Part shown: in pieces, positions 1-64,000 of the stretch
How the letters are laid out: each line of letters begins with the position of its first letter
Position numbering within the stretch: position 1 is the stretch's first letter
NCBI GenBank assembly: GCA_026388415.1
Contig: JAPLJV010000063.1
Coordinates: 1-64,000, forward strand
Source of the DNA: Deltaproteobacteria bacterium
GTDB lineage: Bacteria > Desulfobacterota > Syntrophia > Syntrophales > JACQWR01
DNA length: 64,000 bases
Reading direction: 5' to 3'
Translations under genes and position numbers: made by a program
Notes under the pieces: model-generated
Database searches by the model: none
What the model saw: only the letters and a program-made list of their open reading frames with translations
Told to the model about the DNA's origin: nothing

Positions 1-225
1 CGGTGGTCGCATATCTCCCTCCATAGTTTTTTATGGAGGATATTATATATTAGTTTATGTATGAATGCAACTTAGTATGAGTAGTTTCTCATCCGGAATC
101 GCCATTCGATGTTCTGATTCTCTTTCATAACAATGGAGACGATCCAAATAATAGCTTGAAGTACTACAAGAAAGAATATATACAGCGACTGCCAAAAGGT
201 CGAGTTACAAGGAGTAGATGAATAA
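1..225. other. Non-coding left edge with one hairpin
   Basis: No convincing coding sequence. An inverted repeat (CCTCCATA at 18-25, TATGGAGG at 32-39, 6-nt loop) lies at the very left, without a T-run in either direction. An AAGGAG ribosome binding site for the next gene is at 209-214. Confidence 0.5.
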
Positions 226-1059
226 ATGGCTGAAATGCTGGTAGAAACGTTAAAAATGATCGAAAAATATAAGTCGCTGAGTCCCCACTATACCGAGTTG
301 TTCGATATCTTGAGCGAGATACTTATTCTGCGGGAGGAATATCGCCAAAATATGAGGCAGATGACCTTCCCCCTGGATGAGAGGCTGATTGCCAAGAAAC
401 TTTCCGGAGGCCTGCCCCTCCTTGATTTTACCGTAGTTAACTTTGATTACCGGCCAGCCAGAGATTATTTCCTGCGTCTTTTGGAGATAGCGGAAAACCG
501 CATGCCCGGTGAAACAACGGAATTTGCCCGGCAGATTAAGTCTGGGGAACTTGATTTCGCGGATGTGATCCGCAACTCTTTTGATCCCTCCTGCGAAGAG
601 GAACTGGCCCCGGATGTTGATGATGATACCTTTGATCTCATTGAGCTATTTGTCGAGGAAAGTTTGCGGCCGGCCCTGGAGTATTTTGCCGGGCAATACG
701 GCGACATCATCGCGAAATCGGAATGGGCGGAGGGATATTGCCCGATTTGCGGCAAGGAGCCGAAGATCGGCGAGCTGAAAGATAATGAAGAACAGCGCTT
801 GCTTTTCTGCAATCAATGCGGCCTGGAATGGAATTACAGCCTGATCAAATGCCCTTTCTGCGGCAATGAGGAGCAAAAAAACCTGGCCTATTTCACCGTT
901 GAAGGTGAAGAGAGATACCGCGTTGATGTGTGCAATGTGTGCAAAAGATACGTGAAAATGGTTGATTCCACCGATGTCGCAAAAAATGCCAATCTTGATG
1001 TCGAGGATATTGCCACCTTGCACCTGGATATGCTGGCAGCAGAAGAGGGTTATGAATGA
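226..1059 (+). CDS. fdhE: Formate dehydrogenase accessory protein FdhE
   Basis: Cytoplasmic maturation factor of the FdhE family, which binds metal through rubredoxin-like CxxC pairs and is needed for active formate dehydrogenase. The 277-residue protein has an acidic helical N-terminal half and four CxxC pairs in the C-terminal half (C172/C175, C195/C198, C209/C212, C236/C239), the family hallmark. The ATG is preceded by AAGGAG 11 nt upstream. The end overlaps the nth start by 8 nt, which suggests translational coupling. No formate dehydrogenase subunit is in the window, so it may lie to the left. Confidence 0.9.
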   Translation: MAEMLVETLKMIEKYKSLSPHYTELFDILSEILILREEYRQNMRQMTFPLDERLIAKKLSGGLPLLDFTVVNFDYRPARDYFLRLLEIAENRMPGETTEFARQIKSGELDFADVIRNSFDPSCEEELAPDVDDDTFDLIELFVEESLRPALEYFAGQYGDIIAKSEWAEGYCPICGKEPKIGELKDNEEQRLLFCNQCGLEWNYSLIKCPFCGNEEQKNLAYFTVEGEERYRVDVCNVCKRYVKMVDSTDVAKNANLDVEDIATLHLDMLAAEEGYE

Positions 1060-1708
1060 CCGGGACATGGAAGAGATTATTCCCCTGCTGGCCGAGGAGC
1101 TAAAAAAGTCGGAAATGCCGATTGTGTCCTATCTGGCCGAAGGACACAGCGACCCTTTTACCATTCTAATTTCTACCCTGATCAGCCTGAGGACCAAGGA
1201 CGAGGTAACCGCCGAGTCAACGCGGCGCCTCTTCCGTCTGGCCAGCAACCCGGCGGAGATGCTGGCCCTTGCTCCGGAAACGATTGCCCAGGCCATTTAT
1301 CCAGCCGGCTTTTATCGTAACAAGTCCAGGACGATCCTTGCTGTCTGCCGGGAACTGGTGGATCTTTATAATTCCCATGTTCCCGATACCATCGAGACGT
1401 TGCTTACCATGCCGGGTGTGGGCCGAAAGACGGCCAATCTCGTGGTAACCTTGGGCTTCGGCAAACCAGGCATTTGCGTAGATACCCATGTTCATCGGAT
1501 TTCCAACAGGCTGGGATACGTCCGGACGAAAACCCCCGACGAAACAGAATTCGCTTTGAGGGGGAAGCTGCCGCACAGGTACTGGATCGCCTACAATACT
1601 TTACTGGTGGCCTTCGGCCGCCGGACCTGCCGGCCTGTTTCTCCCCTTTGCACGAACTGCCCGATCAGGGATTATTGCGATCGGGTGGATGTTCAAAAAA
1701 GCCGGTAG
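1052..1708 (+). CDS. nth: Endonuclease III
   Basis: DNA glycosylase/AP lyase of base excision repair, acting on oxidised pyrimidines. The 218-residue protein has the helix-hairpin-helix motif (MPGVGRKTANL, residues 120-130) with catalytic Lys126, the catalytic Asp144 in VDTHVHR, and a C-terminal [4Fe-4S] site with family spacing C193-x6-C200-x2-C203-x5-C209. I chose the ATG at 1052, overlapping the end of fdhE by 8 nt. The frame stays open 30 codons further upstream, but that part lies inside fdhE and does not look like family sequence. Confidence 0.93.
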   Translation: MNDRDMEEIIPLLAEELKKSEMPIVSYLAEGHSDPFTILISTLISLRTKDEVTAESTRRLFRLASNPAEMLALAPETIAQAIYPAGFYRNKSRTILAVCRELVDLYNSHVPDTIETLLTMPGVGRKTANLVVTLGFGKPGICVDTHVHRISNRLGYVRTKTPDETEFALRGKLPHRYWIAYNTLLVAFGRRTCRPVSPLCTNCPIRDYCDRVDVQKSR

Positions 1709-1710
1709 TA

Positions 1711-1751
1711 GATGTGGCAAGTTCGTCTTGCCAGGTATTTTATGCCACATC
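1711..1751 (+). terminator. Two overlapping hairpins after nth
   Basis: Two mutually exclusive perfect stems: TGGCAAG (1715-1721)/CTTGCCA (1727-1733) with loop TTCGT, followed by GGTATTTTAT, and GATGTGGCA (1711-1719)/TGCCACATC (1743-1751). The first resembles a weak intrinsic terminator for fdhE-nth. The second could compete with it. Confidence 0.45.
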
Positions 1752-1771
1752 AAAGTTACACGTCAAAGTTA

Positions 1772-1800
1772 TTGACAAAAAGTCGCAGGGTGGCTATGAT
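1772..1800 (+). promoter_or_regulatory. Sigma70-type promoter of gap-tpiA-secG
   Basis: TTGACA at 1772-1777 (perfect -35), exactly 17 bp spacer, and TATGAT at 1795-1800 (5/6 -10). It lies 41 nt before the gap ATG with no competing gene, and is one of the best promoter matches in the window. Confidence 0.75.
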
Positions 1801-1840
1801 GCAGTCACTTTTACTAACATCTTGGAACAGGAGGTAAGCG

Positions 1841-2851
1841 ATGAGTGTGAGGTTGGCAATCAATGGATTCGGCAGGGTCGGGAGATATTTGGTCAGGGCC
1901 TGCCTTGGGTATGAGGATATCGAAGTAGTTGCTGTTAACACCAGGGCCAAGCCTGCTGTTCTGGCCCATCTGCTCAAATATGACTCCGTGCACGGCAAAA
2001 TCCGGGCGGAGGTGTCGGCCGATGATGATGGAATTATTGTTAACGGTAAAAAAATAAAGGTACTGGGCGCCACCACAACTCCGGCCGATCTTCCCTGGCG
2101 CGATCTAGGCATAGATGTGCTGGTCGAGTCAACGGGGAAATTTACCAAGCGTGAAGATGTCGTGGGACATATCAGCGCCGGCGCCAGAAAGGTAATCCTG
2201 GCTGCTCCCGGCAAGGGCATGGATGGAACATTCGTGATGGGGGTCAATGAAGGCACCTATGACCCGGCCAAGCACAACATAGTCTCCAATGCTTCCTGTA
2301 CAACCAATTGCCTGGCACCCGTTGCCAAGATTCTCAACGATAATTTCGGCATTGTGAAAGGATTGATGACGACGGTCCATTCCTACACCATGGATCAAAG
2401 GCTACTGGATGGTTCGCACAAGGATCTGAGACGGGGGCGGGCCGCGGCCATGTCCATTGTGCCCACCTCCACAGGCGCTGCGGCAGCCGTGGCGGAGGTG
2501 ATTCCGGCCCTGAAAGGGAAACTGGACGGTCTTGCCCTACGCGTTCCCACGCCGAACGTTTCGCTGGTAGATCTGTCGGTTGAGCTTGGCAAGACGGTGA
2601 CGGCCCAGGAAGTTAACGCCGCTTTCAAGGAAGCTGCGTCCGGAAGTTTAAAAGGCCTCCTGCAGTTTTGCGAAGAGGAGCTGGTTTCCATAGATTTTAT
2701 GAGCAGTTCTTATTCTTCCATCGTGGATGCCGCTTTGACCAAAGTGATCGCCGGGAATTTCGTCAAGGTATTTTCCTGGTATGACAATGAAAGCGGTTAT
2801 GCCTGCCGCATCCGGGATCTGGCCTTGTATATCGGTAAAAAGGGAGCTTAA
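1841..2851 (+). CDS. gap: Glyceraldehyde-3-phosphate dehydrogenase
   Basis: NAD-dependent oxidation of glyceraldehyde 3-phosphate to 1,3-bisphosphoglycerate in central metabolism. The 336 residues match the family length. The Rossmann motif NGFGRVGR is at residues 8-15, and the active site SNASCTTNC has catalytic Cys153. The C-terminal catalytic domain ends in WYDNESGYACR. An AGGAGG ribosome site is 5-10 nt upstream of the ATG. Only 3 nt separate it from tpiA; the pgk gene often found between them is missing. Confidence 0.97.
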   Translation: MSVRLAINGFGRVGRYLVRACLGYEDIEVVAVNTRAKPAVLAHLLKYDSVHGKIRAEVSADDDGIIVNGKKIKVLGATTTPADLPWRDLGIDVLVESTGKFTKREDVVGHISAGARKVILAAPGKGMDGTFVMGVNEGTYDPAKHNIVSNASCTTNCLAPVAKILNDNFGIVKGLMTTVHSYTMDQRLLDGSHKDLRRGRAAAMSIVPTSTGAAAAVAEVIPALKGKLDGLALRVPTPNVSLVDLSVELGKTVTAQEVNAAFKEAASGSLKGLLQFCEEELVSIDFMSSSYSSIVDAALTKVIAGNFVKVFSWYDNESGYACRIRDLALYIGKKGA

Positions 2852-2854
2852 GCG

Positions 2855-3604
2855 ATGTTTCCGCCCCTTATCGTCGGCAACTGGAAGATGTACAAGACAA
2901 TTACGGAGGGGATGGATTTTGTCGTCCGCCTCCGGGCCAGGATCAAAGAAACGGCGGGCAGGAAAGTAGTGATAGCGCCACCTTTTACCGCTCTCTATGC
3001 AATGGCGGGGGCGCTCAAGGAAACGGGGATTGGTCTGGCGGCCCAGAATGTCTGGGACCGCGAAGCAGGGGCATTTACCGGCGAAGTATCGCCGCGCATG
3101 CTTGTAGATGCTGGCTGTCAGTACGTCATTGTCGGTCATTCGGAACGTCGCGCCCTTTTCGGAGAGGGCGACGCCCTGATCAACAGGAAGCTTAAGGCGG
3201 TCATACAATCCGGCCTGCAGCCCATCTTGTGTATCGGCGAAACGCTGAGCGAGCGGGAGGCCGGTCAGACATTTGCCGTCGTGGACAGGCAGATTACGGA
3301 AGGGCTGAAAGACATAAGTGCTGCCGATGCAGCGCGGGTGGTGCTCGCTTATGAACCGGTATGGGCGATTGGAACGGGCCAGACAGCTTCACCGGAGCAG
3401 GCCGCCGCAGTGCATAAGCATATTCGTGGAGTGGCAGGCGGGGTGTACGGAGAGGAATTTTCCCGCCAGATGCCCGTCATTTATGGAGGCAGCGTCAATC
3501 CGGCCAACATCAAGGCCCTCATGGCACAGCGGGATATCAACGGCGTCCTGGTGGGGGGAGCAAGTCTGGACGTGGAATCCTTTGCTCAGATAGTGGAATT
3601 TTAA
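2855..3604 (+). CDS. tpiA: Triosephosphate isomerase
   Basis: Interconverts dihydroxyacetone phosphate and glyceraldehyde 3-phosphate. Full-length TIM barrel of 249 residues with substrate Lys in GNWKMYK (residues 8-14), the electrophilic His in VGHSERR, the catalytic Glu in YEPVWAIGTG, and the C-terminal phosphate-binding YGGSV and GVLVGGAS. It starts 3 nt after gap and is almost certainly cotranscribed with it. Confidence 0.97.
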   Translation: MFPPLIVGNWKMYKTITEGMDFVVRLRARIKETAGRKVVIAPPFTALYAMAGALKETGIGLAAQNVWDREAGAFTGEVSPRMLVDAGCQYVIVGHSERRALFGEGDALINRKLKAVIQSGLQPILCIGETLSEREAGQTFAVVDRQITEGLKDISAADAARVVLAYEPVWAIGTGQTASPEQAAAVHKHIRGVAGGVYGEEFSRQMPVIYGGSVNPANIKALMAQRDINGVLVGGASLDVESFAQIVEF

Positions 3605-3626
3605 TGAATTTTGGGAGGGTTAACAA

Positions 3627-3995
3627 GTGCATATTTTTATTACCTTACTGCATGTTATCGTTTGTATCATTCTGATTTTGGTCGTGCTTCTGCAGGCCGG
3701 CAAGGGGGCAAATATGGGCGCCGCCTTCGGGGGATCAAGTCAGACGGTTTTCGGCAGCAGCGGCGCCGGAACATTTTTGGGCAAGATGACCACCATTGTG
3801 GCTGCGGTATTCATGCTGACGTCGCTGACCCTGTCATATTTTTCCGTTTACAAGGGTTCATCCATTATGGACTCTGTTTCCCGTTCTGATACCAGGAAGG
3901 CCGCGCCGCAGACGACACAAAAACCGGCCACGCCTGTCGGCGCTGAAAAAACCCAGGGCCCAGCCCTACCCGGGATACCCCCGGCAGCTAAATAA
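3627..3995 (+). CDS. secG: Preprotein translocase subunit SecG
   Basis: Small inner-membrane subunit of the SecYEG channel. The 122-residue protein has two membrane segments (about residues 2-22 and 55-75) flanking the Gly/Ser-rich loop typical of SecG (QAGKGANMGAAFGGSS). The C-terminus is a poorly conserved Pro/Ala/Thr-rich cytoplasmic tail. It follows tpiA by 22 nt with GGGAGG upstream of the start codon. The gap-tpiA-secG order is common in proteobacteria. Confidence 0.92.
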   Translation: MHIFITLLHVIVCIILILVVLLQAGKGANMGAAFGGSSQTVFGSSGAGTFLGKMTTIVAAVFMLTSLTLSYFSVYKGSSIMDSVSRSDTRKAAPQTTQKPATPVGAEKTQGPALPGIPPAAK

Positions 3996-4028
3996 TTATT
4001 AAGGAAGCAGTCCTGTATCTTTGAAAAT

Positions 4029-4115
4029 GCCGAAGTGGTGGAACATGGTAGACACGCTATCTTGAGGGGGTAGTGGCTTACGGCCATCCGGGTTCAAGTC
4101 CCGGCTTCGGCACCA
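4029..4115 (+). tRNA. tRNA-Leu (anticodon GAG)
   Basis: Class II tRNA with a long variable arm. Acceptor stem GCCGAAG (4029-4035) pairs with CTTCGGC (4105-4111), then discriminator A and encoded CCA (4113-4115). The anticodon stem CTATC/GGTAG encloses loop TTGAGGG with anticodon GAG at 4064-4066. The T arm GGGTTCAAGTCCC is canonical. It decodes CUC/CUU leucine codons. Confidence 0.95.
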
Positions 4116-4200
4116 AATTTTGATAAAGTAAGAGGGTTTGAATATCGAACGGCAACTGGGCTCTTTTGCCGCAAGCAAAGTATTGACGGAGGTAAAATAA

Positions 4201-4575
4201 ATGAAAAAAATCACGTTGGTTGTGACGCTAATGCTGGCATTTATTTTGCTCCCGGTTAATCTTGCCCTCGCGAACAAGTCGGAAACTTCCATTAAGGGAC
4301 CGGCCGAGGCTGCCAAAGGATCTGAGGTGACTCTCCAGATCACGTCCACCCATAATGCGAATACTGCTTCCCATTATACCGAGTGGTTGAGTGTGACAGC
4401 CGACAGGAAAGCGTTAAACCGGTGGGACTATACCAAAGAGAATCGCCCTGAGGGAGCGGTCTTCAGCAAAGAAATCAAGATCAAGGTCACAAAAGATACG
4501 GAAATCGTCGCCGAGTCGAGTTGCAATGTCCATGGCAGCAAAGGGCCGATAATACATAAAATAGTGGTGAAGTAA
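4201..4575 (+). CDS. Exported superoxide reductase-like (desulfoferrodoxin-fold) protein
   Basis: The 124-residue protein has a Sec signal peptide (residues 1 to about 24, ending ALA-N) and one SOR/neelaredoxin-like domain. Candidate iron ligands are H51 and H58 in the HNANTASHYTEW segment and C108-x2-H111 in CNVHGSKG, which matches the Cys/His pair of the SOR centre. The fourth His of classical SOR (in the EKH motif) is not evident, so activity may differ or another residue may serve. Exported SOR-like proteins are less usual than cytoplasmic ones. An ACGGAGG site precedes the ATG. A tiny membrane protein gene follows 24 nt later. Confidence 0.7.
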   Translation: MKKITLVVTLMLAFILLPVNLALANKSETSIKGPAEAAKGSEVTLQITSTHNANTASHYTEWLSVTADRKALNRWDYTKENRPEGAVFSKEIKIKVTKDTEIVAESSCNVHGSKGPIIHKIVVK

Positions 4576-4599
4576 TCAACCTCAACAGGATGGTTTAAT

Positions 4600-4788
4600 A
4601 TGAAGATCGGCGGAGTTTCGATCATTTTAATCCTGGGGTTTATCAACCTGATCCTGATCCTGTTCCAGCTAAGTACGGGGCTTCGATGGATCAAAGTACC
4701 ATTTCCAATGCACCGGAGAATGGGAATGATCCTCTTCATTAGTGCAGGCCTCCATGCTATACTCGCTTATCCCGCAAATTACGGCTGA
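4600..4788 (+). CDS. Small two-helix membrane protein
   Basis: Unrecognised 62-residue protein with two hydrophobic segments (about residues 5-27 and 40-57) and two His (in MHRRMG and AGLHAIL) that could face a haem, as in small cytochrome-b-like domains; that is only a guess. It follows the exported SOR-like gene by 24 nt, with AACAGGATGG upstream of the start, so the two may form an electron-delivery pair. No paralogue is seen in the window. Confidence 0.45.
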   Translation: MKIGGVSIILILGFINLILILFQLSTGLRWIKVPFPMHRRMGMILFISAGLHAILAYPANYG

Positions 4789-4839
4789 TAGAGACGCGCG
4801 GGGGCAATTGAAAAATAAAAAGGATGATGACTTTACAAC

Positions 4840-5661
4840 ATGATGGAAAGTGCAATCGCTAAAGCAATTCAGCTTCAATACCAGCCAGTTGCCATTCTCT
4901 TGTCAAACGAAAAGCCGAAGGATGCGATGCAGTTTTCCGAAAATAAATGGGGATGTGTGATGTGGCTGGCTGCTGCCGCCGCCAAAGGGAAGAGCGCGGT
5001 TGCAGACGGGAAAACATTCGGTTGTTTCGGTGGTGGCGTTGGCCTTGGGTTCGGTAATCAGTATAAAAATTTCCCCGGCGGTGAAGAAGGCTTTTGCCAT
5101 TTTCTCTCAACCGGCAATGCCGCAAGGACTGGTGGACCGGAACTGGCCGAGAAGATTAAGCCTTATATGACAGCAGAAAGTTATGATAATTTTTTACATG
5201 GCGAGCGCTATATCAAGTCGCCCGTTCTGGTCGAGAAATTTGTCAAGGCCTTGCCCATTACAGAGATTCCTGAAAAATATGTAGTGTTTCAGCCGCTAAA
5301 TAAAGTTGATTCTGCTCTCGAAAAACCTCGGGTGGTTATTTTTTTTGTTAATCCTGATCAGCTCTCCGCTCTGACCGTTCTGGCCAACTTCGGGAGAGGC
5401 GATAACGAGAATGTGATTATGCCTTATGCGGCCGGTTGCCAGACTATCGGAATCTATCCTTACCGGGAGGCACAATCAGCCAAGCCCCGTGCGGTGGTTG
5501 GTTTAACCGATCTTTCCGCGCGCGTCTATATCCGCAAGCAGTTGAATAATCCAAATCTGATGACTTTTGCTGTGCCCTTAGCTCTCTTTGAAGAAATGGA
5601 GCAAAATGTTCCCAATTCGTTTTTAGAGAGGCATACGTGGTTCAGCCTGTTGTCTAGATAA
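4840..5661 (+). CDS. DUF169 family protein
   Basis: Cytoplasmic 273-residue protein of the DUF169 family, common in anaerobes and of unknown function. Recognisable features are the opening segment with QYQPVAILLS, the GCVMWLAAAAAKGKSA region, the Gly-rich FGCFGGGVGLGFG and the conserved Cys residues at about 39, 61 and 83. The start is one of two adjacent ATG codons (4840 or 4843). It lies 51 nt after the small membrane gene on the same strand and may or may not be cotranscribed with it. Confidence 0.8.
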   Translation: MMESAIAKAIQLQYQPVAILLSNEKPKDAMQFSENKWGCVMWLAAAAAKGKSAVADGKTFGCFGGGVGLGFGNQYKNFPGGEEGFCHFLSTGNAARTGGPELAEKIKPYMTAESYDNFLHGERYIKSPVLVEKFVKALPITEIPEKYVVFQPLNKVDSALEKPRVVIFFVNPDQLSALTVLANFGRGDNENVIMPYAAGCQTIGIYPYREAQSAKPRAVVGLTDLSARVYIRKQLNNPNLMTFAVPLALFEEMEQNVPNSFLERHTWFSLLSR

Positions 5662-5666
5662 AATTC

Positions 5667-5693
5667 TTGACAGATACGTTAACATACGTTAAC
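5667..5693 (+). promoter_or_regulatory. TTGACA box followed by 10-bp tandem repeat
   Basis: TTGACA at 5667-5672 is followed by two perfect tandem copies of ATACGTTAAC (5674-5683 and 5684-5693). The 10-bp period puts both copies on one DNA face, as expected of an operator. It lies 64-91 nt before the DUF4398 gene. No good -10 box is seen at 17 bp. Confidence 0.4.
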
Positions 5694-5757
5694 CAGACAC
5701 CTTATTTTCCATCAACATACATATTTGGTAATCTCTTTCATCTTTTAGGAGGGTATC

Positions 5758-6156
5758 ATGTCGGCAAGAAATTTTCTGCTATTGGGGGCATCCATATGTT
5801 CACTATCGTTTGTATTAGCTTTTTCAAACGTTGTACAGGCAGAAAGCATGGAGCCGGCTCAGGAACAGGAATTTTCAGATGCTAAGGCATCCATAGAGAA
5901 TGCCCGTAGTATGCAGACAGAGCAATTGGCGCCTGAATTAATGCAACAAGCCCAAGAGCTCATTAAAACGGCTGTCAACGCGAGGCAATCTAAGGATCGA
6001 GTGCTGTTCAGCCATGCTTCCCGCTTGGCCAGGACCTATGCCGAACTGGCAAAAGCCAGTGCAGAATTGCAGATAGATGTCGGGAAGTTGACAGCGGCAA
6101 AAGAATCATTGGATAAGATCAAGTCCGAAATCGAGCATTTGAAGAAGGCGCCTTGA
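5758..6156 (+). CDS. Exported DUF4398-type protein
   Basis: A 132-residue protein with a signal peptide (about residues 1-29, ending VVQA-E) and an all-helical body with the Ala/Glu-rich pattern of DUF4398 (AKASIENAR and a second helix pair). The family often sits next to or at the N-terminus of OmpA-like proteins, as here: the next gene begins 14 nt downstream. A TTTAGGAGGG ribosome site precedes the ATG. Probably periplasmic; function unknown. Confidence 0.7.
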   Translation: MSARNFLLLGASICSLSFVLAFSNVVQAESMEPAQEQEFSDAKASIENARSMQTEQLAPELMQQAQELIKTAVNARQSKDRVLFSHASRLARTYAELAKASAELQIDVGKLTAAKESLDKIKSEIEHLKKAP

Positions 6157-6169
6157 GGAGGGCAGGATC

Positions 6170-7381
6170 ATGAAAATATTTAAACGTTCAGGCGGAAGAA
6201 TATTATTTTTTCTCATTATTCTGGGGTTTGTCGTCCCTCTTTCTCCGGTAATGTCTGCCGAAGCCACCCCTGCCCAATTCATTGAAGAAGCCAAGCTCGC
6301 AATTGAGCAAGCCCGCAAGGCAGAGGCCGAACAAAAAGCGTTAGACGATTTTACCGCAGCAAAATCCTGGCTATTTCAGGCGGAAAAGTCCTACGGCGAC
6401 TCCAATTCCGGCATATCCATATTCAGCACTGTAAAAATGAGGAAGGTCAAGGATGATGAGGTTGTTTTTTTGGCCACTATGGCGAAATTAAAAGCCATGA
6501 TCGCTACAGCCAAAGCGAATAGGGATGCCACCATAGCCAAATTGAAGGATACACAAAAAGACCTTGCCGACTACCAGAGTTCCCTTGCCATCCTGAAGGA
6601 AAAGATTGCCGAAGCTGATAAAGCCAAAGAAATCCAGGCCAAGGCCGAGGCCGAGCGCAAGCAGTTAGAGGAGGCCCAGCAAAAATTGGCAGAGCTGGAG
6701 ACCATTAGGAAAAAGGAATTGCAGGATGTCCGAAGAGGAACGGCCGAACTCGAAGCCCGCAAAGAAAAGGAAGTCCAGGAAGCACAATTGAAGGAAGTTC
6801 AACGAGCTGCAGAAAAGGAGAAGGCGGCTATAGAGGCCAAATTAAAGGCCGCAGCAATAGAAACCCAGCGCGCAAAGGAAGCAATGGAACTGAAGGCCAG
6901 GGAGGAAAAATTGTCTGAAGATCAGCGTAAGCTTGCCGCCCTGCAGGTCAGGATGCAAGCCTTGGAGCGCGAAAAGGCCGTGCTTTCCGCAGCCGGCAAC
7001 ATTCCCAATGTGGCGGTTAAGTTGGGCGATAAAAAGATTATTCTGACCATTCTGATCAGCGACCTCTTTACCCCTGCCAATGATCTTAAGCCGTCAGGAA
7101 AAGAAATATTGAATAACCTCGGGAAATTATTAAAAGCTAACACCGACAATAAGGTTGCTGTTCAGGGACATACCGATAGTAGAGGAAAGCCGGAAGTTAA
7201 CCAGGCTACGTCTGAGAAGCGGGCGCAAAAAGTCCGGGAATACCTTGTTGCATACCAAAATATTCCGCCCCTTCAGGTTGCAGCAGAAGGCCTCGGGGCA
7301 ACGCAACCCGTTGCGACAAATGCAACCGAAACGGGAAGATCTCTGAACCGAAGGGTGGAAGTGATTATTCCGATTAGGTAA
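6170..7381 (+). CDS. OmpA-family protein with DUF4398-like N-terminus and long coiled coil
   Basis: Envelope protein of 403 residues: signal peptide (to about residue 30, MSAEA), a DUF4398-like helical region (about 33-120), a long Lys/Glu/Ala-rich coiled coil (about 120-275), and a C-terminal OmpA peptidoglycan-binding domain (about 285-403) with VQGHTDSRGKPEVN and NRRVEV motifs. It probably bridges membrane and cell wall. It pairs with the preceding DUF4398 gene (14 nt gap, GGAGGG). A similar architecture recurs at 62790-63944 on the opposite strand. Confidence 0.85.
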   Translation: MKIFKRSGGRILFFLIILGFVVPLSPVMSAEATPAQFIEEAKLAIEQARKAEAEQKALDDFTAAKSWLFQAEKSYGDSNSGISIFSTVKMRKVKDDEVVFLATMAKLKAMIATAKANRDATIAKLKDTQKDLADYQSSLAILKEKIAEADKAKEIQAKAEAERKQLEEAQQKLAELETIRKKELQDVRRGTAELEARKEKEVQEAQLKEVQRAAEKEKAAIEAKLKAAAIETQRAKEAMELKAREEKLSEDQRKLAALQVRMQALEREKAVLSAAGNIPNVAVKLGDKKIILTILISDLFTPANDLKPSGKEILNNLGKLLKANTDNKVAVQGHTDSRGKPEVNQATSEKRAQKVREYLVAYQNIPPLQVAAEGLGATQPVATNATETGRSLNRRVEVIIPIR

Positions 7382-7443
7382 TAGGATCTCCAAAAAAAAC
7401 AACTTCAATGATTTTTGACTTTGAGAGGTTTTCCCCGGCCATC

Positions 7444-7611
7444 TCAGACTTCCGTCATATTATTTTCGATGAGCCATCTTGCCTGAAAGGCGCGCCTGGC
7501 CGCCCAGCCTACATCATTGATGAACCAGGCGTTGGCCGACCCCCCGACAGCGGCGCCGATGGCCGGGATAGCCTGCAAGACTTTACGTTCGGTGATATTC
7601 AGCCCCAGCCG
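7444..7611 (-). pseudogene. Remnant of an EcsC-family protein C-terminus
   Basis: Read on the - strand, a 55-codon open stretch bounded upstream by an in-frame TGA encodes an EcsC-like C-terminus (motifs KVLQAIPAIGAAVGG, NAWFINDV, AARRAFQARWL). Intact family members are several times longer, so this is a 5'-truncated relic. It lies just downstream of the DtxR-type gene. The EcsC assignment is from memory of the family and moderately sure. Confidence 0.5.
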
Positions 7612-7625
7612 TCATTAAAGACCAT

Positions 7626-8288
7626 TTATATCTTCAATCCATAGATGCCCATGGCAATATCCTGTTCCAGGGCGATCTGGGTATTATCAATCTGAATGAC
7701 ATAAGCGGGGAACTTCTGGCGGATTTTTATCTTTTTCCCGGGCGACACGCCAAAAGACACCAGCTTGCCGATCAAGACGGGGTCCGCTTTTCTGATAAAG
7801 GAAATCCTGACCTCATCGCCTACCTCCAGGGCATCGAGAGATTTAACAAACGCTTTGACAGAACTCTCCGCTCGATTGCAGCAGCCTCCCTCCGGTATCG
7901 GGAACCCGTGGGGACATTCCCGCGGGTGGCCCAGCAAGGTGCAGATTGCCTCGGTAAGTCCGGGCGCCAACGTGTGCTCAAACTCACAGGCCGACTCTTC
8001 CATTTCCCCAAACGTCATGCCCAAAACATCCACCAGGAGCCTTTCGGCCAGTCTGTGCCTGCGGATGATAGGCTCCGCCTGCACCTTTCCCTCGGCAGTG
8101 AGAGCTATATCCGGGCCGCTTATTTTCACGAGGCCGCTTTTTTCCAGCTCCGATAAGATTTCGTCATCCACAATATAGCCAATGGCGGCGGCGTGTTCCT
8201 TCAGGACGTTTTCTACCGTGCAGCTCCCTTTTTCCTCCAACGTCCAGATAGTCTCGAGAGTCTCGGCAGTTACATCTACAATTTTCAT
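7626..8288 (-). CDS. DtxR/MntR-type metal regulator with FeoA-like C-terminus
   Basis: A 220-residue protein with an N-terminal winged helix (about 1-70), a metal-binding dimerisation region (about 70-140; HRLAERLL, EFEHTL, then CPHGFPIPEGGCC) and a FeoA/SH3-like domain (about 150-220). This is the architecture of iron- or manganese-dependent repressors of the DtxR family. It lies 11 nt downstream of feoB and is presumably cotranscribed, so it is a good candidate for autoregulating iron uptake from the palindromes before feoB. Confidence 0.85.
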   Translation of the reverse strand: MKIVDVTAETLETIWTLEEKGSCTVENVLKEHAAAIGYIVDDEILSELEKSGLVKISGPDIALTAEGKVQAEPIIRRHRLAERLLVDVLGMTFGEMEESACEFEHTLAPGLTEAICTLLGHPRECPHGFPIPEGGCCNRAESSVKAFVKSLDALEVGDEVRISFIRKADPVLIGKLVSFGVSPGKKIKIRQKFPAYVIQIDNTQIALEQDIAMGIYGLKI

Positions 8289-8299
8289 AGGTCACCCCC

Positions 8300-10243
8300 T
8301 TAAAAAGTATAATTTTTCCACCGGAAAAAATAGTTCATGATTCCCCCGGTCATAACGGCGCAGGCGGTTACGGAAAAAATAATGGCCAGGGCCTTCTTCG
8401 CGCCTTGTTCCTTGATGATGAGCAGAAAGTTCGTTACACAGGGGATAGAAAGGCTCGTGACGATCATCGCCACCACCAATTGCCGATGATCCATGACACC
8501 GGCGTCCACCAGCTTTTTGAGCACCGCAATGCCCGCCTCTCCCCTGATAAAGCCCATGATCAGGGACTCGGCAAACTGCGGCGGCAAGCCCATAAAGCCT
8601 TTGACGACGGGGGCAAAAAAGTCTTCCAGGGCAATTAGAAGACCGATCCTGGCGACTGTAAAAAGTCCCAGCGCGCCGATGATGAAAAGCGGCAGCGCCT
8701 CCCGGAGAAACAGCAGCGACCGGTAGGAAGTTTTGGTGATGATATTTTTCAGACTCGGAATGCGGATCGGAGGAATTTCCATGATAAAATGGGAAGATTC
8801 GGTCGGCATCAGCCTGTTCAGGATGAAACCGGTGGCCAGCGTCAGAGAAAAAACGACCCCGAACACCACGAAAAAGGCAGAAAAAGAAACCTGCGCCATA
8901 ATAACCAGAATCATACTCAATTTTGCGGAACAGGGAACGCCGAGCGAAAGCAGGAAGATGGCTATAAACCGTTCTCTTTTGCTGTCCAGCACCCGGGTGG
9001 AAAGAGTAGCCATGGTGACACAGGAAAAGCCGAGCACTATGGGCAGCACGGCCTTGCCATTGAGCCCGATTTTATTGAACAATCTGTTGAGCAGGATGGA
9101 AAGCCGGGTAAAATAGCCAGAATCCTCAATAAAACCAAAGGTAAAGAAAAAAACCACGATCACCGGCAACACCAGGCCGAGCAGGGGCACAATCGCCATG
9201 TTGTAGAGACCGTATTCGCCCATCATAATATCTCTCGCCGGAGCGTAAGGTATCATGGCCACAATATTATTCAGGACGGGGCCCACAACGCCGCCGAAGA
9301 AATCCTTTACTAAAAAATTCACCAGATAACCCGCGGCAAACTTCCCCACAATAAAATACAACGCCAGCAGAATAATAAAAAGTATCAGGGAGCCGGCAAT
9401 CGGCGTCAAGGCCAGGTTGCCGATCCGGTCTAATAACGGCGTGGAGGAAATAGGTGTGAAGTAGATTGACTCCGCGCATAATGCCTCTGCCCAGGCATTG
9501 CCGGCCCGGGAAATAACCAGATCAAGGGGCCGGTACAGTGTTCGCTTGGCCTCAGCCATAATGTGCTGCGCGTCATCGTTGGCGCCAAGGGCGCTTGTTT
9601 GCCGGGCCTGGCGCGCGGTCTCCTGCTCATCGGCCAGACAGAAACACGACAATGCCCGTTTTTTCCACTCCGGCTGCTTCTCGTCCGGCATCAGCGCCGT
9701 CAGCCGTTGGATCGCCTCCGTAAGCACCTCCGGCAACCGGGAGGGGAAGGAAGGCGCCCCCCCGGCTCCGCCGAGAGCCGCAACAAGCGTGGCGATACCT
9801 ACGCCTTCCGAGGCCACCGTTTCTATTACGGGGACGCCCAGCATCTCTTCCAGCTTATGCCGCTTGATCTTGATCCCCTTTTGGGCGGCCTCATCTACCA
9901 TATTTAAAACGAGTACCAGGGGAAGATGAAATTCAGCCAGCATTGCAGTCAGCGCCAGTGATCGCTTGATATTTTTGGCATCCGCGATTTGCACCACCAG
10001 CTCCGGCGTCTCGTCAATCAGGATACTACGCGCCACCTTCTCATTGTCAGAGTTAGCAAGCAGATTATATATGCCCGGGATATCAATTATTTCCGTCTTG
10101 TGCCCTTCCACCTTCAGGGCGCCTCTTTTAATCTCCACGACGGTGCCGGGATACATGGAGGTACTGATTGTATCGTTAATCAAGCGGCTGAATATCGTGC
10201 TTTTGCCGACATTCGGTAGGCCGAGAAGCAAAATCTTCTTCAC
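8300..10243 (-). CDS. feoB: Ferrous iron transporter FeoB
   Basis: Inner-membrane Fe(II) transporter with an N-terminal G domain (P-loop GLPNVGKST at residues 8-16, G3 DIPG, G4 NMVD) and a C-terminal membrane domain with two Gate/core blocks. The 647 residues are at the short end of the family. The start is GTG at 10243-10241 and overlaps the TGA of a 25-codon upstream ORF (GTGA), so translation is probably coupled. No separate feoA gene is present. A FeoA-like domain occurs only in the downstream regulator. Confidence 0.93.
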   Translation of the reverse strand: MKKILLLGLPNVGKSTIFSRLINDTISTSMYPGTVVEIKRGALKVEGHKTEIIDIPGIYNLLANSDNEKVARSILIDETPELVVQIADAKNIKRSLALTAMLAEFHLPLVLVLNMVDEAAQKGIKIKRHKLEEMLGVPVIETVASEGVGIATLVAALGGAGGAPSFPSRLPEVLTEAIQRLTALMPDEKQPEWKKRALSCFCLADEQETARQARQTSALGANDDAQHIMAEAKRTLYRPLDLVISRAGNAWAEALCAESIYFTPISSTPLLDRIGNLALTPIAGSLILFIILLALYFIVGKFAAGYLVNFLVKDFFGGVVGPVLNNIVAMIPYAPARDIMMGEYGLYNMAIVPLLGLVLPVIVVFFFTFGFIEDSGYFTRLSILLNRLFNKIGLNGKAVLPIVLGFSCVTMATLSTRVLDSKRERFIAIFLLSLGVPCSAKLSMILVIMAQVSFSAFFVVFGVVFSLTLATGFILNRLMPTESSHFIMEIPPIRIPSLKNIITKTSYRSLLFLREALPLFIIGALGLFTVARIGLLIALEDFFAPVVKGFMGLPPQFAESLIMGFIRGEAGIAVLKKLVDAGVMDHRQLVVAMIVTSLSIPCVTNFLLIIKEQGAKKALAIIFSVTACAVMTGGIMNYFFRWKNYTF

Positions 10244-10317
10244 GGGATCAGACCAAATTTCTTTATGCTATCCTGCAGCGCAGCCATTCCTTCCGTTTTC
10301 GCCGCTGTTGTTTCCAT
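10240..10317 (-). CDS. Possible 25-aa leader ORF coupled to feoB
   Basis: An ATG at 10317 preceded by GAAAGGGGATAACCG opens 25 codons (begins METTAAKTEG, ends KKFGLIP) and stops with a TGA overlapping the feoB GTG. The ribosome site and 4-nt overlap favour real translation. No family is recognised, and it may serve only as a leader. Too short to judge by coding statistics. Confidence 0.4.
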   Translation of the reverse strand: METTAAKTEGMAALQDSIKKFGLIP

Positions 10318-10351
10318 CGGTTATCCCCTTTCTGTAATTAAGTAAGTAATG

Positions 10352-10378
10352 TGAGATTAACTCATTAACTTAATAAGT
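10352..10378 (-). promoter_or_regulatory. Palindromic operator candidates upstream of feoB
   Basis: Two adjacent inverted repeats, TGAGATTAACTCA (10352-10364) and ACTTAATAAGT (10368-10378), in an AT-rich stretch 35-60 nt before the leader ORF. Placement and symmetry fit a metal-dependent repressor such as the DtxR-type protein encoded after feoB. The binding partner is inferred. Confidence 0.4.
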
Positions 10379-10601
10379 AACCGGCCCCTTCCAGAACCTT
10401 CTTGACGTATCATTTATCATAACATCGAAACGCGGAGATATCTACTTTCTTATTACGCAACGCCGCCCCGATTTCCTCAAAAACCTGCGCCCTCCGGTAA
10501 CTGTCAACAGATCCCGATAAACGGGATAAATTAGTTAACGCTTGAAAAATAATAACTGCTACAAAGCCAATTAATTGTACATTAATGAGGCGACTTTAAA
10601 C
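10379..10601. other. Intergenic region between feoB and rpsT
   Basis: No intact gene. A perfect inverted repeat (ATCCCG 10511-10516, CGGGAT 10522-10527) begins a segment resembling one at 19694-19718, so it is probably part of a dispersed repeat. On the - strand a broken frame (RRAQVFEEIGAALRNKKV) may be a relic, unidentified. Confidence 0.35.
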
Positions 10602-10628
10602 TTGACATGTTGAAGGATTGCGTATAGA
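10602..10628 (+). promoter_or_regulatory. Putative rpsT promoter
   Basis: TTGACA at 10602-10607 and TATAGA at 10623-10628 separated by 15 bp, shorter than ideal but the only good pair before rpsT. The leader to the TTG start would be about 33 nt. Confidence 0.45.
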
Positions 10629-10667
10629 GGTGCCAAGTTCAACACATAGAAAAAGGAGGTTTGGCTA

Positions 10668-10931
10668 TTGGCAACACATAAATCGGCAGAAAAAAGGGCC
10701 ACGCAAAACGAAAAGCGCGGTATAAGAAACGCCTCGCTACGTTCCAGTATTAAAACAAGTATGAAGGCAGTTGCGGCATCAGTGGCCGCCAAGGGTAAAG
10801 AAGAAGCGACCAAGTCTCTGCAAAGCGCCATACCGGCTATTGCCCGGGCGGCAGCCCGCGGCGCCTTTCATAAGAAGACTGCCTCGCGGCGCATAGCGCG
10901 ACTCACTAAAAAAGTGAATGCCCTGCCGTAG
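10668..10931 (+). CDS. rpsT: 30S ribosomal protein S20
   Basis: Primary 16S rRNA-binding protein of 87 residues, very basic, opening ATHKSAEKRATQNEKRG as in the S20 family and ending in a basic helix. The start codon is TTG at 10668, set by AAAAGGAGG at 10651-10659. An inefficient UUG start is also known for E. coli rpsT, where it takes part in feedback control. Single-gene unit, convergent with lptE. Confidence 0.95.
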   Translation: MATHKSAEKRATQNEKRGIRNASLRSSIKTSMKAVAASVAAKGKEEATKSLQSAIPAIARAAARGAFHKKTASRRIARLTKKVNALP

Positions 10932-10953
10932 GGGCGGATTTCAAACCCGCCCC
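10931..10953. terminator. GC-rich hairpin between rpsT and lptE
   Basis: GGGGCGG (10931-10937) pairs with CCGCCCC (10947-10953) right at the rpsT stop. The flanking T-run is poor, so it may be a dispersed repeat acting as a bidirectional terminator for the convergent genes. Confidence 0.45.
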
Positions 10954-10970
10954 CACAGGTTAAGGTTTTA

Positions 10971-11558
10971 TTAAAAATCCGCAGTCATCAGTCTGTATGC
11001 CCTCTCGGCGACGTCATTAGCCAGCTTGGAGAGGGCTTTTTTCTGGCTGGTCTGACCGGTAGATAAATTTGTGCCATCAAGAACATAATCCCCCCATTGA
11101 GAAAAGTTTTCCACACGCCAGAGGGCGGTTGGCGAGCCTTTGGCTGTCAGGGCAAGCGAGAGGGTAACCGTGATCCTCTTTTCCACGGCCAAATTACTGC
11201 CGCCCCGGTAAGCGAGGGGCGTCTCCACCAGATTCTTGATGTCGCCCTGCAAGACGGTATCGGCCAGGCCCTCGGCATTGACTATCTTGAATCTCCGGCC
11301 TTTGATGAATTGATCAATAAAGGCATTCCGCAGGCCGGTTTCTATGTTGGCCTCCGGGGTATTGTTAGTAAAAACGGCTACAAATACCTTCCGGATATCA
11401 TTGCTCATATTGGCGCTCATCTTGCCGCTTTTATTATCGCCTTCATCGCCCCCCGGATAAAGATGATACCCGCATCCGGTTACCCCCCAGAGCATGAGCA
11501 ATATGGCCACAGCGCCAATGCTGGCTAACCTTTTACCAGCCTCAGGCATTTGCATCAT
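10971..11558 (-). CDS. lptE: LPS-assembly lipoprotein LptE-like
   Basis: A 195-residue lipoprotein with signal and lipobox (VTGC, Cys29) followed by GYHLYPGG, as in LptE, which plugs LptD in the outer membrane. The body carries the alternating pattern of the LptE fold ([21 protein letters not shown]). It overlaps the end of leuS by 4 nt, and the leuS-lptE order is standard in proteobacteria. Its presence indicates a lipopolysaccharide-bearing outer membrane. Confidence 0.85.
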
Positions 11559-14149
11559 GGCTGCTCCTGAACAACAATATTGACCAGCTTTTGAGGCACA
11601 TAGACGACGCGCAGAATATTCTTGCCGGCGATAAATTTGCCGGTCTTCTCGTCTGTCAGGGCTTTCTTCTTTATTTCTTCGCCATCTTCATCGGGAGCAA
11701 GGGACATTCTGCTCCGCACCTTGCCGTTCACCTGAATAACGATGGTAATCTCTTCCTCCGCCGCCACCGCCGGGTCATAGGATGGCCAGGGGGCAACAAG
11801 TCCCAGGCATTCCTGATAGCCGAGCGCCTGCCAGAGTTCTTCGGCAATATGGGGGACGATCGGCGCCAAAAGCAGAATAACGGCCTCCAGAGTTTCCCGA
11901 ATGACGGAGAGAGCCAAGCTGTCGCTGCGATTGGGACGAGGGATTTGGTAGAGGGCATTGACCAGTTCCATAACAGCGCTGATGGCCGTATTAAAATGGA
12001 AGCGCTCCTCAATGTCATTCGTTACTTTTTTGATGGTCTGGTGGGTTTTCCTCCGGAGCGCCTTGAGCTCTCCCTCCAACTCGCCGGGGCCTGTAAAGGT
12101 TGTGACAGAACCGATGTCGTCCAGGTAATCCATCACGATGCGCCAGGTCCGGCTCAGAAAACGGTAGCCGCCTTCCACCCCCTGGTCGCTCCATTCCAGG
12201 TCTTTTTCCGGCGGTGCGGCAAAAAGGCAGAAAATCCGGACCGTATCGGCGCCGTACTCCTGGATCAGATAATCTGGGTCAACCACATTTTTCAGCGACT
12301 TCGACATCTTCTCCGTTTTCCCGATGGTGACCGCGCCGTCACAGTATGTGCAGCTTCCGTTCTTGGCCTCGTGGGGGAAGAGATGGCCATGTTCCTGGCA
12401 ACTCATGGTCTCTTTGCAGACCATGCCCTGGGTCAGCAGCTTGGTAAAAGGTTCATCTACGCCCAGTACCCCGAAATCACGGAGCATTTTTGTATAGAAG
12501 CGGGCATAGAGGAGGTGGAGAATGGCATGTTCAATGCCGCCTATGTACTGGTCCACGGGCAACCAGTAATCAACCTTTTTCCGGTCGAGACCGGGCCTTT
12601 CCGTATTATCGGCGGAACAGAAACGATCAAAATACCAGGAAGATTCGACGAACGTATCCATCGTATCCGTTTCTCTCTGGGCCGCACCTCCGCATTTGGG
12701 GCAGGTGGTGTCCACAAAGGCGCGGTGTTTGGCTAAGGGCGAGCCGCCTTCCCCTGTCAGCTCTACATCCTGAGGCAACACGACCGGCAGCTCGTTTTCC
12801 GGCACCGGTACAGTGCCGCAAGATGCGCAATTGATCATCGGAATAGGCGCTCCCCAGTAACGCTGCCGGGAAATGCCCCAGTCGCGCAGGCGGTATTGAA
12901 CGGTCTTCCGCCCTTTGCCGGTGGCTTCCAGGTGGGCCGCGATCACCTCCAGTGCTTTAATGTTTTCCAGGCCGTCAAAGACACCGGAATTTACCAGGAT
13001 GCCATCCTCAATGTAAGCCTCCTGCATAGTCTGGGGGTCCAGGGTTTTTCCGGGCGGCTGGATTACGACTACCAGGGGCAGGTCAAATTTTCTCGCAAAT
13101 TCAAAATCTCTCTGGTCGTGGGTCGGGACCGCCATCACGCAGCCGGTGCCGTATCCGGCCAGCACAAAATTGGCTGCATAGACTGGCATCAGCTTCTCCG
13201 TAAGGGGATTGATACAATAGGCATCAAGAAAGACCCCCTCCTTTTCGTAAGTATCCGCCGTCCGCAGGACCTTGTCCTGTTTCTTTACTTTTTCCACGAA
13301 GGTGCGGACTTCCGCTTCCCGGGGCTTCCCCTGCACGAGTTCCATCACCAGCGGGTGCTCCGCAGCGACGAGCATGAATGTGGCCCCGTAGAGGGTATCC
13401 TGCCGCGTGGTAAAGACCTTGATTGCCCCGTTGCCGTCTGCGCGCGGGAAATCAACTTCACAGCCGTAACTCTTGCCGATCCAGTTCTTCTGCATGGCAA
13501 TAACCCGCTCGGGCCAGCCGGGCAGTTTATCGCAGCCGGCGAGCAGTTCTTCCACGTAAGCGGTGATACGGAAAAACCATTGCTCCAGCACCTTTTCTTC
13601 CACGACGGCAGAACATCGCCAGCACTGACCGGACTCCACCTGCTCGTTGGCGAGGACCGTCAGGCATTGGGGGCACCAATTGACGTCGGCCCGTTTTTTA
13701 TAGGCCAGGCCTTTTTCATACATCCAGAGGAAAAAGAGTTGCTCCCACCGGTAGTAGGCAGGATCGCACGTGGCAAGTTCCCGGCTCCAGTCATAACTGA
13801 ACCCCATCCTCTGTAACTGTTTTTTCATGTGGGCGATGTTTTCCCGCGTCCAGGACGCAGGATGAACGCCCCGTGCAATGGCGGCGTTTTCCGCCGGCAT
13901 GCCAAAGGCATCCCAGCCCATGGGGTGCAGCACATTATGGCCGCGCATGCGCTTGTAGCGGGCCACGACATCGCCGATGGAATAGTTGCGCACATGGCCC
14001 ATGTGAATTTTGCCGGAGGGATAGGGAAACATCTCTAGCAGGTAATATTTACTCTTGGCGGGATCTTCGAAAACCTGGAAGGTATTCTCTTTCTCCCAGT
14101 GTTGCTGCCACTTTTCCTCAATCATCTGGGGATGGTATTTTCTGGACAC
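11555..14149 (-). CDS. leuS: Leucyl-tRNA synthetase
   Basis: Class Ia synthetase of 864 residues. The HIGH-type motif is HMGH in [12 protein letters not shown], the editing (CP1) domain lies in the middle with [12 protein letters not shown], a Cys-rich insert (CPKCGG and similar pairs) follows, and KMSKS is intact (KMSKSLKN). Anticodon-binding and C-terminal domains are complete. Charges tRNA-Leu, one of which is encoded at 4029. It lies between nusB and lptE. Confidence 0.97.
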
Positions 14150-14168
14150 TTGAAACTATCCTTTCATT

Positions 14169-14594
14169 TCATTTAGTTACATTGGTATCTGCGCGCAATT
14201 TGGCATAAAGGGCGTCTAAAACGCCGTTGATGAAGGCACCGGAATTTTCGGAGCCGAACAGCTTGCCCAAATCAATCGCTTCGTTGATGGCGACCTTGGG
14301 CGGGATATCATGGCAGTGCAGCAGTTCATAGACCGCCATCCGGAGGATACTGCGATCCACCCGGGACATCCTCTCTACGGACCAGTTGTCTGCGCAACTG
14401 CCAAGGAGAGCATCTATCTGCTCCACGTTCTGCCACGTACCGGCCACTAAATCGGAGGAAAAAGCCTTGACCTTTTCGGGAGCTTCAAAGTTCTGCCAGA
14501 AAAGGTCTACGGCCTCCGGCAGGCATCCCTTTGAAACATCAAGGCCGTAAAGAACCTGCAAGGCCACTTCCCTGGCCTTTCTTCGCTGTCGCAT
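14169..14594 (-). CDS. nusB: Transcription antitermination factor NusB
   Basis: All-helical RNA-binding protein of 141 residues that acts with NusE in rRNA antitermination. It opens RQRRKAREVALQVLYGLD and has the typical VERMSRVDRSILRMAVYELL and PPKVAINEAIDLGKLFG segments, GAFINGVLDAL near the end. Downstream of ribH (32 nt gap), the usual riboflavin-nusB linkage. Confidence 0.95.
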   Translation of the reverse strand: MRQRRKAREVALQVLYGLDVSKGCLPEAVDLFWQNFEAPEKVKAFSSDLVAGTWQNVEQIDALLGSCADNWSVERMSRVDRSILRMAVYELLHCHDIPPKVAINEAIDLGKLFGSENSGAFINGVLDALYAKLRADTNVTK

Positions 14595-14626
14595 CTATTC
14601 CTCTATAAACGCCGAAAAGCAGCTAA

Positions 14627-15091
14627 CTACAACTTCCGGAAAAGATCCACCATTTCTATCGCCGTCAGGGCCGCGTCCCAGCCCTTGTTGCCGGCCTTGG
14701 CGCCAGCCCTTTCAATGGCCTGCTCGATGGTATCCGTGGTGAGAACGCCAAAAGCGACCGGGACTTCCGTCTCCAGACCTACGGAGGCAATACCCTTCGA
14801 GACCTCGGCGCTGATGTACTCAAAGTGAGGCGTAGCGCCACGGATGACCGCTCCGAGACAGATGACGGCATCAAAGCGGCCGGTCTTCGCCAGTTTTTTG
14901 GCTACGAGCGGCAGCTCGAAAGCGCCGGGAACCTTATAGACCGCAATATCTTTTTCATCAGCGCCCGATCTGGTCAGTGCGTCCAGTGCGCCTTCAATCA
15001 GCCGGCCGCAGATAAAATCGTTAAAACGGCTCGCTGCAATACCGAACTTCATCCCTTTGGCTAACAACTTCCCTTCAATTATCTTCGCCAT
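14627..15091 (-). CDS. ribH: 6,7-dimethyl-8-ribityllumazine synthase
   Basis: Penultimate riboflavin step: condenses the ribityl-diaminouracil with dihydroxybutanone phosphate. 154 residues from the chosen ATG (MAKIIEGK). Five more in-frame codons upstream are possible. Motifs: SRFNDFI near the N-terminus, VPGAFELP, and [14 protein letters not shown] with the catalytic His. Part of the ribE-ribBA-ribH-nusB run. Confidence 0.95.
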
Positions 15092-15136
15092 GCTTGCCCT
15101 CCCCATCTTATAATACAGAAAAAATTGACCAATCCC

Positions 15137-16339
15137 TCAGATCTTCAATATATGCCCCATCTTTTTCTTCTTTGTTTTCAGGTAACGGATATTATTCTCC
15201 CCCGGCTTGATTTCAATGGGAACCCGTTCGGTAATCGTGATCCCGTATCCGTCGAAACCGACGAGTTTTTTCGGGTTGTTGGTCAGCAGGCGCATCTTTC
15301 TTACGCCGACGTCAACCAATATCTGGGCGCCGATTCCGTAATCCCGCAAATCCGCCTTAAAACCCAGGGTCAGATTGGCCTCCACCGTGTCTTGCCCCTG
15401 TTCCTGCAGCGCATAGGCCTTAATCTTGTTAATCAGACCGATGCCCCGGCCCTCCTGATGCATGTACACGATGACGCCCTTCCCCTCTTTATTTATCATC
15501 TTCATGGCGGTCCTGAGTTGGTCGCCGCAATCACACCGCTCGGAGCAGAAGACATCGCCAGTCAAGCATTCTGAGTGCACCCGCACCAGGACTTCATCTT
15601 CGGGTGTGATTTCACCCTTGATCAATGCGACGTGTTTGACGTCATCCACATCATTTTCGTAAACGATGACCTTAAAGTCGCCGCCGTACCGCGTGGGCAC
15701 GGTGGCCGTCGCCGCCCTTCTGATCATGGACTCATTCTGCATCCGGAAATCTATCAGATCGGCGATGGTCACGACCTTCAAGTCATGTTCCCGGGCAAAG
15801 ACCTCCAAGTCGGGCATCCGGGCCATGGTACCGTCATCCTTCATAATTTCGCAGATGACGCCGGCTGGTTTCAACCCGGCTAACCGGGCCAGGTCCACGG
15901 AACCCTCCGTCTGGCCGGTTCTGACGAGGACGCCTCCCTTCTTGGCAATAATGGGAAAGACATGCCCGGGACTGATCAGATCGTGCGGTTGGGCATTATT
16001 GGCCACAGCGGCCTTGATGGTGGCGGCCCGGTCGGCAGCCGAGATACCCGTGGTGACGCCCTTTTTCGCCTCTATGGAAAAGGTAAAGGCCGTGCCGAAG
16101 GGGGATTGATTGTCCCGCACCATTGGCCTCAGATTAAGGTTATTCGCTATTTCCGTGCTCAAGGTAAGGCAGATCAGACCCCGGCCATAACGAGCCATAA
16201 AGTTGATGGCTGCCGGCGTCACGAACTCGGCCGCCATACAGAGATCGCCTTCGTTTTCCCTGTCCTCGTCATCAACCAGGATGATCATCCTGCCAGCCTT
16301 GATATCCTGGATTGCATCCTGAATCGAGCTTACTATCAT
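15137..16339 (-). CDS. ribBA: Bifunctional RibBA
   Basis: A 400-residue fusion: N-terminal DHBP synthase (RibB, about 1-200; [20 protein letters not shown]-like [16 protein letters not shown]) and C-terminal GTP cyclohydrolase II (RibA, about 205-400) with its zinc site ([18 protein letters not shown]) and [13 protein letters not shown]. It supplies both precursors of riboflavin. Immediately downstream of ribE. Confidence 0.96.
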
Positions 16340-16357
16340 ATTGCAGACTCCTTCTAT

Positions 16358-16993
16358 CTATTTAGCAAAACCATGCAACTGCAAAAAATCAAGTCCCATC
16401 CCCGGGGGGGCATGCAGCAATTTTTCCACGTACTTGCCTAAAATATCCGTCTCAATGTTTACCTGGTCGCCCAATTGTTTGATCTTTAAGGTAGTCTCCT
16501 GGGCTGTGTGCGGGATGATGTTAACATAAAAACGATTTTTATCACAACGATTAACGGTCAAACTGATCCCGTCTATGGCGACCGAGCCCTTCTCCACCAA
16601 GTAGCGGCTCAAGTCCGGCGCCACTTCCACCCCGCAAACTATGGAATCGGCGCGTACGGTCTTTTCCCGGATCTTTCCCAGACCATCAACGTGGCCGAGG
16701 ACGATGTGTCCGCTTAGAAAATCGTTCATACGCAGGGCTTTTTCCAGATTCACTTTATCGCCTGTTTTCAACAGGTTCAGGTTCGTCCTGCCCAGGGTTT
16801 CCGACGATACGTAGGCCGTAAATCCCTGCCCGGAATTGGTGGTCAGCGTCAGGCAGGCGCCGTTGACTGCCACGCTGTCGCCAATGCGCAAATCGCTGCC
16901 ATTCCAGGGCGCATCTATCAGGAGCAGGGCATCGGCTCCCTGGCGGGTCATGCGCCTGACGGTTCCCATCCCCTGTATAATACCTGTAAACAT
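16358..16993 (-). CDS. ribE: Riboflavin synthase alpha chain
   Basis: Dismutates lumazine to riboflavin. 211 residues with the internal duplication of two lumazine-binding barrels (about 1-95, 97-200). It begins MFTGIIQGMGTV and has VNGACLT and GHVDGLG, with VAIDGISLTV in the second half. Cys47-equivalent present (GACLTL). No ribD gene lies between it and nrdR (35 nt gap), although the other rib genes are clustered here. Confidence 0.95.
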   Translation of the reverse strand: MFTGIIQGMGTVRRMTRQGADALLLIDAPWNGSDLRIGDSVAVNGACLTLTTNSGQGFTAYVSSETLGRTNLNLLKTGDKVNLEKALRMNDFLSGHIVLGHVDGLGKIREKTVRADSIVCGVEVAPDLSRYLVEKGSVAIDGISLTVNRCDKNRFYVNIIPHTAQETTLKIKQLGDQVNIETDILGKYVEKLLHAPPGMGLDFLQLHGFAK

Positions 16994-17028
16994 ACAGCAC
17001 CCACCCTGGCCGCAAATGCGGGTATATC

Positions 17029-17502
17029 TTATTTCCCGTTACGTTTGTTATCCGCCTTCAGGAAATCCTTCAATTCATCAACGAACTCCGCAACATCGCG
17101 AAACTGCCGGTAAACGGAGGCGAAGCGGACATAGGCGACACCGTCTAAAGCATGAAGCTCCTTCATGACTATTTCTCCGATGGCGGAGGAGGCAATCTCT
17201 TTATCCTGATATTCCTGACAGGCGTTTTGCACGTTTTCCAGTATTTTTTCAATGGCATCAATGCTAATGGGGCGCTTCTGACAGGCTTTCTTGATCCCGG
17301 CCAGGATTTTCACCCGGTCGAAAGGCTCCCGGCGGCCATCCTTCTTGACCACTGTGGGCAGCACCTCTTCGACAAATTCATAGGTAGTAAAGCGCCGTTC
17401 GCAGCCCAGACATTCCCGGCGCCGGCGGATGGCGCTGCTATCCTTGCTGAGACGAGAATCAATGACCTTGTTTTCCCGGTTGGCGCAGAAGGGGCATTTC
17501 AT
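17029..17502 (-). CDS. nrdR: Transcriptional repressor NrdR
   Basis: Zinc-finger and ATP-cone repressor of ribonucleotide reductase genes, 157 residues. The zinc ribbon is [17 protein letters not shown] with CLGC at residues 31-34, and the ATP-cone (about 49-139) begins [15 protein letters not shown]. It overlaps the dCMP deaminase gene upstream by 4 nt. No nrd gene is in the window. Confidence 0.95.
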
Positions 17503-17960
17503 ATTTTACACAGACTTACGCCCGCCTCCTGGAGCATCTCTTCGGAAAGCTGATCGCTGTAACCTTCCCGGAAAATAACCTTGGCCACGCCAGCATTGAT
17601 GATCATCTTGGCACAGATGACGCAGGGATGATTGGTGCAGTAAAGCGTGGCCTCCCGGACGCTCACCCCGTGCAGGGCGGCCTGGATGATAGAGTTTTGT
17701 TCCGCATGGAGCCCCCGGCACAGCTCGTGACGTTCGCCGGATGGCACATTGTTCTGTTCCCGCAGGCAACCCAGATCGAGGCAGTGCCTGAGACCCGTCG
17801 GGGCGCCGTTGTAGCCCGTTGCCAGGATACGTTTTTCCTTGACCAATACGGCCCCGACGCTACGCCGTCGGCAGGTAGAGCGTCGCGAGACGAGTTCGGC
17901 AATGTCCAGGAAATATTCGTCCCAACCGGGACGCTGTCCCGTCTGGCCATCATTTTTCAT
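17499..17960 (-). CDS. dCMP deaminase (ComEB-like cytidine/deoxycytidylate deaminase)
   Basis: Zinc deaminase of 153 residues with the HAE motif ([12 protein letters not shown]) and PCxxC ([11 protein letters not shown]). It makes dUMP from dCMP for thymidylate synthesis. It starts 4 nt inside the glyA end and overlaps nrdR, giving a glyA-dCMP deaminase-nrdR unit that ties one-carbon and nucleotide metabolism together. Confidence 0.92.
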
Positions 17961-19225
17961 TCGCGTTTCCCCTGGAAATTATTCCGCCGCTCGAGGTAAA
18001 GAGGGAATTTGTGGCAAAGGGTTTTTACCTCTTCCCGGATAGTTAGCAGACGCGCTTCATCATGGGGATGCTTGAGAACGTCAGAAATCAGCCGGGCAAT
18101 CGTCTTCATTTCTTCTTCCTTCATCCCCCGTGTGGTGACGGCCGGCGTGCCGATCCGAATACCGCTGGTGACCTGGGCATTCTTGGTATCAAAGGGGATC
18201 CTGTTTTTGTTGACTGTAATCCCCGTCCGGTCCAGAAGCTCCTGTGCGTCTTTACCGGAAATTCCCTGATCCGTCAAATCTACCAGAATCAGGTGGGTAT
18301 CGGTGCCGCCGGAGACCAAGCGATAACCTTCTGCGGTCAAGGTAGCGGCCATGACCTGGGCATTTTTAACGATCTGGACCTGGTAGGCCATAAAATCATC
18401 GGTGAGCGCCTCCTGGAAGGCCACGGCCTTAGCCGCGATAACGTGCATCAGCGGCCCTCCCTGCATGCACGGAAAAACCTTGTTGTCCAGGGAGGCGGCA
18501 AACTCCTTTTTGCACATGACGATACCGCCACGCGGCCCGCGCATCGTCTTGTGGGTGGTCATGGTTACGAATTCGCACATCGGCACGGGAGAGGGGTGCA
18601 GCCCGGCCGCCACGAGACCGCCGATGTGCGCGATATCGGCCATGATTACCGCGCCGGCCTGGTCGGCAATCTCTCTGAATGGTTGATAATCAATGGTGCG
18701 CGGATAGGCGCTTCCTCCCACAACGATAAGCTTGGGTTTGTGCTTCCGGGCCTGGTCTGCCACCATGTTAAAATCAGTGGTTTCCGTCCGTCGGTCCACA
18801 CCATAGGTAACTCCCTTGTAGATGCGTCCTGAAAAACTCACCGGGCTGCCGTGGGAAAGATGTCCGCCGTGGGCCAGATCCATGCCGAGGATGGTATCTC
18901 CCGGTTGCAGAACGGCAAAATAAACGGCCATGTTGGCCTGCACGCCGGAATGCGGCTGAACGTTGACATGATCCGCGCCAAAAAGTTTCTTGCATCTTTC
19001 AATCGCGAGGGTCTCGACGATATCCACATATTCGCACCCGCCATAGTACCGGTGCCCGGGATAGCCCTCGGCGTATTTATTCGTCATCACGCTGCCCTGT
19101 GCTTCCAGCACCGCCTCGCTCACGAAATTCTCCGAGGCAATAAGTTCCAGATTGCTCGACTGTCGCTCCGTTTCCAGATGAATGGCATAGGCAACTTCCG
19201 GATCAACTGCTTCTAAATTAGACAT
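17957..19225 (-). CDS. glyA: Serine hydroxymethyltransferase
   Basis: PLP enzyme converting serine and tetrahydrofolate to glycine and methylene-THF, 422 residues. PLP lysine lies in [13 protein letters not shown]. Other family signatures are [27 protein letters not shown] and [17 protein letters not shown]. It begins 1 nt after the rpiB stop, in the same - strand run. Confidence 0.97.
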
Positions 19226-19687
19226 TTACGGTTTTCCTCCTGTAATTTTTTCTTCCCATTGCCTGATCTTGTCCAGGCGCTGCTGATGACGGCCACCCTC
19301 GAAAGGCGTGGCCAGCCAGCCCTTTAATATCGCCACCGCCATTTTCCCATCTGTGCGTCGGCCGGCGAGAGCCAGAATATTAGTGTCGTTGTGCGTTCGG
19401 CTGAGGCAGGCCATTTCCTCATCAAGACCTAAAACGGCGCGCACCCGGGGGAATTTATTGGCCAGAATGGTCATGCCCACCCCGGAACCGCAGACCAGGA
19501 TGCCCCGGCTGAAGGCGCCCGTAGAAACAGCCATCGCCACCGGGCCGCCGAAGTCCGCATAGTCAACTGGGGAGCGATCAAAAGTCCCCTGATCGGCAAC
19601 TTCCCAGCCAGCCTCGGCCAAATAGGATTTGATGACTTCCTTCAGGTCAAATCCCGCATGATCGGCGCCAATAATGATTTTTTTCAT
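19226..19687 (-). CDS. rpiB: Ribose-5-phosphate isomerase B
   Basis: Interconverts ribose 5-phosphate and ribulose 5-phosphate. 153 residues, opening with GADHAGFDLKEVIK. Active-site CGSGVGM carries the catalytic Cys region, followed by RTHNDTN. Ends with a basic tail. Upstream of glyA, a common pairing. Confidence 0.95.
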   Translation of the reverse strand: MKKIIIGADHAGFDLKEVIKSYLAEAGWEVADQGTFDRSPVDYADFGGPVAMAVSTGAFSRGILVCGSGVGMTILANKFPRVRAVLGLDEEMACLSRTHNDTNILALAGRRTDGKMAVAILKGWLATPFEGGRHQQRLDKIRQWEEKITGGKP

Positions 19688-19710
19688 GCCTCACCCCGAT
19701 AAATGGGATA

Positions 19711-19769
19711 AGTAAGTTTACGAAATTATCTCTTGCCGGAACAAGGCAAGAAATAATTTCTAACTTACT
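19711..19769. repeat. Long imperfect inverted repeat between fabF and rpiB
   Basis: AGTAAGTT (19711-19718), GAAATTAT (19722-19729) and TCTTGCC (19731-19737) pair with GGCAAGA (19745-19751), ATAATTTC (19753-19760) and AACTTACT (19762-19769), with a 7-nt loop. No T-run. Parts of it recur at 10511-10540 and 29757-29776, so it is probably a dispersed repeat, possibly lowering expression between fabF and rpiB. Confidence 0.6.
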
Positions 19770-21009
19770 AACCAGTAAGCCTTCGTAAAATAAGCACGGC
19801 ATTGACTCCGCCAAACCCGAAGGTATTGGACATGGCAACCTGCACCGCTTTCCTTCTCGCATGGTGGGGAACATAATCCAGGTCGCAGTCCGGATCAGGG
19901 CAGTCCAGGTTGATCGTAGGCGGAATAACACCCTTGCAAATAGCCTGGGTAGCCATGATGGCCTCGACGCCGCCGGCGGCGCCCAGCATATGACCCAGCA
20001 TGGATTTTGTCGAGCTGATGGCCAGCACCTTGCTATGTTCCTGGAAAACAGCCTTGATGGCCTCTGTTTCATACCGGTCATTCAAGGGTGTGGCCGTACC
20101 GTGGGCGTTGATGTAATCCACCTCGGCCGGTGTTATCCCGGCGTCAACAAGGGCCGCCTTCATGCAGCGGGCGGCGCCTTCATGCCCCGGGGGCGGCGCT
20201 ACCATGTGATATGCATCGCTCGTCAATCCGTAACCGATAATTTCCGCATAGATACGGGCGCCTCTGTGCCGGGCAGCCGACATTTCCTCCAAGACCACCA
20301 GACCGCATCCTTCCCCGATGACGAAACCATCCCGCCGGCTGTCAAAAGGCCGGCTGGCTTTTTCCGGCTGCTCATTCCGGGTGGAGAGGGCCCGCATGGC
20401 ATTGAAACCCGCCACGGCCATAGGAGTGACGGCGGCATCGACGCCGCCGGCAATCATTGCCTCGGCGTAACCCCACGCAATCATCCGGACGGCATCGCCA
20501 ATGGCGGAGGTTCCGGAAGCACAGGCCGTGGTGCTGCAATTGATCGGTCCCTTCGCTCCCAGTCTGATGGAAACGTGGCCGGCGCCCAGATTGGCCAGAA
20601 CGGAGGGAATAACAAAAGGCGATACCTTCCCGGGGCCCGACCGGATGAGCGTTGCCTTTTCTTTTTCCAATGTGGCCAAGCCGCCGATTGCCGAACCGAT
20701 GTAGACTCCCAGGCGCTCGGCATCCATCTTTCCGCCGGCCAACGCCGCATCCGCGGCCGCCATCTCGGCCGCCGCCAGGGCGTAGATGATAAAATCATCG
20801 AGGCGACGCAGTTCCTTTTTATTGACAAAAGCCAGGGGGTCGAAGTGTTTTATCTCACCGGCAATTTGGGTGGCAAAGGCGCTGCTGTCGAATTTGGTGA
20901 TCGGGCCGATGCCGGATCTGCCTGCACAGACGGCCTCCCAGGTCTCCGCCACCGTGTTGCCCAGTGGCGTAACCGCGCCGAGACCTGTTATTACAACCCG
21001 CCGTCGCAA
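19768..21009 (-). CDS. fabF: Beta-ketoacyl-ACP synthase II
   Basis: Chain-elongating condensing enzyme, 413 residues. Nucleophile Cys in TTACASGTSAIGDA, first catalytic His in NAHGTATPLND, second in KSMLGHMLGAAGG. Starts MRRRVVITGLGAVTPLG. Lies downstream of acpP (44 nt). The stop codon falls at the edge of the large inverted repeat. Confidence 0.96.
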   Translation of the reverse strand: MRRRVVITGLGAVTPLGNTVAETWEAVCAGRSGIGPITKFDSSAFATQIAGEIKHFDPLAFVNKKELRRLDDFIIYALAAAEMAAADAALAGGKMDAERLGVYIGSAIGGLATLEKEKATLIRSGPGKVSPFVIPSVLANLGAGHVSIRLGAKGPINCSTTACASGTSAIGDAVRMIAWGYAEAMIAGGVDAAVTPMAVAGFNAMRALSTRNEQPEKASRPFDSRRDGFVIGEGCGLVVLEEMSAARHRGARIYAEIIGYGLTSDAYHMVAPPPGHEGAARCMKAALVDAGITPAEVDYINAHGTATPLNDRYETEAIKAVFQEHSKVLAISSTKSMLGHMLGAAGGVEAIMATQAICKGVIPPTINLDCPDPDCDLDYVPHHARRKAVQVAMSNTFGFGGVNAVLILRRLTG

Positions 21010-21053
21010 TTGTTAAGTATTCCCCCTGCCATAGCTTATCCAGTTCATCGGGG

Positions 21054-21290
21054 TTACGCCGCTCCGCCCTTCCTAAGAAAATCTACTACATTTTGAATGG
21101 TGCGGATATTCTGCAGCTCTTCATCGGATATGGAAACACCGAACTGCTCCTCCATTTCCATGATCAATTCCATCAAATCGAGGGAATCGGCGCCCAGATC
21201 ATTGATAAAGGATGCCTCAGGTACGCATTGCTCTCTGGTCACATTAAGCTGCTCAATAATAAGTTCTATGACTTTTTCTTCGAGTTCCAT
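21054..21290 (-). CDS. acpP: Acyl carrier protein
   Basis: Acidic 78-residue carrier with the phosphopantetheine site GADSLDLMELI (Ser37 region). I chose the ATG at 21290, preceded by GAGAGGGG. A GTG 12 nt upstream is in frame and overlaps the fabG stop, but would give a non-standard MRGE extension. In operon fabG-acpP-fabF. Confidence 0.95.
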   Translation of the reverse strand: MELEEKVIELIIEQLNVTREQCVPEASFINDLGADSLDLMELIMEMEEQFGVSISDEELQNIRTIQNVVDFLRKGGAA

Positions 21291-21298
21291 TTCCCCTC

Positions 21299-22042
21299 TC
21301 ACATGTAAAGTCCGCCATTGATACGTATGACCTGACCGGTGATATAGTCCGCCTGGGGCGAGACCAAAAAAGCAATAACTCCTGCTACTTCATCTGGTTT
21401 ACCCGCCCTCCCCAGCGGGATCTTTGATCTGATTTGTTCCCTTTCCTGGTCCGTCAGTTTTGCCGTCATGTCCGTTTCGATCAGACCCGGCGATACGGCA
21501 TTGACGCAGATATTTCTGCTGCCCAGTTCCCGGGCCAGGGATTTGGTCAAACCCAGGATGCCTGCTTTAACCGCGGCATAAGCCACTTGCCCGGCATTGC
21601 CGGTTTCGGCAACCACGGATGCAACATTGACAATGCGCCCCCACCTCTGCTTGATCATGGGACGACTGACAGCTTGACAACAGTTAAAGGTACCTTTCAG
21701 ATTGGTATCAACCAGACTCTCCCAATCTGCCTCTTTCGTCCGTGCAATCAAGCCGCCTTTCACCACCCCGGCACTATTAACGAGAATATCTATTCGGCCC
21801 TGATCCAGCAGAATATCCGCAACGGCGCCTATGACGGCCACCCGGTCTGCCACGTCAAAGGGACAAAGAGCACCCATGCCGCCGGCACTTTTGATCTCTG
21901 CCAGAGTCTGCTCGGCTGCTGCCTCCTGCTTGAGGTAGTTTATATATACAAAAATACCGGCATCTGCAAGTTTCATGGCCACAGCCCTGCCAATGCCCCT
22001 TGAAGATCCGGTAATGAGAGCTATTTTAGTGTCCCGTTGCAT
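21299..22042 (-). CDS. fabG: 3-oxoacyl-ACP reductase
   Basis: NADPH-dependent ketoreductase of fatty acid elongation, 247 residues, SDR fold: GSSRGIGRAVA cofactor motif, NSAGV, catalytic Ser in VNVASVVAETG and YxxxK as YAAVK. Ends with ITGQVIRINGGLYM as in FabG. The plsX, fabH and fabD genes usually upstream are absent; instead a repeat-containing gap separates it from rpmF. Confidence 0.94.
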   Translation of the reverse strand: MQRDTKIALITGSSRGIGRAVAMKLADAGIFVYINYLKQEAAAEQTLAEIKSAGGMGALCPFDVADRVAVIGAVADILLDQGRIDILVNSAGVVKGGLIARTKEADWESLVDTNLKGTFNCCQAVSRPMIKQRWGRIVNVASVVAETGNAGQVAYAAVKAGILGLTKSLARELGSRNICVNAVSPGLIETDMTAKLTDQEREQIRSKIPLGRAGKPDEVAGVIAFLVSPQADYITGQVIRINGGLYM

Positions 22043-22134
22043 ATCGTGGTGTCAGTGTTTGCCGCCTGCCCATCGGCAATATCGGACCAACGGCTGCCCG
22101 GCCTGTGCGCTCTTGCGGCCGGGGCGACTTGTCC

Positions 22135-22189
22135 TTCGACAGGCTCAGGACGAGCGGACCATAATACCGCTCATGGTGAGCTTGTCGAA
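22135..22189. repeat. REP-like palindrome
   Basis: Imperfect palindrome of about 23-bp arms (left TTCGACAGGCTCAGGACGAG, right GGTGAGCTTGTCGAA) around a short loop. It resembles a palindrome seen in many bacterial genomes. It sits where plsX-fabH-fabD would be expected between rpmF and fabG. Confidence 0.7.
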
Positions 22190-22204
22190 CCGCCTGCGAA
22201 CGCA

Positions 22205-22390
22205 TCAGGATTTCTTGTCTAAAGGCAAGACTTCCCGGCCTTTATAGGTACCGCAGTTCGCGCAGGCACGGTGAGAGAGCTTCGCCTGTCCGCACTGGGG
22301 GCAGGCATTGGCCGTGGGCGCCGTCAAAAAGTCGTGCGCCCGCCTCATGTTCCGCCTTGTTCTCGAATGTCTTTTTACGGGATTTGCCAT
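22205..22390 (-). CDS. rpmF: 50S ribosomal protein L32
   Basis: Small zinc-ribbon ribosomal protein, 61 residues: basic start MANPVKRHSRTRRNMRRAHD, then CPQCG (36-39 region) and CANCGTYKGREVL, giving the four zinc Cys. Located after yceD, the standard order. Confidence 0.95.
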   Translation of the reverse strand: MANPVKRHSRTRRNMRRAHDFLTAPTANACPQCGQAKLSHRACANCGTYKGREVLPLDKKS

Positions 22391-22441
22391 ATTTCTATCC
22401 TCTCCATCTTCTTCCGGCCTGTCCGGCCTCTCGGGAATTCA

Positions 22442-22972
22442 TTAAAGCTTGATCTTTCTTAACACTGCCCAGCGGGGGTCAACAAAATCTTTCAGACAAT
22501 CGCACCCGCCCCTGTTCAGATTGGTCCCGCATTGAGGGCAGAGGCCCCGGCATGATTCCCGGCAGAGTACCTTCATCGGTATCTGCAGAAGAACCTGCTC
22601 CGCGATCAGCGGGGCCAAATCAATTATTTCCCCTTCATAATATTCTATTTCCAAATCTTCCGTCTGGAGTTCGACCTCATCTTTGCCTGTTCCTGTTGCG
22701 GGCAGCAAAGTATAACTGAAGTCGGCCTTGACAGGAAATTGCGCCTCCTCCAGGCAGCGGGCGCAAGCTGTTGCCAGCACGGTCGAAAGGTGGCCGGTAA
22801 AAGAAAGATTCTGCCGATATCTCCTTATCGAGCCGGCAACATCGCACTTCTCCAAGGTAAAAGCAACTTGCTCGGCCTCAGCGATGGAGCCAGATAACAG
22901 CCCCCCGGCCAGAGAAAACTGAACACTCAACCCCTCTTCGGGTATGGTTATGACATTAATCTTCATATCCAC
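22442..22972 (-). CDS. yceD: YceD/DUF177 family protein
   Basis: 176-residue DUF177 protein, linked in bacteria to 23S rRNA accumulation and nearly always found before rpmF, as here. Motifs: CARCLEEAQFPV in the middle, and a C-terminal CRESCRGLCPQCGTNLNRG with paired Cys before CDCLKDFVDPRW. The alternative start MKIN is two codons downstream. Divergent from glnS with a 160-nt shared upstream region. Confidence 0.9.
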   Translation of the reverse strand: MDMKINVITIPEEGLSVQFSLAGGLLSGSIAEAEQVAFTLEKCDVAGSIRRYRQNLSFTGHLSTVLATACARCLEEAQFPVKADFSYTLLPATGTGKDEVELQTEDLEIEYYEGEIIDLAPLIAEQVLLQIPMKVLCRESCRGLCPQCGTNLNRGGCDCLKDFVDPRWAVLRKIKL

Positions 22973-23132
22973 CCCCCATCCCCATCGAATGTTTCATCGG
23001 TGTGAGTTGCGGAGTAGATTATAAATTGGGCCAGTTGTCAAGAATAATTTACTATTCTGCTTTACTGTGGTACAGTCCACAAACGTTACACCATTGTATT
23101 AGCCTGGAATAATAATAGAAAGGTACCGATAT

Positions 23133-24818
23133 ATGACACAAGCCGTGACACCCTCTCCCTCTGATTTTATCAGGGATATTATCGAGACAGACTTAAAGAC
23201 CAACAAGCATCAAGGACGGGTAGCAACGCGCTTTCCGCCCGAACCGAATGGTTACCTCCACATTGGACACGCCAAGTCCATCTGCCTCAATTTTGGTATT
23301 GCCGCCCAATATGGTGGTACTTGCAATTTGCGTCTGGACGACACCGACCCCAGCGGAGAAAGCAAGGAATATGCGGATGCGATCATGCGTGACGTGCGAT
23401 GGCTGGGCTTCGACTGGGGAGATCGTTTGCACCATGCCTCCGCTTACTATGAGAAGCTCTACCAGTACGCCCTGCAACTGATCGCTGCCAACAAGGCCTT
23501 CGTCTGCGAATTAAGCGCCGATGAGATGCGCGCCTACCGTGGGACATTGAAGGAACCGGGCCAGGAAAGCCCCTATCGTAACCGCTCGGCAGCCGAAAAC
23601 CGGGAGATTTTCCAACGTATGCGGGCCGGAGAATTTGAGGAAGGGACATGCGTCCTGAGGGCCAAAATTGACATGGCCTCTCCCAACATCACCCTGCGGG
23701 ACCCCATCATTTACCGTATTAAAAAAGAGAGCCACTATCGCACGGGCGATCAGTGGTGCATCTATCCGATGTACGATTTTGCCCATTGCCTCTCGGACTC
23801 CATCGAACGGATCACCCATTCTATTTGTACCCTCGAATTTGAGAACAACCGGCCGCTTTATGATTGGTTTCTGGCCGCCCTGCAGGTGGCAGATCGTCCG
23901 CAACAGATTGAGTTCGCCCGTCTGAACCTCACCTTCACGGTGTTAAGTAAGCGCAAGCTCATCGAATTGGTGGAAAAACATTTGGTCAGCGGCTGGGATG
24001 ATCCGCAACTGCCCACCCTGGCCGGGATGTGCAGACGGGGCTTTACACCCGCGGCAATCCGCGACTTCTGTGAGCGCATCGGCGTGGCAAAAAACGATAG
24101 CCTTATAGACATGGCGCTACTGGAAAACTGTGTCCGGGAGAGCCTGAATGCCGATGCGCCGCGTGTGATGGCGGTGCTGCGACCGCTGCGCGTGGTGATT
24201 GACAATTACCCGGCAGGCCAGGTGGAAGAGTTCGATTGCGCCTATCATCCCCAGAATGCCTCCATGGGCACCAGAAAAGTGCCCTTCTCCCGGGAACTCT
24301 ATATAGAACAGGAGGATTTCCAGGAAAATCCGCCTAAAAAGTATTACCGGCTGGCAGTGGGCCGGGAAGTCCGTCTGCGCTATGGCTACTTTATCAAGTG
24401 TGTGGGAGTTGTCAAAAAACCTGATACAGGGGATGTGGCCGAGATTCACTGCACCTATGATCCGGAGACGCGCAGCGGGTTCGCCCCCGATGGCAGGAAG
24501 GTTGCCGCCACTATCCACTGGGTGTCGGCGGCTCATGCCTTGCCCGCCGAGGTGCGTCTTTACGACCGGCTCTTTCGCGTCGCCGATCCTCTGGAGAACG
24601 GATCAGATATGATGGAGCACCTTAACCCGCAATCGTTGGAAATTCTCAAGTCCTGCCGTCTGGAGCCCAGCCTGGCCGCCGCGGCGCCCGGGGCCAGATT
24701 CCAGTTTGAGCGCTCCGGCTATTTCTGTGTGGATACTGGCGATTCCACGGCCCAAGCCCTGGTCTTCAACCGTACGGTCACGTTACGCGATGCCTGGACT
24801 AAAATAGCGGGCAGATGA
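23133..24818 (+). CDS. glnS: Glutaminyl-tRNA synthetase
   Basis: Class Ib synthetase of 561 residues: HIGH motif in [12 protein letters not shown] (residues 35-46), the KMSKS-like VLSKRKL and two C-terminal beta-barrel anticodon domains ([16 protein letters not shown]). GlnRS replaces the transamidation route in lineages that have it. The FCVDTGDS and [11 protein letters not shown] ending is typical, so it is full length. Single gene on the + strand. Confidence 0.95.
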
Positions 24819-24831
24819 CGGGCCGCCGGTT

Positions 24832-25026
24832 TTAGCGGCTCGAATTATCTGCGATTGCCTGCATGATGCTACTCAATCCAGGAATTTGTTCAATCCTGTT
24901 TCGGGTTCTCTCCGAACCTACAAGAAGCGCTGACTCCGGCTCTTTTGCCGCTTCAAGAAACAGCACGTAGATATCAAACTCCCGATCCGTTTTATATGAA
25001 AATCCCCCCCATCCCCCCTTTACCAA
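24832..25026 (-). CDS. Doubtful 64-aa ORF partly inside a repeat
   Basis: The frame encodes an acidic peptide (FDIYVLFLEAAKEP, then RIEQIPGLSSIMQAI) whose first ten or so residues come from the palindromic repeat at 24999-25048. This suggests a gene 3' end truncated by the repeat rather than a functional gene. No family recognised. Confidence 0.25.
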   Translation of the reverse strand: MVKGGWGGFSYKTDREFDIYVLFLEAAKEPESALLVGSERTRNRIEQIPGLSSIMQAIADNSSR

Positions 25027-25048
25027 AGGGGGATTAAGGGGGGATTTT
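24999..25048. repeat. CCCCC/GGGGG palindromic repeat
   Basis: Near-perfect palindrome: AAAATCCCCCC and CCCCCTTT on the left pair with AAAGGGGG and GGGGGGATTTT on the right. Related copies are stacked at 47818-47928. Possibly a bidirectional terminator for the convergent glnS and OmpA genes. Confidence 0.7.
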
Positions 25049-25081
25049 CATGCTTCGTTGTGCCTGCGCCGGGCATGGGGG

Positions 25082-26392
25082 TTACTTCTTGATTGTATAA
25101 TCTACTGCCGCTTCAACCCGGCGGTTTTTCTGCCTGCCCGCTTTCGTCTTATTGCTGTCAAGCGGCTTGGACATACCGTAGCCTTTGGCCGTCACGCGTG
25201 ATTCTGCTATGCCGAACTTCTTCGTCAAATAGCTTTTAACGCTGTCGGCCCGTTTCGCGGAAAGCTTCTCATTAGGAACTTTGCCGCCGACATTGTCCGT
25301 ATGTCCCTCAATAACCACTTTGAGATCTGGGTAATTTTTCATGACATCGGCAAATTTCTGAATTTCTTTATCAAACACGGGTTTTATGACCGCCTTGTTG
25401 GTATCGAACTCGACTTTGATGGTCGCCCGGCCTTTCTCGAACATTTCCTTGGCAACCGCTGCCGCTGCTACTTGTTCTTTCGTCTCCACTATGGCGGCCG
25501 CCGCCGGCGCTTCCGCTCGAACTTCCTGAAGCTGTTCCACCGGTGGTGGGGGTGGTGGGCAACCGTACTGATCCACCTTCACGCCTGCCGGCGTGCCGGG
25601 GCACTTATCGAGATAGTCGGGAACACCGTCCTTATCGGAATCGAGAGGACAACCGTCCTGATCAACCTTCACACCTTCCGGCGTACCGGGACACTTGTCC
25701 AGATTGTCGGTAACGCCGTCCTTATCGGAATCCAGAGGACAACCGTCCTGATCAACTTTGACGCCTATTGGCGTACCGGGGCATTTATCGTAATTGTCTG
25801 ATACGCCATCGTTATCAGAATCAACAACGACTGGCGCCGTGGGCTGACTGGGGCCGCCGAAATAGATGGTTGCGCCCAGGGTGTATTCCACGTTGCTAAT
25901 ATTGTCATTCAACAGAATCAGGTGCCGTACGTCCGCACGGAGAGCTATATTACTGTAGAGGAAATACTTCAGCCCTGCCCCGTAATCAATGACACCATGA
26001 TTCCGGTCATTCATCAGCTCGTGCTTATAACTGACGCTTCTGCCCCCCGCACCCACGGCAAGGTGTGGTGAAAGCCGGCGTTCCGGATAGAGGTGATAAA
26101 GGGTCTCCAGCCGGTACGCAAAAACATTGGTACTGGATGTTAAAGCCGGGTCGGAATATTCCGTTTTCAGATATTCAAAACTACCTTCCAGGCCCCAATT
26201 CCTGGTGATATCGTAACCTAAGCGGAGACCGGAAACCGCTTGGTTTTTCAGGCCCTCAGAGTCTTTTCCGAACGTGTATAGTCCGACAAAAGGCGTGAAG
26301 GAGTACGTCTTGGCCTTAACCTCTGCCAGGCCATTTGCTCCCATGATAAAGACAGCAATAAAAACAAATAACAAGCTTGTGATTTTTTTCAT
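25082..26392 (-). CDS. OmpA-like porin with thrombospondin type 3 repeats
   Basis: Outer-membrane protein of 436 residues from the chosen ATG (MKKITSLLF): signal peptide (to about residue 26), an eight-strand beta-barrel (about 27-195) ending in YTLGATIYF, three Ca-binding TSP type 3 repeats (DSDKDGV..DNLDKCPGTP, about 205-290), a Pro-rich link, and a C-terminal OmpA peptidoglycan domain (about 330-436; IEGHTDNVGG, NRRVEA). Similar to OprF-type proteins. Single gene, convergent with glnS. Ten extra N-terminal codons in frame are possible but unlikely. Confidence 0.9.
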   Translation of the reverse strand: MKKITSLLFVFIAVFIMGANGLAEVKAKTYSFTPFVGLYTFGKDSEGLKNQAVSGLRLGYDITRNWGLEGSFEYLKTEYSDPALTSSTNVFAYRLETLYHLYPERRLSPHLAVGAGGRSVSYKHELMNDRNHGVIDYGAGLKYFLYSNIALRADVRHLILLNDNISNVEYTLGATIYFGGPSQPTAPVVVDSDNDGVSDNYDKCPGTPIGVKVDQDGCPLDSDKDGVTDNLDKCPGTPEGVKVDQDGCPLDSDKDGVPDYLDKCPGTPAGVKVDQYGCPPPPPPVEQLQEVRAEAPAAAAIVETKEQVAAAAVAKEMFEKGRATIKVEFDTNKAVIKPVFDKEIQKFADVMKNYPDLKVVIEGHTDNVGGKVPNEKLSAKRADSVKSYLTKKFGIAESRVTAKGYGMSKPLDSNKTKAGRQKNRRVEAAVDYTIKK

Positions 26393-26507
26393 TATTATTC
26401 CTCCATTTCTCGACAAAATCATTACACGCTGAAGCTTTTTATGCGTAGGTTCATAGTAGCCAAAGGGCGGGGGAATATCAAGGTTTTTTTAGCCCTGCCA
26501 AATAGTC

Positions 26508-26536
26508 TTGACTCACCACCTGCTTTTTCCTATACT
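26508..26536 (+). promoter_or_regulatory. Sigma70-type promoter of the DUF362-ferredoxin pair
   Basis: TTGACT (26508-26513), exactly 17 bp, TATACT (26531-26536). It lies 36 nt before the ATG of the DUF362 gene. Confidence 0.7.
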
Positions 26537-26571
26537 CAGCCCGTGGTTAATAACCTTTTGCGAGGTGCCCC

Positions 26572-27465
26572 ATGAACCGGAGAAAATTTTTGCAGGCAAC
26601 GGCAGCAGCCGGGCTTGGCCTCTCCCTGCCGCCCTCTCTATCGAATCTCGTCGCTGCCACGCCGCCGGCGAAGATAGACCTGGTTGTAGTGCAGGGCTCT
26701 TCCGCCGCGCAGATCACGCGGGCAGCCATAGAAGCCCTTGGCGGCATCAGGAAATTCATTTCCCGTGGCGATGTCGTCGTGGTGAAACCCAATATTGGCT
26801 GGGACCGCCTCCCCGAGCAGGCAGCCAACACGAATCCGGAGGTTGTCGCCGAGGTGGTGCGTCTCTGTATCGAAGCGGGCGCCAAAAAGGTCAAGGTATT
26901 TGATCGTCCCGTAAACGATGCCAGACGGTGCTACGTCCAGAGCGGCATTGCCGCCACGGCTGGCGCCGCCGGCGCCGAAGTGAGCTATATGGACGACCGG
27001 AAATTCAGGGATATGGAGATCAAGGGCATCGTCCTCTCATCCTGGCCGCTCTACACGGAAGTTATCGAGGCCGACAAGGTAATCAACATCCCCATCGCCA
27101 AACGCCACGGCGAGGCTAAACTCACTCTGTCCATGAAGAACTGGATGGGCGTCATGGGCGGGTCAAGGTATCGGATCCACCAGAAACTCGACGCCAGCAT
27201 TGTGGATGTGGCGATGAAGATCAAATCCACCCTCACCGTGCTTGACGCCGTGCGCATCCTGACGGGGAACGGCCCCCAGGGCGGCGATCTCCGGGATGTA
27301 AAGCGCCTCGATACGGTCATTGCCGGGACCGATCAAGTGGCTATAGACTCCTACGGGGCCACGCTTTTCGGCATGAAGGGAAGTGACCTGGGTTACGTGC
27401 GTCTCGGGCAGGAAGCGGGATTCGGCAAAATGGATCTGGCCAAGCTGGCGATCAGAAAAATCTGA
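26572..27465 (+). CDS. Tat-exported DUF362 protein
   Basis: 297-residue protein with a twin-arginine signal (MNRRKFLQATAAAGLGLSLP), so exported folded, probably with a cofactor. The body matches DUF362: VVVKPNIGWDR, an NWMGVMGG segment, and a C-terminal GTDQVAIDSYG. No CxxC cluster is visible, unlike DUF362 proteins that carry a ferredoxin domain; instead the partner gene 13 nt downstream encodes many FeS sites. Function of the family is unknown; a redox role is inferred from context. Confidence 0.82.
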   Translation: MNRRKFLQATAAAGLGLSLPPSLSNLVAATPPAKIDLVVVQGSSAAQITRAAIEALGGIRKFISRGDVVVVKPNIGWDRLPEQAANTNPEVVAEVVRLCIEAGAKKVKVFDRPVNDARRCYVQSGIAATAGAAGAEVSYMDDRKFRDMEIKGIVLSSWPLYTEVIEADKVINIPIAKRHGEAKLTLSMKNWMGVMGGSRYRIHQKLDASIVDVAMKIKSTLTVLDAVRILTGNGPQGGDLRDVKRLDTVIAGTDQVAIDSYGATLFGMKGSDLGYVRLGQEAGFGKMDLAKLAIRKI

Positions 27466-27478
27466 AACGGGATACTGA

Positions 27479-29038
27479 ATGCGCAAAATATCGGCACGGA
27501 AATGGCGCATGATCAGCCAGGGGTTCTTTCTCCTGCTGTTTATCTTCCTTTTCATGCAAACCGAGTCCAAGGGGAATGACGAGCTGGGTTATCCCGTGCG
27601 TCTCTTTCTGGACTTCGACCCGCTTGTTTCCCTCACCACCCTCCTTGCCTCGCATGCGCTGCCGGCGGCCTTCCTGCTGTCGCTGGCCGCCATCGTTTTA
27701 ACGATCGTGCTGGGCCGGGTGTTCTGCGGCTGGGCCTGCCCGCTGGGGACGATGAACAATATCGTGGGTTCTTTTCAAAAACACCGCCCCGGCGTTATGC
27801 CCCGGACCTGGTATCGGTTTAAATACTACGTGCTTATTTTCCTTGTTGTATCTTCCCTTTTCAAGCTGCAGTTTGCAGGCATCATGGATCCGCTGGCGCT
27901 GACCATCCGTTCCTTTTCCGTCACCATTGCCCCTCTTTTCAATTATTGCGTCCGCGCCGTTTTCGACGCCGCCTACACGGCCAATCCCCTGGACATCAGC
28001 GTGGTTTCCGAGCCGGTCTACGACGTTCTGAAAAAAACCTTCCTGTCTTTCACGCAGCCTTTCTACCGGCAGGGAATATTCATCGGTCTTATCTTTCTGC
28101 TTATTCTCGGCCTGAACCTCTGGGAACGCCGGTTCTGGTGCAAAGTTATCTGCCCCCTCGGGGCGCTGCTCGGCCTGCTTTCCCGTTACTCGTTCCTGAA
28201 GCTCAAGCTGAGCGAAGGCTGCAAGGAATGCGGGGTCTGTGCAACCGTCTGCCAGGGCAACGCGCTGCCGGACAAGCGTGATCAGTGGTTAGGAACAGAG
28301 TGCCTGATGTGCCGGAACTGCGATGATATCTGTCCCGCGGAGGCGATAAGCTTCGGCGGCCGACGAAAATTTGCCGCCCCGGCCCTGGATCTGGGCCGAA
28401 GACGGGTAATCGCGGCTGCGGTGAGCGGTGTTGTGGCCGTTCCTCTGCTGCGGACAACACCGTTTGCCGGTGCGGGCGGCCGCAACCCCTTGCTCATCAG
28501 ACCACCCGGATCGCTTGAGGAAAAGGCCTTTCTCGCCCGGTGCGTCAAATGCGGCGAGTGCCTGAAGGTCTGTCTCACCAACGGCCTCCAGCCTACGCTC
28601 TTGGAGGCCGGTCTGGAAGGCATCTGGTCGCCTGTGCTCGTGCCGCGGCTGGGTTACTGCGAATACCGTTGCACCCTCTGCGGCCAGGTCTGTCCGACCG
28701 GTGCCATCAAACAACTTACCATGGGCGAAAAGGCCCGGACAAAGATCGGCTTGGCCATGATTGACAAGGGGCGTTGCCTTCCCTGGGCTCATGGCAGGCC
28801 CTGCATCGTCTGCGAAGAGGTCTGCCCCACGCCGAAGAAGGCCATCTGGTTCGAAGACGTTATAGTGACAGAGCGGGACGGCCGGAAGGTCTCCCTGAAG
28901 CAGCCCCACGTAGATCTGGAGCTCTGCATGGGCTGCGGCATCTGCGAGACCAAATGCCCCGTGCTGGGCACGCCGGCGATCAAGGTCACGAGCATCGGCG
29001 AGAGCAGATCTCCGGAGAATCAGTTGCTGCTGAAGTGA
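27479..29038 (+). CDS. NapH/NapG-like membrane ferredoxin fusion
   Basis: 519-residue polyferredoxin. N-terminal half (about 1-230) is a NapH-like membrane region with several helices and the conserved CGWACPLGT and CPLGALLG motifs on the loops. Residues 240-290 carry two [4Fe-4S] motifs (CKECGVCATVCQG; CLMCRNCDDICP). A Tat-like RRRV plus hydrophobic stretch at about 300-320 precedes a NapG/MauM-like domain with further clusters (CVKCGECLKVC, CTLCGQVCPTGA, CMGCGICETKCP). It looks like a fusion of NapH and NapG, presumably moving electrons from quinol to the exported DUF362 partner encoded just upstream. Confidence 0.85.
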   Translation: MRKISARKWRMISQGFFLLLFIFLFMQTESKGNDELGYPVRLFLDFDPLVSLTTLLASHALPAAFLLSLAAIVLTIVLGRVFCGWACPLGTMNNIVGSFQKHRPGVMPRTWYRFKYYVLIFLVVSSLFKLQFAGIMDPLALTIRSFSVTIAPLFNYCVRAVFDAAYTANPLDISVVSEPVYDVLKKTFLSFTQPFYRQGIFIGLIFLLILGLNLWERRFWCKVICPLGALLGLLSRYSFLKLKLSEGCKECGVCATVCQGNALPDKRDQWLGTECLMCRNCDDICPAEAISFGGRRKFAAPALDLGRRRVIAAAVSGVVAVPLLRTTPFAGAGGRNPLLIRPPGSLEEKAFLARCVKCGECLKVCLTNGLQPTLLEAGLEGIWSPVLVPRLGYCEYRCTLCGQVCPTGAIKQLTMGEKARTKIGLAMIDKGRCLPWAHGRPCIVCEEVCPTPKKAIWFEDVIVTERDGRKVSLKQPHVDLELCMGCGICETKCPVLGTPAIKVTSIGESRSPENQLLLK

Positions 29039-29163
29039 TTAATTTTCCGTGTTTCCCGGCGTCGTGACGTGTTCATCGTGGCAATGGGACTTAATCTATG
29101 GTATAGAGGCTCCAAGATCATCGTCGGCACAGCCGGCATATAATCGCAAAGGAGGAAATAAAG

Positions 29164-29763
29164 ATGAAAAGATTGAGGACGATCCTGTGTTCAGGTTTAT
29201 TGTTTCTGATTGTATCGGGCTGCGCTTCCATCAACTACAACGAAATAGCGCCTAATGCTAATACATTCCAGCCCAAAGTCGCCGTCGTACTTCCGGCCAT
29301 CAAGATGCCCGAAGGGACGGAACAGGACATTGATAAAGTGGCCAAGGCAATTTTTGATGCCGCTGTCGCAACCAAGCGCTTCGGGCGGGTCATAGATCCC
29401 ATGACGGCCAAGTCCCAGATGTCCGATAATGGCGATCTGCAGAGCGCCGTGATGACCTACACGAATAAATTGAGGTCACTGGCGGTTTCCGATAAGGACA
29501 GCGCCCTGAAGATCGGCGAAATTTTACAGGCCGACACCATTATTGTGGGCGAAGTGAGTAAATGGGGCTATGGAATATATGCCGGCGAAAAGAACGGAGA
29601 AGTCGGGATGGCGATAAAAATGGTAGATGTCGCAACCGGCACTATTTACTGGAAAGCAGCTCACGCGGCCAAGGAAACATACTCCCTGTTCAAACCGGAT
29701 CTTACGGATATGGCAACTAAACTGGCCAAAAAGATCTTCGAATATATGCCGAAACCAAAATAA
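29164..29763 (+). CDS. Putative envelope lipoprotein
   Basis: 199 residues with a lipoprotein signal (lipobox VSGC at about residues 16-19) and a mixed alpha/beta body (VAVVLPAIKMP, LQADTIIVGEVSKWGYG, DVATGTIYWKA) with the look of a CsgG- or GNA1162-like assembly lipoprotein. No firm family assigned. AAAGGAGG precedes the ATG. Single gene before the accessory region. Confidence 0.65.
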   Translation: MKRLRTILCSGLLFLIVSGCASINYNEIAPNANTFQPKVAVVLPAIKMPEGTEQDIDKVAKAIFDAAVATKRFGRVIDPMTAKSQMSDNGDLQSAVMTYTNKLRSLAVSDKDSALKIGEILQADTIIVGEVSKWGYGIYAGEKNGEVGMAIKMVDVATGTIYWKAAHAAKETYSLFKPDLTDMATKLAKKIFEYMPKPK

Positions 29764-29802
29764 TTTCTGACTTACCGGGTAATTGCCGGGACATCATAGA
29801 AA

Positions 29803-30048
29803 TTTGGGGCAGAGTCAACGGGACTGAAAATCCTCCGCCTGTTGAGTGAAAAAGAGTGTTCAAAATCCGAAATAGCGAATATATTGGGACAAAATACAAT
29901 TACCGGTTTTCTCAACAGGATGATGAACAAACTCCTCAAGGATGGCATGATTACAAGGACTTTGCCGGATAAGCCTATGAGCCGATTACAAAAATATCGC
30001 ATTACCCCTGCCGGGCTGGCGGAGTTAAGGCGGTTCCAGCAACAATGA
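29803..30048 (+). pseudogene. C-terminal winged-helix remnant of an AlbA_2/RecG-like protein
   Basis: Open frame from a TAG at 29797 encodes a winged-helix tail (LKILRLLSEKECSKSEIANI, then LQKYRITPAGLAELRRF) like the end of AlbA_2-type putative DNA-binding/helicase-like proteins. The N-terminal domains are missing. A TTG at 29842 could start a 68-aa peptide. A related gene is also broken at 35121-35737. Confidence 0.55.
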
Positions 30049-30091
30049 TACGGAGGCCATCGTATAAATACGGGAAGTTTCCCTTAATTTT

Positions 30092-30205
30092 TCAATTTTT
30101 TTGGTGATGACATTCCGATTTCCAGCCAAGACCCTCCTGCGATAGCCCTTTTTGTTTGCGCAAGCTCCTGACACGTTCCCCTATAAACAGTCGAATATCT
30201 TCCAC
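30092..30205 (-). pseudogene. Truncated XRE-type HTH fragment
   Basis: On the - strand a GTG-opened 37-codon frame reads EDIRLFIGERVRSLRKQKGL followed by SQEGLGWKSE, the first two helices of an XRE regulator, then stops. The rest of the domain is gone. Confidence 0.5.
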
Positions 30206-30380
30206 GATACATTGCCCCCTCTGTAATTTTATAAGCTTAAAAGGGCATGGGGTCTATAAACTATAAATATCAAACAGGATTGATTTTAATATATATATGT
30301 AGTAAATGAGCCTGGAACATTGCCGTTAATGGCTGGTCAATCGTTTAGAACGCACGCAATTAGCCTCATTGTTAAGGCGT
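30206..30380. other. AT-rich gap before the UDG-like gene
   Basis: No gene seen. At 30358-30386 a segment with TAGCCTCATT and GTATGAT resembles one at 31463-31485 after the UDG-like gene, so the gene may be flanked by imperfect direct repeats. Confidence 0.35.
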
Positions 30381-31418
30381 ATGATAAAACTCATTACAAA
30401 ACCTGATCCCCGCAGTAAAACAGGGCCTTTCGAGCTTCTACTCAACGACATTCAAAACTGTAAAGCTGATAGTACAATCTGCCCCGCGCTCAATACTCGT
30501 CAGTTTTATTTTGAGCCAAATAGTCAGACCGCTCCTTATTGGAAAAAAGAAGGCTGTTTTACCGAGCAAATTGATTATCGGCTGATGTTCATCTGCGAAA
30601 GCCCTGGGCCATCAGCTAAAGAAGGCAGTGCAGAAGTTCCGGAGCGCTGCTTTGGTTCTCCCGGTGACCGTTTCCAGAAGGTACGCCAACAATACGGCTT
30701 GGCTAATTGTTACATCACGAATACCGTCAAATGCGGAGTCCGCCAGGGTGGAAAGCATAGCCTGACCGAAGTTGAGGCATGCAGAAAATTCCTTGTGCGC
30801 GAAATCGATCTTGTTGAGCCAGCGATAATTGTTGCGGTAGGTGGGAACGCCTTCCAGACTTTGCGTACAGAAATTTGGGGGCATTTGAAAATAGCGCCCA
30901 TCCTATACCAGATCACGCACTATTCAAGCCGTAGAAATGTATGGGATGCTTGGGATAGTGAATTTCCAGAGTTACTTAGGCTTTTAACGCGGTTACGTCC
31001 ACGGGAAGAGTGGGGCGAAAGGAGAAATATCAAACTCAGCGACAAGCCATTAAAAATTGTTGGTGAAGAATGTGGTACCAGAATTGTTTCGGAATTGTTT
31101 AAGGCCGGTGACCGATATGTATTTTTTGACATCGGCTGGCCGGATGCTGCGCTGAATCCCATTCATTGGATTGGTAAGCTGGTATCCGAAAAGGATGGGG
31201 TTATGGTGTTCCAGGATGACACCCATGCAGACATTGAGCCCGAGCCCAGGACATATACGATATCTCCAATAACCACCAGGGACAAGTACTATAATGGAGG
31301 CTCTATGTTGGATGATGTCAATGAGTGGCGGCAGTGGCAGAAGGACAATGGCTATGGAGAAGAACAGGCCAAAGAGGTGCTCCAAGAAAGGATGAAGGGA
31401 AATGTGGATATTCAATAA
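30381..31418 (+). CDS. Uracil-DNA glycosylase-superfamily protein with extra C-terminal domain
   Basis: 345 residues from the ATG at 30381. The N-terminal part (about 1-205) is UDG family 4-like: FICESPGPSAKEG for motif A, TNTVKCGV, VAVGGNAFQTL, and THYSSRR at the motif B position. Cys27/Cys34 and Cys118/Cys134 could hold the [4Fe-4S] cluster of this family. The 16-residue spacing of the second pair fits. The C-terminal 140 residues are unrecognised (VFFDIGWPDAALNPIHWIG and more). Classical motif B His-Pro-Ser is altered, so glycosylase activity is uncertain. Located at the start of the accessory region. Confidence 0.65.
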   Translation: MIKLITKPDPRSKTGPFELLLNDIQNCKADSTICPALNTRQFYFEPNSQTAPYWKKEGCFTEQIDYRLMFICESPGPSAKEGSAEVPERCFGSPGDRFQKVRQQYGLANCYITNTVKCGVRQGGKHSLTEVEACRKFLVREIDLVEPAIIVAVGGNAFQTLRTEIWGHLKIAPILYQITHYSSRRNVWDAWDSEFPELLRLLTRLRPREEWGERRNIKLSDKPLKIVGEECGTRIVSELFKAGDRYVFFDIGWPDAALNPIHWIGKLVSEKDGVMVFQDDTHADIEPEPRTYTISPITTRDKYYNGGSMLDDVNEWRQWQKDNGYGEEQAKEVLQERMKGNVDIQ

Positions 31419-31611
31419 GGATCTTCTGTTTCTAACTTAACAAAAAACGAACATTAAAAGCAAATAGCCTCATTAAATTAATATGATTGCCTATCATTTA
31501 ACTGCCCTATAAATTTCCAACGCAAAAAGAGGGATTTTGTTTTAATGCCTGCTTTATTATGGTTTAAAAACCTATTTGGGAGAAGGGGCACACATTCCTG
31601 ACAGGGTAAGG

Positions 31612-31650
31612 GAAATCCGGGGGCGCCTTGCCAGTTATTTTCGGAAACCA
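31612..31650 (+). repeat. 39-bp direct repeat, copy 1
   Basis: Matches 32472-32510 at 37 of 39 positions; the last 27 bp (from CGCCTTGCCAG) are identical. Together the copies bracket the decayed DsbA-like and BrnT genes plus brnA. Confidence 0.85.
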
Positions 31651-31695
31651 TGATGATATTTTAAGTAATATCAAGTGGAAACACGAAGAGCTTAC

Positions 31696-31869
31696 ATGAG
31701 CATACAAATGAAAATCTTTTCCGACTATATCTGATCATTCTGTTACATCGGCAAGGGCATTGGCGATAAGATAAAAGAAATCTACGACATTGAAGATCTC
31801 TGGGTCAGCTATGAGCTCCATCCCGAGACGCCGCCTCCCGAGGGCATTCTGTTTTCTTGCCCCCGATAA
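31696..31869 (+). pseudogene. Remnant of a DsbA/FrnE-like thioredoxin-fold gene
   Basis: The frame from ATG 31696 reads MSIQMKIFSDYI, stop, SFCYIGKGIGDKIKE, then YDIEDLWVSYELHPE and a stop at 31867. It matches the N-terminus of DsbA-family FrnE-like proteins, in which the stop and following Ser replace the CP of the CPFC active site. The rest of the gene is missing. Confidence 0.6.
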
Positions 31870-31910
31870 AATCGCCTTGCAATATGCATAAAGATGTGTA
31901 TGATCATTCC

Positions 31911-32181
31911 ATGCAATTCACATGGCATGAAGCGTAGCGAAAAGCAAACATCAAAAAGCACGGCATTGATTTTGCCGATGCAAGCAAGGTTTTCGCTGGG
32001 CCTACTTTTACATTTGAGGACACTCGATTTGATTATGGGGGAACAACGCTGGATTACAATAGGTCTGTGCGACCTTTCGGTCGTGGTAATCGCACATACT
32101 GAAACAGAAGACGAAATCCATATTATCTCCATGCGAAAGGCGGAAAAACATGAACATAAAATCTTCTTCGAAAATCTCTGA
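31911..32181 (+). pseudogene. brnT: Broken BrnT toxin gene
   Basis: BrnT family RNase toxin, split across two frames: MQFTWHEA, TAG at 31935, RKANIKKHGIDFADASKVF and FTFEDTRFDYG in one frame, then EQRWITIGLCDLSVVVIAHT and the ISMRKAEKHE tail in another. The frame change falls in a run of five G (32037-32041), consistent with a one-base insertion. The cognate brnA downstream is intact and overlaps the 3' end. Confidence 0.75.
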
Positions 32182-32431
32182 TGACGCCCCCGTCGTTACA
32201 CAGGCGGATATTAATCGCGCCCGGTTCCGCGTCAACCTTCAGGATGCCCCCCGCAAGCAAAGAGTCAATATTATGCTCGACACGGGGGTGATTGCTTTCT
32301 TCAAGACCAAGGCCGGTGAGCGTGGGTATCAGACGCTGATCAATGAAACGCTTAAACGGTCGATACACCAGGAAGAAATTGAAACCCTCCTGCGCCGCAT
32401 TGTCCGCGAGGAACTGGCAAGTTACCAATAA
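32150..32431 (+). CDS. brnA: BrnA antitoxin
   Basis: 93-residue antitoxin of the BrnTA type with a C-terminal ribbon-helix-helix-like segment (RVNIMLDTGVIAFFKTKAGE, then YQTLINETLKRSI). In BrnTA systems it neutralises BrnT and represses the operon. The start overlaps the toxin end by 32 nt, the normal arrangement. It is an orphan antitoxin here because brnT is broken. Confidence 0.8.
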   Translation: MNIKSSSKISDDAPVVTQADINRARFRVNLQDAPRKQRVNIMLDTGVIAFFKTKAGERGYQTLINETLKRSIHQEEIETLLRRIVREELASYQ

Positions 32432-32471
32432 TTGGGACCAGAATGATTTTGGACAGCCATTTATTTACGGT

Positions 32472-32510
32472 GAAATCCGGCGACGCCTTGCCAGTTATTT
32501 TCGGAAACCA
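32472..32510 (+). repeat. 39-bp direct repeat, copy 2
   Basis: Second copy of the 31612-31650 repeat. Just before it, GGACAGCCATTTATTTACGG resembles the segment at 34040-34062 (GGACAGCCACTCATTTGCGG). Confidence 0.85.
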
Positions 32511-32581
32511 GTATGATGTCCCCAGATTTCCAGATTTCACGCAACCAATTGAAAGGACAATTAAAGGAAGGATCAGTTGCT

Positions 32582-33979
32582 ATGGTTCAAAAAGACAGGT
32601 TTCGACTGTTGTTCGGCGTATTCTTTTTAAGTGCATTTATTTTTGTATATCCTGCCTTTGTGGATAAGGTCTTAGGAAAAGAAGCGGCGGCAGCCTCGAC
32701 AGCGGAACAAGGCCGCATCAAGCGCGCCCGATTGGCACATGAGCAGCGCTGGAACGACCTGGCGAGGAAGGCGCAGGCGACGCAGGATCAATGGGGTGTT
32801 ACCGATGACAGCTTTTCTCTGAAGCAGGCAGTGACTGAAGCGAATGACCTGAAAAAAGAAATAGCCCACCTGAAGGGTCGCCTCGATGACCAGTATGGTG
32901 AGTATACGAGAAATCTGCAGGCCGCTTACACCCGGCAACGTGCCCTGACGAAAGCAAAGCTTCCGCCCAAAGCGTCCCCGAAAGATGCCGTGAAGACCAC
33001 AAAGGAGTACAATAAGAGAATATCGGCCTATAAGCGTCAGGAAAAAGAAGCGGTGATGGAAAAGACCGCGGAAAAGCTCTTAATGGAGGAGAATCTGACG
33101 CTCGCCCGGGCGAAAGTGGAGTACCTTGGACAGCAGATCCGGCTGCTGGCGCCGTTCATCAAGCGCCTCCAGAACTTGCAGGATCGTAAATTCACCCTTC
33201 CCGAGGGAGGCGCCATGACGGTTAACCTGGGCGAACCGGATGCAGAGAACAACCGGTTCCCCGTCCATCTGCAGCACGGCGGTAAATCGTGGTCAACATA
33301 TTGGAATTATACGGATAGTAATATCGCCATCGGCTTCTACCGAACGAGTATTTACCTGAAGGCCGAGGGACTTTTCCAGATCGAAGAAACGCCGGAACTC
33401 AACCCAAAGCTGACGGCGGCGCGGTTGACGCATCCGGAGACGAAGGAAACGCGCGAATTCGTTCTGGAAAATCCAAAAATATTAACCGAGATCGATCAGT
33501 TCGGCAAAATTAAGCAAGAGGAGGCAGCTGCGCAGGAGGCGAGTAAATTGGCGGTAAGATTGCTTGCCCGGAAGGAAATCGGGAAAGACGGCCGGTTTAT
33601 CGCTTATGATGACGGGACAGTCCTTGATAGGGGGAGCGGTTTGATGTGGGCGGCAAAAGACAATGGGTCTGATATTAACTGGCAGGGCGCCAAGAGCTAT
33701 TGCGAGAATTATCGGGGGGGCGGATACACAGACTGGCGGATGCCGACGCAGGATGAGCTGATGGGCTTGTATGATAAGGCTAAGGGTTATAAGTATGCCT
33801 GCGGAGATGATGCACATTTAACAGAATTGATTCGTCTTACCTGTTATTGGACGTGGGCTTCCGAAACAAGTGATTCCAAGGCTGCCTGCTTCCGTTTCGG
33901 TGGCGGTGGCTACCGTTGCTCGGGGCCCCCGTCTGGCTCCGGCTTCTCACGTGGACTCCCGGTTCGTTCCGGCAAATAG
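32582..33979 (+). CDS. Membrane-anchored DUF1566 (C-type-lectin-like) protein with variable-looking C-terminus
   Basis: 465 residues from the ATG at 32582 (MVQKDRF; GGAAGG upstream). One N-terminal hydrophobic segment (about 10-28), a long Lys/Gln/Ala-rich helical region (about 40-190), a beta-rich middle (KFTLPEGGAMTVNL), then a DUF1566 domain (about 330-465; FIAYDDGTVLDRGSGLMWA, DWRMPTQDELMGLYD, YWTWASE). The last 30 residues (CFRFGGGGYRC to GLPVRSGK) have ten consecutive NNY codons, as in variable regions derived from AAY-rich templates of diversity-generating retroelements. No reverse transcriptase or template repeat is seen here. Binding function inferred. Confidence 0.75.
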   Translation: MVQKDRFRLLFGVFFLSAFIFVYPAFVDKVLGKEAAAASTAEQGRIKRARLAHEQRWNDLARKAQATQDQWGVTDDSFSLKQAVTEANDLKKEIAHLKGRLDDQYGEYTRNLQAAYTRQRALTKAKLPPKASPKDAVKTTKEYNKRISAYKRQEKEAVMEKTAEKLLMEENLTLARAKVEYLGQQIRLLAPFIKRLQNLQDRKFTLPEGGAMTVNLGEPDAENNRFPVHLQHGGKSWSTYWNYTDSNIAIGFYRTSIYLKAEGLFQIEETPELNPKLTAARLTHPETKETREFVLENPKILTEIDQFGKIKQEEAAAQEASKLAVRLLARKEIGKDGRFIAYDDGTVLDRGSGLMWAAKDNGSDINWQGAKSYCENYRGGGYTDWRMPTQDELMGLYDKAKGYKYACGDDAHLTELIRLTCYWTWASETSDSKAACFRFGGGGYRCSGPPSGSGFSRGLPVRSGK

Positions 33980-33991
33980 GCTATTTGGCAC

Positions 33992-34018
33992 TTATCCTGT
34001 TCAGCGGGATCAGGATAA
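33992..34018 (+). repeat. 8-bp-stem hairpin just after the DUF1566 gene
   Basis: TTATCCTG (33992-33999) and CAGGATAA (34011-34018), perfect stem with an 11-nt loop, 13 nt after the stop. Could be a terminator (no T-run beyond AGTTTTG) or, by analogy with retroelement targets, a structure after a variable region. Confidence 0.5.
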
Positions 34019-34312
34019 CAGTTTTGTTACATATGAGGAATTGGGGACAGCCACTCATTTGCGGTGAACAAATCAGTGGATTAGGGTAAACATACCCCAA
34101 AAAGCCTGCCGAGGCAGACAAAGGGGGCAAAGAATTAGCAGGAAAATGATCGACGACTTCGTTAATTTGTTAATTATATCATGATAATAAGTAAGTTCCG
34201 CGCGAGGAACTGACCTGCACGGACAGGCCGTGACAGACGGGACATCAATAAGTTGTGTTGATGGGGAATCGAAAATGGGATTTGCGGTAAACCGGTCGAA
34301 AAATAATTTGCC
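34019..34312. other. Intergenic region before the AbiE-like remnants
   Basis: No gene recognised. Holds a GGGGACAGCCACTCATTTGCGG segment (34038-34062) related to 32452-32471, and a small hairpin GTTCC/GGAAC near 34195-34211. Confidence 0.4.
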
Positions 34313-34348
34313 TTTTGTCAGAAAAACTGATCTATATTCCTGACAAAA
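34313..34348 (+). promoter_or_regulatory. Inverted repeat upstream of abiEi (candidate operator)
   Basis: Perfect 9-bp arms TTTTGTCAG (34313-34321) and CTGACAAAA (34340-34348) with 18 nt between, 17 nt before the ATG. AbiEi antitoxins are known to autorepress by binding inverted repeats in their promoter; this placement fits. Confidence 0.55.
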
Positions 34349-34365
34349 TTGAATGGTGATGTGCC

Positions 34366-34970
34366 ATGCAAAGCATTGATTCAAAAATACTTAGCAGGAT
34401 TTATGGCTCCGGTAGGGGTGTTGTCTTAACCCAGGTCGTTTTCTGGACATTGGCAGCCGCGACGCCGTTGACAAGGTAATGTCGCGCCTGGTCCAGAAAG
34501 GCACGCTGCGCCGATTGGCACGCGGCCTCTACGATTATCCGACGCAGCACCCGATCATGGTCATTCTTGCGCCGAGTCCCGATGCTATTGCCCAGGCTCT
34601 GGCAGGCAAACAAGGTATCCGCCTCCAACCCTCTGGGGCATACGCGGCCAACCGGCTGGGTTTGTCCACACAGGTGCCCGCCGGGATTGTCTATCTGACC
34701 GACGGTCCCTCCCGCACGGTGCGGGTGGGAAATCAGGAGATTCGCCTCCAGCGGACTACGCCTCGGAGCATGGGACCAGCCGATCGTATCAGCGGTTTGG
34801 TCATTCAAGCGCTGCGGCACCTGGGCCAAAAGCATGTGGATGATGCCGTGATCCTGACCCTGCAACGCAAACTGAGTGATCAAGACAAGAGACGGCTGAT
34901 GAAGGACATCGCCTATGCACCCGCGTGGGTGGGCAAGCATCTGCGGGAGATTGCCCGGGGAGAGGCCTGA
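34366..34970 (+). pseudogene. abiEi: AbiEi-type antitoxin gene with a one-base deletion
   Basis: Type IV antitoxin of the AbiEi/DUF6088 kind. Start frame: MQSIDSKILSRIYGSGRG, then VVLT. The protein continues in another frame from 34431 as PGRFLDIGSRDAVDKV and SRLVQKGTLRRLARGLYDYP. One base seems lost in the CCC run at 34430-34432. From 34479 the frame stays open for 163 residues, so a truncated product is possible. A sequencing error is the other explanation. Confidence 0.7.
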
Positions 34971-34973
34971 ATC

Positions 34974-35093
34974 ATGGATCGGTTTATTCGACTGTCCGAC
35001 GATGAGCATCGTCGCTACTTTGTGCAAACGGCAGAGCGGATGCGACTCAGTCCGCAGATCATCGAGGCAATCGGGGACGGGTTCACGTTTTAA
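34974..35093 (+). pseudogene. abiEii: Truncated AbiEii-type toxin N-terminus
   Basis: ATG 34974 opens 39 codons beginning MDRFIRLSDDEHRRYFVQTA and ending at a stop created by the 25-bp repeat at 35068. The start matches AbiEii-like nucleotidyltransferase toxins, which are about 250-300 residues; the catalytic part is gone. It follows abiEi by 3 nt, the usual order. Confidence 0.65.
35068..35092 (+). repeat. 25-bp direct repeat, left copy
   Basis: CAATCGGGGACGGGTTCAC plus GTTTTA. The right copy at 37164-37188 differs at one base. This copy truncates abiEii. The pair brackets the AlbA_2 and SEC-C genes. Confidence 0.85.
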
Positions 35094-35120
35094 AATCTAT
35101 TTAAGCGGGTTTCGACCGTG

Positions 35121-35737
35121 ATGAATATTAACCAATTGATCGGACGCGATGAGGGAAAAACGCTTGAGTTCAAGCGGGATCTCAGTTCTCCCCGCATATC
35201 CTGAAAACCTTGACCGCCTTTGCTAACACCGCAGGTGGCGTGTTGCTGATCGGTATTGAGGATGTCACAAAGAATGTTCTTGGGCTTGAGAATCCACTGG
35301 ATGAAGAGGAACGGTTATGTAGTCTGATTGCCGACAGCATTGAGCCGCGACTTGCGCCCAACGTGGAATTGATAACTTGGCAGAATAAAACCTTGCTGGC
35401 CGTAGAAGTGTATCCCAGCGGCTCCCGGCCACACTGGCTGAAACGCGAAGGCCCAATGCAGGGTGTATATGTTCGGCTCGGTTCACCGCCGCTTTCGAAA
35501 ACCGAGCCCACCGAACAAGTACAGAGATTATTGCTCTGTTTGCAGCGTCAACCATTGGCCGTCCGCGAGATCATGCAATCCTTGAAATTGAACCATCGGC
35601 CAACATTGCTTTACGATTATTTGAAACCTGCTATTGATGGGGAGTTTGTTGAAATGACCCAACCAGATTCCCCAAAAAGCCCGACTCAGAAATACCGGTT
35701 AACGAAAAAGGGGGAACGGCTTGCCAATGGAACTTAA
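35121..35737 (+). pseudogene. Frameshifted, internally deleted AlbA_2-type gene
   Basis: ATG 35121 reads MNINQLIGRDEGKTLEFKRD, the AlbA_2 domain start, then a one-base loss near 35192-35196 shifts frame to HILKTLTAFANTAGGVLLIG and onward (open 35210-35737). After VYVRLGSPP the frame jumps directly to a C-terminal winged helix (QPLAVREIMQSLKL, KYRLTKKGERL), lacking the usual middle region. Such proteins are putative DNA-binding/ATPase accessory factors often in defence islands. Confidence 0.65.
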
Positions 35738-35800
35738 ATTCAAGAAATACGGAAATACGGGCAGTGTCTCTGTATTAAAGATGAAAGGAATTTCCCTGTG

Positions 35801-37162
35801 ATGGAAAAAATCAGCCGCAACGAACCCTGCCCCTGCGGCAGCGGCAGGAAATACAAGAAGTGCTGCCTGCTGAAGGAAGATGAACTCACGTCCCGCCACC
35901 GGGAGGAGGGCACCGCGGTGTCACGCGCCCTTGACTGGCTGGCGCAGCATTACCCCCAACAGGTTTCCGAGGCTCTCGATACGGAGTTTTTCGGAGCGCT
36001 TGAAGAAACAGAGCGTGACCGTTTGAGCAAGTTATCACCGAGTCTTCAGGAGATGGTTCACATCAACTCCCACGAATGGCTCATCAATGACGCCTGTATT
36101 GAGGTGAAGGGGAAAAGGACCCCGGTGCGCGAGTTGCTCCTTGGTTCCGGCGGACTTCTGTTGGTTCCGGCGGGGCGGGAATGGATCAAGGACATGGGGG
36201 AGCGCCCCTTGAGCCTGTATGAGGTGCAGCAAGTAACGCCGGGCGTGGGAATAGAACTGGCCGACCTCCTGCGCCCCGAGACTGCGCCGGTCTGGATCAG
36301 CGAGCGATCAGCGTCGCGGTCCCTGGTTCGACTGGACATTTTTGGTACCCGCCTCATCCGGCGCGACAGCGGTTTCGTCATGTCCGGCGCCGCCTATCCG
36401 TTTGCCCGCGTCGAGGGACTGGCCTGCCGGGACGAGATCCTACGCGAAATGAAAGGAGTTTCCTGGAACTCTGACCTGGCCCGCGAAGTAGTAAGTTGCC
36501 ATATCACCGACCAATGGCTTGAGGGACTTATTGCAAAACGTCCACTCCCTACACTGGTGGACACCTCCACCGGCGAGCCGATCATGCTGACTACCGACCA
36601 TTACCGGGTCAGGGATTGGCAGGAGCTTGGGGCATTGCTCGCCCGGCAACCCGATGTGGAGGGTGACCGGAAGGAGGGGTGGGTGCGTTTTAACCCCCTG
36701 GAAGGGGAGATACGGCGGTCGCGGGCAGCACTCAATCCCAAAGGAAACGATACCCTGGAGGTCTTCTGCCGCACCCTGAAGCTGGCCGAAGATACGCGCC
36801 AGTGGCTGGAGAACCTTGCCGGTAAAGTTCTTAGCTACCAAATCAGGGAGATGGTCGATCCCCGCTCCGAGAAGGCTCTGGAGTCGGCCCCGGCATCACC
36901 GCAAGCGGAGATACCGCCGGAGATCGCGTCCCAACTCATCCACAACTACCTGAGTAAATTTTACGCCAACTGGACTGAGGAGATCATACCGGCTTTGGGT
37001 AACAAGACACCGCGACAGGCGATAAAAACGGAAAAAGGGCGCCAGGCGGTAATCGATCTTCTCAAGTCATACGAACATGGCGAAGCGCGCCGCGTCAAGA
37101 ACCAGGGAGGGGAGCCGTTCGATTTCGGCTTTCTCTGGGAGCGTCTGGAGATAATTAAATGA
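35801..37162 (+). CDS. SEC-C motif protein
   Basis: 453 residues from ATG 35801 (a GTG one codon earlier is in frame; AAAGGAA upstream). N-terminal SEC-C zinc motif NEPCPCGSGRKYKKCC (about residues 6-21), a long middle of unknown fold, and a C-terminal segment ALGNKTPRQAIKTEKGRQAV followed by LLKSYEHGEARR, seen in other SEC-C proteins and resembling an MbcA/Xre-like antitoxin tail. Function unknown. Inside the 25-bp direct-repeat module. Confidence 0.75.
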   Translation: MEKISRNEPCPCGSGRKYKKCCLLKEDELTSRHREEGTAVSRALDWLAQHYPQQVSEALDTEFFGALEETERDRLSKLSPSLQEMVHINSHEWLINDACIEVKGKRTPVRELLLGSGGLLLVPAGREWIKDMGERPLSLYEVQQVTPGVGIELADLLRPETAPVWISERSASRSLVRLDIFGTRLIRRDSGFVMSGAAYPFARVEGLACRDEILREMKGVSWNSDLAREVVSCHITDQWLEGLIAKRPLPTLVDTSTGEPIMLTTDHYRVRDWQELGALLARQPDVEGDRKEGWVRFNPLEGEIRRSRAALNPKGNDTLEVFCRTLKLAEDTRQWLENLAGKVLSYQIREMVDPRSEKALESAPASPQAEIPPEIASQLIHNYLSKFYANWTEEIIPALGNKTPRQAIKTEKGRQAVIDLLKSYEHGEARRVKNQGGEPFDFGFLWERLEIIK

Positions 37163-37163
37163 T

Positions 37164-37188
37164 CAATCGGGGACGGGTTCACATTTTA
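37164..37188 (+). repeat. 25-bp direct repeat, right copy
   Basis: CAATCGGGGACGGGTTCAC plus ATTTTA, one mismatch to 35068-35092. It begins 1 nt after the SEC-C stop. Confidence 0.85.
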
Positions 37189-37298
37189 TTGCCGAGCAAG
37201 CTTGGCAGCCTGCCGTCGAACCGCTCAACTTGCCGTGTTGGGTGGACCTGTATCGGAAAAAAACATTGTTTCAACGCCAGAAAAATACTCCAATTCAC
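37189..37298. other. Short gap after the repeat module
   Basis: No gene recognised. One frame gives a short peptide with LPCWVDLYRK that could be a gene tail, unidentified. Confidence 0.3.
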
Positions 37299-37327
37299 TT
37301 GACGATATGTCATAAATGACATAGGAT
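37299..37327 (+). promoter_or_regulatory. Promoter with embedded perfect operator palindrome
   Basis: TTGACG (37299-37304), 17 bp, TAGGAT (37322-37327). The spacer holds the palindrome TATGTCAT-AA-ATGACATA (37306-37323). A repressor bound there would block RNA polymerase, as expected for autoregulation by the XRE antitoxin encoded downstream. Confidence 0.65.
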
Positions 37328-37329
37328 GG

Positions 37330-37473
37330 ATGGTGACGAGTCCGCACGATAAATCCTGGGTGTGGTTGCACGGTGAGGTGCAAACCGGCTCTGTATTTGA
37401 AAAGAAAACAAATCATACGCCGAAGCCGGTTACCGATGTATGCAAGAAGCGAATAAAAGAGTACGAGTCGTGA
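37330..37473 (+). pseudogene. Internally deleted HigB/Gp49-like toxin remnant
   Basis: A 47-codon frame reads KSWVWLHGEVQT, like the N-terminus of Gp49-type HigB toxins, and continues VFEKKTNHTPKPVTDVCKKR, like their C-terminus; the roughly 60 residues between are missing. The deletion is in frame. The first ATG is only 3 nt after the -10 box, so a leaderless GTG start or loss of the true start is possible. Confidence 0.5.
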
Positions 37474-37489
37474 GCAGGAGGGTAAAGTC

Positions 37490-37810
37490 ATGATGGAAAA
37501 AACCAAAAAGAATATGCTGGAGAAAAAGGGATGGAAAGTTGGAACAACAACTGAATTTCTTGGGTTATCGTCGGAAGAGGCCAGGTATATCGAATTGAAA
37601 CTGGCGCTGAGTGAACATTTGAAGAAACAGCGTATGAAGAAAAAAATTACGCAGGAGCAGTTGGCCAAGATGATGAGTTCCAGCCAGTCGCGTGTTGCAA
37701 AAATGGAAACAGGTGACCCGACTGTTTCATTGGATTTATTGGTGAGATCTCTGTTGACTTTGGGGGCTTCTGAAAAAGATTTGGCAAAAGTCATAACGGC
37801 AGCAAATTAA
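37490..37810 (+). CDS. XRE-family HTH antitoxin (HigA-like)
   Basis: 106 residues with an XRE helix-turn-helix (about 40-98): LKKQRMKKKITQEQLAKMM then SSSQSRVAKMETGDPTVSLD. Good ribosome site AGGAGGGTAAAG before the ATG (second ATG one codon later). It follows the HigB remnant by 16 nt, so it is the antitoxin and repressor of a former HigBA pair and probably still acts on the palindrome at 37306-37323. Confidence 0.8.
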   Translation: MMEKTKKNMLEKKGWKVGTTTEFLGLSSEEARYIELKLALSEHLKKQRMKKKITQEQLAKMMSSSQSRVAKMETGDPTVSLDLLVRSLLTLGASEKDLAKVITAAN

Positions 37811-37849
37811 AGGCTGCCCAACTGGGGAAATATGGGGAAATGTGGGGAC

Positions 37850-37935
37850 ACTCCCCGGATTAAATCTATAGATGAGTAGGTGCGTAGGGTCTTCCTCGTG
37901 GACAAAATCCTTTTGAAATCCGGGGACGCAATACT
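37850..37935 (+). repeat. GGGGAC-type repeat pair
   Basis: Contains GTGGGGACACTCCCCGG (37851-37867) and CCGGGGACGCAATACTAATT (37919-37938). Such segments are familiar near IS200-like REP-associated transposases in many genomes, though no transposase is in the window. Confidence 0.5.
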
Positions 37936-37970
37936 AATTTCTTCTGAATACAGAGAAGGGAGTTGTTCTG

Positions 37971-38555
37971 ATGGTGACGGAAATAAACCGGCATCTTTAC
38001 ATTATTGCCGGTCCCAATGGTTCGGGAAAGACCACTTTTGTCCGGAGGTTTCTTCCCTATTATGCGGACTGCATTAATCTTGTGAATGCTGATTTGATTG
38101 CCGCCGGCCTTTCTCCGTTTTCACCGGACATAGCCGCCATCAAAGCTGGTAGAATAATGCTGGAGCAGATTCAAGAACATATTAACGCGGGCCATGATTT
38201 TGCTATTGAGACAACATTGGCGGGTAGATCGTATGTCAGATTGCTCAAGGATCTGAAGAAAAAGGGCTATAAAATCCATCTGTTTTATTTATGGCTCCAT
38301 AAACCGGATCTGGCGCTAAAGCGCATTGCCGCACGCGTCAGAGCGGGAGGGCACGATGTACCAGCGGAAGTCGTAAGACGCAGGTATGCCAGAAGTGTGT
38401 ACAATTTCTTTCACCTTTACAGGCAGTTGCTCGATTCATGGATGTTATTCGACAATTCGGCTGATTTACCCCGCCTGATTGCAGATGAAGAAAGTGGCCA
38501 TCTAACAGTTATTGATGATAAGCTGTTTTCCGCTATTGAAAGGAGTTCCAAATAA
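37971..38555 (+). CDS. Zeta-toxin-like P-loop kinase
   Basis: 194 residues with a Walker A (IIAGPNGSGKTTFVRR, about residues 11-26), NADLIAAGLSP, and FAIETTLAGRSY, as in zeta/PezT-like proteins that phosphorylate a sugar-nucleotide or other small substrate. R-rich HKPDLALKRIAARVRAGGHD and VRRRYARS may bind phosphate. Overlaps the start of the next gene by 1 nt. The pair resembles chromosomal zeta-like toxin-antitoxin modules, toxin first. All frames look intact. Confidence 0.78.
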   Translation: MVTEINRHLYIIAGPNGSGKTTFVRRFLPYYADCINLVNADLIAAGLSPFSPDIAAIKAGRIMLEQIQEHINAGHDFAIETTLAGRSYVRLLKDLKKKGYKIHLFYLWLHKPDLALKRIAARVRAGGHDVPAEVVRRRYARSVYNFFHLYRQLLDSWMLFDNSADLPRLIADEESGHLTVIDDKLFSAIERSSK

Positions 38556-38749
38556 TGAAAGCAAAGACGCGTAAAATCGTGAAGGATATTCGTGATCTTC
38601 CCTTGAAAGTAAAGGCCGAAATGGCGTTGAAAGAGGCAGTTGCCGAGGCTATAGCCGAGCACAAACGACAGGGGAATCCCATTGCTGTCTGGCGGAATGG
38701 CAAGGCCGTTTGGGTACCACCGGAAGAAATTGTTGTGCCTGAAGGGTAA
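38555..38749 (+). CDS. Small putative antitoxin of the zeta-like toxin
   Basis: 64 residues, helical N-terminal part (LKVKAEMALKEAVAEAIAEH) and a C-terminal WRNGKAVWVPPEEI beta segment. Start overlaps the zeta-like gene stop (TAATG). Small proteins of this shape recur behind such kinases; antitoxin role inferred from position. Confidence 0.65.
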   Translation: MKAKTRKIVKDIRDLPLKVKAEMALKEAVAEAIAEHKRQGNPIAVWRNGKAVWVPPEEIVVPEG

Positions 38750-38834
38750 ACGAAGGCAGAGATTATTGCGTAGTGAATCAAACCGTCTTTCGAAATCTCC
38801 CCGGATTACAGGAAAAAAGGAGCTCGGAAAATTG

Positions 38835-38863
38835 TTGACTTTAATAGGACAGAAAGATAGATT
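38835..38863 (+). promoter_or_regulatory. Sigma70-type promoter before the ligase cluster
   Basis: TTGACT (38835-38840), 17 bp, TAGATT (38858-38863). It lies about 74 nt before the ligase ATG and probably drives the long + strand cluster. Confidence 0.55.
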
Positions 38864-38936
38864 ACCGGCCGAAGTCGGAAATAAGTAAATGCGTACCGCC
38901 ATTATGCGGAAAGCAGCTTGGACAAAGGAGATGCAG

Positions 38937-40235
38937 ATGAAAAAAACTTTTTCGCCGGTCGTGAAGACCGCTCAGGAGTTGCAGGACTGGCAACTAAAAG
39001 GTCTGAAGTGGACCGTCACGCACGCCTACAAAGGTTCGCAGCATTACCGGGCCAAGTTTGATGAAGCCGGCGTAAAACCGGCCGATATCAAAACACTGGC
39101 CGACATACAAAAACTACCGTTCGTCTCGAGCAAAGACCTCCAGGAAGGCTATCCCTTCCCACTCCGGAGCGTACCATTTAAGGATGTGGTGCGGATCCAC
39201 GCCTCCAGCGGCACGACGGGCAAGAGAAAGATCCTCTGCTACACCGCCAAGGATATTGACGACTGGGCGGAGATGTTTGCGCGTTGTTACGCCTACGCCG
39301 ACTGCACGCCTGAAGACAGAATCCAGATCGCCGTAGGATATGGCGTCTGGACGGCGGGCTGGGGGTTCCAGAACGGCTGCGAACGGTTCGGGGCCATGTC
39401 CATCCCGGCCGGCCCGGGCAATCTCGATATGCAGTGCCAGTTTCTCGAAGACTTCCAGACGACGGTCATGTGTTGCACCGCCTCGATGGGACTGCTCATG
39501 GCCGAGGAAATTGACAGGCGCGGTCTGCGCGGGAAGATAGCGCTCAAGAAGATGATCTTCGGCTCTGAACGGGCGAGCGACGCCATGCGGGTGCGAATTT
39601 CCGAGCTTTCCGGGGTGGCCGCGGATCAGCTATATGATATTCCCGGGCTCACCGAGCTCTATGGTCCGGGGACGGGTCTTGACTGCCGTCACCACCAGGG
39701 CATCCACTATTGGGCGGATTACTACATCCTGGAGATACTTGATCCTCAAACCCTGAAACCAGTGCCCCCCGGAGAGATTGGCGAAATGGTGGTGACCACG
39801 CTCCGGAAAGAGGGGGCGCCGCTAGTCCGCTACCGGACACGGGATTTGACGAGGATCATCACCACGCCCTGTCCCTGCGGAAGTATAATGCCCAGGCACG
39901 ACAGGATTCTGGGGAGATCGGACGACATGTTCATCTTCCGGGCCGTCAACATCTATCCGAGTCATATTGATCAAATTCTTTCGCATATTGATAGCGTGGG
40001 GAGTGAATACCAGGTCATCCTTAACCGGCTCGAGAACGGCAAAGACAGCATGCTGATCAAGGTGGAGAGGGCCGGGGACGTCGCGTCGGGACACGATGAC
40101 GGCCCGATCAGAAAGGCCATCGAACGTGACATAAAGAAGCAGATCATGGTGAGTTGCGATGTCGAGGTCGTGGATTATGCGGCTCTGCCGAGATCGGAGA
40201 GAAAAACCAAAAGGGTATTTGACAACAGAGACTGA
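38937..40235 (+). CDS. Phenylacetate-CoA ligase-family acyl-CoA ligase
   Basis: Adenylate-forming ligase of the PaaK type, 432 residues from ATG 38937 (AAAGGAG six nt upstream; the frame is open 16 codons further). AMP/ATP motif HASSGTTGKRK, then the PGLTELYGPG and YRTRDLTRI segments and a Cys-containing loop (PCPCGS). It would activate an aromatic or other carboxylic acid to a CoA thioester, here probably the substrate of the molybdenum hydroxylases that follow. Substrate not predictable from sequence. Confidence 0.88.
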   Translation: MKKTFSPVVKTAQELQDWQLKGLKWTVTHAYKGSQHYRAKFDEAGVKPADIKTLADIQKLPFVSSKDLQEGYPFPLRSVPFKDVVRIHASSGTTGKRKILCYTAKDIDDWAEMFARCYAYADCTPEDRIQIAVGYGVWTAGWGFQNGCERFGAMSIPAGPGNLDMQCQFLEDFQTTVMCCTASMGLLMAEEIDRRGLRGKIALKKMIFGSERASDAMRVRISELSGVAADQLYDIPGLTELYGPGTGLDCRHHQGIHYWADYYILEILDPQTLKPVPPGEIGEMVVTTLRKEGAPLVRYRTRDLTRIITTPCPCGSIMPRHDRILGRSDDMFIFRAVNIYPSHIDQILSHIDSVGSEYQVILNRLENGKDSMLIKVERAGDVASGHDDGPIRKAIERDIKKQIMVSCDVEVVDYAALPRSERKTKRVFDNRD

Positions 40236-40250
40236 TAAAGGGGGTACATC

Positions 40251-41234
40251 GTGACGCATTTTGAATATCATAAGCCGCACACCATCAAAGAAGCGATCGC
40301 TCTGATGGGGAGCCTGGAAAATGCCAAATTTATCGCCGGAGGCACGGATATCATGGTGCTCATCAGGCAGAAAAAGATCGCCCCGGCGCATCTTGTTTCG
40401 CTCCGTAATATCAATGATTTCGCGCCTATCAGTAATAGCGGCGCGGGGGAAGGTTTGCAGATCGGGGGCGGTGTCACCTTTAGCGACATCGTGGCGAACG
40501 AGTTCATCCGGGAACGCTACTCGGCGCTTACGGATGCCGCGGGCCAAGTCGGCTCCCGGCAGATACGCAACGTGGCTACCGTCAGCGGCAACATCTGCAA
40601 TGCCGCCCCGTCGGCGGACACGGCCTGCCCGCTTTTGGTCCTCGATGCCGATGTAAAGATAGCGGGGCCAAAAGGCGAACGCCAGGTTCACCTTGATGAT
40701 TTTTATCTGGGGGCGGGCCGGGTGGATCTCGGGCCGGGTGAATTGGTAACGGGCTTTCATCTACCCGCTTTCGGGCAGAATACCGGTTCCGCCTACATCA
40801 AGCATACCCGCAGACAGGCCATGGATCTTCCCATGGTCGGGATTGCCGTGCGTGTAACCATCAAGATCGGCGGCAGTGAGATCGGCTGCAAAGATGCCTT
40901 CTGCACCATTGACAGCATCTCGAATATACTTAAGCGTCTGGAAGACGAGGAACTGCGCTGTGAAGAGGTGCGGATCGCCATGGGCGTGGTGGCGCCGCGA
41001 CCGGTACGCGCCCGGAAAGCGGAGGCGGCGCTCCAGGGGAAGGTCATATCGGAAGCGCTCTTCGAGCAGATAGGCGAAATAGCGGCCACAGAGGCGCAGC
41101 CGCGAGACAGCGTCCGGGGAGAGGCAAGGTACCGGCGGGAAATGGTCAAAGTGCTTACGAAAAGGGCCATTCTGACTGCCGTGGACCGCGTACTCAGACC
41201 CGATGACATGATACATCCGGACAGATTGTGGTGA
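40251..41234 (+). CDS. Molybdenum hydroxylase FAD subunit (trio 1)
   Basis: CoxM/xanthine dehydrogenase-type FAD-binding subunit, 327 residues. FAD motifs FIAGGTDIMVLIRQ (about residues 25-38) and VSGNICNAAPSADT. C-terminal CO-dehydrogenase flavoprotein domain from about residue 180. No extra Cys loop, unlike its paralogue at 44014. It precedes its small subunit by 12 nt, and the trio order is M-S-L. Confidence 0.92.
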   Translation: MTHFEYHKPHTIKEAIALMGSLENAKFIAGGTDIMVLIRQKKIAPAHLVSLRNINDFAPISNSGAGEGLQIGGGVTFSDIVANEFIRERYSALTDAAGQVGSRQIRNVATVSGNICNAAPSADTACPLLVLDADVKIAGPKGERQVHLDDFYLGAGRVDLGPGELVTGFHLPAFGQNTGSAYIKHTRRQAMDLPMVGIAVRVTIKIGGSEIGCKDAFCTIDSISNILKRLEDEELRCEEVRIAMGVVAPRPVRARKAEAALQGKVISEALFEQIGEIAATEAQPRDSVRGEARYRREMVKVLTKRAILTAVDRVLRPDDMIHPDRLW

Positions 41235-41246
41235 GAGGATAAAAAA

Positions 41247-41720
41247 ATGAAGCGAGAAATGACGTTTAAGCTCAATAACGAAGAGCGCAAGGTAGAAGTT
41301 GATCCCGCGTGGACGCTGCTTTATGTGCTGCGGGACGTCCTGGAACTCATGGGTACGAAAGAAGGCTGCGGATATGGAGAGTGCGGCGCCTGTACGGTCA
41401 TTATTGACGGCCAGTCCGTGAACTCATGCCTCTATCCGATTCTGGAAGCTGAGGGCCGGACCGTGACGACAATAGAAGGGCTGGGGGCGGCCAGCGGTGA
41501 ACTACACCCGCTCCAGCAGGCCTTTGTCAATGAAGGCGCCGTCCAGTGCGGATTCTGTACGGCGGGGATGATCATGTCGGCCAAGGCGCTCATAGATGAG
41601 AAAGTAAAGCCGACGGAAGACGACATCAAGGAGAGCATTGCCGGCAATTTGTGTCGCTGCACCGGCTATGTGCAGATTATTGATGCTATAAAAACCGTTG
41701 CCGGTGGGGGGCGAACATGA
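41247..41720 (+). CDS. Molybdenum hydroxylase 2Fe-2S subunit (trio 1)
   Basis: CoxS-type protein, 157 residues, two [2Fe-2S] clusters: plant-type motif CGYGECGACTVIIDGQSVNSC in the first half (21 residues, positions about 43-63) and CGFCTAGM with CRCTGY in the second. Passes electrons from Mo to FAD. Ends 4 nt inside the next gene. Confidence 0.94.
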   Translation: MKREMTFKLNNEERKVEVDPAWTLLYVLRDVLELMGTKEGCGYGECGACTVIIDGQSVNSCLYPILEAEGRTVTTIEGLGAASGELHPLQQAFVNEGAVQCGFCTAGMIMSAKALIDEKVKPTEDDIKESIAGNLCRCTGYVQIIDAIKTVAGGGRT

Positions 41721-44017
41721 GCGATCTGACTATGGTAGGGAAAAAAATCACCAAAAGGGACGCCCCTTTGAAAGTCACGGGGGGCGCCACGTACATCCAG
41801 GACCTGAAAATTCCGGGCATGCTCTACGGCGGGATTCTCTACAGCAAATACGCCCACGCGAAAATACTGAAACTTGACACCGCCAAGGCGGAGCGTCTCC
41901 CCGGCGTGGTGGCCGTCATCACGGCCGCCGATGTGCCCAATAATTTCAGAATTGGCATTATGAAAGACAATCCGCCGCTGAAGACGGGCCGGGTTCGCTC
42001 CACGCGCGATGAGATCGCTGCGGTGGCGGCTGTGAGCGCCGAGATTGCCGCGGCAGCCCTGGAGCTCATAGAAGTCGAGTATGAGGAGCTGCCGGGGATT
42101 TTCGATCCTTTGGAAGCGATGCAGGAGGGAGCCCCGCTCGTCCACGAGGAGATGAAGTCCAATATCCTGAAGATGCCCTGGAAGCTCATCTGCGGCGATG
42201 TGGAGGCGGCGAAAAAGGAGTCCGCTCATGTCGTTTCCGATACCTTCCGCACCCAGTGGGTGACGCACTGCTGCCTCGGAACGAGCGGCTGCATTGCCGT
42301 ACTCGATATGAGCAACAACCTCACCATGTACAGCAACACGCAGATCCCGTCACTGGCCCAGAACGACTACTTTGAAGCGCTCGCAACCTTCGGATTCAAA
42401 GGCCGGCGGGTTCGGGTCATTCAGTGCGCCATCGGCGGCGGTTTCGGCAGCAAGCTGGATACCTATGCCTATGAATATATTGCCATTCTGCTCGCCATGA
42501 AGACGAGAAAGCCCGTCAAGTTAGTTTTCTCCCGGGAGGAGGAATTTTTTGCCACCTCGCCGCGGCAGTGTACGATTACGAAGATATCCCAGGGCTGCGA
42601 CAAGGACGGCAGGCTCACCTTCCGGGAAATGGAGATGGTCCTCGATAACGGCGCCTACACGTCCTGGGGGGCGACGACGCCCTCGGTCATGATGATGCCC
42701 ATCTCGTCGCTCTACAAGGTGCCGAACATAAAATACGTGGCCAAGTGCGTATATACAAACAACACCTATAGTCAGGCCATGCGGGGTTACGGCAACCCCC
42801 AGGCCACCTTTGCCATTGAATCATCGCTCGACCAGTTAGCCGAGAAGGCGGGTATTGACCCCTATGAGCTGCGTTTCCGCAATGCCAACGAACCGGGAGA
42901 GCTGACACCGCAGAATTTTAAAGTCACCTCCTGCGGGATGAAGGAGTGCATGGCTGAAGTCGCCCAGAGGCTCGACTGGAAGGGCAAAAAGGGAAACGGC
43001 AAGGGCCGCGGCGTCGGGATGGCTTCGCTCATCCATGTGGGCGGCGGCGCCCGGGTATATAAGTCCGACGGTTGCGGGACGATCATCAAAATGGATGACC
43101 ACGGCAAGGTTGATGTCCTGACCGGGGCGACGGAAATCGGGCAAGGATCGGAGACGGTCCTGGCGCAGATCGTGGCGGAAGTGCTCGGCGTAGCCATTGA
43201 CGATATCAACGTTATCAATAACGATACGGACGTCTGTCCCTGGGACGTGGGAGCTCATGCGAGCCGGTCCACCTTTGTGGCCGGGAATTCGGCTTTGGGC
43301 GCGGCACAGAAGATCAGGAAGCAGATGCTGGCAGTGGCGGCCAAGAATCTGGGTGTAGACCCGGCAGCCCTGGACATAAAAAACGGCGTCGTCTTTTCCA
43401 CGCAGGATAAGGAAAAGAGCATACCCCTGTCCAAGGTGCTCAGAAAGGTCCATTATGCTCCCGGCGGAAACATGTTCACGGCGGAAAATTTTTACGATCC
43501 GCCCAACGAGAATTTCGACAAGGATTTTAAGGGCAACCTTTCCGTCGCCTACGCCTACGGCGTTCATGGGGTGGAGGTAGAAGTGGACCGGGAAACCGGA
43601 CAGGTTAAAATACTCAATTATATCGCGGCCCACGATGTCGGTAAGGCTATTAATCCCATGCTGCTGGAAGGCCAGATATACGGCGGCGGGCTAATGGGGA
43701 TCGGCTACGCCCTCGGCGAGACCATGATCTATGAAAAGGGGCGCCTGAAGAACGGTAACTTCTTAGACTACAAGATGCCTACCGCCAAAGATGTACCGCC
43801 GGTTCAGGCCGTTATCGTGGAGACGGACGAGCAGGCCGGGCCCTTCGGGGCCAAAGGCATCGGGGAACCGGGGCTGGTGCCCACGGCGCCGGCAATTGCC
43901 AACGCCATTTATGATGCCGTCGGCGTCCGGATCAGGGACCTGCCGATTACTCCGGAGAAGGTGCTCCGGGCCCTGCAGGAAAAGGCGCAGGCCGACGCAA
44001 CAAGGAGTGGTACATGA
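41717..44017 (+). CDS. Molybdenum hydroxylase large subunit (trio 1)
   Basis: Xanthine oxidase-family Moco subunit of 766 residues. Moco-contact GGGFGSK and GQGSETV motifs, the AMRGYGNPQ segment, and the C-terminal GAKGIGEPG with the expected catalytic base Glu717. Complete N-terminal hammerhead domain. Predicted to hydroxylate, or in reverse reductively dehydroxylate, an aromatic or heterocyclic (CoA) substrate. Overlaps both neighbours by 4 nt. Confidence 0.93.
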   Translation: MSDLTMVGKKITKRDAPLKVTGGATYIQDLKIPGMLYGGILYSKYAHAKILKLDTAKAERLPGVVAVITAADVPNNFRIGIMKDNPPLKTGRVRSTRDEIAAVAAVSAEIAAAALELIEVEYEELPGIFDPLEAMQEGAPLVHEEMKSNILKMPWKLICGDVEAAKKESAHVVSDTFRTQWVTHCCLGTSGCIAVLDMSNNLTMYSNTQIPSLAQNDYFEALATFGFKGRRVRVIQCAIGGGFGSKLDTYAYEYIAILLAMKTRKPVKLVFSREEEFFATSPRQCTITKISQGCDKDGRLTFREMEMVLDNGAYTSWGATTPSVMMMPISSLYKVPNIKYVAKCVYTNNTYSQAMRGYGNPQATFAIESSLDQLAEKAGIDPYELRFRNANEPGELTPQNFKVTSCGMKECMAEVAQRLDWKGKKGNGKGRGVGMASLIHVGGGARVYKSDGCGTIIKMDDHGKVDVLTGATEIGQGSETVLAQIVAEVLGVAIDDINVINNDTDVCPWDVGAHASRSTFVAGNSALGAAQKIRKQMLAVAAKNLGVDPAALDIKNGVVFSTQDKEKSIPLSKVLRKVHYAPGGNMFTAENFYDPPNENFDKDFKGNLSVAYAYGVHGVEVEVDRETGQVKILNYIAAHDVGKAINPMLLEGQIYGGGLMGIGYALGETMIYEKGRLKNGNFLDYKMPTAKDVPPVQAVIVETDEQAGPFGAKGIGEPGLVPTAPAIANAIYDAVGVRIRDLPITPEKVLRALQEKAQADATRSGT

Positions 44018-45012
44018 AGCTTCCATCTTTTGAGTACCTGGAACCGGCCACCGTCAAGGAAGCCTTAGCGATGCTCGATACTTACCAGGACAGGGTGGCA
44101 ATAATCGCCGGCGGGACGGAGTTGGTCAATCGCCTGAGGTTGCGGCTCATCAGCCCCGACTACGTCATGAATATCAAAAAATTGCGGGATTTGGAGGGCA
44201 TCGGCGCACGGGAACAGTCAGTTGTCATTGGCGCCAATGTCACTATCAAGGAAATCAGCGCATCATCTCTTTTTCGAGAGAAATACCAGGCCATTGCGGA
44301 GGCTGCCTCACAGGTGGCCGCCCCGCCGCTGGCTCAGATGGGGACGGTCGGGGGAAATATCCTGCAGAATACGCGGTGCCTGCTCTACAACCAGTCCGGG
44401 ATAGTGTTGAAGGGACTGGCCGTATGCCACAAAAGGGGCGGCGCGACCTGTCTGGCCGTCAAGGGCAGCAAGCGCTGTTTCAGCGTCTATCAGGGCGATA
44501 TGGCGCCGGCGCTCATGGCTTTTGATGCCCAATGCGTCCTTGCCAAGAGCGGCTCCCAACGCACCATTCCCCTCCGGGAGCTTTTCACCGGACAGGGCAC
44601 AAAACCTTTCTCCATAGAAAACAACGAGCTGCTCACGGGGATCATCGTCCCGCAACAAAGCGGCGCCTACGGTTCTGCGTACCGGAAACTCCGGCTCAGG
44701 GGCAGCATTGATTACCCCCTGGCATCGGCGGCCGCGCTTTTAGCGATCGGCAGTGACAGGAAAATTGCCGTCAGCCGTCTCGTCATCGGCGCCGCCGGTT
44801 GCGCGCCGAAGGTTGTCGAGCGGGCCTCGGCAATGCTGCTCGGGAAATTGCCCGAGGAGGCGGATTTCAAAGCCGCCTCCGATCTGGCCTATGGGCTGTC
44901 GGAAGGTGTGGACAATCTCGCCCTGCCCGGTGATTACCGGCGGAAAATGGTACGGGTGCTCTCGCAAAGGGCCCTCGCGGGAGCCTGTACCGATATGAAG
45001 AGGGGGGAGTGA
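44014..45012 (+). CDS. HcrB-like FAD subunit with [4Fe-4S] loop (trio 2)
   Basis: 332 residues, FAD subunit of the xanthine oxidase family. FAD motif IIAGGTELVNRLRLR (30-44) and TVGGNILQNTR. It carries an insertion of four Cys (122, 138, 146, 155: RCLLYNQSG, AVCHKRG, ATCLAVKG, KRCFSVYQ) matching the extra [4Fe-4S] loop of 4-hydroxybenzoyl-CoA reductase beta subunit HcrB. That loop links to low-potential ferredoxin for reductive chemistry. Overlaps trio 1 large subunit by 4 nt. Confidence 0.9.
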   Translation: MKLPSFEYLEPATVKEALAMLDTYQDRVAIIAGGTELVNRLRLRLISPDYVMNIKKLRDLEGIGAREQSVVIGANVTIKEISASSLFREKYQAIAEAASQVAAPPLAQMGTVGGNILQNTRCLLYNQSGIVLKGLAVCHKRGGATCLAVKGSKRCFSVYQGDMAPALMAFDAQCVLAKSGSQRTIPLRELFTGQGTKPFSIENNELLTGIIVPQQSGAYGSAYRKLRLRGSIDYPLASAAALLAIGSDRKIAVSRLVIGAAGCAPKVVERASAMLLGKLPEEADFKAASDLAYGLSEGVDNLALPGDYRRKMVRVLSQRALAGACTDMKRGE

Positions 45013-45013
45013 A

Positions 45014-45493
45014 ATGAAGGAGATGAAGCGATATTCCCTGACCCTGACGGTGAATAATGAAGCCCATAAGGTGACGACGTCGCCGAACCGCACCCTGCTC
45101 GAAGTGCTGCGCGATGACCTCCATCTCACGGGCGCCAAAGAGAGTTGCGGCGAAGGCGCCTGCGGGTCCTGTACGGTGCTGGTGGACGGGCAGCCCGTGC
45201 GCTCCTGCCTGACACTGGCCGTGGCTATGGAAGGCAAAAAGATTACCACCATCGAAGGGCTGGCCCAGGGGGGTAAGCTGCACCCGGTCCAGGCCGCCTT
45301 CGTAGAGCAACACGCAATCCAGTGCGGCTTCTGCAGCCCCGGGATGATTCTTACCTCCCAGGCGCTCCTGAACAATAACCCTAACCCTGCGGAAGGCGAG
45401 ATCCGCCGCGCCATATCGGGCAATGTCTGCCGGTGCACCGGCTATGCCAAGATCGTCAAAGCCGTCCAGTCGCTGGCCGGGGAGTGGAGGTAG
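45014..45493 (+). CDS. Molybdenum hydroxylase 2Fe-2S subunit (trio 2)
   Basis: 159 residues with CGEGACGSCTVLVDG and the following Cys, then CGFCSPGM and CRCTGY: two [2Fe-2S] clusters as in HcrC/CoxS. A one-nt gap after the FAD subunit. Clearly a paralogue of 41247-41720 but with a different Cys-loop sequence. Confidence 0.93.
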   Translation: MKEMKRYSLTLTVNNEAHKVTTSPNRTLLEVLRDDLHLTGAKESCGEGACGSCTVLVDGQPVRSCLTLAVAMEGKKITTIEGLAQGGKLHPVQAAFVEQHAIQCGFCSPGMILTSQALLNNNPNPAEGEIRRAISGNVCRCTGYAKIVKAVQSLAGEWR

Positions 45494-45498
45494 GCTAC

Positions 45499-47781
45499 AT
45501 GGAAAAATATACCCTGCTCGGAAAAGATATGAAACGGATTGATACGGCCGCCAAGGCCACCGGAGAGGCCATCTTCTCGGCGGATATCTCCCTGCCCAGG
45601 ATGCTGGTCGGCAAGGTGCTCCGCTCGCCCCATCCCCATGCGCGGATTCTGGCGATTGACACGTCAAAGGCCGAAAAACTGCCGGGAGTCAAGGCGGTTA
45701 TCACGGCCAAGGATATGTGCGGCGATAAATGGGGGGTGTTCAGATACACCCAGGACCAGCAGTTTCTCCCCACCGAGAAGGTCCGCTATGTGGGCGAAGA
45801 AGTAGCGGCGGTCGCCGCCGACGATGAAGATACGGCTCTGCAGGCCCTGGCGCTCATTGACGTTGAATATGAACTCCTTCCGGCCGTCTTCACCATCAAG
45901 GATGCAATGGCCGCCGGAGCGCCGCAGCTCCACGATGCCTATGCCAATAATATCAATGTGGAGGTAAAGATTGATGTCGGAGACATTGAAAAAGGCTTCA
46001 GCGAATCCTTCTTAGTCAGGGAAGATACGTTCAGCGCCCCGGAGGATACCTATTGCCAGACTGAGCCCTATGCGGTCGCGGCCCAGTTTGACCGGGCGGG
46101 CAACCTCGAAATATGGATGCCCAACGCCGGCCCTCACATGAAGTCCAAGCCACTGGCGAACGTCCTGAAAATTCCCCTGAACAAGGTAAGGGTACGCAAA
46201 ATCGCAATCGGCGGCGCCTTCGGAGGCCGGTCGGAAATATCGCCCGCCGATGTGATCTGCGCCTTCCTGGCGCGGAAAGCCCACCGGCCCGTCAAGATTG
46301 TTTACACGCGGGAAGAAAATACCGTAGCCACGCGGCAAGCCCACGCCTTGGTGACGAAAATTAAAACCGGCGTGGACCGGGAAGGGAAGGTCCTGGCGCG
46401 GGATATCACCTGTTATATGGACGGCGGCGCCTACAGCTCCACGGGCCCCATCGCCGTCTCCGTCCCATTTCTCTGCCTGGAACAGGCCTACCGGATGGAC
46501 AACGTCCGCTACACGGGCTACCGGATCCTGACCAACAAACCGATTCGGGGCATGTACCGCGTTCATGGCCGGGCCTTTTCCTGCGGTATTGATGTGCAGT
46601 TAGACGAGATGGGCGCAGAGCTGGGTATTGACCCGCTCTCGATGCGTCTGCGGAATGCCCGTCAGGCCGGGGACTATACCCCGACCAAGTCCTACGTGGC
46701 CAGTTGCGGTATGACGGAGGCGATCGTCAAAGCGGCGGAGAAGTCGGGCTGGAAAGACAAGTTCGGCAAGCTTCCCCCCTGGCACGGCATCGGCATCGGC
46801 TGCAACTCTGTGCAGACAGGGTTCCCTATGGGAATCAGGGGGGGCTCCCAGGCCTTCATCAAATTGAACGAAGATGGCGGGATTACGGTCATCACGGGGA
46901 TCGTTGATAACGGTCAGGGCAACGACAACATGGTGGTCCAGATTGCCGCCGAGGAGCTCGGGCTTAGCCCCGAAGATGTTCAGCTCATCAGCGCCGATAC
47001 GGAAGTGACCCCGAGCGACCCCGGCTCCTATTCCATGTGCGAGACCTTCGTCGGCGGCAATGCGGTGCGGCTGGCGGCGCAGGATGTGAAAAAGAAGCTC
47101 TTCCGGATTGTGGCCGGCGAGCTGGGTGTGGGTGAAGATGACCTTACCGCCCGGGACAGGAAAATCTTTGTGACCACCAATCCCGCAAAATCGCTGAACA
47201 TTGACAAGGCCGTGCGGATTGCCCTGAGCCGCAACGAATCAATCAGCGGTGAAGGTTCCTACTGGCCGGCGGTTGATTCCAAGCGCGAATGGGTGAAAAA
47301 CCCCTACGGTCAGCTTTCGGAGGCCTTTTCCTTTGGCGCCGTTATAGTGGAGGTGAAGGTGGACCCGGAAACAGGGCAGGTGGAGGTGCTGGAGGCAACA
47401 GCCGCCCAGGATGTGGGCTTCGCCCTGAACCCGCCAATCATCGAGGGGCAGTTCGAAGGCGGTGTCGCCATGGGCGGTCAGGGAGGAATGTTGACCGAAT
47501 TCCTGCAATGGCACGAGGGGCGGGTGCTAAACCCCAGCCAGCTCGGCTACTTAGTGCCGCTGGCGATAGATATGCCGCCGATCAACAACATCATTGTGGA
47601 AACCATTGATCCCAAAGGGCCTTACGGGGCCAAGGAAGCAGGCATGTCCGTTGCCATGAGCGCGGCGCAGGCCTACTGCGGCGCCATCAGCAATGCGGTG
47701 GGGGTCTATTTCCACGATTATCCCATCACGCCGGACAAGATCGTGCAGGCCATCGAGGAGAAAAAAGCGGCGGGAAGGTGA
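45499..47781 (+). CDS. Molybdenum hydroxylase large subunit lacking the expected catalytic Glu (trio 2)
   Basis: 760 residues from ATG 45499 (AGGTAGGC upstream); the frame is open further upstream but inside the previous gene. Moco motifs IGGAFGGRSEIS and DNGQGNDNMV are intact, the fold is complete and the C-terminus normal (YPITPDKIVQAIEE). At the catalytic position, where the trio 1 paralogue has GAKGIGEPG, it reads GAKEAGMSV: Met716 replaces Glu. It may have altered catalysis. Pairs with the HcrB-like subunit. Confidence 0.9.
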   Translation: MEKYTLLGKDMKRIDTAAKATGEAIFSADISLPRMLVGKVLRSPHPHARILAIDTSKAEKLPGVKAVITAKDMCGDKWGVFRYTQDQQFLPTEKVRYVGEEVAAVAADDEDTALQALALIDVEYELLPAVFTIKDAMAAGAPQLHDAYANNINVEVKIDVGDIEKGFSESFLVREDTFSAPEDTYCQTEPYAVAAQFDRAGNLEIWMPNAGPHMKSKPLANVLKIPLNKVRVRKIAIGGAFGGRSEISPADVICAFLARKAHRPVKIVYTREENTVATRQAHALVTKIKTGVDREGKVLARDITCYMDGGAYSSTGPIAVSVPFLCLEQAYRMDNVRYTGYRILTNKPIRGMYRVHGRAFSCGIDVQLDEMGAELGIDPLSMRLRNARQAGDYTPTKSYVASCGMTEAIVKAAEKSGWKDKFGKLPPWHGIGIGCNSVQTGFPMGIRGGSQAFIKLNEDGGITVITGIVDNGQGNDNMVVQIAAEELGLSPEDVQLISADTEVTPSDPGSYSMCETFVGGNAVRLAAQDVKKKLFRIVAGELGVGEDDLTARDRKIFVTTNPAKSLNIDKAVRIALSRNESISGEGSYWPAVDSKREWVKNPYGQLSEAFSFGAVIVEVKVDPETGQVEVLEATAAQDVGFALNPPIIEGQFEGGVAMGGQGGMLTEFLQWHEGRVLNPSQLGYLVPLAIDMPPINNIIVETIDPKGPYGAKEAGMSVAMSAAQAYCGAISNAVGVYFHDYPITPDKIVQAIEEKKAAGR

Positions 47782-47789
47782 AACCCTCA

Positions 47790-47805
47790 TGACGGTACGC
47801 CGTCA
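47790..47805 (+). terminator. Short hairpin after the hydroxylase genes
   Basis: TGACGG-TACG-CCGTCA, perfect 6-bp stem, 8 nt after the stop of trio 2 large subunit. No T-run, so only a weak terminator candidate. Confidence 0.35.
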
Positions 47806-47817
47806 CAAAGGACAAAG

Positions 47818-47928
47818 AAAATCTCCCCTAACCCCTCTTTGCCAAAGAGGGGAATCCTGAAGTCCCCCTTCAGCAAAGGGGCACAACTTACTTCCCCCTT
47901 TAGCAAAGGGGGATTGAGGGGGATTTGA
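47818..47928. repeat. Stacked palindromic repeats of the C-rich/G-rich family
   Basis: Two to three stems: AACCCCTCTTT/AAAGAGGGG, TCCCCCTT/AAAGGGG and CCCCCTTT/AAAGGGGG, with outer arms AATCTCCCC and GGGGGATTT. Related to 24999-25048. They may end transcription or split the cluster between hydroxylases and the VOC gene. Confidence 0.7.
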
Positions 47929-47958
47929 AATGTGTTTCACGGATGAAAGGGTGCAGAG

Positions 47959-48381
47959 ATGAAAATCGAGAAGGTTGATCACATTTGCTTTGCCGTAAAG
48001 GACCTGGAAGCGACCAAAAAAGTCTACAAGGACGATCTGAATCTGGAGCCGGCTTTTGAGTATGTTGCCGCTTCGGAAAAGATAAAAGTGGCGCGGTATT
48101 TAATCGGCGAGGTGGCCGTGGAGCTTATGGAATCAACGGCGCCGGACGGCGAGGTTGCCAAATTCATCCATACCAAAGGCGAAGGCGTCTTCCTAATATC
48201 CTATAAGGTAGATAATCTTTCCCAGGCCATGCATGAGCTCCAGGAAAAACATGTCAGACTGATTGACAGCAAGCCCAGAGAACTCTTCGGGACCAAGTAT
48301 GCCTTCGTCCACCACCCCGATAAACTCAGCGGGGTGCTGACCGAACTTATTGAAGGCGAATTCGATATCAACAAAAAATAA
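47959..48381 (+). CDS. VOC-superfamily protein, methylmalonyl-CoA epimerase-like
   Basis: 140 residues, two beta-alpha-beta-beta-beta modules. Starts KIEKVDHICFAVKDLEA with the metal His of VDH, then VELMES with a candidate metal Glu, and FVHHPDKLSGVLTELIEG with the second His and Glu. The pattern is that of methylmalonyl-CoA epimerase, but context suggests another CoA or acid substrate. Followed 28 nt later by the dehydrogenase-like gene. Confidence 0.78.
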   Translation: MKIEKVDHICFAVKDLEATKKVYKDDLNLEPAFEYVAASEKIKVARYLIGEVAVELMESTAPDGEVAKFIHTKGEGVFLISYKVDNLSQAMHELQEKHVRLIDSKPRELFGTKYAFVHHPDKLSGVLTELIEGEFDINKK

Positions 48382-48409
48382 TTATCAGACTTACTAAGGA
48401 GGTTCAAGA

Positions 48410-49552
48410 ATGCGGGTATTGGTAATGGGCGGTTTGGGCGGCATGGGTCAGGGAGTCTCCCGTGACCTGATCAAGCAGGATAAGATCGAGAAAGTCATTC
48501 TCGGTGATATAAATACGGATCCGAGCAGAATGCAGGATAAGTTGCGGGCCAGTGATAAGATATCGCTCATTAAAATTGATGTCAACGATCACCAGGGCAT
48601 GGTCAGCGAGATCAAGGCGGCCGACGTGGTCATCAACTGCGCGGGACCATTCTACAAGACGGCCGTGGCGGTGGCCAGGGCGGCGGTGGAGGCAAAGGTC
48701 AACTATATAGATATTTGCGATGACTATGAGGCGGCAGAGATCCTTTTTGCTTCCGATATTGACGGCGCGGCCAGGGCGGCCGGGATCACCGTCCTTACCG
48801 GTATGGGATCGGACCCGGGGACCAACAACGTCATCGTGCAGTGGTTTGCCAACAAACTCGATCGCGTGAACGAGATCGCCCTGTTTTGGGTGGTGAGCAT
48901 CGCCGAGCTCGCCGGCGCCGCCTGGGATCACAGCCTCCACATGACCATCGGTCAGATTCCCCAGTATATAGATGGCAAGCTGGTGCATGTAGAAGGCGGC
49001 ACGGGCATAGAGACCACCACTTTTCTCGAACCGCTTGGCACCTGCCAGGTTTGCTATGTGGGCCATCCCCAGCCGCTCACCATGCCCCGCTACATAAAAG
49101 GGGTGAAGCAGGTCGTCATCAAAGGCGCGCTCATCCCCGGCTGGGTGGACAAGCTCATCAAGGAGCAGAAAGATACAGGCTTCCTCAGTAAGGAGCCGTT
49201 AGATGTGAAGGGGACAAAAGTTACCCCCTACGATCTGACTTTAAAGCTTTGGGAGGCCATTCCCAATAACAGAGACCGGGGGCCCCAGTCTTCAGGCCTG
49301 AAAGTGATCGTCAAGGGAGAGAGAGGCGGCAACCAGATTACCTACACGGCCGACATGGCGGGCCGGATGGCGCCCGGAACAGGGCTGCCCGCCTCTATCG
49401 CCGCTCTCATGCTCGATGCCGGCGACGTTACGGTCAAGGGTGTGGTCGCCCCGGAAGGCTGCATTGATCCGGAAAAATTCCTCACGGCATTGCTGCAAAG
49501 AGGCGCCAGAATACATCAAACGGAAACGATCACATCTATGCTGACAATTTAG
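48410..49552 (+). CDS. Saccharopine dehydrogenase-like oxidoreductase
   Basis: 380 residues with an N-terminal Rossmann fold (MRVLVMGGLGGMGQG, DINTDP, DVVINCAGPFY) and a C-terminal catalytic domain (GMGSDPGTNNVIV, LKVIVKGERGG). Saccharopine dehydrogenase-like family, NAD(P)-dependent, acting on C-N bonds of amino acids. Together with the aminotransferase downstream it suggests amino-group handling in this cluster. GGAGG upstream. Confidence 0.82.
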   Translation: MRVLVMGGLGGMGQGVSRDLIKQDKIEKVILGDINTDPSRMQDKLRASDKISLIKIDVNDHQGMVSEIKAADVVINCAGPFYKTAVAVARAAVEAKVNYIDICDDYEAAEILFASDIDGAARAAGITVLTGMGSDPGTNNVIVQWFANKLDRVNEIALFWVVSIAELAGAAWDHSLHMTIGQIPQYIDGKLVHVEGGTGIETTTFLEPLGTCQVCYVGHPQPLTMPRYIKGVKQVVIKGALIPGWVDKLIKEQKDTGFLSKEPLDVKGTKVTPYDLTLKLWEAIPNNRDRGPQSSGLKVIVKGERGGNQITYTADMAGRMAPGTGLPASIAALMLDAGDVTVKGVVAPEGCIDPEKFLTALLQRGARIHQTETITSMLTI

Positions 49553-49583
49553 CCTGAGCCAGGCATTTAGAAAGGGACATTTC

Positions 49584-50846
49584 ATGAAAACCATTGAGAA
49601 ACTGAATATAACGAAGAGCCAGGAACTTTTTGCCGAGGCAACAAAATTAGTTCCCGGCGGCGTCCTGGGCGCCCGGAAGCCCAGCGATTTTATCGAGGGA
49701 GAATATCCGATTTTCCTGGAATCGGGCCAAGGCAGCAGGCTAACGGACGTGGACGGGAATGAATATATTGATTTCCTCTGCGGCTATGGGCCGATTATCC
49801 TGGGTTATCGGGAGCAAGAGGTTGATGAAGCCGTTATCAGGCAAATAACCGACAAAGGCTTCTGCTTCACCCTGACCCAGCGTTATCAGAATCAGCTCGC
49901 AAAGAAACTGCGCGAAATCGTCCCCTGTTCAGAAATGAGCATTTTTTTAAAGACCGGTTCCGATGCCACTACGGCCAGCGTCCGCATAGCGAGGGCCTAC
50001 ACTAACCGGATGAAGGTCATGCGCTGCGGCTACCACGGCTGGCATGACTGGTGCGTGGAGATGAAGGGGGGCATTCCGGAAAAATTCTACGAGGATGTCT
50101 ATGAATTCCGCTACAACAATCTTGCTCAGATCGAGGAATTGATGGCTATACATGGCGATCAGACGGCGGCCATCGTGATGACTCCGTTTGGCCATCCCAA
50201 CCATCAAAAGATGGCCGAACCCAAGCCCGGGTTCCTGGAAGGGGTTCGAGAGCTCGCTAACAGGTATGGCGCGGTATTGGTCTTTGACGAGGTCCGCACG
50301 GGCTTCCGGCTTGCCATGGGTGGAGCGCAGGAACTTTATAAAGTCACACCCGACCTCGTGGTGCTGGGCAAGGGAATGGCCAACGGCTATGCCATCAGTG
50401 TCGTCACCGGGAAAACCGATGTAATGATGGCCGCAGCCCAGAAGCTTTTTATCTCTTCCACCTTCTTTCCGAACAGCGATGGCTACGTTGCCGCTATAAA
50501 AACCATTGAAATATTGGAACGTGACAACGTCCTGGCCAAGATATGGGAAAAGGGCGGCCGTTTAATGAAAAGAATCCAGGCCATCATTGACAAATACGAC
50601 GTCGGCGCGGAATTGACCGGGGTGGCGCCCATGTTTTATATAACCTTCAAAAAGGATGAAACGGATACCCATCGCGCCAGACGCGATGATTTTTACACCC
50701 AGCTTATCCGCCGGGGCATCTTCTTGCACCCGCACCATCATGGCTATATTTCTTACCGGCACACGGAGGAAGACCTGAACACAACGGTTCAGGCCATAGA
50801 TGAGGCGATGGCCTACGTAAAGGACAAATATCTGAAAAAACCCTGA
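49584..50846 (+). CDS. Class III aminotransferase, glutamate-1-semialdehyde mutase-like
   Basis: 420 residues, PLP-dependent fold I. Pyridoxal Lys in VLGKGMANGYAIS, DEVRTGFR with the PLP Asp, YHGWHDWC and the GSDATTASVRIARAYT segment. It resembles glutamate-1-semialdehyde aminomutase-type enzymes that use beta- or omega-amino acids. A haem-pathway role is unlikely because its neighbours are catabolic. 31 nt after the saccharopine dehydrogenase-like gene. Confidence 0.85.
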   Translation: MKTIEKLNITKSQELFAEATKLVPGGVLGARKPSDFIEGEYPIFLESGQGSRLTDVDGNEYIDFLCGYGPIILGYREQEVDEAVIRQITDKGFCFTLTQRYQNQLAKKLREIVPCSEMSIFLKTGSDATTASVRIARAYTNRMKVMRCGYHGWHDWCVEMKGGIPEKFYEDVYEFRYNNLAQIEELMAIHGDQTAAIVMTPFGHPNHQKMAEPKPGFLEGVRELANRYGAVLVFDEVRTGFRLAMGGAQELYKVTPDLVVLGKGMANGYAISVVTGKTDVMMAAAQKLFISSTFFPNSDGYVAAIKTIEILERDNVLAKIWEKGGRLMKRIQAIIDKYDVGAELTGVAPMFYITFKKDETDTHRARRDDFYTQLIRRGIFLHPHHHGYISYRHTEEDLNTTVQAIDEAMAYVKDKYLKKP

Positions 50847-50894
50847 CCTGCCTTCCTCAAACAGTCCGGAAGTTGAGTTAGAGAGAATTTATCA

Positions 50895-51686
50895 ATGAAA
50901 ACCGATCTATTCTACTATACGGGCACCGGCAATTCGCTCTGGACAACCAGGATGCTGGCAAAGGAGATGAGCGGGGCAGAGATCGTTCCGATATCGAGCA
51001 CTACTGGGAATCCGATCGTGAGTGGGGCCGAAGCGATCGGGATCATCTTCCCCGTCCACATCTGGGGGCTGCCGCGCAGAGTAATTGCTTTTGTAGACGC
51101 GCTGGAGAAAAAAGGGTCCCGGTACTATTTTGCCGTCGCCGTCAACGCGGGTCAGGTCGCAGCCACATTGATTCAACTTTCGAAACGGATGCAGGCACGG
51201 GGATTATCCCTTTCCGCCGGATACGAACTGGTAATGCCGTCCAACTATATTCCCTGGGGCGGCCCTGGGCCGGAAGAGGAACAAATCCGTCAGATCGAGG
51301 GGGCACGAAGCAAGATCAGCCGGATCGCCGCCGGCTGCGCGGCCAGAGAGAAGCGACCGGTAGAGAAAGGCCCCTTGTGGCAGAACATCTTGTTTACCGG
51401 ACTTAACCGGCTCTCCTTTTCCCGTGTTCCCACAATGGACCGAAGCTTTTGGGCCGACGAAAGGTGCAACGGCTGCGGCATCTGCAAGGCGATCTGCCCA
51501 TCCGGAAACAGCGCCCTGCCAGGTGACAGACCCGCCTGGCTGCACCACTGTGAACAGTGCCTCGCCTGCATCCAGTGGTGTCCGCAGGAGGCGATCCAGT
51601 TCGGCAAGAAAACTCCCCGCTACAAGCGCTACCACCATCCGGAGATAATCTTGCGGGACATGCTCGCCGTTACGCCGATGCGATAA
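50895..51686 (+). CDS. EFR1-type flavodoxin-ferredoxin fusion
   Basis: 263 residues. N-terminal flavodoxin-like domain (YYTGTGNSLWTTRML, residues 7-21; FPVHIWGLPRRV) and C-terminal two-[4Fe-4S] ferredoxin (CNGCGICKAICPSG and CEQCLACIQWCPQEA). Family EFR1. Probably an electron carrier supplying the HcrB-like reductase, inferred from position and the low-potential type. Preceded by GTTAGAGAG. Confidence 0.85.
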   Translation: MKTDLFYYTGTGNSLWTTRMLAKEMSGAEIVPISSTTGNPIVSGAEAIGIIFPVHIWGLPRRVIAFVDALEKKGSRYYFAVAVNAGQVAATLIQLSKRMQARGLSLSAGYELVMPSNYIPWGGPGPEEEQIRQIEGARSKISRIAAGCAAREKRPVEKGPLWQNILFTGLNRLSFSRVPTMDRSFWADERCNGCGICKAICPSGNSALPGDRPAWLHHCEQCLACIQWCPQEAIQFGKKTPRYKRYHHPEIILRDMLAVTPMR

Positions 51687-51718
51687 TCGCCGAAAGTCTG
51701 CCCCAAGGTAGGATAAAC

Positions 51719-52510
51719 ATGAAAAACCTTCTGGCCCCCATCAGCGCAATCTGTATATGCTCCATTTTCATCGGCTGTAGTCAGGAAAGTCTCATCTTCT
51801 ACCCAGAAATCCTGCCACCAGGCTACTCTTTTACCTTTTCCGGGCCATTTGAAGAAGTGACCGTGCCCGTGGATGCGGCAACCTTGCATGCACTCCTCTT
51901 CAAGGTAAAAAATCCCCGCGGGGTCGTTCTTTATTGGCACGGCAATGCCGGTAGTCTTAGTTCCTGGGGCGCCGTGGCCACGGATTTCACTTCCAGGGGC
52001 TATGATGTCATGATTCCGGACTACCGCGGCTTCGGCAAGAGCAGCGGGAAGATCACGAGTGAAAAACAGTTGCTTGACGACGGCCTGGCCGTCTATCGCC
52101 TACTGACAAAAACCTGGCCGGAAAACCGGATTATTGTCTATGGAAGATCGCTTGGAACGGGTGTCGCTACCTACGTTGCCCAATCGGGGAAGCCCCGGAT
52201 GCTCATTATGGAATCGCCTTTCCTGAGCCTTATAGATCTGGCATCCTATCATTACCCGTACCTGCCCCGACTGATCTTGTCCAAGTTTCTTAGATATCCG
52301 CTGAGAAACGACCACCGGATCGGTGAGGTCGCATGCCCTGTATATCTATTTCACGGAACAAGAGACGACATCATTCCTTTCGATCACAGTGTCCGGCTGG
52401 AGAAACTGGTCCGCACGTCGCGCCGCCTGATCCGGATCGAGGGGGGAGGTCACAACGATCTGAGCGATTTCGGTACATTTGACCGGGAACTGGGCCAGAT
52501 TCTCCAGTAG
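51719..52510 (+). CDS. Alpha/beta-hydrolase lipoprotein
   Basis: 263 residues from ATG 51719 (GGTAGGA upstream), lipobox IGC (Cys20) in the signal. YfhR/BAAT-like hydrolase: oxyanion YWHGNAGS, nucleophile Ser in YGRSLGTGVA, Asp in HGTRDDIIPF, His in EGGGHNDLSDF. Likely anchored outside the inner membrane. Substrate unknown. Confidence 0.85.
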   Translation: MKNLLAPISAICICSIFIGCSQESLIFYPEILPPGYSFTFSGPFEEVTVPVDAATLHALLFKVKNPRGVVLYWHGNAGSLSSWGAVATDFTSRGYDVMIPDYRGFGKSSGKITSEKQLLDDGLAVYRLLTKTWPENRIIVYGRSLGTGVATYVAQSGKPRMLIMESPFLSLIDLASYHYPYLPRLILSKFLRYPLRNDHRIGEVACPVYLFHGTRDDIIPFDHSVRLEKLVRTSRRLIRIEGGGHNDLSDFGTFDRELGQILQ

Positions 52511-52899
52511 CCGGTCCATTTATCCAGAGGAAAATTTATTGCAACCAGGACTTCAAATCCAAGTAGCTATTTTTTTGATCAAGGTATATTGCCGAGTACC
52601 AGATGAAATGTGGCACTTTTGGGGGATGAGCAGTGTTGAGCATGGCTTCCTGAAGTCAGTAAAACGTCAGTCTTGAAGAAAATGCTTGATTTCAATCGGT
52701 AATAAATGCTGCTGCTTTCTCAGCGAAGCTAATTTGAGGCGAGAAGTGTACCTTGATTGTGCTCAAATATGACCTGTTGCCGAGTGACTCGAACAAAAAG
52801 TGATCTGATTTCTCAAAAGGGCGGTCACCGATCCATCTTTCTTACCCTGTCGCATCGCCGGCCCCTGCTTTTTGATGCAAAATAGATAAAAAATATCCC
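52511..52899. other. Intergenic region before cydA
   Basis: No gene, RNA or clear repeat recognised in the 390 bases. It ends at the cydA promoter. Confidence 0.4.
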
Positions 52900-52928
52900 T
52901 TGACAACCAAAAACGGCCACCCTACACT
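52900..52928 (+). promoter_or_regulatory. cydAB promoter (copy A of duplicated promoter-leader)
   Basis: TTGACA (52900-52905), 17 bp, TACACT (52923-52928). The leader after it (to about 52980, including TCGAAAAGCAATGTCTTATC) is nearly repeated at 55934-56010. Confidence 0.75.
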
Positions 52929-52981
52929 CCAGCTATCGAAAAGCAATGTCTTATCAATCAATCAAAAACATGGAGGTGTTT

Positions 52982-54283
52982 ATGAGTGCGTTACTCCTTG
53001 CCCGTATCCAATTCGCCTTTACGATAGGCTTTCATTTTCTTTTTCCTGCCATGACATTGGGTACCGCCCTGATCATCCTCATATCCGAAACCATGTATCT
53101 TGTCAAAAAAGATGAAATTTATAAAAAGGTAACTGATCTTCTCGCCAAACTGCTCGGGCTGATTTTTGTAGTAGGAGCGGCAACCGGCATCACTATGGAA
53201 TTTTCTTTTGGTACTAACTGGTCGGGATATTCAAGGGCGGTAGGAGATATCTTCGGGCCAATACTTGCAGCCGAAGGCGTGATCGCTTTTTTTCTAGAAT
53301 CAGTATTCATCGGTGTGCTAGTTTTTGGCAGAAACAAGGTATCCGCGAAAGTTTACTGGGTAGCGGCGCTTCTGGTATTTTTAGGTGGCCACCTTTCCGC
53401 TTTCTGGATAGTAGTCGCCAATTCATGGATGCAGACTCCCGCGGGCCACGCAATAAATGAAGCGGGCAAAATAGTCCTGACCAGTTTTACCGATGCTGTT
53501 TTTAATCCATCAACAATCATCAGGTTTTGTCATACGGTTGTGGCTTCGTGGATGACCTGCGCGATCATGATCGCGGGAATTGCCGGATACTATGTAAGAA
53601 AAGGATTGCATGGCCAGACGGCCAAAACAATGCTGAAAATTGGCATAATTCTTTTTGCCATCACACCGATATTGCAACTGGCAACAGGACATATTCATGC
53701 AGTGGAAGTCATCAACAGGCAGCCGGAAAAAGCGGCAGCTATGGAGGGTCATTTTGAGACTGCCAGAGGTGTACCTCTTTATATTGTGGGGTTTGTTGAT
53801 GAGCAAAACGAAAAAACATATGGAATTTACGTTCCCAAAGGTTTGAGCTTATTATACAACTTTGACTGGAACTCGGAAATAAAAGGATTGAAAGATTTCC
53901 CCAAAGAAGATTGGCCACCTGTTAATTTTGTGTTTCAAGCCTACCATATAATGGTGGGGATAGGCATGCTTGCCATTGCCTTGGGATTACTTGGCGTGTA
54001 TCTGCTTTGGACTAAAAAAATCTATGAGAATAAATTATATCTTTTCATGCTGCCCTTTCTGATACCGCTACCGCATATCGCTCATGAGACAGGATGGATC
54101 GCGGCGGAAGTAGGCCGGCAGCCGTGGATAATCTATAAACTGATGAAGACCGCTAAGGCCGCATCGGTTATCGTAACATCGGGTGAAATAGCTTTCAGCC
54201 TGATTATGTTTTTCCTGATTTATCTGCTCTTGGCGATAATATTTATCATGCTGTTTGTAAAAATTGTTAAAAAAGGTCCGTAA
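52982..54283 (+). CDS. cydA: Cytochrome bd oxidase subunit I
   Basis: 433 residues from ATG 52982 (TGGAGGTG upstream; twelve more codons in frame). Quinol oxidase subunit with about nine membrane helices. Haem b595 ligand His in FTIGFHFLFPA, haem b558 His in FCHTVVASWM, EGVIAFFLES, and the GWIAAEVGRQPW motif. Length is short compared with the E. coli type, so it belongs to a short Q-loop variant. Reduces O2 to water; protective in an anaerobe. Confidence 0.95.
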   Translation: MSALLLARIQFAFTIGFHFLFPAMTLGTALIILISETMYLVKKDEIYKKVTDLLAKLLGLIFVVGAATGITMEFSFGTNWSGYSRAVGDIFGPILAAEGVIAFFLESVFIGVLVFGRNKVSAKVYWVAALLVFLGGHLSAFWIVVANSWMQTPAGHAINEAGKIVLTSFTDAVFNPSTIIRFCHTVVASWMTCAIMIAGIAGYYVRKGLHGQTAKTMLKIGIILFAITPILQLATGHIHAVEVINRQPEKAAAMEGHFETARGVPLYIVGFVDEQNEKTYGIYVPKGLSLLYNFDWNSEIKGLKDFPKEDWPPVNFVFQAYHIMVGIGMLAIALGLLGVYLLWTKKIYENKLYLFMLPFLIPLPHIAHETGWIAAEVGRQPWIIYKLMKTAKAASVIVTSGEIAFSLIMFFLIYLLLAIIFIMLFVKIVKKGP

Positions 54284-54315
54284 GCGTAATAAATACCAAT
54301 ATGGGGGAATACTAA

Positions 54316-55326
54316 ATGGATACTATACAGAACTATCAAATGCTCTGGTTCGTTCTAGTTTTGATACTGTTTATCGGCTACTCCCTTTTAGATGGATTTG
54401 ATCTGGGCGTGGGAGCGCTCCTGCCTTTTCTCGGTAAGACCAAAGAGGAAACGGATATACTGATCAATTCTATCGGACCTGTCTGGGATGGCAATGAAGT
54501 CTGGCTGATCACCGGCGGTGGCGCGCTATTTGCGGCCTTCCCCCAAGCTTATGCCACGGCCTTTTCCGGCTTTTATCTGGCGATGATGCTTGTTTTATTC
54601 GCCCTGATTTTTCGGGCTGTCTCGATGGAATTTCGCGCAGGTGACGAGGGGCGAGCCTTGCTCTGGGAGAAAGCCTTTACTTTCGGCAGTGGCCTTGCCG
54701 CTCTTTTATTTGGCGTAGCGCTGGGGAATGTTGTTTATGGAGTGCCGCTGGATAATAAAATGGAATTTACCGGAAGCTTTTTCACCCTGTTAAGACCAGT
54801 TCCGCTATTCTTTGGCATCACCGGGCTTGCCGCTATTCTCCTGCAGGGAGCGTCTTACGCAGTGATGAGAACCGAAGGCGAATTGCAGAAGCGGTCTTTT
54901 CGCGCAGTTAGCATTTTGGTCTGGGTTAATCTCATCACCGCAATTGCTTATTTTGTGACCCTGGCCTTAACTTTTCAGTGGCTTACGTCAAATTGGTTAT
55001 TCTATGTGGCGATGCTCTTTACGTTGCTAGGGCTTGCGGGAATTTTCTTCTCTATCAAAAAAGAAAATGACTCCGCCCCGTTTTGGGAATCGTCATTTTC
55101 TTTTATCGGGCTGTGGCTTGCGGTTGCTATGGTTCATTTCCCCAATTTGATCAAAGCAAGCAACGATCAAAATTTAAGCATAACGATTTTTAACAGTTCC
55201 ACCGGTTTGCAAACACTAAAGGTCATGAGCGCTATTGCCCTAATCGGTATGCCGATTGTCATTGGTTATACCATCTTTGTTTACCGGATTTTTAAGGGGA
55301 AGGCTAAATTATCTGACCATTATTGA
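54316..55326 (+). CDS. cydB: Cytochrome bd oxidase subunit II
   Basis: 336 residues, about eight membrane helices. Signatures LDGFDLGVGALLPFL, GPVWDGNEVWLITGGGALFAAFP and FRAVSMEFR. It follows cydA by 32 nt with GGGGGAAT upstream. No CydX-like small gene or cydDC is seen. Confidence 0.95.
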   Translation: MDTIQNYQMLWFVLVLILFIGYSLLDGFDLGVGALLPFLGKTKEETDILINSIGPVWDGNEVWLITGGGALFAAFPQAYATAFSGFYLAMMLVLFALIFRAVSMEFRAGDEGRALLWEKAFTFGSGLAALLFGVALGNVVYGVPLDNKMEFTGSFFTLLRPVPLFFGITGLAAILLQGASYAVMRTEGELQKRSFRAVSILVWVNLITAIAYFVTLALTFQWLTSNWLFYVAMLFTLLGLAGIFFSIKKENDSAPFWESSFSFIGLWLAVAMVHFPNLIKASNDQNLSITIFNSSTGLQTLKVMSAIALIGMPIVIGYTIFVYRIFKGKAKLSDHY

Positions 55327-55368
55327 AAAGCTTTTCCAGAATAAAATAGCTGCCGAGGGAAATCCCAA

Positions 55369-55554
55369 ATGATTGTTGATCGTCTTGATAATTGGCGCTT
55401 ATATTTTAGCGATCCTGTTTGGGTAACCATCTTTGCTCACTTACGGGCATTAGATGAAAATACGCCCGCCATGGAAAAACAGATTAAAGGTGATGATATA
55501 ATTCTTAAAGTGTTTGGTTACGTGACCATCGTACCTACTGATCCTGAAATATGA
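55369..55554 (+). pseudogene. Truncated YhcH/YjgK/YiaL-family protein
   Basis: 61 residues (MIVDRLDNWRLYFSDP, ending GDDIILKVFGYVTIVPTDPE) match the N-terminal third of the YhcH family, which is about 150 residues and continues with an EAHRKYID-type motif. That motif is missing. Confidence 0.6.
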
Positions 55555-55598
55555 GCAATCGTGCGAAGCCACCCGCGCATGAAAACCGGTTTATCGTA

Positions 55599-55823
55599 TC
55601 AATCCCTCATCACCGCACGGAGCGCCTCAATCGCCGTTGCTATATCGGCGGCACTGATCTAGTAGTGGGTAACCATCCGGAAGTGGGAAGGCCCCGCATG
55701 ATGGAGCAGCACCCCCTGCTCCTTGAGGCGCGCCACGAATTCGTCATTCGTTAAGCGCTGATCAACGAGATCGAAGAAGAAGATGTTTGTCCGGATGTGG
55801 TCCATTTTGGTGGCCAATCCCAT
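55599..55823 (-). pseudogene. C-terminal remnant of a threonine aldolase
   Basis: On the - strand: MGLATKMDHIRTNIFFFDL, FVARLKEQGVLLHHAGP, then RMVTHY, TAG at 55659-55661, ISAADIATAIEALRAVM and stop. Matches the end of low-specificity L-threonine aldolases. It has an in-frame stop and lacks the catalytic part. Confidence 0.6.
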
Positions 55824-55933
55824 GATTCTTGGGTTGGAATTGGTTTTAAAAGCGAACAGCCTCGGTCGAGCGATCTTACTTATTTTACTGATATATTCAG
55901 GATTGCAGACACAGTGTCTGCCAAAAATACCCC

Positions 55934-55962
55934 TTGACAAGCAAAAACAGCCCACCTATGCT
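55934..55962 (+). promoter_or_regulatory. Promoter of the MetX-like hydrolase (copy B)
   Basis: TTGACA (55934-55939), 17 bp, TATGCT (55957-55962), then a leader with TCGAAAAGCAATGTCTTATC as in the cydA leader. Confidence 0.75.
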
Positions 55963-56017
55963 CCCCCCGTCGAAAAGCAATGTCTTATCAAACAAATATC
56001 AAAAAAGGAGGGGTTCT

Positions 56018-57073
56018 GTGAAAGCAGAAAGGCTACGTCATTTTTCCCTACTAACCGCACTTTTCGCGCTTCTGGTGTTTGTTTCTCCCCTCTTCGCACA
56101 GGAAATTACCGTTACCCCGCGGTACTTCCACATCAAAGATTTCAGATTCCAATCAGGTGAAGTGCTGCCTGATATGGTAGTTGAATATGCAACCATTGGA
56201 ACCAAGAAGGTGGACAACACCGGTACCATTATAAACGCTCTTGTCTGGTGCCATGGATGGAGTGGGAAGGCTGCTCAGATCAAGGAAGCGAAAGGAGTCG
56301 TCGGACCGGGTAAAATGTTCGACACCAACCAGTATTTTATCATCCTGCCCACAGCTATTGGGTCACCGGGATCCTCATCTCCTTCCACGTCGAAGCTCGG
56401 ACCGAAGTTTCCAAAATATACCGTAGGGGACATGGTCAAGGCCCAGTACATCCTTGTGACCGAACATTTGAAGATCAAACACCTTAAAGGGGTGGTGGGA
56501 CCCTCAATGGGGGGATTCCAGACGCTGGAGTGGGCCGTATCATACCCTGATTTCATGGATTTTGTCATACCCATCGCGACGAGTTATGAAAATAAGGGCC
56601 GAGTGCTCGGGATATTTACATTGATGAGCAACGCCATAAAAACGGACCCTGCTTATCAGGACGGCAACTACAAGGAACAACCCGTGACCGGCCTGAGAAA
56701 TGGGTTCATGGGGAATTTCCTCTGGTATTTTTCTGACATGTTCTATAAGGAGAAGTATCCCACAACGGAGGCCTTCCTCAAGACTCTGGATGGTGCCGGG
56801 CAGGCGGGCACCAGGTCGGACGCAAACGACGTTGTCTGGCGTAATGACAGCATGAGAACGTACGACACAAAAGATCGCATATCGAATATCAAGGCACGGG
56901 CTCTCGTTATCGGCATTAACCAGGATGAGCTTTTCCCGCCCCCCGACATAATTGCCCTTTCGAAGACAATAAATGGGGCGCAGATGTTTATGTACGATTC
57001 ACTATTCGGACACGTAGGGTGTGCCTATGATCTGATCAATGCGGACAAGCCGATCCGGGCTTTCATGAAATAA
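56018..57073 (+). CDS. Exported alpha/beta hydrolase of the MetX (homoserine acetyltransferase-like) family
   Basis: 351 residues from GTG 56018 (AAAAGGAGGGG upstream; no ATG as well placed). Signal peptide (to about residue 28, LFAQE). MetX-like fold: ALVWCHGWSGKA, GPGKMFDTNQYFIILP, nucleophile Ser in GPSMGGFQTLEW, catalytic Asp near INQDELFPP and His in FGHVGC. The signal peptide argues against a methionine-pathway role, so it is probably a periplasmic acyl-transferase or esterase. Its promoter and leader resemble cydA's. Confidence 0.83.
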   Translation: MKAERLRHFSLLTALFALLVFVSPLFAQEITVTPRYFHIKDFRFQSGEVLPDMVVEYATIGTKKVDNTGTIINALVWCHGWSGKAAQIKEAKGVVGPGKMFDTNQYFIILPTAIGSPGSSSPSTSKLGPKFPKYTVGDMVKAQYILVTEHLKIKHLKGVVGPSMGGFQTLEWAVSYPDFMDFVIPIATSYENKGRVLGIFTLMSNAIKTDPAYQDGNYKEQPVTGLRNGFMGNFLWYFSDMFYKEKYPTTEAFLKTLDGAGQAGTRSDANDVVWRNDSMRTYDTKDRISNIKARALVIGINQDELFPPPDIIALSKTINGAQMFMYDSLFGHVGCAYDLINADKPIRAFMK

Positions 57074-57567
57074 GAGTCGCTGGTAATCCAGAGGCGAGAT
57101 GCATTATGCGCCGAACAAGACTCTCAATCAAGCTTTCACAAAGGCTGCTTGCCCTTGCGGGTGGCGCGTCATCGTGCAAGTGGCTCAGCGCCTCATTGGG
57201 CAGGTGAGGGGTTTTGGGTGGCCATCGGAGAAAGTAAAAGCAATTACTTGAAACGGTAATCCTCAATTCAATTCCCAATCAAAAACCCTTGACTTGGAGG
57301 TGCGCGGCTCTATTGATATTTGACCACGATCGGCCCTATTGATAACCAATGGAACGGTGGAGGTTTTGACCGTCGGCGCAACTTACGGGATGAAAGGTGC
57401 TGATTTTGAAGCGTGACTATTTTGGCGGGTGGTGGTATCCTCCGTTTCCTGTATTCCACAAATCGTAAACCTCGATAAAAATGCAGGACTTCAAGAGGCA
57501 GCGTTGTGGTCTTTTTCAGAATGAAACGGGAGACAGTCTTGAACGAATGGGAAATGGAGGTGGCAAC
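57074..57567. other. Intergenic region before the two small membrane genes
   Basis: No gene recognised. CGGCTCTATTGATA and CGGCCCTATTGATA recur 28 bp apart near 57307 and 57335 after a TTGACT (57290-57295). Otherwise nothing clear. Confidence 0.35.
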
Positions 57568-58047
57568 ATGTGGAAGGAATTATCGTCAATGCCTCATGTA
57601 GTGTTCGGCTTGTTCGGGATTCTCGCCGCGATTTGGGTTATTGTGGAAGCCCTGAACAGCAGCGAGGCGAATCAGCACCGGTTGAAACTGGCCAGTATCG
57701 TAACGACACTGTTCATGTGGCTCTCCTATCTGATCGGGGGGTGGTGGTATGTCGTCTATTACGGCGCCGCCGTCAGCAACAGCGATAAAACGATCATCCT
57801 GGCCGGACCCTGGAAATGGTCCCATTCGTTTTTCATGGAGGCGAAGGAACACATTTTCTTCATGCTGATCCTCCTGAGCATCCTGCTTCCCATCGTCACT
57901 TTCGGCAACCAGGTTTTCAAGGACAGGAAAATCAGAAATCTGAGCATCGTGATCGCCTTGACGATCGTGGTTCTGGGGCTGGGCATGGAAGGCTTCGGCG
58001 CAATGATCAGCAAAGGGGTCAAAATGAGCCTGTTGGGAGGGAAATAA
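57568..58047 (+). CDS. Four-helix membrane protein of unknown function
   Basis: 159 residues from ATG 57568 (GGAGGTGG upstream; the frame extends 29 codons back). Four membrane segments (about 8-28, 42-66, 92-115, 124-145). Conserved-looking His in SMPHVVFG, WKWSHSFF and EAKEHIFF could bind haem; not proven. The next gene follows by one nt, so the two likely form a complex. Family not recognised. Confidence 0.6.
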   Translation: MWKELSSMPHVVFGLFGILAAIWVIVEALNSSEANQHRLKLASIVTTLFMWLSYLIGGWWYVVYYGAAVSNSDKTIILAGPWKWSHSFFMEAKEHIFFMLILLSILLPIVTFGNQVFKDRKIRNLSIVIALTIVVLGLGMEGFGAMISKGVKMSLLGGK

Positions 58048-58048
58048 C

Positions 58049-58381
58049 ATGAAAAAGCGATCGGAGAATCAAGCATTGGATAAGTTGTCCGTCGGTTTCG
58101 GGGTGTCGTTTCTCGTCGCAAGTATTTTTAACGCCCTGCTGATCATTACCAAAGAAACATACGCCCCGGTGAAGAACTGGATGAAGTCCCTTTTCGGCCA
58201 TCACTGGACAACCCACGGGATCTTTGTCATCGTCCTTTTTATCGTTCTGGGGTACATTTTATCCAAAGCCGATCTGGAGAAGAAGATTGACGCGGACAAA
58301 ACCTCCGGGATGGTCATTGTAGGAACCGTACTGGGAGGACTGATCATCGTAGGATTCTTCTTCAAGCATCTGTTTGAATAA
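58049..58381 (+). CDS. Three-helix membrane protein, partner of 57568
   Basis: 110 residues: helices at about 15-35, 55-72 and 85-105, with a loop FGHHWTTHG containing three His. GGGAGG upstream. Same operon as the preceding gene (1 nt). Not recognised. Confidence 0.6.
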   Translation: MKKRSENQALDKLSVGFGVSFLVASIFNALLIITKETYAPVKNWMKSLFGHHWTTHGIFVIVLFIVLGYILSKADLEKKIDADKTSGMVIVGTVLGGLIIVGFFFKHLFE

Positions 58382-58561
58382 GCTGTCCTTACGCGGAAAG
58401 GCTGTCAGGTTCTGGTGACGGACGGCTGTTTCTACGGCAACAAGGGCATATTCCGCGTCGCCCCGCGCCTGGAGTTGGAAAAGCTGCTCGTGCCCTTTAG
58501 GATGGAGGCCATATTCCAACACAAGGTGTGGTCAGCGATTCCGCCGGTTGGAAGATCTTGA
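58382..58561 (+). pseudogene. IS91-type transposase remnant
   Basis: Frame from 58382 to the TGA at 58559 reads VLVTDGCFYGNKGIFRVAPR, then LELEKLLVPFRMEAIFQHK, resembling the middle of IS91-like transposases. No catalytic domain ends, start or inverted repeats seen. Confidence 0.45.
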
Positions 58562-58830
58562 AACGTCAAAAGGAGGATTTAACAAAGTTCTTTCTGAAAG
58601 CAAGCATACGTTGATTTTAAGGAATCTCAACTCTTTCACTCCGAAATCATTAATGTTGTTTTCTCGATATTTATGATATCTCTAACGAGTAATTTGAGAC
58701 GCTGTGGTCATAATATTGATAGACGGTTGAAATATTGTAGCACATTCGGAAAACCAGGCGGCAAACGGAAAAACGTACATCAGCCGGTAGCATCGAAAGA
58801 ACCCGGTCTACTCGACTCAATGGGATTCTC
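58562..58830. other. Intergenic region before the lipoprotein gene
   Basis: AT-rich, no gene recognised. Confidence 0.35.
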
Positions 58831-59430
58831 ATGAAAAAAACTGTGCTTTTGTTATGCCTCATCACGTTGTTCCTTGCCGGATGTGGTGGCATCATAGACA
58901 TGCGGAAAATTTCGGTTGAGCCAAAAATCTCGACCGAGAATATGAAGAAAAGTTCCCTGAAAGCGGGGCTCCTCCTCGACGACAAGTTCACCGGCTACAA
59001 ATATGTCTTCGAGACGGGCAAACAGATCTTCCTGATGGCGAACGTAAAGGGAGAAATAGAGATCGGCAAGAATTTGTCTCAAGCCCTTTACGGAATTGTT
59101 TCCAGCAAATTCGGAAACGTTGCCATTGTTAATGATGTAAGGGAAATCCATAATGTCGACATTTATTTTGTTCCCCGTATTAAATCCTTCACGTATTCGC
59201 CTCCCTATACAGGGATGAGTTCTCATGCCGCGACCGTAGAGCTCGAAACGGAAATCTTCGACGGTAACGGGCGACTGGTGGGCAGTTTCAGCATTAAGCA
59301 GTTCGGGAGCAGAAACATGTTCAATCAGTTCGTAATGCAAACGAACTATGAGATGGCGCACGGCGCGGTGAACGAGGCTATAGACAACCTCCTGAATGAA
59401 TTTTCCCGGAAGCTTGATGAACTTTATTGA
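58831..59430 (+). CDS. Lipoprotein linked to the CHAT gene
   Basis: 199 residues with lipobox FLAGC (Cys18). Mixed alpha/beta body (LLLDDKFTGYKYVFETG, VDIYFVPRIKSFTYSPP, HAATVELETEIFDGNGR) like a small CsgG-related or LptE-like outer membrane lipoprotein, unassigned. The CHAT gene follows 18 nt later, so they are probably one operon. Confidence 0.7.
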   Translation: MKKTVLLLCLITLFLAGCGGIIDMRKISVEPKISTENMKKSSLKAGLLLDDKFTGYKYVFETGKQIFLMANVKGEIEIGKNLSQALYGIVSSKFGNVAIVNDVREIHNVDIYFVPRIKSFTYSPPYTGMSSHAATVELETEIFDGNGRLVGSFSIKQFGSRNMFNQFVMQTNYEMAHGAVNEAIDNLLNEFSRKLDELY

Positions 59431-59448
59431 TTCAGACAGGAGAACACT

Positions 59449-62079
59449 ATGCGGCTGAAACGATGGCTGCTGATTGTCCTGGTCCTCTGCACCAGTGGTT
59501 GCGGACTTAGTCAAGGATTAACCCGATCCGAGGGCCTTGCCAACTACCACCCCCTATTCATGATCGCCACCAAGAGCAAGGGCGATATCCTCACTCAGGA
59601 AGGACTGGAATACCTTCGCGAAGGTTCCTTCAACAAGTTTCTGTCCTCCATGGGCGAGGCCCTGACGTTTTACTCCGGCAATGGGGGAAAGACCGCCGAT
59701 ATTTGCCGCTATCTGGGCAAGGCCTATCTCGATCGCAACGAGTACGACAAGGCGCTGTCCTATTTCAACCAATCGTTATCCGCCGCTAAAAGCAGCCGAT
59801 ACCAGGAGGGGATCTTCCTGGCGACGGTCGGACTGGCCGATTGCTACAAGAAAATCGGGGATGCCGATAAAGCCATGGAAATTCTGTCGGCAGCCCCGCC
59901 GGACAATCGTGAGTCCGCAAAGGGCGCAAATCCCCTCATTGCCCTGAGCATGGGTGAGACCCTCGCCCAACAGGGCCGTTTATCCCAGGCACTGGACATC
60001 TTCACCAGATCCCTTTCCAACATCGACAGTTACAAGGACGACAAACTGAAGCAGTCGGTTTACTCCTCCCTGGGCACGACCCTTTTCGGCCTCGGCCGTT
60101 ATCAGGAGGCGATCACCCATTACCAGCGTGCCCTTGAACTTGCCCGGAAAAGTTACAACACACCGGATATCGTGGACATACTCAACAACATCGGTTTTTG
60201 TCTGGTGTCTTTGAAAAGATACGGCGAGGCCGCCATGGCTTTTAATGAAGGGTTGGGGCTCCTGACCGTCATGGACCTGCAATATCCCGAAAAACAGATG
60301 TACGCTAATTACGGTCTGGGGCTTTTGAATGAAGAGCAACACCGTAATGCCCAGGCGCTACTATATTACAATACCGCCATCAAGTTTATTGAAGAGTTGA
60401 GAGGCAGCCTGAGTTCGACGGAGTTCCGGTCCTTGTTCCTATCCAATAAAATAGCCGCCTATGAACATGCCATTGACATTCTGCTCATGTCAGCAGGTCG
60501 GACGGCGGATGACATCCGCCTGGATCCGCGATTTACCAAAGCGGGCCTCACACCCGCGGAAGTGGCCTTCTTCTACGCCGAAAGCACCAAGGCCCGATCT
60601 TTTCTCGAACTGCTCTCCAAAGCCAGAATGGGTGCCCTCGCCGACCGGATCCCTCGCGAGCTGGCCGAACAGGAACGGCGATTGCTCAACACTATTGACT
60701 CGCTCCAGACCTCCGGAAGCGGTCAGTCGGAAGCGCAGCGAGAGATCCTGAAAAAATCAAAACGTGAACTCGATGAGTTGATCGCCAAGTTACGGAAAGA
60801 GCATCCGGATTATGCCTCCATCCGCTATCCGGAGCCGGTTATGGCAGGGAATATTCCGCTGCGTGCCAATGAGGTGCTCCTCGCCTACAAGGTCAATCCC
60901 AAGAATACATATCTTTGGATCATGGAAAAAGGCAAAAAACCGTCGGCCGTCAAAATCGCCGTGAGCCGGGAGGAACTTACCCGGAAAGTCAGGGAATTCC
61001 GGAGCGGACTTGAAAATCTGGACCAACTGGAGGTCTACGACCCCGAGAAAGGGCAGGCTCTGGGCAGGCTCTTGCTGGAAGAGGCTCTCAGCCGGATAGA
61101 CTCGGACAAAAATATCATCATCACCCCCGACGGCGTTCTGAACATGGTTCCCTTCGAGGCATTAACGGTTGGTAAAACAAAAAATGCGATTCAATACCTG
61201 GGAGAAAAATACAAAATCAGCTATTATCCCTCCGCCTCGGTCATGGCAACCATGCGGCAGTTCAAGGAAAGTCCCAAATTATCCAAGCCACTGTTTGCGC
61301 TCGGCGATCCGGTCTATGAGGATTCCGATGTGCGTTACAGCCGGAGAAAGTCCGATAACATCGTCGTGGCCGCCGCCGATCAGACGCCCGCTCTCAATTT
61401 GCGCAGTGCCCTGGTCCGCAGTGGTTTCTCTTTGCCACGGCTGCCCGAAACCCGCGACGAGGTCCTGGAAATCGGCGCGCTCTTCGGATACAGGGCCGAT
61501 GACCCGAACATCAAGCTCGATATGGACGCCTCCAAGAGCGAACTTCTGAAATCCGATCTCGGCCGTTACCGGTTTATCCATTTTGCCACCCACGGTCTTT
61601 TGAGCGGCGACATTCCTTACATCCTTGAACCGGCGCTGGTTCTAAGCCAACCAGGAAACCGCAACCCCGAGGACGGCTTCCTCAAGATGAGCGAGATACT
61701 GGAACTAAAGCTTAACGCCGACGCCGTTGTCCTGTCGGCTTGCAAAACAGCCCTGGGAAAAGAGATCGCCGGAGAAGGTATCGTGGGCTTAAGCCGCGCC
61801 TTCATGCTCGCAGGGTCCAAATCGGTTATTGTGAGTCTTTGGAGCGTGGAATCAAATTCGACTGCCGCCCTGATGAAGAGTTTCTACTCGAATCTCAAGC
61901 CCGGAAGGTCCAAGGAAGAGGCGCTTAGGCTGGCCAAGCAGGAAATGAAAAACCAGAATCTGACCCCCTCTGATCTCAGCCGCGGCGTCACGATCGCCGG
62001 ACGGGACAAGAAGATTCAAACCGGGACCTCCCATCCATTCTTCTGGGCGCCTTTCATCCTGATTGGTGAATGGGAGTAA
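59449..62079 (+). CDS. TPR-CHAT lipoprotein
   Basis: 876 residues. Lipobox TSGC (Cys18) after a short signal, so anchored in an envelope membrane. N-terminal TPR array (about 40-320; LGKAYLDRNEYDKALSYFNQ and repeats), a helical linker, and a C-terminal CHAT protease domain (about 560-876) with catalytic His715 in FATHGLL and Cys765 in LSACKTALG, both present. CHAT proteins are caspase-like peptidases; the TPR part usually recruits target or activator. Extracytoplasmic location is unusual for the family. AGGAGAA upstream. Confidence 0.88.
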   Translation: MRLKRWLLIVLVLCTSGCGLSQGLTRSEGLANYHPLFMIATKSKGDILTQEGLEYLREGSFNKFLSSMGEALTFYSGNGGKTADICRYLGKAYLDRNEYDKALSYFNQSLSAAKSSRYQEGIFLATVGLADCYKKIGDADKAMEILSAAPPDNRESAKGANPLIALSMGETLAQQGRLSQALDIFTRSLSNIDSYKDDKLKQSVYSSLGTTLFGLGRYQEAITHYQRALELARKSYNTPDIVDILNNIGFCLVSLKRYGEAAMAFNEGLGLLTVMDLQYPEKQMYANYGLGLLNEEQHRNAQALLYYNTAIKFIEELRGSLSSTEFRSLFLSNKIAAYEHAIDILLMSAGRTADDIRLDPRFTKAGLTPAEVAFFYAESTKARSFLELLSKARMGALADRIPRELAEQERRLLNTIDSLQTSGSGQSEAQREILKKSKRELDELIAKLRKEHPDYASIRYPEPVMAGNIPLRANEVLLAYKVNPKNTYLWIMEKGKKPSAVKIAVSREELTRKVREFRSGLENLDQLEVYDPEKGQALGRLLLEEALSRIDSDKNIIITPDGVLNMVPFEALTVGKTKNAIQYLGEKYKISYYPSASVMATMRQFKESPKLSKPLFALGDPVYEDSDVRYSRRKSDNIVVAAADQTPALNLRSALVRSGFSLPRLPETRDEVLEIGALFGYRADDPNIKLDMDASKSELLKSDLGRYRFIHFATHGLLSGDIPYILEPALVLSQPGNRNPEDGFLKMSEILELKLNADAVVLSACKTALGKEIAGEGIVGLSRAFMLAGSKSVIVSLWSVESNSTAALMKSFYSNLKPGRSKEEALRLAKQEMKNQNLTPSDLSRGVTIAGRDKKIQTGTSHPFFWAPFILIGEWE

Positions 62080-62789
62080 TAATATCCGGATTCCGTTTTA
62101 TTCAATCTTTTTTCAATCACACTGCAATGGCCATTGATTCTGCTTTTGCGCATTCAAGGAATCATAACGTGTGGCAAATTTCCGGGCTGCCTGTGTAAAA
62201 TATTTGGATTTTAAAAAATAGAGCAAGACAAAATGCTATTCTGGAATTCCGATATTTTATCGGAAAACTTAGTAGAGAACGAATTTTACCTCTTCGGACA
62301 GAAGGTTTTGAATTGCCTTGTGATATTGACTACCTTACGCTCGGAATTCATCCCAGAGTCCCTCTCAATCGGTGGTTTTGTTTCACCTTTGCCGTCGCCT
62401 TCTGCTCCCCAGGCAGTACGGTTGCTGGCAGCCTTTTCTGCAAGTGACGTCATCTCTGTCGCTCCTGCCATCAAAAACGCGTGGTGGAATTCGGGAAGTG
62501 ACTATCACACCTTTTCATTGTTAATATATACTTTAACCGACTTGGTTCTGTTTGTTTGTGTTGTCGTTCTGTGCCAAATCAGGTTCCACCTCGATAGCGA
62601 ATTGCTGATTATCACGTGAAAAGTGGTAGATAAACATCGGAGCTATAAACGCGTCAACATGCATTAAAACAACAGGACCAGATCAATAATCCGGCCCTGC
62701 TGATTTGAGAGGTACCAAAATATGACAACATTTTTGCGATGGTCTGCTGTATCACTCATGCCGTAGAGTTATCGAGTCCTGTTCAAAAC
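62080..62789. other. 710-bp region with no recognised gene
   Basis: Between the CHAT gene and the convergent OmpA-like gene. Possible ORFs on both strands (62233-62619 +, 62286-62474 -) show no family and unlikely composition. No terminator, repeat or RNA identified. Confidence 0.4.
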
Positions 62790-63944
62790 CTATTTCCTGA
62801 ACTGACTCTCCGGCTTGACGCCTTCGTTAAGAATTATCGCCTCAACCCTTCTGTTCTGCCGTTTGCCGGCCGCGGTATCATTGCTTGCCAGCGGGTACTT
62901 CTTACTATACCCGATAGTAACAATCCGTTCACTGGCAATGCCGCGTTTTACCAGGGCGCTCTTGACTGATGCGGCACGCTGCTCGGAAAGTCCCTGATTG
63001 TACTCATCGCTGCCGACGCTGTCGGTATGCCCTTCAACCAGCAGATTCCTGTTCTGTTTTTTCTGGAGGAATGCCGCTAACTTGTCCATACTGATCTGGG
63101 CGCTGGCATTCAGATTGGACTTGTCAGTGGCAAACAGTACATCACCGATAGTCAGCACGATCCCACGGTCAGTCAATTGGCCCTGCAGCTCCGACAATTC
63201 CTTCATCAGCAGGGCGAGTTCAGCCCTCGCCATTTCTGCCTCTCTGGCCTGACCCACCGCTTCATTTCTCGCCATTTCTGCGTCCCTGGCCTGGCTCTCA
63301 GCTTCAGCCCTCGCCATTTCTGCCTCTCTGGCTTTTGCCATTGCCTGTGACCTTGCCAACGCTGCCTCGAAAGCCTGGATATCGGCAAGAATTCTCGCCC
63401 GTTCGGCCTCGCTGTTCGCCGAAGCCAGTTGCTGCTTGGCACGATTCAGTGCAGCAGCATTTTCATCCAAATCCTGTTGGAGCAGTTTTTGCTCCATCCG
63501 GCTTTTCAGCAACTGCATCTCTGCCTTTTCCTTGCCCAGTTTGACGATCTCGTTGCGCGTAACGACCCCCTCTGCAAGGGCTACAGAGGTCTGCGATTTA
63601 CGCTCTGCCATGTAGGCAAGGCGGGAAATGTCATCAAAAAAGAGCTTTTTCTCCCGGGAATCATATTCCTTGGAAGGACTAGACGGATTGGGAGAATAGG
63701 CCTTCTTGCTCACCTGTTCAGCGTCCTGCAATGTTTTTTCTGCTTCCAGAAGTGTTTTCAGAGAGTACGATTCTACAATCGGATTGGCCTTTGCCCGGGC
63801 ATAGTCGGTACGCGCCTGTTCCAGGCGATCCTTGGCGATCTGTTCGCTGGGATCAAGTGCTACTGTGCACCCGGCCAGAACGGCTCCTGCGGCAATCGCA
63901 AGGGCGGCGGCTTTCAAGTGGCTGGCAAAACATCTGTAATTCAT
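62790..63944 (-). CDS. OmpA-family lipoprotein with DUF4398-like and coiled-coil regions
   Basis: 384 residues. Lipobox LAGC (Cys26), a DUF4398-like helical region (about 35-140), Ala/Glu/Arg-rich coiled coil with three 14-residue repeats (AREAEMARAEAE, RDAEMARNEAV, REAEMARAELA; DNA 63220-63345), and C-terminal OmpA domain (about 255-384; VEGHTDSVGSDEY, NRRVEA). Same architecture as 6170-7381 but a lipoprotein. Ribosome site AAAGGAGGAG precedes the ATG at 63944. Confidence 0.88.
   Translation of the reverse strand: MNYRCFASHLKAAALAIAAGAVLAGCTVALDPSEQIAKDRLEQARTDYARAKANPIVESYSLKTLLEAEKTLQDAEQVSKKAYSPNPSSPSKEYDSREKKLFFDDISRLAYMAERKSQTSVALAEGVVTRNEIVKLGKEKAEMQLLKSRMEQKLLQQDLDENAAALNRAKQQLASANSEAERARILADIQAFEAALARSQAMAKAREAEMARAEAESQARDAEMARNEAVGQAREAEMARAELALLMKELSELQGQLTDRGIVLTIGDVLFATDKSNLNASAQISMDKLAAFLQKKQNRNLLVEGHTDSVGSDEYNQGLSEQRAASVKSALVKRGIASERIVTIGYSKKYPLASNDTAAGKRQNRRVEAIILNEGVKPESQFRK
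63220..63345 (-). repeat. Three 42-bp tandem coding repeats
   Basis: Units begin at 63220, 63262 and 63304 (CTCGCCATTTCTG core in each), in frame with the OmpA-like gene and coding 14-residue coiled-coil units. Copy number may vary. Confidence 0.7.
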
Positions 63945-64000
63945 ATCAACTCCTCCTTTTGAATGGATGGGTGGTTATTTAACGGCCGGTATCTTCTTGA

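Follow-up and report, generated by a model that had tools for sequence, protein, structure and literature searches.

Organization of the locus

In the window (the whole stretch of 64,000 nucleotides analysed here), two neighbouring gene sets, designated trio 1 and trio 2, each encode a molybdenum subunit, an FAD subunit and a [2Fe-2S] subunit (Table 1). The molybdenum subunit of trio 2 is an intact 760-residue reading frame with an ATG start and zero internal stops, so the initial annotation was right in describing a gene without frameshift. It carries the Pfam domains MoCoBD_1/2 and Ald_Xan_dh_C, and its top PDB match is 1RM6 (472 bits, with 277 bits for the second best), which includes HcrA, the molybdenum subunit of 4-hydroxybenzoyl-CoA reductase (HCR). 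The AlphaFold2 model (mean pLDDT 82, pTM 0.84, with low confidence at the cofactor-lining loops) also has 1RM6 as its best fold match (TM 0.92), and its best 50 matches all belong to the xanthine oxidase (XO) family, whose fold and domain set the protein shares. Its score against TIGR03194, the 4-hydroxybenzoyl-CoA reductase equivalog, is 650.9 bits and lies below the cut-off of 994.55; the trio 2 subunits score under the TIGR03194/3195/3193 cut-offs.

Table 1. Features at the locus (positions in the window)
Feature	Position	Strand	Basis
PaaK-like aryl-acetate CoA ligase, IaaB-like candidate	38889..40235	+	TIGR02155 394 bits, below cut-off; linked in 13 loci
Trio 1 FAD subunit, without four-Cys insert	40251..41234	+	
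Trio 1 [2Fe-2S] subunit	41247..41720	+	
Trio 1 molybdenum subunit with Glu717, likely indoleacetate-pathway hydroxylase	41717..44017	+	Family/domain matches, genome distribution
Trio 2 FAD subunit, HcrB-like	44014..45012	+	FAD_binding_5; best NCBIfam TIGR03195, 215 bits, below cut-off
HcrB-type four-Cys insert C-x15-C-x7-C-x8-C (Cys122, 138, 146, 155)	44377..44478	+	Motif; [4Fe-4S] cluster inferred
Trio 2 subunit with two [2Fe-2S] clusters	45014..45493	+	Fer2_2; all eight Cys present
Trio 2 molybdenum subunit, HcrA-like, without catalytic Glu	45499..47781	+	1RM6, Pfam, TIGR03194
Ala210 at HcrA Gln214 position	46126..46128	+	Gln lost in 43/43 clade members
Met716 at HcrA Glu726 position	47644..47646	+	Gap-free alignment
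VOC protein, methylmalonyl-CoA epimerase-like	47959..48381	+	TIGR03081 88.5 bits, cut-off 114.95; linked in 17 loci
Saccharopine-dehydrogenase-like oxidoreductase	48410..49552	+	Sacchrp_dh_NADP
Class-III aminotransferase, glutamate-semialdehyde-aminomutase-like	49584..50846	+	Aminotran_3; PDB 3l44; linked in 20 loci

The FAD subunit of trio 2 contains the four-Cys insert that distinguishes the HCR equivalogs, and its four cysteines are presumably the cluster positions of HcrB as well. Such an insert is found in 42 of the 43 FAD subunits from trios that, like trio 2, lack the catalytic Glu (the Glu-less trios described below; the remaining one is truncated where its contig stops), versus none of the 13 from neighbouring trio 1 (Glu-type) trios. 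According to the title of Unciuleac et al. 2004, cited in PMC10420851, the extra cluster of HCR accompanies an inverted electron flow.

Elsewhere in the window we have observed a zeta-toxin-like P-loop kinase directly upstream of the ligase gene (37971-38555), cytochrome bd oxidase subunits I and II in what is presumed to be a strict anaerobe (52946-55326), and a protein with TPR repeats and a CHAT domain, possibly a caspase-like peptidase (59449-62076).

A methionine at the catalytic glutamate position

In the XO family, a Glu activates the Mo-OH group. It has been described as strictly conserved in such enzymes (PMC8305194), and its exchange for Gln abolishes the activity of mouse AOX1 while the molybdenum cofactor (Moco) is still bound (PMC2671166). 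Trio 1 keeps this residue as Glu717 (GAA, 43865-43867) within the motif GAKGIGEPG. In trio 2, the HMMER alignment with HcrA is gap-free near the C-terminal end (GPYGAKEAGMSVAMSAA versus GPFGAKEASEGMLAGFL) and pairs Met716, encoded by ATG, with HcrA Glu726; the C-terminal motif itself reads GPYGAKEAGMSVAM in trio 2 and GPFGAKEASEGMLA in HcrA. Since there are no gaps, Met716 replaces Glu726, and the protein lacks the active-site Glu that serves as general base in its family, just as had been proposed from the sequence of this locus.

A register shift that would place Glu713 at the base position was considered and rejected, as no gap occurs in this part of the HcrA alignment and both residues are present in HcrA. 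Glu713 is also no newly arisen replacement base, because HcrA (GAKEASE) has its equivalent alongside Glu726.

The initial annotation had further described the remaining Moco motifs as intact, and this turned out to be wrong. HcrA Gln214, which we take to be the Mo-facing Gln in contact with the Mo oxo group, corresponds to Ala210, and differences extend to loops 352-363 and 513-514. In all 43 aligned members of the Glu-less branch, this Gln ahead of the first cofactor loop is changed to Ala or Gly; the HcrA loop AMRGHG has become GMYRVHG or GMYGCHG, and the SR pair at HcrA 523-524 is absent. Kept in the branch are the GGAFG, HG and GQG loops, and near-invariant residues specific to it include W78, Y83-T84-Q85, E328, R447 and R596-E597-W598. 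This residue pattern suggests a rebuilt pocket rather than decay.

The combined loss of Glu and Gln argues against ordinary hydroxylation. It is still conceivable that trio 2 hydroxylates through another base (for example Glu713, which is conserved three residues ahead of Met716, or Glu328, which is invariant in the branch) or through an external water relay. We consider this very unlikely, given that HcrA has the Glu713 equivalent beside its regular Glu, that the Mo-facing Gln is gone as well, that the AOX1 exchange is lethal to activity, and that the hydroxylation step is already covered by trio 1 (see below). Of the two options offered by the initial annotation, a non-hydroxylating role is thus favoured by the clade-wide loss of Glu and Gln, the AOX1 exchange and the HCR-type FAD subunit, while another base is left without a clear candidate.

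Little probability likewise attaches to a catalytically silent molybdenum subunit that would assist another enzyme, for instance trio 1, structurally or in electron transfer. The main catalytic residue is lost, and trio 2 is often encoded beside trio 1; however, it is also often encoded apart from it, it has a complete set of redox subunits of its own, and both the cofactor loops and the new branch-specific residues are strongly conserved.

A conserved branch of HCR-like enzymes

From the alignment of 43 branch members, it is clear that the exchange is shared by the relatives, a check that the initial annotation had asked for: the base position is occupied by Leu (25), Met (16) or Ile (2), and never by Glu. 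A relative from the same order with 52% identity has Leu. Scanning GTDB genomes yielded 47 loci, and wherever the position could be read in a close relative, it held Met, Leu or Ile. Leu is encoded variously by CTT, CTC, CTG and TTG; the computable pairs of Glu-less members give dN/dS values of 0.03-0.13, which indicate purifying selection. In a quick tree, in which long branches were flagged elsewhere, all Glu-less sequences fall on a single branch (SH-aLRT 100) inside the HCR-like proteins and adjoining the HcrA group. A member with at least 50% identity is present in 57 of the 395 sampled genomes of the phylum; each one inspected carries Met, Leu or Ile.

Outside the branch, Glu is the rule. 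The 39 outgroup sequences of the alignment were chosen for having Glu and are thus 100% Glu by construction; independent support comes from the non-branch homologues among the search matches and from the inspected relatives at 41-46% identity, all of which have Glu. One of the latter, a 46% relative (L130, G449:C445), retains both Gln and Glu; as the closest Glu-type outgroup known so far, it could help to date the double loss.

The source genome is a draft in 66 contigs, which could raise the suspicion of a sequencing error or a pseudogene. This explanation was rejected, and we regard its probability as negligible, since the change is common to many independent assemblies, including the single-contig genomes G175 and G473, and is under purifying selection. 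We are therefore virtually certain that the Glu-less sequences form a conserved, functional HCR branch. In the literature searched, neither a Glu-less family member nor an identified 2-aminobenzoyl-CoA reductase was found.

Three observations concern individual loci. A contig labelled Candidatus Thermoplasmatota (L071) carries a complete Glu-less trio, reflecting either transfer to archaea or misbinning. In the draft of Desulfosarcina cetonica JCM 12296 (L082), the Glu-less gene is in pieces in different frames, either broken or mis-sequenced, and it is intact in many relatives. A 97-residue protein with a GG end, MoaD/ThiS-like by eye and without a Pfam match, follows a Leu-type Glu-less trio (L063:10501-10791) and occurs at 13 further loci; it might have a role in the maturation of an unusual cofactor.

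Association with indoleacetate genes

The gene clusters near Glu-less trios contain a PaaK-like ligase, hydantoinase A/B, a B12-dependent mutase, a CoA-transferase III, ETF and an acyl-CoA dehydrogenase in which the usual Glu is replaced. In the L051/L095 cluster, the ligase, hydantoinase pair, B12 mutase, CoA-transferase III and Glu-less acyl-CoA dehydrogenase are all found together as the set expected of an indoleacetate (iaa) cluster, an assignment made from the combination of gene families and not by comparison with the Aromatoleum iaa sequences. The acyl-CoA dehydrogenase (L095:13857-15005) has LGG instead of YEG and thus misses its catalytic Glu; IaaF likewise has none, its motif being reported as GGG. 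This gene set fits published accounts of the iaa pathway, which mention ETF genes within the iaa operons of strict anaerobes and in which a methylmalonyl-CoA epimerase was shown to act on benzylmalonyl-CoA (PMC8360864, PMC5214803). The end product of the pathway is 2-aminobenzoyl-CoA (PMC9613470).

In the source genome, the hydantoinase pair, mutase and ETF genes lie together on one contig (C43), and the pair is 82-84% identical to those adjoining Glu-less trios elsewhere. The genome also has a benzoyl-CoA pathway hydrolase scoring over its cut-off.

Over the sampled genomes, the iaa-type B12 mutase was found in 53 of 57 with the Glu-less enzyme versus 23 of 338 without (odds ratio 181, kinship ignored). 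Counted by family, again ignoring kinship, 20 families have both, 1 has the Glu-less enzyme only and 4 the mutase only, out of a total of at least 116 families taken from labels. The two genes are at most 20 kb apart in 17 genomes. HyuB as the sole iaa marker gave a weaker association (33/57) because some families (for example those of L145 and L147) have divergent copies, and the mutase was therefore used too. Taken together, it is probable that the Glu-less enzyme works in the same pathway as the iaa genes, a context that the initial annotation had missed, as it had the HCR-type FAD subunit.

Which step it catalyses is a separate question. Of 75 iaa-type genomes, 66 contain a trio 1 orthologue, among them the majority of those in which the Glu-less enzyme is missing, and in one genome (G364) trio 1 shares a contig with the iaa genes. 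Trio 1 is therefore the better candidate for the indoleacetate hydroxylase and likely has this function, and trio 2 is disfavoured for it. Six iaa genomes of one family (G233, G363, G404, G443, G462 and G514) have the mutase and trio 1 without the Glu-less enzyme; instead, they have a Glu-type HCR-like paralogue with 41-43% identity.

Trio 2 could also be a reductase of some other CoA thioester, from the same pathway or a related aromatic substrate. The branch-invariant residues differ from those of HcrA, so that the pocket appears rebuilt, and the mutase was not detected in 4 of the 57 genomes with the Glu-less enzyme. The pathway tie is nevertheless strong, and the known iaa steps besides that of trio 1 require no molybdenum enzyme (PMC8360864); we thus regard another thioester as rather improbable.

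Proposed reductive deamination of 2-aminobenzoyl-CoA

Given the loss of Glu and Gln, the electron path of HCR type and 2-aminobenzoyl-CoA as the end product of the pathway, reductive removal of the amino group is the best reading. We propose, with due reserve, that trio 2 (44014-47781) functions as a molybdenum/Fe-S/flavin reductase of the HCR type and deaminates 2-aminobenzoyl-CoA without oxygen transfer; its substrate, its electron direction and the absence of hydroxylation are all points that we infer. Low-potential electrons, probably supplied by ferredoxin, would be taken up by the additional [4Fe-4S] cluster in the FAD subunit and travel via FAD and the two [2Fe-2S] clusters to the molybdenum site, where 2-aminobenzoyl-CoA, the most likely substrate, would undergo a Birch-like reduction and lose ammonia to give benzoyl-CoA. 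The changes of the base Glu to Met, Leu or Ile and of the Mo-facing Gln to Ala or Gly could be tolerated in such an enzyme, because the reaction would require neither activation of a Mo-bound hydroxide nor transfer of an oxygen atom, so that hydrophobic residues could take their places.

Three findings count against this proposal. HCR itself retains the Glu although it also works reductively; the six iaa genomes mentioned above have a Glu-type paralogue in place of the Glu-less enzyme; and a saccharopine-dehydrogenase-like enzyme and an aminotransferase would have no use in a simple reductive deamination. These last two are the tightest companions of trio 2, often without iaa genes alongside, and the dehydrogenase-like gene co-occurs with the Glu-less enzyme with an odds ratio of 71.

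They give rise to the main rival, in which trio 2, through the same HCR-type electron path, only partly reduces 2-aminobenzoyl-CoA to a non-aromatic amino-cyclohexadiene or -cyclohexene carboxyl-CoA, from which the dehydrogenase-like enzyme and the aminotransferase then remove the nitrogen. However, no copy of the dehydrogenase was detected in 25 of the 57 genomes with the Glu-less enzyme, and to our knowledge no HCR-type enzyme gives a stable non-aromatic product. We consider partial reduction unlikely, though worth keeping in mind.

In sum, the HCR-like enzymes include a new Glu-less branch with a tie to the anaerobic degradation of indoleacetate; the Met716 observation is confirmed, and its interpretation is partly supported and extended. 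We know of no enzyme assigned to the 2-aminobenzoyl-CoA step in strict anaerobes, and trio 2 is a concrete candidate for the handling of this compound, as derived from auxin and tryptophan. A selected branch without Glu in 57 of 395 genomes indicates that the fold has been turned to a chemistry with no need of this residue. It is possible, although far from assured, that this XO branch lacking both Glu and the Mo-facing Gln cleaves an aromatic C–N bond reductively and represents the 2-aminobenzoyl-CoA reductase (deaminating) that is missing from the anaerobic degradation of indoleacetate and tryptophan.

Comparison with known systems

The nearest characterised relative in the tree is HcrA of Thauera aromatica HcrABC (1RM6), which also has the KE motif ahead of the base position. 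HcrABC shares with trio 2 the fold, the three-subunit make-up and the four-Cys insert of the FAD subunit; the two differ in sequence (about 38% identity) and gene neighbourhood, and trio 2 lacks the counterparts of Glu726 and Gln214. The trio 1 type belongs to the same superfamily, is encoded by neighbouring genes and probably acts in the same pathway, but unlike trio 2 it keeps the Glu and has an FAD subunit without the [4Fe-4S] insert.

Closer to the proposed chemistry are the HCR-like proteins 03875/03876 of Desulfatiglans anilini, a related anaerobe, which have been put forward as a putative 4-aminobenzoyl-CoA reductase that removes an aromatic amino group (PMC7500099); their compound is, however, the 4-amino one, and they belong to an aniline cluster. 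The urolithin dehydroxylase Ucdh is another XO-family enzyme used reductively, and its description suggests a 4-HBCR-like mode of working, with two mechanisms under discussion for HCR (PMC12771579). As described there, Ucdh removes a hydroxyl group, and not an amino group as proposed here for trio 2.
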